21,876 bases of DNA from a virus: the IMG/VR virus record IMGVR_UViG_3300035670_013251, positions 1 through 21,876 of that record. One strand, written 5' to 3'. Position numbers and translations under genes: made by a program. Below, in pieces: positions 1 to 21,876 of the stretch; the stretch's first letter is position 1, and every line of letters starts with the position of its first letter. The notes under the pieces are model-generated. The model did no database searches. It was not told the DNA's origin and saw only the letters and a list, made by a program, of their open reading frames with translations.

Positions 1-1134
1 CTAGGATTTCCGGGGGTTTTTGGGCGGGTTAGCCAAGGCTCTGGTTTTTCGGTTAGCCAAATCTAGTTGGATTACCGGGTTCATCGCGTTTTCGGCGAGG
101 GTCTGGCGGTTGGCGTTTTCGGTGTAGACAGCCACCTGGCGATCGGTTGTCCATCCGCCCATTGCCTTCAGTTCCTGATTGGTCGCGCCTGATTCTGCCG
201 ACCGGCGGGTGGCGGCTTTGCGTAGGCCGTGGGCGCTGCAGTGGGGCAGGCCTGCTTCGTTGCACCATTCGCGCATCTTGTTGCCCAGGCCAGCGGCGGT
301 GAACGGCTTGCCGTGATCGGTGATCAGGAAGGTTTCGGTGCCGGTGACGTGCATGGCGGCGATGGCTTCGAGCAACTGGGGCGCGGCGGGAAGCCATACG
401 GTGACGCCGGATGATTTGCTGGTCTTTTCGGGTGTGACCTCGATCCTGCCGTTCACCAGATGTTTGCGGCCGAACTTCGAGGCATCGCCCCGGCGCTGGG
501 CGGTCCAGAGAAAGATTTCCAGTGCGAGGCGCGCTTTCTTGCCCAACGGCCAGTGGGCGCGGAATTGTTCGATTTCGTCTTCGGTCCAAGTGTGGAAGCC
601 GCCGCGCGGGACAGTGATCGGCGCGGCCTGATCTACCGGGTTTGTGCGTTCGATCCGCAGCAGCTTAATCGCATAATCGAAGAAGGGTTTCAGTTCGCGC
701 CGCAGATTGTTGGCTGCGCTGGGGCCGCCGATCATGCGGCCTTTATCGTTCGGGCGCTTTTTCGCCGCCTTCATGAGCAGCGCCTCGATATGATCGAAGC
801 GCCAGTCGATGATCTTGAACTTGCCGTATTCGGCAACAAACTTGTTGAGGATCAGGCGGGATGTGCGTTCGGTCTGTGCGCTTTTTCCGCCGCGAAAGGT
901 GGCCGAGGCGAAGAAACGGGCAGCGGCCCATGCGACGGTGCCGTGAGCGGCTTGCACGATGGCAGGGGAGCGGGTGTCGGCCAGAAAGGCTTGCAGTTCT
1001 TCCTGCCCTTCAGACGAATTGGGATGCGCAAGGAAATAGCGTTGCCTGCCGCCTTTGCGCCAGCGGTAGCGCCGCTTGCCGTGGCGGTCGATGAAGCTGG
1101 AGACGTTAGCGGGCAGTTTTTCCTTGCGGGACAT
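1..1134 (-). CDS. int: Phage tyrosine integrase
   Basis: Site-specific tyrosine recombinase that would integrate and excise the prophage at att sites. The 377-residue protein has the usual length and plan: a basic N-terminal arm-binding part (residues 1-60), a core-binding SAM-like helical domain (about 65-165) and a catalytic domain (about 180-345). The catalytic set is visible: Arg214 in TAQRRGDAS, His302 and Arg305 in HGLRK, Trp328 in GGW and the nucleophile Tyr337 in VAVYTEN. The start is ATG at 1134, and the first 29 nt overlap the end of the upstream 71-residue gene. It is the last gene of the long minus-strand early operon, so its expression is probably tied to lytic transcription. The stop codon is the first codon of the window; the attachment site must lie outside to the left. 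Family assignment is very safe; the att target cannot be seen. Confidence 0.96.
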   Translation of the reverse strand: MSRKEKLPANVSSFIDRHGKRRYRWRKGGRQRYFLAHPNSSEGQEELQAFLADTRSPAIVQAAHGTVAWAAARFFASATFRGGKSAQTERTSRLILNKFVAEYGKFKIIDWRFDHIEALLMKAAKKRPNDKGRMIGGPSAANNLRRELKPFFDYAIKLLRIERTNPVDQAAPITVPRGGFHTWTEDEIEQFRAHWPLGKKARLALEIFLWTAQRRGDASKFGRKHLVNGRIEVTPEKTSKSSGVTVWLPAAPQLLEAIAAMHVTGTETFLITDHGKPFTAAGLGNKMREWCNEAGLPHCSAHGLRKAATRRSAESGATNQELKAMGGWTTDRQVAVYTENANRQTLAENAMNPVIQLDLANRKTRALANPPKNPRKS

Positions 1135-1321
1135 TCAGGAGCACTTCGTCAAGCGGGTTGGTGGTGGGCAGGGGGGCGAGCGATTCGGCAAAGGCTGACG
1201 AGAATACCACGATCTCTCCATTGGGCGCGATGCGGATGCCTGCGACCGTTTGCCCTGCGTTGGTGAAGCCTTTCACCGCGCGGGTCACGTCTTGTTGCTG
1301 GAACCGTGCCTTTGCTGTCAC
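1106..1321 (-). CDS. Small conserved phage protein upstream of integrase
   Basis: A 71-residue basic protein. It starts with GTG at 1321, where GTGA overlaps the TGA of the methyltransferase gene. It ends with TAA at 1106-1108, inside the first codons of the integrase. The N-terminal half reads as a short helix (FQQQDVTRAVKGFTNAG) followed by two strands (VAGIRIAPNGEIVVFSS). This pattern is frequent in small uncharacterised genes next to integrases in alphaproteobacterial prophages. The longer open frame that begins further upstream has low-complexity His/Arg-rich sequence and is the antisense-type shadow of the methyltransferase, so the GTG start is preferred. Position and size would suit an excisionase or recombination directionality factor, but no winged-helix motif is recognisable and that role is only a guess from context. 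Confidence 0.8.
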   Translation of the reverse strand: MTAKARFQQQDVTRAVKGFTNAGQTVAGIRIAPNGEIVVFSSAFAESLAPLPTTNPLDEVLLNVPQGKTAR

Positions 1322-2082
1322 GCGGCCTCTCTCTGGCTGATTTCCCAGGCTTCGGTGATGCGCTGGACGGCGGTGGCGAAGTGGGTGGGGTTGTGTTCGA
1401 TGCCGGTGAATATCTTGCCTGCCTTGATCGCGGCCACGCCGGTGCTGCCGGTGCCCATGAAGGGATCGCAGACCGTGATGCCAGCGACGTTGCGGGCGAT
1501 CTTGTCCATCAGTTCCGCGGGCTTCACCGTCGGGTGATCGAAGACGCTGGTGCGGATGGTGCCGCACTGGATCCAGCGGTGCTTGTCGTGGTGCTCACCC
1601 TGGGGATGATAGCCCCGGTTCCAGGCATGGATGTAGGGTTCCATGTCGGCGAGGTAGTTCTTGTTCGCCATGGGCGAGGGGTTCGGCTTGATCCAGACGC
1701 CGAGCACTGCCCGGTGGAAGCGCGGGCGCAGGTGGGCGAACATGTCGGCGACCAGCAGCGCATCCTGTTCGCGATCGTCCTTGGCCAGTTCAGCTATCAG
1801 GTCGCCCAGCTGGTTATTGTGGCAGAAGACCACCACGGCACCGCTGCGCGAGGCATCTATGATTGACCGGTCGAAGCCACGATCGAGGCCTTCCTCGACG
1901 ATCCGGTTGGCACCCTCGCGCGATTTACGGAAGGTGCCGCCGCCGGAATTGTCGAACGCATAGGGCGGGTCCGTGACGTCGGCATCCATCCAGCCCAAGG
2001 TGGGCCGGATGGCGTAGGCATCGCCTAGATAGAGGCGATGGGGGCCGATGGAGACGGCGGCAATGCGCGAGTAGCTGGTCAC
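1318..2082 (-). CDS. DNA methyltransferase, probable N6-adenine, beta class
   Basis: Transfers a methyl group from S-adenosylmethionine to a DNA base, most likely adenine N6. In the 254-residue protein the catalytic motif IV, DPPY, is at residues 38-41. The AdoMet-binding motif I, DPFMGTGSTG, is at 206-215, followed by GIEHN. Motif IV before motif I is the order of the beta class, to which CcrM and many phage methylases belong. DPPY rather than SPPY favours adenine. The start is GTG at 2082, coupled by a GTGA overlap to the upstream gene. No restriction endonuclease lies beside it, so it is an orphan enzyme; protection of phage DNA or control of phage or host gene expression are the usual roles. 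The target sequence cannot be read from the protein. Confidence 0.9.
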   Translation of the reverse strand: MTSYSRIAAVSIGPHRLYLGDAYAIRPTLGWMDADVTDPPYAFDNSGGGTFRKSREGANRIVEEGLDRGFDRSIIDASRSGAVVVFCHNNQLGDLIAELAKDDREQDALLVADMFAHLRPRFHRAVLGVWIKPNPSPMANKNYLADMEPYIHAWNRGYHPQGEHHDKHRWIQCGTIRTSVFDHPTVKPAELMDKIARNVAGITVCDPFMGTGSTGVAAIKAGKIFTGIEHNPTHFATAVQRITEAWEISQREAA

Positions 2083-2378
2083 AGGATTTCTCCCTTAGCG
2101 CGGCGGCGGGTGGCCTCGATGCGATCTGACAGCGGGAACATGTGGAAGGGCACGGCGTGCTTCAGTGGGGCGATGGGGCCAGGGCCGTGGCCTGCGCGGG
2201 CGAAGATCGGCAGGCTGGGGAATGCGCCGCCGAGCGCGCGCCACATGTCGACATCGCGCATTTTGGGCAGGAAACACGGATGGTGCTTCTTGTGACCAGG
2301 GCGCGATCTGGCGATGCGGCAGAAGCACTGATTGTGGCGGATCACCAGCGGGTGATCGTGGCGGGGGAGCGATTTCAT
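2079..2378 (-). CDS. Hypothetical early phage protein, Cys/His-rich
   Basis: A 99-residue basic protein that I do not recognise. The chosen start is ATG at 2378, 13 nt after the stop of the upstream gene, with a GAAAAGG-type ribosome binding site about 8 nt before it. A longer version from 2417 would overlap the upstream gene by 26 nt and adds 13 residues. The first third carries clustered Cys and His residues (NQCFC, then HKKHH and PCF), which might bind a metal but fit no standard finger spacing. The rest is Pro/Gly/Ala-rich and ends in a basic helix (DRIEATRRRAK). The stop overlaps the methyltransferase GTG start in GTGA, so it is translationally coupled to that gene. Confidence 0.6.
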   Translation of the reverse strand: MKSLPRHDHPLVIRHNQCFCRIARSRPGHKKHHPCFLPKMRDVDMWRALGGAFPSLPIFARAGHGPGPIAPLKHAVPFHMFPLSDRIEATRRRAKGEIL

Positions 2379-2391
2379 GCCATCAGCCTTT

Positions 2392-2646
2392 TCATGCCTG
2401 CCCTCCCGTTTCGACATACCGGCCTTCTGCGCGGGCGATGAATTCCTTCATCATCGCGAGCATATCCTCGCGGCTTCCGTTACTGATGTAATTCACGCGA
2501 CCGTTGTCGATCTGGCCGAATTCGGCAGCGAGCAGGACGAAGGCTAGGCGCTTGGGCTTGGTCTCGCCATTCAGGGTCTGGTCGATGGCGGAGGCCAGCG
2601 CGTTCATGTTAGCACGATAGCGCGGGTCAATGGGACGGTGGCTCAC
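2392..2646 (-). CDS. Small conserved phage protein (YISNG/REDM type)
   Basis: An 84-residue protein with an N-terminal helix (MNALASAIDQTLNG), two strands (RLAFVLLAAEFG and RVNYISNG) and a C-terminal helix (REDMLAMMKEFIARAEGR). The YISNG-x-REDML-x-x-MKEF pattern is one I associate with short conserved proteins of unknown function in phages and prophages of many proteobacteria. No biochemical role is established that I know of. Translation probably starts at GTG 2646, overlapping the previous stop as GTGA; ATG at 2607 (MNALAS) is an alternative. The gene sits in the middle of the early operon among other small genes, which suggests takeover or replication support, without more precise evidence. 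Confidence 0.75.
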   Translation of the reverse strand: MSHRPIDPRYRANMNALASAIDQTLNGETKPKRLAFVLLAAEFGQIDNGRVNYISNGSREDMLAMMKEFIARAEGRYVETGGQA

Positions 2647-2885
2647 TGGGCACCGCCTTCCTCGGCTTTGGCCGGTTCATAGCGGGTGCCGCAAAACGGG
2701 CAGAAGGTGTGGGCGAAGTAGCGGGGCTGCTTGCTGCGCGTCTCGCGCTTGCCGTTGTCCCGGCGATCGAGCGGGGTGTAAGTCCGCGCTGTCAGCGTGT
2801 TGCTTTCGCGCGAAAAGCAAATGGCCACGTCGAGCGTATGCTCTGACAGCTTGCTTTGGATTTTTTCGATGCAGTTGCAGGTCAT
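2643..2885 (-). CDS. Small zinc-ribbon-like phage protein
   Basis: An 80-residue protein with Cys pairs at both ends: CNC at residues 3-5 and CPFC at 62-65, followed by GTRYE. The CPFCG knuckle is typical of a zinc ribbon and the N-terminal CNC could complete the site. The middle is a mixed alpha/beta segment. Function is unknown; nucleic-acid or protein binding is the common role of such ribbons. The start at ATG 2885 is chosen over an in-frame ATG at 2921 because a strong GAAAGG ribosome binding site lies just before it, inside a 21-nt leader almost identical to that of the gene starting at 3823. Its stop overlaps the next gene as GTGA. Confidence 0.75.
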   Translation of the reverse strand: MTCNCIEKIQSKLSEHTLDVAICFSRESNTLTARTYTPLDRRDNGKRETRSKQPRYFAHTFCPFCGTRYEPAKAEEGGAQ

Positions 2886-2903
2886 TTGAGGGGCCTTTCG
2901 GTC
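2883..2903 (-). promoter_or_regulatory. Ribosome binding leader, copy 1 of a repeated cassette
   Basis: These 21 nt, which include the ATG at 2883-2885, match 3821-3841 at 19 of 21 positions. In mRNA sense the shared core is GACCGAAAGGCCC followed by an A-rich end just before the start codon. GAAAGG pairs with the CCUUUC part of the alphaproteobacterial 16S rRNA tail, so this is an extended Shine-Dalgarno site. It decides the start of the 80-residue gene. Confidence 0.75.
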
Positions 2904-3336
2904 AAAAGGGGATCGTTGCATCGAGGATGCGCTGGGTCAGCGCGCCCTCGGTCAGGGCGCGTGAGAGGACTTCGAGGTGCGATTTTGATCCCCAGTTCGC
3001 GCGGGCGATCCTGTTGGTGCCGATGTGTTCGCCAAGGTCACGGATATCGATCAGCAGCGTTTCGGGCGTCCGTTCGCCCCGGCTGTCGACTGCGTTACCG
3101 AAGCAATAGATGAACTGCAGCGGCCAGGCATGCTTGTGGACGGACCAGAAAATGTAGTGCTGCGGTTTCAGCCGGTTGTGCCGATCCCACGCAAAGGCGA
3201 AGGCGGGGCCTGTTTCCGGCGTACCGTCCATCGATCCATCGGGTTGGTTGCCATATTGGGATGGCGCAAGCCTGCGGTGTTCGCGGTAGAGCGCAAGCTC
3301 GTTTTGGGCGAACTGGAGAGGAGAAAGTTTGGTCAT
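2902..3336 (-). CDS. Hypothetical early phage protein
   Basis: A 144-residue soluble protein that I cannot assign. It begins MTKLSPLQFAQNELALYREH at ATG 3336, with GGAGGA about 9 nt upstream; the open frame extends further 5' but that part is the Arg/Pro-rich shadow of the neighbour. The middle is rich in aromatic residues (FAFAWDRHNR, HYIFWSVHKHAWPLQFIYCF), and the C-terminal half has an aspartate-rich stretch (LLIDIRDLGEHIG) and a final helix. There is no signal peptide or membrane segment. ATGA coupling to the P-loop gene upstream suggests the two products are made together. It could be a nucleic-acid-processing or regulatory protein, but nothing in the sequence proves it. Confidence 0.7.
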   Translation of the reverse strand: MTKLSPLQFAQNELALYREHRRLAPSQYGNQPDGSMDGTPETGPAFAFAWDRHNRLKPQHYIFWSVHKHAWPLQFIYCFGNAVDSRGERTPETLLIDIRDLGEHIGTNRIARANWGSKSHLEVLSRALTEGALTQRILDATIPF

Positions 3337-3599
3337 CGGAACGTCCTCCGTTCGGGCGCGCGCTGGCGGGTGATGGAGACCCGCCTTGCCGGGTCGAACA
3401 GGATATCGGCGAAAGCGAAGGAGCGGGCTTCCTGCCCTTCGTAGCGTTCGTGCGAGAGGTGGAGAGCGCCGGACACCAACTGGTGCCGTTTCGGGCACCA
3501 ATCATCGACGACGATATTGACGCCGAAATGGGCGGCGAGGGCTTCGGCGTTGCGGGTTTTTCCGCAGGCGGGCGGGCCGTAAACGACAATCCTCTTCAT
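3333..3599 (-). CDS. Very short P-loop NTPase-like protein
   Basis: An 88-residue protein that starts MKRIVVYGPPACGKT at ATG 3599, so a textbook Walker A loop (GPPACGKT, residues 8-15) follows the first beta strand directly. A second strand with two acidic residues (NIVVDDW, 28-34) resembles a Walker B or substrate-binding site like that of small kinases. The chain is far shorter than a typical kinase or AAA fold (usually 150 residues or more), so it is either a minimal nucleotide-binding protein, a partner that needs another subunit, or a truncated descendant. Both ends are ATGA-coupled, to the helix-turn-helix protein upstream and the 144-residue protein downstream. The nucleotide-binding motif is clear; the substrate is unknown. 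Confidence 0.82.
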   Translation of the reverse strand: MKRIVVYGPPACGKTRNAEALAAHFGVNIVVDDWCPKRHQLVSGALHLSHERYEGQEARSFAFADILFDPARRVSITRQRAPERRTFR

Positions 3600-3823
3600 G
3601 CGGCAGATCCCATCGATGTGCTGCGAAGGATCGCTTCGCGCAGGCGGTTGCTGTCTTTGGCCATGCGGGTGCGATGGCGGCGGTCTTCGGAGGTGGAGCC
3701 GGTGTTGCGGATGATCTTTTCCACGCGGGCGAGCCGGATGCCGGTTTCGCGGGCGATCATGCGGCAGGGCTGTCCGTTTTCCCATCGATCGAGAATGATG
3801 TTTTCGGTGCTGGTAGCGGGCAT
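3596..3823 (-). CDS. Small helix-turn-helix protein
   Basis: A 75-residue basic protein. Residues 8-40 (ILDRWENGQPCRMIARETG followed by RLARVEKIIRN) read as a helix-turn-helix of the resolvase/GcrA type: a Trp-containing first helix, IARETG before the turn, then a recognition helix. The C-terminal half is a basic helix (RTRMAKDSNRLREAIL). It probably binds DNA as a small regulator or recombination accessory factor. The start at ATG 3823 is preferred because a GAAAGG ribosome binding site lies just upstream; the longer open frame is the Arg/Pro-rich shadow of genes upstream. The stop is shared with the start of the P-loop gene (ATGA). Confidence 0.75.
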   Translation of the reverse strand: MPATSTENIILDRWENGQPCRMIARETGIRLARVEKIIRNTGSTSEDRRHRTRMAKDSNRLREAILRSTSMGSAA

Positions 3824-3841
3824 TTGCAGGGCCTTTCGGTC
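3821..3841 (-). promoter_or_regulatory. Ribosome binding leader, copy 2 of a repeated cassette
   Basis: Near-identical (19 of 21 nt) to 2883-2903, again including the ATG of a gene. The mRNA-sense core is GACCGAAAGGCCC. Related but less similar GAAAGG leaders precede the starts at 5029 and 7770. This fixes the start of the helix-turn-helix gene. Confidence 0.75.
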
Positions 3842-3851
3842 GGTGGTTGAT

Positions 3852-4097
3852 TCAGTCGGCGAGCATCCAGCGGGGAGGCTCGGCGGGTTCGGGATCGCGG
3901 GAGAGGGCGCGGGCGCGCGCTCTGGCGGCGAGGCGAGTTTCGGTGGATTGCCAGCGGCGGTCGGCTTCGGCCTGGGCGATGCGCTGGCGTGCTTCGAGCA
4001 GACTGCAGCCTTCGGCGTGGGCGAACTCCATTTCGCGGCGGTGGTTGCGCAGGCGGTCGCTGCGGCGGCGCCGGTCGGGGCGGGTATCAGGCGGCAT
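3852..4097 (-). CDS. Hypothetical basic coiled-coil protein
   Basis: An 81-residue protein with a strongly charged, Arg-rich N-terminus (residues 3-20) and a long Ala/Arg/Glu-rich helix (about 15-65) that is likely to form a coiled coil, followed by a Pro-rich tail that ends RWMLAD. The start at ATG 4097 lies 11 nt inside the end of the 33-residue membrane-protein gene, which implies coupled translation; no strong separate ribosome binding site is seen. I do not recognise the family. Alphaproteobacterial phages often carry such small arginine-rich early proteins. A longer frame from 4136 is less likely because it would cover most of the 33-residue gene. Confidence 0.6.
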   Translation of the reverse strand: MPPDTRPDRRRRSDRLRNHRREMEFAHAEGCSLLEARQRIAQAEADRRWQSTETRLAARARARALSRDPEPAEPPRWMLAD

Positions 4098-4188
4098 TGT
4101 GGAGCCATCCCAAAAGGCAGCCGAACAGGGCGCCAAGGACCAACGGGGCGGTGAGGGTGAAGAGATCGCGCCAGGCTTCGGGCATCAT
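4087..4188 (-). CDS. 33-residue single-span membrane protein
   Basis: A very short gene. ATG at 4188 is preceded by the best Shine-Dalgarno in the region (AAAAGGAGG, about 4 nt spacing), the first ATGA overlaps the stop of the upstream 167-residue gene, and TGA is at 4087-4089. The product is MMPEAWRDLF, then an uninterrupted hydrophobic stretch from about residue 10 to 29 (LTAPLVLGALFGCLLGW), then LHNAA. An N-terminal amphipathic start, one membrane helix with small-residue GxxxG-like spacing and a short polar tail are clear. The function is unknown. It might act in inner-membrane physiology or exclusion; it is probably too far from late genes to be a holin. It is below the size cut-off of most gene finders. 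Confidence 0.75.
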   Translation of the reverse strand: MMPEAWRDLFTLTAPLVLGALFGCLLGWLHNAA

Positions 4189-4688
4189 GCGGCCTCCTTT
4201 TCACGGGAGAGTTCGGCGCGGATTTCGCGGGTAAGCCTGGTAAAGCGGTGGACGGCCGGGGCGCCCTGATCCAAACGTTCGAGATGCCAGCGCATCGCCT
4301 GCAGCAGGTGCGCCTGGCGGAACACATCATGCGTCCGGTTGCCCCGGCGCAGTTCGGTGCCGACCCGCTCTATCGCCAGATCGATAGCGGAAAGACGCTG
4401 GTCGAGCGTTTCGGGTGCCGGAAGGTTACCGCAACCTTCGACGATCCAGCGCCATTCGGTTTCGATCAGCTCCCACGCGGCGATATCGTCGTCCGCTTCG
4501 GCCTGCGTCATGGTTCCCCGCAGAACCAGCCTTGGATAGCCATCACGGCGGCGGGCGAGCGCGCCCTGCGCCTGTTCGAGAAGGGCTTCATAATCCCAAG
4601 CGTAGAGCGGGGTTTGTGGCCAGAGGTCGAGTGCCGCGGGATCGCCCGCGATAAGCACTTCCCCATTGCGATTGGCGATCCCGGCCAT
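4185..4688 (-). CDS. Hypothetical helical early phage protein
   Basis: A 167-residue acidic protein beginning MAGIANRNGEVLIAGDPAAL at ATG 4688, where TGATG overlaps the stop of the preceding zinc-ribbon gene. After a short strand-rich start it is mostly helical: LEQAQGALARRR, a Trp-rich acidic segment (AAWELIETEWRWIVEG), then repeated long charged helices to the end (LAIERVGTELRRG, LLQAMRWHLERLDQG, TREIRAELSREKEA). No membrane span, no catalytic motif and no family that I can name. It is coupled to the 33-residue membrane gene at its 3' end. The open frame upstream of 4688 is Arg/Pro shadow sequence and was excluded. Confidence 0.72.
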   Translation of the reverse strand: MAGIANRNGEVLIAGDPAALDLWPQTPLYAWDYEALLEQAQGALARRRDGYPRLVLRGTMTQAEADDDIAAWELIETEWRWIVEGCGNLPAPETLDQRLSAIDLAIERVGTELRRGNRTHDVFRQAHLLQAMRWHLERLDQGAPAVHRFTRLTREIRAELSREKEAA

Positions 4689-5029
4689 CACGCAGCCCTC
4701 TGGCCGGTGGCTTCGAGAAGCTGGTTGACGCGTTCGATCCAGGCAGCGCGTTTTGCGGTTCCCAATGGCATCAGAGCGGCGCCCTGGCGCAGCAAGGCGA
4801 CCACTTCGCCGCGCAGGCGCACCTTGTCCGCTGGAACAGGACGGCTGAACTGGCGTGCGGCGATACCCTGACGGGTACAATCGGAACACCACAACGCACC
4901 GGGGCGCTGGGTCCACCCGACAGGCACCTGGGCATCGCGGCTGTTGTGCATCGCGCCGCAGTTGGAACATTCGAAACTGGCGACGTCGGGCAAAGACACC
5001 GAGGGGAATGCAGCAGGGGCAGACTTCAT
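4688..5029 (-). CDS. Zinc-ribbon protein of unknown role
   Basis: A 113-residue protein. Two CxxC knuckles, Cys21/Cys24 (CSNC) and Cys48/Cys51 (CSDC), 23 residues apart, make a good four-Cys zinc ribbon. The C-terminal half is helical (KVRLRGEVVALLRQGAALM and AAWIERVNQLLEATGQ). ATG at 5029 has GAAAGGACC about 9 nt upstream, and that ribosome binding site overlaps the stop codon of the primase gene 11 nt away, so the two are tightly linked. It may assist the primase-helicase or bind nucleic acid. This is inferred from position and ribbon only. Confidence 0.75.
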   Translation of the reverse strand: MKSAPAAFPSVSLPDVASFECSNCGAMHNSRDAQVPVGWTQRPGALWCSDCTRQGIAARQFSRPVPADKVRLRGEVVALLRQGAALMPLGTAKRAAWIERVNQLLEATGQRAA

Positions 5030-5040
5030 GGCAGGTCCTT

Positions 5041-7770
5041 TCAGATGATCGCGGTTTCGGAGAGGGGACGGGTGAAAACCCAGCAGTAGAAATGCTTGCC
5101 GCCAGGCGCGTTGACCGGCTTGCAGGCCACGAACTTGCGACCTTTCGACGTCTTGAGGTGGCGGCGCAGGTCGTCCTCTGTGGGCGGGACCTGGCCGTGT
5201 GCGCGGCAGCGTTCGAAGAATTGAGGCAGGCTGACGGCGATGAACTCTTCGACCTTGCGGTGGTTGTTCAGGGGCCGATCTTCGCGCTGCGCATCGGTTT
5301 CGATCTCCACCAGGTAATCGAAGATCTGCCAGAACTTTTCGACGACAGGGTGTTCGCTGGAAACCACACGCTGGCGAGCCGCAGTCATTTCAGCGATGAA
5401 CTTTAGCCCCGCCGAGTGCAGCCCATCGCTGACTGGCAGGATGTGACGCATGGCAGTGAGCGCGGCGGCAAGCTGGGCATGGTTGCGCAACAAGCGGATG
5501 TTGTTCACCCCCGATGCTGCCTGCAGTTCATCCTGATAGCGGGCGTAGGCATCGGCCCAGGCGGCCATGAACTGTTCTTCATGCCGGAGCGCATGAAGGA
5601 TGAAACCGGACAGTTCCTCGACGGGCCAACGCTCCAGCTTTTCAGCGGCGGCGCGCGTGGCTTCGGAAAACCCCGCTTTATCGAAGTGCAGCGACATGAT
5701 GCGTTCGAGCACTGCCGGTGAGGCGCTGACCGGATCGTTCTGGGCAATGATGATCGATCCGCGGAACAGCGGTTCGAACGTTTCCATCCCCCCGTTCTTC
5801 ACTCCGCGCGATCGGGTGGCGCGCCCGTTGTAGAGGCTTTTCAGCTCTTCCCATTCGAACTTCTTGGAATGGTGCGCGGCCTCGTTGCGGTCGCCCTCGA
5901 TCAGCACCACCGGCAGGTTTGAAACCTTGCCGAGGTTGCGCGCGATTGCTGCCGCAGTGCCTTTGGTCGGATCGAAGCCTTCGTAGTTTTCGCGGCCGGC
6001 GGTTTTCCAGAGAAACTCCAGCACGGTGGATTTGCCGGTGCCTGGCAGACCCGACATTTCAAGGAACGCCAGGCTCTTGGTGCGGTACCGGATCTGTTCG
6101 GCGAACAGAGACATGATCCAGTAGGCGGTGGTGATCAGACCGTTCATGCCGAAGGCATCGATCAGCACCGGAAACCAGCCTGTCGGCCTGGCTTCGGCGT
6201 CGTATTCGATATCCAGCATCCGCTCGGTCGTGGCGAGCTTCAGGGCGCAATCACCGAAGTCGAAGAAATCTTCATCGTTCAGGCGGAACACGCGGCCCCG
6301 GCGCACTGCGAAATCGCCGAGGACATAGACCTCGCGCTTGCGGTCGTATCCGGTGAACTCAAGCGTTTCGACCGTCTTGATCCGGCGGGTCTGCATCCCG
6401 ACGAGGCGGTCAAGCTGTTCGCCGCTGCCCAGCCACAGCGCGCCGGGGGCAACCGATATCAGGCGTTTCTTGAACTCTGCCGAGGCGGACAGCGCCCCGC
6501 CGGAAAAGGGAGCCTTAACTTCTGCGCGGTCGGTCGGGAAATCGACGCGGATGTAATAGTGGCTTTCCTCTGTCGCGGGGTTGCGCTGGAAGTAGAGGGT
6601 TCGGAACGCAGCACTGCAGATCCGCTTGATCGCGCCAGCCTGTTCGGCGGCTTCGGCCCGCACGTCCTTCGGGTCCGTGTCCTGGTAGGCCGGGTTTTCG
6701 CGCAGCTCCTTGACGACTTCATCGATCTTGCGCGGGCTGAACTCTGCCCAATAGGTTTCGCAATTGAAGATGAAGGGGAACTGGCTGACGTTCTGACCCT
6801 TTTGCTGCCACAGCTTGAACGCCTTTTCGAAGGCATCGGCAGCGACCAGGACTTCGCCGTTCGATCGGTATTCTTCCAGATGCCTGGCGGTCAGCCGGTC
6901 GCGCACCAGCAGATTGTTCCAGTCGAGCTTGTCGTCTTCGCCTTCGGGCCGGGGCTGGGCGGCGCTGGCTTCCCACCCTTCCTCGCGCGCGCGTTTGACG
7001 AACTTGCGGGTGTAATCCGTGCCCGCCTTGCCAACATCGAAGGCGAAAATCAGCCGGGGCTGGTGCGTCGGTGCCGGGCCGTTCGCCACTGCCTTGCGCA
7101 GACCGTCGAGGAACTTTTCCGGCCAATTGTTGCAGGACATGGCAGACACGGCGAACAGGCCCATTTCGCCCAGTTCCGTGCCGGTGAACGCCTGCCACAA
7201 CGCGCTGCAGTCGAAGATGCCTTCGGCAATCCAGATCTCCTTTGCCGTCGCCAGTTTTTCGACGGTGACATCGCGGGGAATCCACACCTGCCCGGAATAG
7301 CTTTTGCTGGGCGCAAAGCGGGCCTTGCGATCGAACCGTCCGGGCTGGTCGATCAGGCGTTCCCACCAGCTGCCGCCGGGCAGATCGAACCGAACTGTCG
7401 CGCTGGCGATGTTCTTGCCCCGGTCGAAATAGCTTTCCTGGCTGTAGCTTCCGCGCAGCAACCGCAGGTCCAGACACCGGGCGTGCGCGAGGTAGGCATC
7501 GGCAGCAGCGTTGGGGTTTGTTTCGGTGGCTTCGTGCCGGTTCGACCAATTATCGAATATTTCGGGGTAGAGATCCTTTACCTCGCCTTCCCACCCGCAC
7601 CGGTTGGCGCGGCTGCAGCGCAGCACCCATGGCTTCTTGTAGGATGTGAACAGTTCTTTCTTGCCGCACTGGGGGCACTTGCCCTTTTGCAGCCATTCCC
7701 CGCGCGGTTCGGCGAACCGGTAATCACGGGTGATATTGGCCAGCACCTCTGTTCGGATATCATCACGCAT
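5041..7770 (-). CDS. Toprim primase-helicase, phage replication protein
   Basis: A 909-residue replication protein combining primer synthesis and DNA unwinding. Domains in order: an N-terminal zinc ribbon with Cys32, Cys35, Cys52 and Cys58 (CPQC, then CSRANRC); a Toprim-like domain at about 178-290 with the catalytic Glu in EGIFD (183-187) and an acidic site in FAFDVGKAGTD (243-251); a middle region of unknown fold; and a P-loop ATPase with Walker A GLPGTGKST (574-582) and a Walker B-like strand VVLIEGD (621-627). This architecture matches bifunctional primase/helicase proteins of phages and satellites, which start replication at the phage origin. The start is ATG at 7770 after a weak GAAAG leader. 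It is the largest early gene, downstream of the regulators. The origin is not recognised. Confidence 0.9.
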   Translation of the reverse strand: MRDDIRTEVLANITRDYRFAEPRGEWLQKGKCPQCGKKELFTSYKKPWVLRCSRANRCGWEGEVKDLYPEIFDNWSNRHEATETNPNAAADAYLAHARCLDLRLLRGSYSQESYFDRGKNIASATVRFDLPGGSWWERLIDQPGRFDRKARFAPSKSYSGQVWIPRDVTVEKLATAKEIWIAEGIFDCSALWQAFTGTELGEMGLFAVSAMSCNNWPEKFLDGLRKAVANGPAPTHQPRLIFAFDVGKAGTDYTRKFVKRAREEGWEASAAQPRPEGEDDKLDWNNLLVRDRLTARHLEEYRSNGEVLVAADAFEKAFKLWQQKGQNVSQFPFIFNCETYWAEFSPRKIDEVVKELRENPAYQDTDPKDVRAEAAEQAGAIKRICSAAFRTLYFQRNPATEESHYYIRVDFPTDRAEVKAPFSGGALSASAEFKKRLISVAPGALWLGSGEQLDRLVGMQTRRIKTVETLEFTGYDRKREVYVLGDFAVRRGRVFRLNDEDFFDFGDCALKLATTERMLDIEYDAEARPTGWFPVLIDAFGMNGLITTAYWIMSLFAEQIRYRTKSLAFLEMSGLPGTGKSTVLEFLWKTAGRENYEGFDPTKGTAAAIARNLGKVSNLPVVLIEGDRNEAAHHSKKFEWEELKSLYNGRATRSRGVKNGGMETFEPLFRGSIIIAQNDPVSASPAVLERIMSLHFDKAGFSEATRAAAEKLERWPVEELSGFILHALRHEEQFMAAWADAYARYQDELQAASGVNNIRLLRNHAQLAAALTAMRHILPVSDGLHSAGLKFIAEMTAARQRVVSSEHPVVEKFWQIFDYLVEIETDAQREDRPLNNHRKVEEFIAVSLPQFFERCRAHGQVPPTEDDLRRHLKTSKGRKFVACKPVNAPGGKHFYCWVFTRPLSETAII

Positions 7771-7821
7771 GGAAATCGGGGGCTTTCGGGAAGATCTGGC
7801 AGAGCGAGGCGGCAGGCGTGA

Positions 7822-8184
7822 TCAGCGTTCAGAATCGGGCTTGCGGGCAAGGGTCTGCGAAAGCAGGGCGTTGCTGGCGGCGGCGTGCTGGGCTTCGACC
7901 TTTTCGGCCACCATCAGGAAATCGCCTGCCAATCGGCGCAACCCGGCGGGGGTCAGTTCGATGAACAGGCCACCCTCGCCCGTTTCCATCGAAACGATGA
8001 TCAATCCCTGTCTGCTGCCCACCAGCGTCTGCTGTGCCATGCAGAAATGCTTGCCATCGGGGCGTTCAAAGCAGCGCGGGATCGTGGTTGCGAAATCGGG
8101 ATCGGGCTGGTGTTCGAAGTAGCCGGGAACGCGCAGCATGCCCGTGGCCGGATCGCGCCGGGGCGCATCATCCGCGCCGCTCAC
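7822..8184 (-). CDS. Hypothetical early phage protein
   Basis: A 120-residue protein. Translation should start at GTG 8184, overlapping the stop of the membrane-protein gene as GTGA; the long frame upstream is Arg/His-rich shadow sequence. Residues 1-20 are polar, then comes a compact mixed alpha/beta core (CFERPDGKHFCMA, LIIVSMETGEGGLFIELTP) and a long C-terminal helix (LRRLAGDFLMVAEKVEAQHAAA). It is soluble, with no motif I can name. Its stop lies 51 nt before the primase start, so it may act with replication, but nothing specific is seen. Confidence 0.7.
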   Translation of the reverse strand: MSGADDAPRRDPATGMLRVPGYFEHQPDPDFATTIPRCFERPDGKHFCMAQQTLVGSRQGLIIVSMETGEGGLFIELTPAGLRRLAGDFLMVAEKVEAQHAAASNALLSQTLARKPDSER

Positions 8185-8471
8185 TGGAACAGCTCCGGGA
8201 GCAGGGTGGGCACGCATCGGGCCAGCATCCACGTCACGCAGAAAATGGCGGCGATGATGCCGATGGCGCCTGCATTTTCGGCCACTTCGGCGCGGCGGAC
8301 GCGGGCGATCAGCATCTTGCGCGCGATCATGTCCAGATCGTGTTCTTCGCCCTCGACCGCCGGTTTCGTGGCAAGTCCGCCAGGTTCGGGGTGGATGAGG
8401 AACGTGGCGGCGCGGGCGTCCTGCTCTGCGCTGGCCAGGCAGGCGGCGGCGATCCGGGTCTTCGCGGTCAT
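8181..8471 (-). CDS. Small membrane protein with C-terminal anchor
   Basis: A 96-residue protein starting MTAKTRIAAACLASAEQ at ATG 8471 (ATGA overlap with the upstream 57-residue gene). The first 60 residues are soluble and end in a basic segment (ARKMLIARVRR, 50-60). A hydrophobic helix of about 20 residues follows (AGAIGIIAAIFCVTWMLA, 67-84), with a short hydrophobic tail. By the positive-inside rule the N-terminal domain should face the cytoplasm, making it a tail-anchored inner-membrane protein. The role is unknown. It is not obviously a holin because there is only one clear span and it is an early gene. Confidence 0.72.
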   Translation of the reverse strand: MTAKTRIAAACLASAEQDARAATFLIHPEPGGLATKPAVEGEEHDLDMIARKMLIARVRRAEVAENAGAIGIIAAIFCVTWMLARCVPTLLPELFQ

Positions 8472-8641
8472 GCCGTTTCTCCGCGCGCGGCACGGCAGGC
8501 AGGGCCGTGGCAGGTGCGCGTGCCATAAAGCGCGTCGAAAGGGGGTTTCATGTGCACATGCCAGGCGCGGGCATAGGCAAGGCGTTCGGCACGCTCCTTG
8601 GTATTGCGGATGACAGTGCCGATGGCTTTGGGGCGGGGCAT
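8468..8641 (-). CDS. 57-residue hypothetical phage protein
   Basis: A small basic protein from ATG 8641 to TGA at 8468. AAGGAG lies about 8 nt before the start, and the stop overlaps the next ATG (ATGA). The sequence has a basic helix (RNTKERAERLAYARAWHVHM) and a C-terminal pair of cysteines (RTCHGPACRAARGE) that could form half of a metal site. Codon use and coupling support a real gene even though it is short. I do not recognise the family. Confidence 0.68.
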   Translation of the reverse strand: MPRPKAIGTVIRNTKERAERLAYARAWHVHMKPPFDALYGTRTCHGPACRAARGETA

Positions 8642-8754
8642 GGTTCAGCTCCTTCGGGCAAGCGAATGGCGCTCCCGGAATCGCGTCCGGCACAAGCGCA
8701 GCGGGGGAGGGCGGTCTTCGGTACGGCTGACCGCGTTTGGCCGAACGGCGCTGG
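8642..8754 (-). other. Intergenic gap in the early operon
   Basis: The 113 nt between the Ogr-like stop and the 57-residue gene is the largest gap in the early operon. I see no gene in it on either strand, only part of the stop-codon hairpin and, next to the downstream gene, its AAGGAG ribosome binding site. A secondary promoter is possible but no convincing -35/-10 pair was found. Confidence 0.4.
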
Positions 8755-8760
8755 TCAGCC
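8725..8760 (-). other. Hairpin straddling the stop codon of the Ogr-like gene
   Basis: The perfect 8-bp arms GGCTGACC at 8725-8732 and GGTCAGCC at 8753-8760 face each other across a 20-nt loop that contains a further CGTT/AACG inner stem. In mRNA sense the first arm contains the TGA stop of the Ogr-like gene. There is no T-run after it, so it is not a classical terminator. It may stabilise or attenuate the transcript ahead of the 113-nt gap. Confidence 0.5.
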
Positions 8761-9114
8761 GGTATCGGGTGCGAACATATCGGGCTGGGAAGGATCGCTT
8801 TCGCGCAGCAATTCCATCACCTGCTGGCGCGGCATGGGGCGCAGCGGCAAGGTGACGCGGGGGTTGGGCATGCCGCTGGGCACGATGCCGTATTCATAGG
8901 AAAGCGTGGCCAGCCAGGTGTGGCTGCAGGCCACATTGCTGCACTGGTAGTAGATCTGGCGGTGCTGTTTGGTAACCGCACGCGATGTGCGCTTCAGGCC
9001 CACGCAATCGCAATGCGGGCACAGCACGTCGCCGGTGCGTTCGGGCCGGGTGCCGATGCTGGCGGGCACCGCAACATCTTCTGCACCGATGGTTCGGGCG
9101 CCCATCGCGCTCAC
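8755..9114 (-). CDS. ogr: Ogr/Delta-type zinc-finger late transcription activator
   Basis: Likely activator of the late (tail) operons, acting as P2 Ogr or P4 Delta do by recruiting host RNA polymerase to late promoters. In the 119-residue protein the finger is Cys32-x2-Cys35-x22-Cys58-x4-Cys63, exactly the CX2CX22CX4C spacing of the Ogr family. The family-typical RTSR (42-45), YYQCSN (55-60) and a conserved segment after the finger (SYEYGIVPSG) are also present. Relative to P2 Ogr (72 residues) it has about 30 extra residues at the N-terminus and a 38-residue C-terminal tail. The start is GTG 9114, in a GTGA overlap with the CII-like gene. It is an early gene here, not part of the late block as in P2. 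Probable target: the dyad at 18279-18301. Confidence 0.87.
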   Translation of the reverse strand: MSAMGARTIGAEDVAVPASIGTRPERTGDVLCPHCDCVGLKRTSRAVTKQHRQIYYQCSNVACSHTWLATLSYEYGIVPSGMPNPRVTLPLRPMPRQQVMELLRESDPSQPDMFAPDTG

Positions 9115-9557
9115 CCTTTCGCTTCGCGCGCATCAAGCGCGGCAAGGCCCCGCGTGATGGCGCCCAGCGCCTCTTCGGCTTCCTTTCGGGCGCGGCGGCG
9201 GTGGTCGGGATTGTTGGTGGTGGCGGCTTCAAGCAGGGCCGAAACGGCCTCGCCGCTTTCCTTCGCGGCATCGGCGGCGGCTTGCACCAGGTCGGTATCG
9301 GTTTCGGCCCCGGCGATATCCAGCAGCGCGTTGTAAACCTGCCCGAACGGCGCGTGATCGCCGTCCGCTGCAAGGAACGCCTTGTCGAGCCGCAACGCAT
9401 CGAGAATTGAAATCTCGCTATCGGCATCGGGATCGGACCAGTTGCGCACCTGGCGTTCGCTGCGCCCGGTGATCATGGCGCAACGGTCCCACCCGATCCG
9501 GGCGGCGACCACGGTCAAGGCGCGGTGGAAGGTGAAGGGATCGCGGCGCTTGGTCAT
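9111..9557 (-). CDS. CII-like phage regulatory protein
   Basis: A 148-residue protein. The N-terminal part (about 10-60) reads as a DNA-binding helical domain: ALTVVAARIGWDRCAMITGRSERQVRNWSDPD is the pattern of phage regulatory CII / CP76-type proteins, where a helix-turn-helix is followed by WSDPD and an ISILDALRLD helix. The C-terminal part is an Ala-rich, charged coiled helix (90-145) that may mediate oligomerisation. Its place directly after the Cro-like gene and before the late activator fits a role in the early decision or in switching to replication. ATG 9557 overlaps the previous stop as ATGA. Family assignment is by motif memory and moderately firm. Confidence 0.72.
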   Translation of the reverse strand: MTKRRDPFTFHRALTVVAARIGWDRCAMITGRSERQVRNWSDPDADSEISILDALRLDKAFLAADGDHAPFGQVYNALLDIAGAETDTDLVQAAADAAKESGEAVSALLEAATTNNPDHRRRARKEAEEALGAITRGLAALDAREAKG

Positions 9558-9868
9558 GCCGCCGCCCCAAGATCACGATCGCGCTGCAAAACGCGACCGT
9601 TTTGGAAATAGTCATGGCCCTGCCCGCGGTCTACGCCGGTCCATGCGGGCGGAGCGTGGGGAACGTCGAGCGGGTAGATATCGGGGCGAAGACAATGGCG
9701 CGAAACACCAGTGGCGGCTTCGGCCTTGAGTACGAACTCTGCTGGCATCCGCTTGGAGCTTTGGACCCATTTCCATACGGCGGTGCTGGAACAACCTACC
9801 AATCGAGCGAGTGCGGATTGTGAACCAGCCTGCTCTACAGCAGCCATCAGAGCTTCGAAGGGTGTCAT
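9554..9868 (-). CDS. YdaS/Cro-like helix-turn-helix regulator
   Basis: The first gene of the early operon and the likely Cro equivalent opposing the divergent S24 repressor. The 104-residue protein starts MTPFEALMAAVEQAGSQSAL. The helix-turn-helix SALARLVGCSSTAVWKWVQ, then RMPAEFVLKAEAATG and the hallmark SRHCLRPDIYP, match the YdaS-like/Cro family. The last 35 residues are a polar extension. Start choice: ATG 9868 gives the family N-terminus. In-frame ATGs at 9880 and 9916 are possible, but they would put the operator palindrome and the predicted -10 box inside the coding region. The ribosome binding site is weak and the predicted transcript start is only about 13 nt upstream. The stop is coupled to the CII-like gene. 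Confidence 0.85.
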   Translation of the reverse strand: MTPFEALMAAVEQAGSQSALARLVGCSSTAVWKWVQSSKRMPAEFVLKAEAATGVSRHCLRPDIYPLDVPHAPPAWTGVDRGQGHDYFQNGRVLQRDRDLGAAA

Positions 9869-9872
9869 GTCT

Positions 9873-9910
9873 GCAACCATGGTGGAAGCTATGCCTTCCA
9901 CCATGGTTGC
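9873..9910. promoter_or_regulatory. Operator: perfect 16-bp inverted repeat
   Basis: GCAACCATGGTGGAAG at 9873-9888 is repeated in perfect inverted orientation at 9895-9910 across a 6-nt spacer. Each arm itself contains a near-palindrome, AACCATGGTG at 9875-9884 and CACCATGGTT at 9899-9908, with centres 24 bp apart, so it looks like two dimer sites facing each other. It lies between the divergent Cro-like and S24 repressor genes, over the predicted early promoter. Confidence 0.85.
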
Positions 9911-9916
9911 TGTCAA
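9888..9916 (-). promoter_or_regulatory. Predicted early promoter
   Basis: On the minus strand an exact TTGACA (forward 9911-9916) is followed after 17 nt by CATAGC (forward 9888-9893), a weak -10. Operator site 9899-9908 sits inside the spacer and site 9875-9884 covers the predicted start point near 9881, so a bound repressor would block it. Spacing and the exact -35 are seen; promoter activity is inferred. Confidence 0.65.
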
Positions 9917-9942
9917 CCACCAAATTCACAGTGCGCGCCTGT

Positions 9943-9952
9943 AACCTTGGTT
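9943..9952. promoter_or_regulatory. Third operator-like palindrome
   Basis: AACCTTGGTT is a perfect 10-bp palindrome of the same type as the two AACCATGGT sites upstream, centred 44 bp from the second one. It overlaps a TGTAAC (9940-9945) that could be the -10 of the rightward repressor promoter, so it may serve repressor autoregulation. Confidence 0.65.
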
Positions 9953-9965
9953 GTAGTGTCGGGCC

Positions 9966-10670
9966 ATGATCGAGCCTGTCCGTCTGAAAGCCGCTATGAA
10001 GGCGCGTAACATGAGCCAATCCGCGCTGGCACGAGCGGCCGGCATTAGCTCGTCGATGGTCAACAAGCTCGTTAATGGCACTGCTCGTGAAACCGCGCAC
10101 ATTTACGACATCGCAAAGGCGCTTGTTTGTTCACCGGAGTTTCTTTCTGGCGACGCAGACGAGATGGACCTGTCGGGTGCTTTCGAACATCGCCAGTCGT
10201 TCGGCGCTTTCCCGGTGCAGAAGTTCCAGGATGTGGCCGAAGCGGCAGGGCTGGTGCCTGTCCGCCAGGTCGATCTGGCCTATGGCATGGGCGCTACGTT
10301 TCTCGACACCGTGGCCGATGAGATCGCGGTGGAGGAAGTGACCGAATTTTTCCCGGCGCAGTGGTTGCGTCAGTTCACCAAGGCACCGGCGTCAAAGCTG
10401 TTCTTTGCCCAGGGTGTGGGCGATTCGATGGCGCCGACCCTGACCCCCAATGACACGATCATCATCGATACTTCGGTGGATCGCCTGACCATGGCGGACC
10501 AGATCTGGGCCGTGACCTATTGCGGCATGGGCATGATCAAGCGCCTGCGTCCGACCAAGGATGGCGGCGTGCGGATCATGAGCGACAACCCCCACGTCCC
10601 CGAAGAGATCGCCTTTGACGACGAGATGCACCTTGTGGGCCGCGTTGTGGCGGTGATGCGAAAGGTTTGA
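9966..10670 (+). CDS. cI: CI-like repressor, S24 peptidase family
   Basis: Prophage repressor that should bind the 9873-9952 palindromes and keep the lytic operon off. In the 234-residue protein an N-terminal helix-turn-helix (about 12-40, SQSALARAAGISSSMVNKLVNG) is followed by a linker and a C-terminal LexA/S24 domain. The catalytic dyad is visible: Ser154 in GVGDSMAPTL and Lys192 in GMGMIKRLR, 38 residues apart as in LexA. An Ala-Gly cleavage pair is not obvious at the expected distance of about 35-45 residues before Ser154; the segment there reads LAYGMGATF. No Shine-Dalgarno precedes the ATG at 9966, so translation from a leaderless or short-leader mRNA is likely. Its stop is overlapped by the next gene (TTGA). 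Confidence 0.92.
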   Translation: MIEPVRLKAAMKARNMSQSALARAAGISSSMVNKLVNGTARETAHIYDIAKALVCSPEFLSGDADEMDLSGAFEHRQSFGAFPVQKFQDVAEAAGLVPVRQVDLAYGMGATFLDTVADEIAVEEVTEFFPAQWLRQFTKAPASKLFFAQGVGDSMAPTLTPNDTIIIDTSVDRLTMADQIWAVTYCGMGMIKRLRPTKDGGVRIMSDNPHVPEEIAFDDEMHLVGRVVAVMRKV

Positions 10671-11089
10671 ACGGTTTGGCCAGCTTGAATATGATAACTC
10701 TCGTGCTGCCCCTTGCTGCCGCCGCAAGTCTTGCCTCCTGCGGCAGCAGCCCCGATCCAAAACCGGATGGACCATCGGCACCTGTTGCCGCCACATCGTT
10801 GAGTGCTGAACAGCAGCAGGTGAACCTCGAAGGCTGCATGAAACGCATGGAGCATTACCAGCAGATCGGCGTGTGGAAGCACGGCGGTGCCAAGCCCGGC
10901 GTTGCACGCGCTGCATGGGACAAGCTGACCGAAAACGAACAGACCGAAGTGTTTGATGTGGCGGGTTGTATCATGGCCAGCGGGCAGCTTGGTGAGCGCA
11001 TTGTGACGGTGGCCGAAGAAGGCAATGGGCCTGAAATGGACACGCGGCGGGTTGCCAATGACCGGGTGTTTGCGGTGGAGGTGAAATGA
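10667..11089 (+). CDS. Probable prophage lipoprotein, lysogeny operon
   Basis: A 140-residue protein with a hydrophobic N-terminus (ITLVLPLAAAASLASC) ending in a lipobox, Leu22-Ala23-Ser24-Cys25, then a Gly/Ser/Pro-rich tether (GSSPDPKPDG). It would therefore be exported and lipid-anchored after signal peptidase II cleavage. The mature part is soluble and polar, with Cys residues in EGCMKRM and AGCIMAS that may form a disulphide, and it matches no family I know. The n-region has no Lys or Arg, which is unusual. The start is uncertain: TTG 10667 overlaps the repressor stop (TTGA), and ATG 10691 gives a shorter signal. Being expressed with the repressor, it is a candidate lysogenic-conversion gene, for example surface exclusion; this is inference. 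Confidence 0.72.
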   Translation: MNGLASLNMITLVLPLAAAASLASCGSSPDPKPDGPSAPVAATSLSAEQQQVNLEGCMKRMEHYQQIGVWKHGGAKPGVARAAWDKLTENEQTEVFDVAGCIMASGQLGERIVTVAEEGNGPEMDTRRVANDRVFAVEVK

Positions 11090-11826
11090 GCTTCCTTTTG
11101 CGACTGGCCGAGGCGGTGCGCGACAAGGCTGTTCCGGTGCCGCTGCCCGACTGGGCGCGGATCAGCGTGACCGAAGAGATCGATGAAATTATCGAGGCCA
11201 AGGCGCGCGACCAGAGTTCAAGCTGGGCCGGGTACATCCGCTATGTCGACACCAAAGGCGATCTTTCCGAGCGGCGGATCGTTTGCCGCGCAATCGAAGG
11301 TTATGGCAGGGCAGAAACTGTGCAGGGCTGGTGTTGCGAACGCCGCGCCCCACGCCGGTTCAGGATCGACCGGATGCAGGAACTGGTTTGCCTTGAGACA
11401 GGCGAAGTTCTCGATCCGATGGGCCATTTCGAGCAACTTCGCATGTTCGGCGCGCTGAAGGTGACTGACAAATCAATGGCCGATTTCGGGCGCGTGCTGG
11501 CCTTCATGGCGCGCTGCGATGGCGATGTGCATCCGATGGAGACCGAAAGTATCGAGATCGCGCTGGAGCGGTACGTGGTGCGCTTTGGCGGTGATGACCG
11601 GATGCTGGAAACGGCTACCTCCAATGTGCGCAAGATCACGCCGGATGGCGATGATTTCACGGCCGCTCTCTGCAGGCTGGAGAGGCACCCTGATGCGCGC
11701 CAGTTGGGGCGGCTGATGCTGGATTGCGTGGCCAACGTGACGAATGCCGACGGCAGGCTGCACCCGCAAGAGATCGAGTGGGCCGAGCTGGTGCAGGAAA
11801 CGTTGAAGGCGATGGTGACCCGCTAA
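11086..11826 (+). CDS. WYL-like plus TerB-like two-domain protein
   Basis: A 246-residue protein, ATGA-coupled to the lipoprotein gene. Residues about 46-112 resemble a WYL ligand-sensing domain: a beta strand YIRYVDTKGDLSERRIVCRAI, then GWCCERRAPRRFRIDRM and LETGEVLDP. Residues about 131-245 resemble a TerB/DjlA-type helical domain with two acidic metal-binding-like repeats (ARCDGDVHPMETESI at 142-156 and NADGRLHPQEIEW at 220-232). There is no DNA-binding helix-turn-helix before the WYL part, unlike most WYL regulators. WYL and TerB domains both occur in stress and phage-defence loci, so a superinfection or stress-sensing role is possible. The domain calls rest on motif reading only. Its stop overlaps the stop of tail gene D on the other strand. 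Confidence 0.75.
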   Translation: MSFLLRLAEAVRDKAVPVPLPDWARISVTEEIDEIIEAKARDQSSSWAGYIRYVDTKGDLSERRIVCRAIEGYGRAETVQGWCCERRAPRRFRIDRMQELVCLETGEVLDPMGHFEQLRMFGALKVTDKSMADFGRVLAFMARCDGDVHPMETESIEIALERYVVRFGGDDRMLETATSNVRKITPDGDDFTAALCRLERHPDARQLGRLMLDCVANVTNADGRLHPQEIEWAELVQETLKAMVTR

Positions 11827-12863
11827 CCCGCCACTTCCATCTCGATCCGCGTTCTCAATCCGCCTGCGTCCATCGTGTGTTCGGCGCTGGCGATCAGCCA
11901 GGGGGTCTGGTCGATCGCTGCCTTGAAGCCGCTGGCGGTGATGCGCATGCCGGGGGACAGCAGCGGGTTTCCCCAGGCCAGCGTGGCCGAAAGGCTGGCG
12001 GCGGCGCGTTTCAGGCGGTTGGTTTCCGCCGTTGCGGCGGCGCGGGCATCGTCCTGCGATCCATAGACCCGTTTCAGCCGCTTGGGGTTGCTGCCGCCCG
12101 TGGTGTGCGTCTGGCGCCGGTTCTGCGCGGGATCATGCCATTGCGCTTCGGCGCCGTCCTGTGCGCTTTCGCGGGCGGCGCGGCGCCAGTCGATCTGGCT
12201 GCAGCGGCTGCGCAGCAAGACCGCTGCGGGCACCGGGGTGCCCATGGCGGTGGTGGCCGCGCCCTTTGGAGCGAAGATGAGGCACCCGGCCTTGACCACG
12301 GCACTGGCATCGTAGCGCCGCGCCAGATCGCGCAGGAATTGCATGTCGGATTTGTTGCCCTGTTCGGCCACCGCAATCGCGCGGGCGGCAAGATCGGCGT
12401 GGCAGCGCGGGTCCAGACCGTGTTCGGTGGCGATGACGCCGACGATATCGGCCAGCGTTCCGTCCTTCCAGATCCGGTTGCGCCGGGTGCGGAAGCTATC
12501 AGCCAGGTCTGCGCTGCGCGCGGTCAGGGTGATGCGGTCGGGCGGGCCGCTCCATCCCGCTTCATCGACCTTGAACGCGCCCTTGAACACCAGACCGGTG
12601 GATACCTCGGTGCCACGTTCCCAGCCCAGCCAGACCTGCAGCCGCGCGCCAGCGGGCGGAATGGCGACCCGGCCTTGCGAATCGTCCAGTGTGATTTCCA
12701 GTTGATCGGCCTCTTCGCCATCGCGTTCGGACAGGCGCAGGCCGATAAGCAGCGGCGCTAGCCTTGCGGTCAGGTCCTGGCCATCCAGCACCACCCGCCA
12801 CCCGGCGCGGGGCTGGACATAGGCCGAAGGCCCTGCGCGCAGATCGGGCGGAAGGCTGGCCAT
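11823..12863 (-). CDS. D: Tail protein D, baseplate hub (late control protein D)
   Basis: A 346-residue homologue of P2 gpD (387 residues), the T4 gp27-like hub that connects tail tube and spike. The N-terminal barrel includes RAGWRVVLDGQDLTARLAPL and LRLSERDGEEADQLEITLDD, the family signature. The middle carries LADIVGVIATEHGL and SDMQFLRDLARRYDA, and the end has a Thr/Gly-rich linker and LSPGMRITASGF. The start is ATG 12863 (TGATG with gene U); the longer open frame is a shadow of U. It is the last gene of the minus-strand late operon. Its TAG stop shares 4 bp with the TAA of the convergent WYL-TerB gene, and no terminator is seen between them. Confidence 0.93.
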   Translation of the reverse strand: MASLPPDLRAGPSAYVQPRAGWRVVLDGQDLTARLAPLLIGLRLSERDGEEADQLEITLDDSQGRVAIPPAGARLQVWLGWERGTEVSTGLVFKGAFKVDEAGWSGPPDRITLTARSADLADSFRTRRNRIWKDGTLADIVGVIATEHGLDPRCHADLAARAIAVAEQGNKSDMQFLRDLARRYDASAVVKAGCLIFAPKGAATTAMGTPVPAAVLLRSRCSQIDWRRAARESAQDGAEAQWHDPAQNRRQTHTTGGSNPKRLKRVYGSQDDARAAATAETNRLKRAAASLSATLAWGNPLLSPGMRITASGFKAAIDQTPWLIASAEHTMDAGGLRTRIEMEVAG

Positions 12864-13246
12864 CAGCGCACGCGGGTCATTTCGATGGTGAAATCGTTCG
12901 CGCGGGGCAGGCCCTGTTCGGTCAGGTTGCCGTGGCGTTCGCCGATCCGGTCGATGGTGTAATGCCCGATCACCCGGCCGCGCCCGTCCATGAAGGGATA
13001 GGCATCGCCGGTATCGGCCATTTCCGCCAGCGTTTCGATCGCGCCAAAGCGGCCCAGCACTTCGGGCACGAGCCGGCCGGAAATGGTGATCCGGTCCGCG
13101 CCGGGGCCGGTAAACTGGCTGGCGGCGATCGCCCCGAAACGGTCGGTGCGTTCGTGCCGCCATTCACGGTCGCGGTCCAGCGCATCGAACAATGCGGAAT
13201 CGGTGGTGAAGGCGAACATGCCGATGGCGGCGAGCTGCTGGATCAT
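12863..13246 (-). CDS. U: Tail protein U
   Basis: A 127-residue homologue of P2 gpU (159 residues), the tail terminator/completion protein that caps tail polymerisation. Family features: MFAFTTDSALFDALDRDREWRHE near the start, then DRITISGRLVPEVLGRFGAIETLAEMA, PFMDGRGRVIGHYTIDRIGE and the C-terminal FTIEMTRV. It is shorter than P2 gpU. TGATG overlaps join it to the tape measure gene upstream and to D downstream. No gpX-like (LysM) gene lies between U and D, where many related prophages have one. Confidence 0.92.
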   Translation of the reverse strand: MIQQLAAIGMFAFTTDSALFDALDRDREWRHERTDRFGAIAASQFTGPGADRITISGRLVPEVLGRFGAIETLAEMADTGDAYPFMDGRGRVIGHYTIDRIGERHGNLTEQGLPRANDFTIEMTRVR

Positions 13247-15024
13247 CAGAACGTGTCTCCGAAGCTGCGCAACTGCTTGCCGCGCTGGGCGCGTTCGACC
13301 AGGTGCGCGACACGTTCGGCCAGTGCCTGGGCATCTTCGCCGGGTTGCTGATGAACGTGGATTTCCACCTTGCTGGTCGGTTGCGCGGCGGCCGCGGCAG
13401 GCGGGCGAGCGGCGGCGGGCGACAGCGCCATTGCACCCGCGCCCGCCACGGCGCCCGCCATGCGGCCCATGGCGCGCACTGGTTGCCCCCGGCCCTGGTC
13501 GAGGCCCATGCGCAGGCCCGTATTGAGGTGATCGCCCATCTGCATCATCAGGCGGGACGGGCTTTTAATGCCGAGATAGTTCTTGAACGCGGTGATCCCG
13601 TTGCGCGCCATGGCCACCAGCTTTGCCGCCAGCGCCATCGGGTTTATCGCCAGAAGCAGGCCATCCATCATCAGCTTTCCCACGGTGGAAAGCCACGCGG
13701 GCAGGGCGCCCAGCGCACCTTTTACCGCCGCAACCCCCGCGTTGAACCAGCCCTTGATCGTTTCCCAGTTGGAGTAGACCAGATAGGCCAGCCCTGCGAT
13801 GGCTGCGCCGATCAGGATCACCGGCAGGCCGATTGTCCCTGCAATAGCGGCCATAGCCCCGCCGATGATCGGCAAAGCAGCACTGAACGCCCCGCCCACC
13901 GCCACGATGACCGGCGCCAGGGCGGCAATGCCGGATGCAAGACCAGCGACACCCAGCAGGACAGGGCCGATGATCGCCGCACCCGCGCCAAGGATCACCA
14001 GCCATTTGCGAGTTCCTGGCGAAAGATCCGCAAACGATTGGGCCAGCGTGGTGAAAGTCTGGATCGCCGGGGTCAGCGCGGGGATGAGTTCGGTGCCCAC
14101 GACCAGCGAAAGGTTTTCCCACGCGGCCTGCGATGCGCGCAACTGGTTGGCGGTGCTGCCCGATGTGCGCACCAGATCGCCCTGCGCGGCGCTGGTCTGC
14201 GCCATGATCAGGCCCGCGCGGGCCATGATTTTCTGCTGTTCGGTCAGTTCGCCATTCAGGGGCGTCAGGCCCATTTTCAGCGCCTGTGCCTTTACTGCGG
14301 CCTCGGTCATGAACACGCCGAAATCGCGCAGCGGCTCGCTTTCGCCGGTCAGCCCTGACCGCAGCTTGTCCAGCGCGGTGCCCGGATCGACATTGTAAAA
14401 GCTGGCAAGATCCTGCGCCAGCATGGCGAACTGCTGGCTCATCGCCGCCGACTTTGCCGGATCTGCCTGGTTGAAGAAGATGCCGAAGGTGTTGGCCGCG
14501 CCCATCAGTTCCACATTGGTGCGCCCGATGGCAGCGCCGGTGCGCGCGGCCCAGGCTTCCATCATCGCGGCATTGGTCCCGAAGGTGACATTGAACGCGC
14601 TTTTCAGTTCCTCGGCATCCATCGCGGCGATGAAGGCGCTGCGGCCGAAAGCGACCAGCGGCGCGGTGACCGCGACCGATGCGGCGGCGCCTGCCTTTCC
14701 GGCAGCACCCGCAATTGCGCCGAAACGGCTCTGGATATTGGCCACGCGTTCCAGTTTCTGTTTTTGCGCGTCGATTTTGGCGTTGGTTTCGGCGATGGCG
14801 CGGCCCAGCGATTGTTCGGCCAGGACAAGGCCCATGCTTGTCGATCCGCCTTTCAGCAGCTCGCGCACGCGCTTCAATTCCTTTTCGTTCTCGCGCACTT
14901 CGGCCCGCATGGTGCGCAGCGACTGCGTGCTGGCCTTGCTCGCGCCGATGATGTTCTTCAGCCCGCCCGAAAGCTTGTCGATCCCGGTGAACTGCACCAG
15001 CAGGTTGAGCTTGTTGTTCGGCAT
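13246..15024 (-). CDS. T: Tail tape measure protein
   Basis: A 592-residue tape measure protein equivalent to P2 gpT (815 residues); it sets tail length and is ejected with the DNA. A charged coiled coil fills about residues 35-95, followed by the TP901-type core with FGVFMTEAAVKAQALKMGL. A long hydrophobic block of several potential membrane helices spans about 338-418, the conserved LGIKSPSRLM is near 484-493, and an Ala/Pro-rich tail ends with a His-containing strand (VEIHVHQQ). The start is ATG 15024, with GGAG about 8 nt upstream. Its position right after the E/E' frameshift gene is the standard order. Being about a quarter shorter than P2 gpT, it predicts a shorter tail. Confidence 0.94.
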   Translation of the reverse strand: MPNNKLNLLVQFTGIDKLSGGLKNIIGASKASTQSLRTMRAEVRENEKELKRVRELLKGGSTSMGLVLAEQSLGRAIAETNAKIDAQKQKLERVANIQSRFGAIAGAAGKAGAAASVAVTAPLVAFGRSAFIAAMDAEELKSAFNVTFGTNAAMMEAWAARTGAAIGRTNVELMGAANTFGIFFNQADPAKSAAMSQQFAMLAQDLASFYNVDPGTALDKLRSGLTGESEPLRDFGVFMTEAAVKAQALKMGLTPLNGELTEQQKIMARAGLIMAQTSAAQGDLVRTSGSTANQLRASQAAWENLSLVVGTELIPALTPAIQTFTTLAQSFADLSPGTRKWLVILGAGAAIIGPVLLGVAGLASGIAALAPVIVAVGGAFSAALPIIGGAMAAIAGTIGLPVILIGAAIAGLAYLVYSNWETIKGWFNAGVAAVKGALGALPAWLSTVGKLMMDGLLLAINPMALAAKLVAMARNGITAFKNYLGIKSPSRLMMQMGDHLNTGLRMGLDQGRGQPVRAMGRMAGAVAGAGAMALSPAAARPPAAAAAQPTSKVEIHVHQQPGEDAQALAERVAHLVERAQRGKQLRSFGDTF

Positions 15025-15064
15025 CGTGAAATCTCCGTGTCAGCCTGCTGCGGGGATCACTCCA

Positions 15065-15217
15065 TCATGCGGGCTTCGCAAAGGCGCAGTGCGGGCGGGG
15101 CATGCGGGCCACGGCGCGGGCCTGCCAGTCGATCAGTTCCTCGATCTCCATCTGCGCCAGTTCGGACAGCGGCCAGTGAAAGACGGCGGCGATATCGGCG
15201 ATGACTTCGCCTATGTC
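15065..15217 (-). CDS. E': gpE' extension, reached by -1 frameshift from gpE
   Basis: In the -1 frame relative to gpE, an open stretch of 50 codons ends at TGA 15065-15067 and encodes DIGEVIADIAAVFHWPLSEL and onwards to IDWQARAVARMP. ADIA-x-VFHWP followed by an EL-x-x-W helix is the signature of the P2 GpE family. No ATG precedes this signature in that frame, so it must be made as an extension of gpE by slipping back one base on the run of six G (forward 15217-15222) just before the gpE stop. The predicted fusion is 156 residues. In P2 and lambda the frameshifted product is a chaperone that loads the tape measure protein, which is encoded next here too. Protein homology is seen; slippage is inferred from it. 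Confidence 0.85.
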   Translation of the reverse strand, partial: DIGEVIADIAAVFHWPLSELAQMEIEELIDWQARAVARMPRPHCAFAKPA

Positions 15218-15534
15218 CCCCCAAACGCCTTGCTGATCGCCGCCTTCATCTCGGCCGACATAAAAAAACCCTTCACGGCACCAGCCAACTCGATCAGGTC
15301 CTCGCTTTCGAGATCCTCGATCTCTGCCGCGATCAGTGTCGGCTCGGTGATGCGAGGGAGCAGCACCAGGAGCGAGTTGACGTCGGTCGAGTAGAGGTCC
15401 TCGATCTTGAGGCCGCGCATCGCGCCAGCCTTTGGCTTGCGCAGCGTAACTTCGGTGACGTCGCCGCCCTTGCGCCGGATAGGTGTCGAGAGCTTGACCG
15501 TGACGGTCTGCGGGTTTGCTTCAACTTCGGACAT
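15211..15534 (-). CDS. E: Tail assembly protein gpE, zero-frame product
   Basis: A 107-residue tail assembly chaperone of the P2 gpE / Mu gp41-like type. It begins MSEVEANPQTVTVKLSTPIR; the strand KGGDVTEVTLRKPKAGAMRGL is followed by a helical C-terminal half (IAAEIEDLESEDLIELAGAV, then FFMSAEMKAAISKAFGGT). The start is ATG 15534, with AGGACC about 9 nt upstream. The last sense codons are TTT GGG GGG ACA before TAG, which makes the slippery run used to reach gpE'. It sits between the tube protein and the tape measure, as in nearly all tailed phages. Confidence 0.92.
   Translation of the reverse strand: MSEVEANPQTVTVKLSTPIRRKGGDVTEVTLRKPKAGAMRGLKIEDLYSTDVNSLLVLLPRITEPTLIAAEIEDLESEDLIELAGAVKGFFMSAEMKAAISKAFGGT
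15217..15222 (-). promoter_or_regulatory. Probable -1 frameshift slippery site (G6)
   Basis: In mRNA sense the site reads TTT GGG GGG ACA TAG in the gpE frame. A glycine tRNA on the second GGG can re-pair perfectly one base back, and the next codon then becomes GAC, which leads into the gpE' frame. The site is five codons or fewer before the zero-frame stop, as is usual for this class. Confidence 0.75.
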
Positions 15535-15588
15535 TGTGCGGGGTCCTATGTTTCACGGGGTTTCCTGATCTCCCGACCGACGGCCCCC

Positions 15589-15616
15589 GCTGACCGCCGG
15601 CCGGAAGTTGGTCAGC
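15589..15616 (-). other. Hairpin straddling the stop codon of FII
   Basis: Perfect 7-bp arms GCTGACC (15589-15595) and GGTCAGC (15610-15616) enclose a 14-nt loop. In mRNA sense the first arm contains the FII stop. The stem sequence is the same as that of the hairpin at the end of the Ogr-like gene. There is no T-run. It may lower read-through from the highly expressed tube gene into E/T. Confidence 0.45.
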
Positions 15617-16121
15617 CGCCGATGGCGGCGCGGATACCTGCCCGGCGATCGACGCCGAAGACGATAAAGGTGCCACCGATCATATCGGCCTCGATCCAGT
15701 CCTCGCCGTCCACGGTCATCTTGTAGTAGCTGCAAGCGGTCTTGAAGGTCTGCTCTGTATCGTCACCGGGCTTGGCTGTGCCCATGTCGATCTCGGCGGT
15801 AATGCCTCGCGTGACGATCTCGCAGGCGACAACCGTGCCCGTGGAATCGTCCTGATAGGCCCCAGCGAAGCGATTTAGTTTCGCGTCGGCCAAGGTCGCG
15901 CCGAAGTTGCGGAACAGCTCGCGCACCAGACCGCCCGCCTTGAACTCGAGATCGATTTTTTCGAGGCCGAAATTGATTGGCACCGGGCCGAGCATGCCGC
16001 CCGCGCGATATTCTTCAAGCTTCATGGTCAGCTTGGGCAGGGTCACTTCGGGGATCTGGCCCTTGAAGCTGGTGCCGTCCTCGAAAAAGTTCATGTCCTT
16101 GAGCTTGGAAGGGAAACCCAT
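15612..16121 (-). CDS. FII: Major tail tube protein
   Basis: A 169-residue homologue of P2 gpFII (172 residues), which stacks to form the inner tail tube. Family features: KDMNFFEDGTSFKGQIPEVTLPKL at the start, KLEEYRAGGMLGPVPINFGLEKIDLEFK, then the C-terminal half with EIDMGTAKPGDDTEQTF, YYKMTVDGE and FGVDRRAGIRAAIG. ATG 16121 has AGGAGA about 8 nt upstream, one of the clearest ribosome binding sites in the late block, as expected for an abundant structural protein. It lies directly after the sheath gene. Confidence 0.96.
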   Translation of the reverse strand: MGFPSKLKDMNFFEDGTSFKGQIPEVTLPKLTMKLEEYRAGGMLGPVPINFGLEKIDLEFKAGGLVRELFRNFGATLADAKLNRFAGAYQDDSTGTVVACEIVTRGITAEIDMGTAKPGDDTEQTFKTACSYYKMTVDGEDWIEADMIGGTFIVFGVDRRAGIRAAIGG

Positions 16122-16161
16122 TGTATTTCTCCTGGTAAGGGCGCGCGATCAGGCCGCACGG

Positions 16162-17313
16162 TCAGGCGGCAAGCTGCTGGGCCAGATCGGCGTAGTACCG
16201 GTCGGTAATGCGCTGGTTCAGTTCCATCCCCTCCAGCGGCGCGGCGGGGGTGAACTCGTAATCGATCACCAGTTTGCCCGCGGCCAGATCGGCCTGCGCG
16301 TTCAGCGCGGGATCGAACCAGGCGCGGCCACCGATCAGGCGCTGCTGCACCACCAGCGTGCGCAGGCGGGCGTTGATCGTTTCGATCACGTCCTTGACCA
16401 GAAACGCGGTCAGCGGCTTGTCCGCCGCCCAGATCAACCCGGCGGCAATTTCATCCTGCAGGATCTGGCTGGTGCGGGTGGCAGCTTCGAACGCGAACAG
16501 CGGTTCGTCGCTGGTGGTGCGGTTGCCCCAATAGATGAACCCGCCAGCCGGGCTGCGCACCAGCGTGGTGATCTGCGCATCGTTCAACGCCGAAACATCG
16601 GTGCTGGGGTCCTGGATATCGAAAAACAGGTTTTCGGAAACCCCCGTCACGCCGTTGACCGCGACGTTGCTGATCGTCTTGTGCCACCCGGATTCCTCGT
16701 CGATCCGCGCCCGCAGGCCCAGCGCACGCGCCACGGCATCCCCTGCGAAATCGCCGGACCAGTTGGGCCAGACCAGCATCAGTTCGCGCGCGCTGAAATT
16801 GACGCGATAGGTGGCCGCTTCCGCCACGCTATCGGCAACGGCGGCGGCATAGACCATGGCGCGCAGCTTTTGCGCCACGCTGGCCAGTGCGGTGGTCACG
16901 GCCTGGCTGTCCAGACCCGGTGCGCCGATCACGCGCGGGCGAAAGCCGGTTGCGCCCTGCGCCGCCAGCAGCGCGTGGACCCCGGAATAATCGCCGGCCG
17001 ATCCGATGGTCGTTGCATCCTGGTCGGCGGGATCGGCTTCATCGGCCACGCGCACGACGATCACCACGGGGCTGCACTGGTCGTAGATTGCGGCCAGCGC
17101 GGGGGCCAGCGTGCCGCCAGTCCCGGCCATTGCGATGGCGCCGCGCACATCGGTGACCAGCACCGGGGTATCGAGCGGGAAGGCGGCGTCCAGCGCAGTG
17201 GCGGGTGCGCCCGCAGCGGCGGTGGCGGTGGCGATCAGGCCGATAACCGCAGTGGCCGCATTCACGATCGGGCGGGTGCCGGTGGTCAGGATGTTGGTCT
17301 TGATGCCGTGCAT
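16162..17313 (-). CDS. FI: Tail sheath protein
   Basis: A 383-residue homologue of P2 gpFI (396 residues), the contractile sheath subunit. The N-terminal part has the variable Ala-rich domain (IVNAATAVIGLIATA, LDAAFPLDTPVLVTDV). The conserved C-terminal core includes GGFIYWGNRT near 256-264, EPLFAFEAATRTSQILQDEI and FLVKDVIETINARLRTLVVQQRLIGG. Presence of sheath plus tube shows a myovirus-type tail. The start is ATG 17313, one nucleotide after the end of W, with its ribosome binding site inside W. Confidence 0.96.
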   Translation of the reverse strand: MHGIKTNILTTGTRPIVNAATAVIGLIATATAAAGAPATALDAAFPLDTPVLVTDVRGAIAMAGTGGTLAPALAAIYDQCSPVVIVVRVADEADPADQDATTIGSAGDYSGVHALLAAQGATGFRPRVIGAPGLDSQAVTTALASVAQKLRAMVYAAAVADSVAEAATYRVNFSARELMLVWPNWSGDFAGDAVARALGLRARIDEESGWHKTISNVAVNGVTGVSENLFFDIQDPSTDVSALNDAQITTLVRSPAGGFIYWGNRTTSDEPLFAFEAATRTSQILQDEIAAGLIWAADKPLTAFLVKDVIETINARLRTLVVQQRLIGGRAWFDPALNAQADLAAGKLVIDYEFTPAAPLEGMELNQRITDRYYADLAQQLAA

Positions 17314-17314
17314 G

Positions 17315-17677
17315 TCAGGAACTCCGACTGATGGGGATGGTAAGACGGGTCAGCGTGGTGGTGGCTGCATCGCTGCGCAGCCCTTCGATGGTCACGCGGG
17401 CCTGGCCCGACGCAAGATCGCCAGCGAACTGCACCGCTTTCAGTTCGATGCGCGGTTCCCAGCGCGCCAGCGCAATCGCAATCGCCATGGAACACAGCAG
17501 CGTGGTGGCAGGCCCCAGCGGACGGTCGATCAGATCGAACAGCAGGCAGCCATAATCGCGGCGCATCACGCGGCTGCCCAGCGGGGTGGTGATGATATCG
17601 GCGATGGATTGCACCAGGTGCGCATCGCCCGAAAGTTCGGTGCCGGTCAGGCTGGCAAGGCCGGTCAACCCGGTCAT
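17315..17677 (-). CDS. W: Baseplate wedge protein W (gp25-like)
   Basis: A 120-residue homologue of P2 gpW (115 residues) and T4 gp25, part of the baseplate wedge that starts sheath assembly. The diagnostic run L-x-QSI-x-DII-TTPLGSR-x-MRR-x-YG is at residues 21-43, followed by LFDLIDRPLGP and the beta strand pair RIELKAVQF and RVTIEGL. The start is ATG 17677, overlapping the V stop as ATGA; the longer open frame is V shadow. In P2, W is followed by J; here it is followed by FI, because J, I and H are on the other strand. Confidence 0.94.
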   Translation of the reverse strand: MTGLTGLASLTGTELSGDAHLVQSIADIITTPLGSRVMRRDYGCLLFDLIDRPLGPATTLLCSMAIAIALARWEPRIELKAVQFAGDLASGQARVTIEGLRSDAATTTLTRLTIPISRSS

Positions 17678-18234
17678 ACCGGCGCTCCTGTCTGGCTGCC
17701 GCCCGCCGCCACGCCGCCGTGAACATGGGTCTTGAGGCTCTTGCCGCCGCCGATCACATCGTTCTGCGCGGTCAGGGTGCCCGACACGGCGCAATCGCCG
17801 GTGATCGCAACATCGCCCACAAGATCGATCCCGCCATCCGATACCAGAACGGTGGTGGCCCCGCCGGGCAATTGCAGCAGCAGCTCGTGCGCTTGCGGAT
17901 CGTAGGACAGGCTGGCCCCGTCGCTGAAGCGGATCAGGGGGACGGGTTCATCGATCGGCGGCGGGTTGGCATTGCTGTGGATGCCACCCAGCACCAGCGC
18001 CGCCCCGATTTCTCCGCCGGGGCACAGCACCAGCACCTGTTCGCCCACCGTGGGGGGGCACCAGACCTTTGTTTCGCCCATGCGCGGGTGCACCCAGCGC
18101 AGACCGTGCGTCTCCACCCCGTCGGTTGCGTCCAGCATCACCGTGCAGGTGCCTTGCGCCAGATCGACCGACGCAACCGTGGCCACGCGGATCAGGGCAT
18201 CGGGATCGGTGGCAATGTCTTCGGGTGTGCGCAT
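17674..18234 (-). CDS. V: Baseplate spike protein V
   Basis: A 186-residue homologue of P2 gpV (211 residues), the trimeric membrane-piercing spike. It has an N-terminal OB-fold (about 14-90, LIRVATVASVDLAQGTCTV, VHPRMGETKVWCPPTVGEQVLVL), then the beta-helix part (DGASLSYDPQAHELLLQLPGG, SDGGIDLVGDVAITGDCAVSGTLTA). The apex H170-V-H172 lies in KTHVHGGV with GGSQTGAPV after it; the HxH of P2 gpV binds an iron ion at the tip. The start is ATG 18234, without a good Shine-Dalgarno; GTG 18270 is an alternative. It is the first gene of the minus-strand late operon, 56 bp from the centre of the late dyad. Confidence 0.94.
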   Translation of the reverse strand: MRTPEDIATDPDALIRVATVASVDLAQGTCTVMLDATDGVETHGLRWVHPRMGETKVWCPPTVGEQVLVLCPGGEIGAALVLGGIHSNANPPPIDEPVPLIRFSDGASLSYDPQAHELLLQLPGGATTVLVSDGGIDLVGDVAITGDCAVSGTLTAQNDVIGGGKSLKTHVHGGVAAGGSQTGAPV

Positions 18235-18278
18235 TCCGGCAGAAATGCCCGATGCCCCGGCAACCGCCACCCCGCCGC

Positions 18279-18301
18279 GTTGTGCCGGAGCGCTGCACAA
18301 C
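18279..18301. promoter_or_regulatory. Dyad between divergent late operons, candidate activator site
   Basis: GTTGTGC at 18279-18285 and GCACAAC at 18295-18301 are perfect 7-bp inverted arms with 9 nt between them, centred on 18290. Its core, TGT-N13-ACA, is close to the P2/186 Ogr-Delta box TGT-N12-ACA, which is centred near -55 of late promoters. The V and J start codons both lie 56 bp from the centre, on opposite sides. A weak -10 (GATAGT, 18317-18322) points towards J. The site and symmetry are seen; binding is inferred. Confidence 0.6.
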
Positions 18302-18345
18302 GCGCGCGGGTGGCAGGATAGTGTGGCCTGCGCGAACACCGCGGC

Positions 18346-19239
18346 ATGGTCGGTTCCATCGCAACATCCCCCGCTGTCGATCTTTCCGGGCTGCCTGCGC
18401 CGGAAATCATCGAACAGCCCGATTTCGAAGCCCGGCTTGCGGCCAAGCTGGCGCGGCTGCTGGCGCAATACCCGGCGTTTTCCGCGCTGGTGGAAAGCGA
18501 TCCGGCAATCAAGCTGCTGCAGGCCGACAGCTATGACGAAGCGGTGCTGGCTGCGGCTTTCAACGATGCCGCGCGCGGCATGTTGCTGGCCTTTGCATCC
18601 GGGCCGCGTCTTGACCACCTGGCGGCGCTGTTCGGCGTTCAGCGCCTGGTCGTTTCCCCGGCGCAGGGCGATGTTCCCGCGGTACTGGAATCCGACGCTG
18701 CGCTGCGCGGCCGGGTGCAACTGGCCCCGCACAGTTTTTCCGTTGCCGGGCCGGAACTGGCCTATGCCTATCATGCGCGCAGTGCCCACGGCGATGTGGC
18801 CGATGCCACTGCCGTCAGCCCGGCGCCGGGGCAAGTGGTGGTGACCGTGCTTTCCGCCAGCGGGTCCGGCGTGCCTGAAAACAGCGTGCTGGATGCCGTG
18901 CGCACAGTTCTGGCAGGGCCAGTCCGCCCGCTTACCGATGAAGTGATCGTGCAGGGCGCGGCGCTGGTGGACTTCGCCATTGAAGCCGAGCTTTACGTGT
19001 TTGCAGGGCCGGATCAGGAGCTTATCCGCCAGACGGCGCTGAACAGCCTTTCGCGCCACCTTGCCAGTGCGCGGCGCCTTGGCCGGGACGTGGCGCGATC
19101 GGCCATCATTGCGGCCCTGCACGTGGGCAATGTGCAGCGGGTGGTGCTGGTCCAGCCTTCTGCCGATATCGCAATCAGCCCGGCGCAGATCGGCAATGTG
19201 ACGGCCACCAGCGTGACCGTGGCGGGAACCGAGCTATGA
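18346..19239 (+). CDS. J: Baseplate assembly protein J
   Basis: A 297-residue homologue of P2 gpJ (302 residues), a baseplate wedge protein related to T4 gp6. The family N-terminus is clear: VDLSGLPAPEIIEQPDFEA, then AQYPAFSALVESDPAIKLLQ, a helical segment up to GPRLDHLAALFGV, and the C-terminal ENSVLDAVRTVLAGPVRPLTDEV motif. ATG 18346 is the only sensible start because an in-frame TAG lies at 18319-18321. It has no Shine-Dalgarno, so a leaderless or short-leader mRNA is possible. It is the first gene of the plus-strand late operon, coupled to I by ATGA. Confidence 0.94.
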   Translation: MVGSIATSPAVDLSGLPAPEIIEQPDFEARLAAKLARLLAQYPAFSALVESDPAIKLLQADSYDEAVLAAAFNDAARGMLLAFASGPRLDHLAALFGVQRLVVSPAQGDVPAVLESDAALRGRVQLAPHSFSVAGPELAYAYHARSAHGDVADATAVSPAPGQVVVTVLSASGSGVPENSVLDAVRTVLAGPVRPLTDEVIVQGAALVDFAIEAELYVFAGPDQELIRQTALNSLSRHLASARRLGRDVARSAIIAALHVGNVQRVVLVQPSADIAISPAQIGNVTATSVTVAGTEL

Positions 19240-19877
19240 CGGGGTCGCTTCTGCCGCCCAACGCGCAGCCCGGCGAACGCGCGCTGGAACAGGCCATGCG
19301 CGCCGAAATCGCGATTGCTGCCGTGGGCGATCTGTGGAACCCGGCAACGTGCCCCGCCGATGCGCTGCCATTCCTGGCCTGGGGCCTTGCGATCAGCCAG
19401 TGGGATCCCGCCTGGTCCGAAGCGCAGAAGCGCGCCGCCATTGCCGATGCGATCCCGTTTCACCAGCGCAAGGGCACCCGCGCCGCGGTGGAAGAGGTGC
19501 TGGCCCGTTTCCACCCGCTGCTGGCGATCGTCGAATGGTGGCAGGCCAATCCGCGCCGCGATCCCTTCACCTTCGAAGTGCGCGCGCCTGCCGGTCCCGA
19601 TGGCATCGACGCCAGCTTCCTGACCACCGAAACGGCCGAAGCAATCATCCGCGATGTGGCCGCCGCCAAGCCGCTGCGCAGCCATTTCGATTTCGTCTTC
19701 GCGCTCGAAACACAGGCCGCGCTGTGGATGGCCGGTGGCTTCCAGGCGGGGACGATCAATCGCGCCGATTACGCCGCCACGCTCGACGAAAGCCGCGACT
19801 GGGATGCCGTGCTGCAGACCGAGGATGGCGAACCTGTCCGCACGCCCGATGGCGCCGATTTTCTGGAGACAGCCTGA
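19236..19877 (+). CDS. I: Tail protein I
   Basis: A 213-residue homologue of P2 gpI (176 residues), a baseplate protein. Family features: LLPPNAQPGERALEQAM, the DLWNPATCPADALPFLAWGLAIS segment, then AIADAIPFHQRKGTRAAVEEVL. Relative to P2 it carries a longer C-terminal region (after about residue 175) ending in QTEDGEPVRTPDGADFLETA. ATG 19236 overlaps the J stop. The end of the gene has been duplicated: a perfect 15-bp tandem repeat begins inside the last codons and runs into the spacer before the next gene. Confidence 0.92.
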   Translation: MTGSLLPPNAQPGERALEQAMRAEIAIAAVGDLWNPATCPADALPFLAWGLAISQWDPAWSEAQKRAAIADAIPFHQRKGTRAAVEEVLARFHPLLAIVEWWQANPRRDPFTFEVRAPAGPDGIDASFLTTETAEAIIRDVAAAKPLRSHFDFVFALETQAALWMAGGFQAGTINRADYAATLDESRDWDAVLQTEDGEPVRTPDGADFLETA

Positions 19878-19898
19878 TGCCACACAGCCTGATGCCAC
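19869..19898 (+). repeat. Perfect 15-bp tandem repeat at the I/H junction
   Basis: ACAGCCTGATGCCAC occurs twice head to tail (19869-19883 and 19884-19898). The first copy holds the stop codon of I. The duplication lengthens the spacer before the H start by 15 nt and creates an 11-codon reading frame (19877-19912) that starts in TGATG with the I stop and ends in ATGA with the H start, so it could pass ribosomes from I to H. Confidence 0.85.
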
Positions 19899-19908
19899 GA
19901 GGTAACCC

Positions 19909-20877
19909 ATGACCGCCCTGGTGCTCTCCCTCACCAACGCCGGGCTTGCCGCCGTGCAGGGCGCATCGGGCAGCGACCCGGTCGTGATCGCCGAGCTGGG
20001 CCTTACCGCCACGCCGTTTGACATCGCGCCGACGCTCACCGCGCTGCCGGGGGAGTTCAAGCGCATCGCCGCCGTTTCGGGCACGGCGGCCGCTGCGAAC
20101 ATTACCCACATGACCGCCTATGACACCAGCGCGGACGTGTGGAACGCCACCGGCCTTGGTCTCTGGCTGGCCGATGGCACGCTGTTTGCAGTCTACAGCG
20201 CCGGGGCGACGATCATCAACAAGGCCAGCGTGGCCTTCGCCATGGTCAGCTTCGACATTGCCTGGCAGGCCGATCTTGCGGCTTCTGTGGCGTTTGGCGA
20301 TCCGATCTTCACGAACCCACCCGCGACCGAGGAGATGCGCGGCCTGGTTGAACTGGCGGACGAGGCCGAAGCCCTTGCCGGGATCGACGGGCTGCGGGCG
20401 CTTACGCCCGCGCGCGCCAGGGCGGCTGTCTTGCCCTGGCTGATCGATCAGGATGGCGCCGGGTCCGGTCTCGATGCCGACACGCTCGACGGGCAGCACC
20501 GCAGCCAGATCGCGCCATCGGGCATGATCGCAATGTGGTCGGGATCGCTTGACAGCGTGCCTGCGGGCTGGGCGCTGTGCGATGGTGCAAACGGCACGCC
20601 CGATCTGCGCAACCGCTTCCTGGTCGGCGCGGGTGATACTTACGCGGTTGGTGCCAGCGGCGGCGCGCTGCAGCACAACCATGCTGTAACGGTAGATCCT
20701 GCCGCCACCGGCATCACGATCACCACCACCACCGCCACGGTCAACGGCGATGGCGATCCGCCCAACGCGCTGATCAGCGCCACCCCGGTCGATCCCCAGC
20801 ACACCCACGCCGCCAGCGCCGCCGTGGCCAGCAGCCTGCCGCCGTATCTGGCGCTGGCGTTCATCATGAAGCTTTGA
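19909..20877 (+). CDS. H: Tail fibre protein with collar domain (H-like)
   Basis: A 322-residue fibre protein. Residues 1-135 match the phage tail-collar fibre N-terminal domain (LTNAGLAAVQGASGSDPVVI, YDTSADVWNATGLGLWLADG, FDIAWQAD) that docks on the baseplate. A short repeat-type linker (EEMRGLVELADEAEALAG, LTPARARA) and a Gly-rich hinge (DADTLDGQH) follow. The collar domain is at about 204-240 (GMIAMWSGSLDSVPAGWALCDG, PDLRNRFLVGAG), with a His-rich, Thr-rich trimeric segment and the typical end PPYLALAFIMKL. It is much shorter than P2 gpH (669 residues), so receptor binding may rely on the next gene. ATG 19909 has GAGGT about 6 nt upstream. Confidence 0.9.
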   Translation: MTALVLSLTNAGLAAVQGASGSDPVVIAELGLTATPFDIAPTLTALPGEFKRIAAVSGTAAAANITHMTAYDTSADVWNATGLGLWLADGTLFAVYSAGATIINKASVAFAMVSFDIAWQADLAASVAFGDPIFTNPPATEEMRGLVELADEAEALAGIDGLRALTPARARAAVLPWLIDQDGAGSGLDADTLDGQHRSQIAPSGMIAMWSGSLDSVPAGWALCDGANGTPDLRNRFLVGAGDTYAVGASGGALQHNHAVTVDPAATGITITTTTATVNGDGDPPNALISATPVDPQHTHAASAAVASSLPPYLALAFIMKL

Positions 20878-20898
20878 TTCAACCGCAGGATCCAATCG

Positions 20899-21876
20899 AT
20901 GCCGAAAATCACCGAACTGCCCGACGCTGCATCGCTGGATGGTACGGAAGCCGTGCCGGTGGTCCAGGGCGGAGCCATGCGCAAGACCACGCTGGGCGCG
21001 CTGGTCGGGGACGTAGCGCAGCCGTTTGTCGATCAAGCCAAAATATACCGCGACGAAGCCGACCTGTTCGCACAAGCCCTGCTGAACATCGTGCCGGGCG
21101 TGATCTATACGCCCGACAACGGCGGCATTGCGCAGGCGCTGATCGACACGGCGGATGGTGAAACCTTCGTGTTCGTGGACGGGGCGCGATCCTACATTTA
21201 CCGTAACGACGCGGGCAGCGAAGTGCTGATGTTCGAGGACGCGACCACGGCGGGTTTGCTGGCCATGTTGTCCGCCACGACTGGCGCTGGCCAGATCGGC
21301 ATGGTTGACGGGCGCACGGTTGAACAGGCGCTGGCCCAGCAGCCCGACCGGACGTTCGACGACCTTGCGCGGCTCGCGGCTTCGGACGCGGGGGAACTGC
21401 GGCGCTCGCTCATGGCGGCGGAAGTGCAGGCGTTGCGCTCCTGCCTGCTTAACATCAACGGCAACCAGCGCATTTCGCAGGAAGTCGGCACGGTCGAACA
21501 GACCGGCATTGGCGCGGCATCGCCGGGGCAGCAGAAGTGGATCACCGATGGCCACAAGCTGTGGGTTCAGGGATCGGTGCGGGTAAAGGCGCAGCAGGTG
21601 GCCGTCACGGACCTGCCCGGCTTCCAGTACGCGCTGCGGGTGGAGGTCACGACAGCGCAGGCCAGCATCGGGTCTGATTTTGTGCGCCTAGTCACCTTCT
21701 GCGAGGCGAGCGATTTTATCCCGCTGGCGTGGGGCACGCTCAAGGCCAAGGACATGATCCTGTACGCATGGGTCAAGACCAATGTGGCAGGCACATACGA
21801 AGTCAATGTTCTGAACGGTGACCGCACGGTTGCCGTGCCCGGAATCATCACGGTCGATCAGCCGAACGAATGGCAG
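20899..21876 (+). CDS. Tail appendage/fibre protein, 3' end outside window
   Basis: An open frame from ATG 20899 (AGGA about 9 nt upstream, 21 nt after H) that stays open to the last base, at least 326 codons. The start MPKITELPDAASLDGTEAVP followed by VVQGGAMRKTTLGALVG is typical of phage structural appendage proteins. Residues about 35-60 form a short helix (VAQPFVDQAKIYRDEADLF) that could be a trimeric stalk. The later part is beta-rich, with VTTAQASIGSDFVRLVTFCE and LAWGTLKAKDMILYAWVKTN, like a jelly-roll or carbohydrate-binding module, so it may be the real receptor-binding fibre. It also fits no tail fibre assembly (gpG) protein. Full length and end are unknown. Confidence 0.82.
   Translation, partial: MPKITELPDAASLDGTEAVPVVQGGAMRKTTLGALVGDVAQPFVDQAKIYRDEADLFAQALLNIVPGVIYTPDNGGIAQALIDTADGETFVFVDGARSYIYRNDAGSEVLMFEDATTAGLLAMLSATTGAGQIGMVDGRTVEQALAQQPDRTFDDLARLAASDAGELRRSLMAAEVQALRSCLLNINGNQRISQEVGTVEQTGIGAASPGQQKWITDGHKLWVQGSVRVKAQQVAVTDLPGFQYALRVEVTTAQASIGSDFVRLVTFCEASDFIPLAWGTLKAKDMILYAWVKTNVAGTYEVNVLNGDRTVAVPGIITVDQPNEWQ

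Follow-up and report, generated by a model that had tools for sequence, protein, structure and literature searches.

A WYL-TerB protein encoded beside prophage repressors is a candidate sensor carried as cargo by P2-like prophages of Sphingomonadales

What a prophage encodes directly behind its repressor, and whether such genes work together, is the question raised by an IMG/VR virus record of 21,876 bases, analysed here at its whole length and called the window. In it a phage repressor gene is followed by genes for a lipobox protein and for a protein that joins a WYL domain to a TerB domain. The window holds a P2-like phage gene set (integrase, primase, tail sheath, baseplate and D), and gene D comparison gave mostly Novosphingobium prophages as its nearest named relatives. 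The three-gene unit is best explained as the lysogeny operon of a Sphingomonadales P2-like prophage whose closest resemblance is to those of Novosphingobium. All three open reading frames of the plus-strand row described in a sequence-only reading of the window are present: S24 repressor, lipobox protein and WYL-TerB protein lie head to tail at 9966-11826, and the genes bordering them at both ends are encoded on the minus strand. Opposite the repressor stand divergent YdaS-type and cII-type genes, the former (9554-9916, minus strand) encoding a YdaS/Cro-like regulator that matches Pfam YdaS_toxin (1.9e-17) and PHROG 35, repressor (1.7e-18). At the other end the WYL-TerB stop overlaps the stop of the convergent gene for a P2 gene D-like tail protein (11823-12863, minus strand; PHROG 52, 2.6e-110), the right border of the cargo slot.

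The repressor (9966-10670, plus strand) consists of a helix-turn-helix plus Peptidase_S24 (Pfam, E = 5e-14). The serine of its GDSM motif and its lysine are conserved, and YGMGAT stands where a clear Ala-Gly cleavage site would be. In the divergent YdaS/repressor switch, the near-palindrome AACCWWGGTT occurs at up to one mismatch at 9875-9884, 9899-9908 and 9943-9952, so that the whole window's total of three sites falls within 9875-9952. Shuffling gave an expectation of 0.84 against the 3 found, and 5 of 100 shuffles reached 3 somewhere in the window; the three are probably operators. The Rfam scan gave no match, and promoter and terminator scans gave no excess over shuffles. The 4-nt stop/start overlaps claimed for this gene row held in part. 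That between the lipoprotein and WYL-TerB genes (ATGA, 11086-11089) is certain; that between the repressor and the lipoprotein gene needs a TTG start at 10667, and the in-frame ATG at 10691 lies 20 nt past the repressor stop. The two starts are equally likely. From this arrangement we infer that WYL-TerB is co-expressed with the repressor in the lysogen.

We then asked what the WYL-TerB protein (11086-11826, plus strand) resembles. Pfam placed WYL (PF13280; 23.4 bits against a gathering score of 21.8, E = 6e-5) at about residues 47-103 and TerB (PF05099; 26.9 bits against 24.4, E = 6e-6) at about residues 129-245. A profile of 12 homologues compared with solved structures matched the WYL domains of PafC, PafBC, Pif1 and BrxR and, weakly, the TerB-like structures 2h5n, 2ou3 and 2jxu. 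The AlphaFold2 model from 20 homologues (mean pLDDT 91.6) predicts a five-stranded barrel at about 47-102 and a helical TerB bundle at 129-245. Foldseek related this model to PafBC, CapW-ssDNA, BrxR, DriD-ssDNA and TerB-like 2h5n/2ou3, with a probability of 1.00 for PafBC, BrxR and 2h5n and of 0.99 for 2ou3. Both domain calls of the sequence-only reading were thus confirmed by Pfam, PDB profiles and AlphaFold/Foldseek. Neither the Pfam scan nor the model contained a helix-turn-helix in WYL-TerB, which supports the view of the protein as a sensor, not a classical regulator.

The residues lining up with a known ligand site were also compared. Mutation of R181, R204, R208, R211 and R214 of PafB abolishes ssDNA binding (PMC11804915), and R63, R86, R90, R93 and R96 of the window protein share the spacing of these five arginines (23, 4, 3, 3), a mapping made by spacing and anchored through a HMMER alignment to PafC. 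Among 33 phage-type copies collected as described below, R63, C83 and F92 show no variation, position 90 holds R or K throughout, 26 copies retain R96 and 20 retain R86. The tyrosine of the WYL motif (Y196, which PafB needs) is absent, with T78 at its place by spacing; Makarova et al. 2014 (PMC4012209) describe the WYL tripeptide as not strongly conserved within the family. In the TerB domain, D145, H149, E152, D222, G223, E229 and W232 are invariant across the 33 copies. No effector motif is visible in WYL-TerB, PADLOC matched its WYL part alone, and to our knowledge TerB has no described enzymatic activity. The WYL-TerB proteins of four loci (L089, L090, L091 and L092) carry N-terminal hydrophobic segments resembling membrane helices, and these segments are the sole hint, read from sequence, to a site of action.

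Having defined the protein, we surveyed its distribution from two directions. A search with gene D, blind to the cargo, returned 20 viral and 5 genome loci, about 21 of them distinct and reaching the cargo slot. WYL-TerB was found in one (L024, 66% identical) and as a truncated copy in another (L021); since it is absent from most of these relatives, it is optional. In L021 (4085-4588) a single junction cuts short both WYL-TerB and gene D, the result of a deletion or of a chimeric assembly. WYL-TerB profile searches of viral contigs and 399 Sphingomonadales genomes, 12 of which gave a match, yielded the 33 distinct phage-type copies. Copies from a viral collection necessarily reside in prophages, a constraint that does not extend to adjacency to a repressor. 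Just downstream of a phage repressor lie 32 of the 33 copies, the upstream same-strand repressor or helix-turn-helix gene being recognized by profile in 29 (two of them weak matches) and by resemblance in 3. The exception is L103; it and L104 break the usual order, which runs ogr, cII and YdaS on one side and repressor, WYL-TerB, cargo and D on the other. Six loci from the 12 matching genomes have a repressor or helix-turn-helix gene directly or one gene upstream. One gene intervenes in five of the 32 repressor-linked copies: the lipoprotein gene in the window, a gene for another exported protein in L024, and a HIRAN-domain gene in L094, L097 and L105.

On the WYL-TerB tree the repressor partner changed between S24 and non-S24 types at least 3 times, 6 by the simplest account, while the slot did not move, and the presence of non-S24 repressors in the same place rules out an S24-specific partnership. 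Twenty phage-type sequences, including that of the window, form a prophage-only clade (SH-aLRT 98). Chromosomal relatives occur in Alphaproteobacteria, some in housekeeping surroundings, and show that the WYL-TerB architecture is not defence-specific. Homologues found only as housekeeping genes were not what the survey returned: there are 33 distinct phage-type copies, though chromosomal relatives exist too. Pattern searches started from the single WYL-TerB or lipoprotein sequence recovered no relatives, and profile alignments succeeded; an annotated phage collection gave one weak WYL-only match or none.

The content of the repressor-D interval varies among related prophages. Between WYL-TerB and D, different prophages carry a Drt6/Drt4-like reverse transcriptase (7e-170) or an FRG gene (PADLOC PDC-S15, 1.5e-36), and relatives without WYL-TerB hold in the same interval Ppl-like (2e-40), AbiZ-like (6e-14), caspase (3.5e-12) and DUF5131 plus TcmP-like genes; many other genes of the interval had no match to anything. 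The claim of a repressor-linked prophage cargo locus is thereby supported, the slot elsewhere holding known or candidate defence genes. Loci L094 (4300-6200) and L097 (4300-6900) are closely alike except that in one of them an FRG gene is inserted precisely between the stops of WYL-TerB and D, which captures a gain or loss of cargo. Also in the repressor-D interval are a caspase-domain protein in L015/L026 (7479-8921), an AAA protein of 955 aa that matches Ppl in L009 (7372-10239), and a second family of small exported proteins, unrelated to the lipoprotein by sequence search, in L024 (8789-9136), L004, L014 and L015/L026. Besides the HIRAN genes lying between repressor and WYL-TerB, others adjoin the repressor in the same slot (L002, 8667-9083; L003, 9475-9903; L007, 8644-9072; L012, 8138-8557). 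In human HLTF the HIRAN domain binds DNA (PMC4666394), and the slot is thus shared by two unrelated modules for nucleic acids.

Does the lipoprotein belong with WYL-TerB? Its gene (10691-11089 from the ATG, plus strand) encodes a lipobox, LASC, at residues 14-17, and Cys17 is invariant in a six-member alignment; the lipobox is missing in the L013 relative as read. The small family has two conserved cysteines (Cys49 and Cys93) and a GVW.HGG..PGV motif. No significant match was found in Pfam, PHROG, NCBIfam or the PDB, and its model (mean pLDDT 78) had no PDB fold match with E below 1. Relatives are encoded in prophages L003, L005/L023 and L013, in L049 beside an S24-type repressor, and in chromosomal L043, where the adjoining gene looks like one for a propionyl-CoA carboxylase subunit; WYL-TerB is absent from all of these loci. 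The initial proposal was that lipoprotein and WYL-TerB form a two-part exclusion or envelope-stress system. Two observations would suit it: in the window their genes are neighbours that overlap by 4 nt, and some WYL-TerB relatives look membrane-anchored. Among the 33 WYL-TerB loci and four other lipoprotein prophage loci, however, the two families meet only in the window: lipoprotein loci are without WYL-TerB, the 32 other phage-type WYL-TerB loci are without the lipoprotein, and L024 has an unrelated small exported protein in its place. This co-occurrence survey rules out a conserved pair, no link to envelope stress was found, and we consider a two-part system very improbable. The lipoprotein is best seen as separate, exchangeable envelope cargo and is a candidate for superinfection exclusion.

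We tentatively favour, at somewhat less than an even chance, the reading that WYL-TerB is a nucleic-acid sensor expressed in the lysogen and carried as optional hotspot cargo, probably protecting the lysogen, with the lipoprotein as independent envelope cargo. WYL-TerB would be made together with the repressor, and its WYL barrel would most likely bind ssDNA, or a nucleic-acid ligand akin to it, that arises upon infection by another phage or upon DNA damage. Binding would be passed to the TerB domain, which, to judge from the membrane-anchored relatives, probably acts at or near the membrane, and the TerB output would limit the superinfecting phage or the damaged cell. Because WYL-TerB stands beside the repressor in some thirty prophages, sometimes near anti-phage genes, it probably guards the infected cell. 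We know of no defence activity of any WYL-TerB protein, and its constant first place after the repressor, which would equally suit a lysogeny regulator, counts against defence.

The main rival to lysogen protection is indeed such a regulator: WYL-TerB may sense ssDNA from damage or infection and tune the phage's own lysis-lysogeny choice through the repressor, the repressor's operator complex or RecA-dependent induction. Even between deeply diverged copies it nearly always stands first or second behind the repressor, HIRAN proteins, another class of DNA-binding module, occupy the same slot, and DriD and PafBC use their WYL domains to sense DNA damage (PMC11804915, PMC12340889). Against tuning, WYL-TerB partners both S24 and non-S24 repressors, the repressor in the window is without a clear Ala-Gly cleavage site, other genes can separate the two, and most relatives selected by gene D lack WYL-TerB. 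The hotspot and the partner switching make protection of the lysogen the better supported of the two, and we regard lysogeny tuning as rather unlikely. A passively carried host stress gene, encoding a stress protein of the metal or tellurite type that plays no part in phage conflict, would fit the TerB domain and the chromosomal relatives beside housekeeping genes in Alphaproteobacteria; the prophage-only clade of 20 and the retained slot beside phage repressors make it improbable, as does the lack of ter genes nearby. No terC/D/E/Z neighbours were present among the open reading frames around the WYL-TerB locus, and a ter tellurite system is ruled out by this absence of partners. More broadly, it is possible, though doubtful, that WYL-TerB and HIRAN proteins belong to a phage-specific, repressor-linked family of ssDNA or nucleic-acid sensors, which would detect foreign or damaged DNA within the lysogen and, via TerB output, link this to prophage defence or to the induction decision.

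Known WYL sensors regulate defence systems or DNA-damage genes; here one is wired to a phage repressor and is without a DNA-binding domain. If WYL-TerB binds ssDNA, lysogens would carry a built-in infection or damage detector, and new defence genes of Sphingomonadales prophages could be sought in the repressor-D slot. A protein of only two domains would also offer a simple case in which to test the role of TerB, long a puzzle.

WYL-TerB fusions as such are already known. Makarova et al. 2014 (PMC4012209) note the same domain combination with reference to Anantharaman et al. 2012, naming it only as one of several WYL fusions; within the accessible portions of the literature on WYL with TerB, the linkage to prophage repressors was found described nowhere. 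The TerB part resembles TerB of ter operons in its fold and in two acidic DG...E motifs; unlike the tellurite-resistance and stress operons, the window locus holds no ter operon partners. Like BrxR, CapW, PafBC and DriD, which are WYL regulators associated with phage defence or DNA damage, the window protein has a WYL barrel with ligand-binding arginines, but in contrast to them it is without a helix-turn-helix, is fused to TerB and is encoded in a phage lysogeny operon. The slot itself recalls the P2-like hotspots of Rousset et al. 2022 (PMC9122126), small high-turnover intervals between conserved phage genes that hold defence genes; a Vibrionaceae P2-related hotspot in the same work begins at the cI repressor. 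Unlike those hotspots, the interval described here runs from the repressor to D in Sphingomonadales-type prophages, with WYL-TerB as its recurrent repressor-proximal member.
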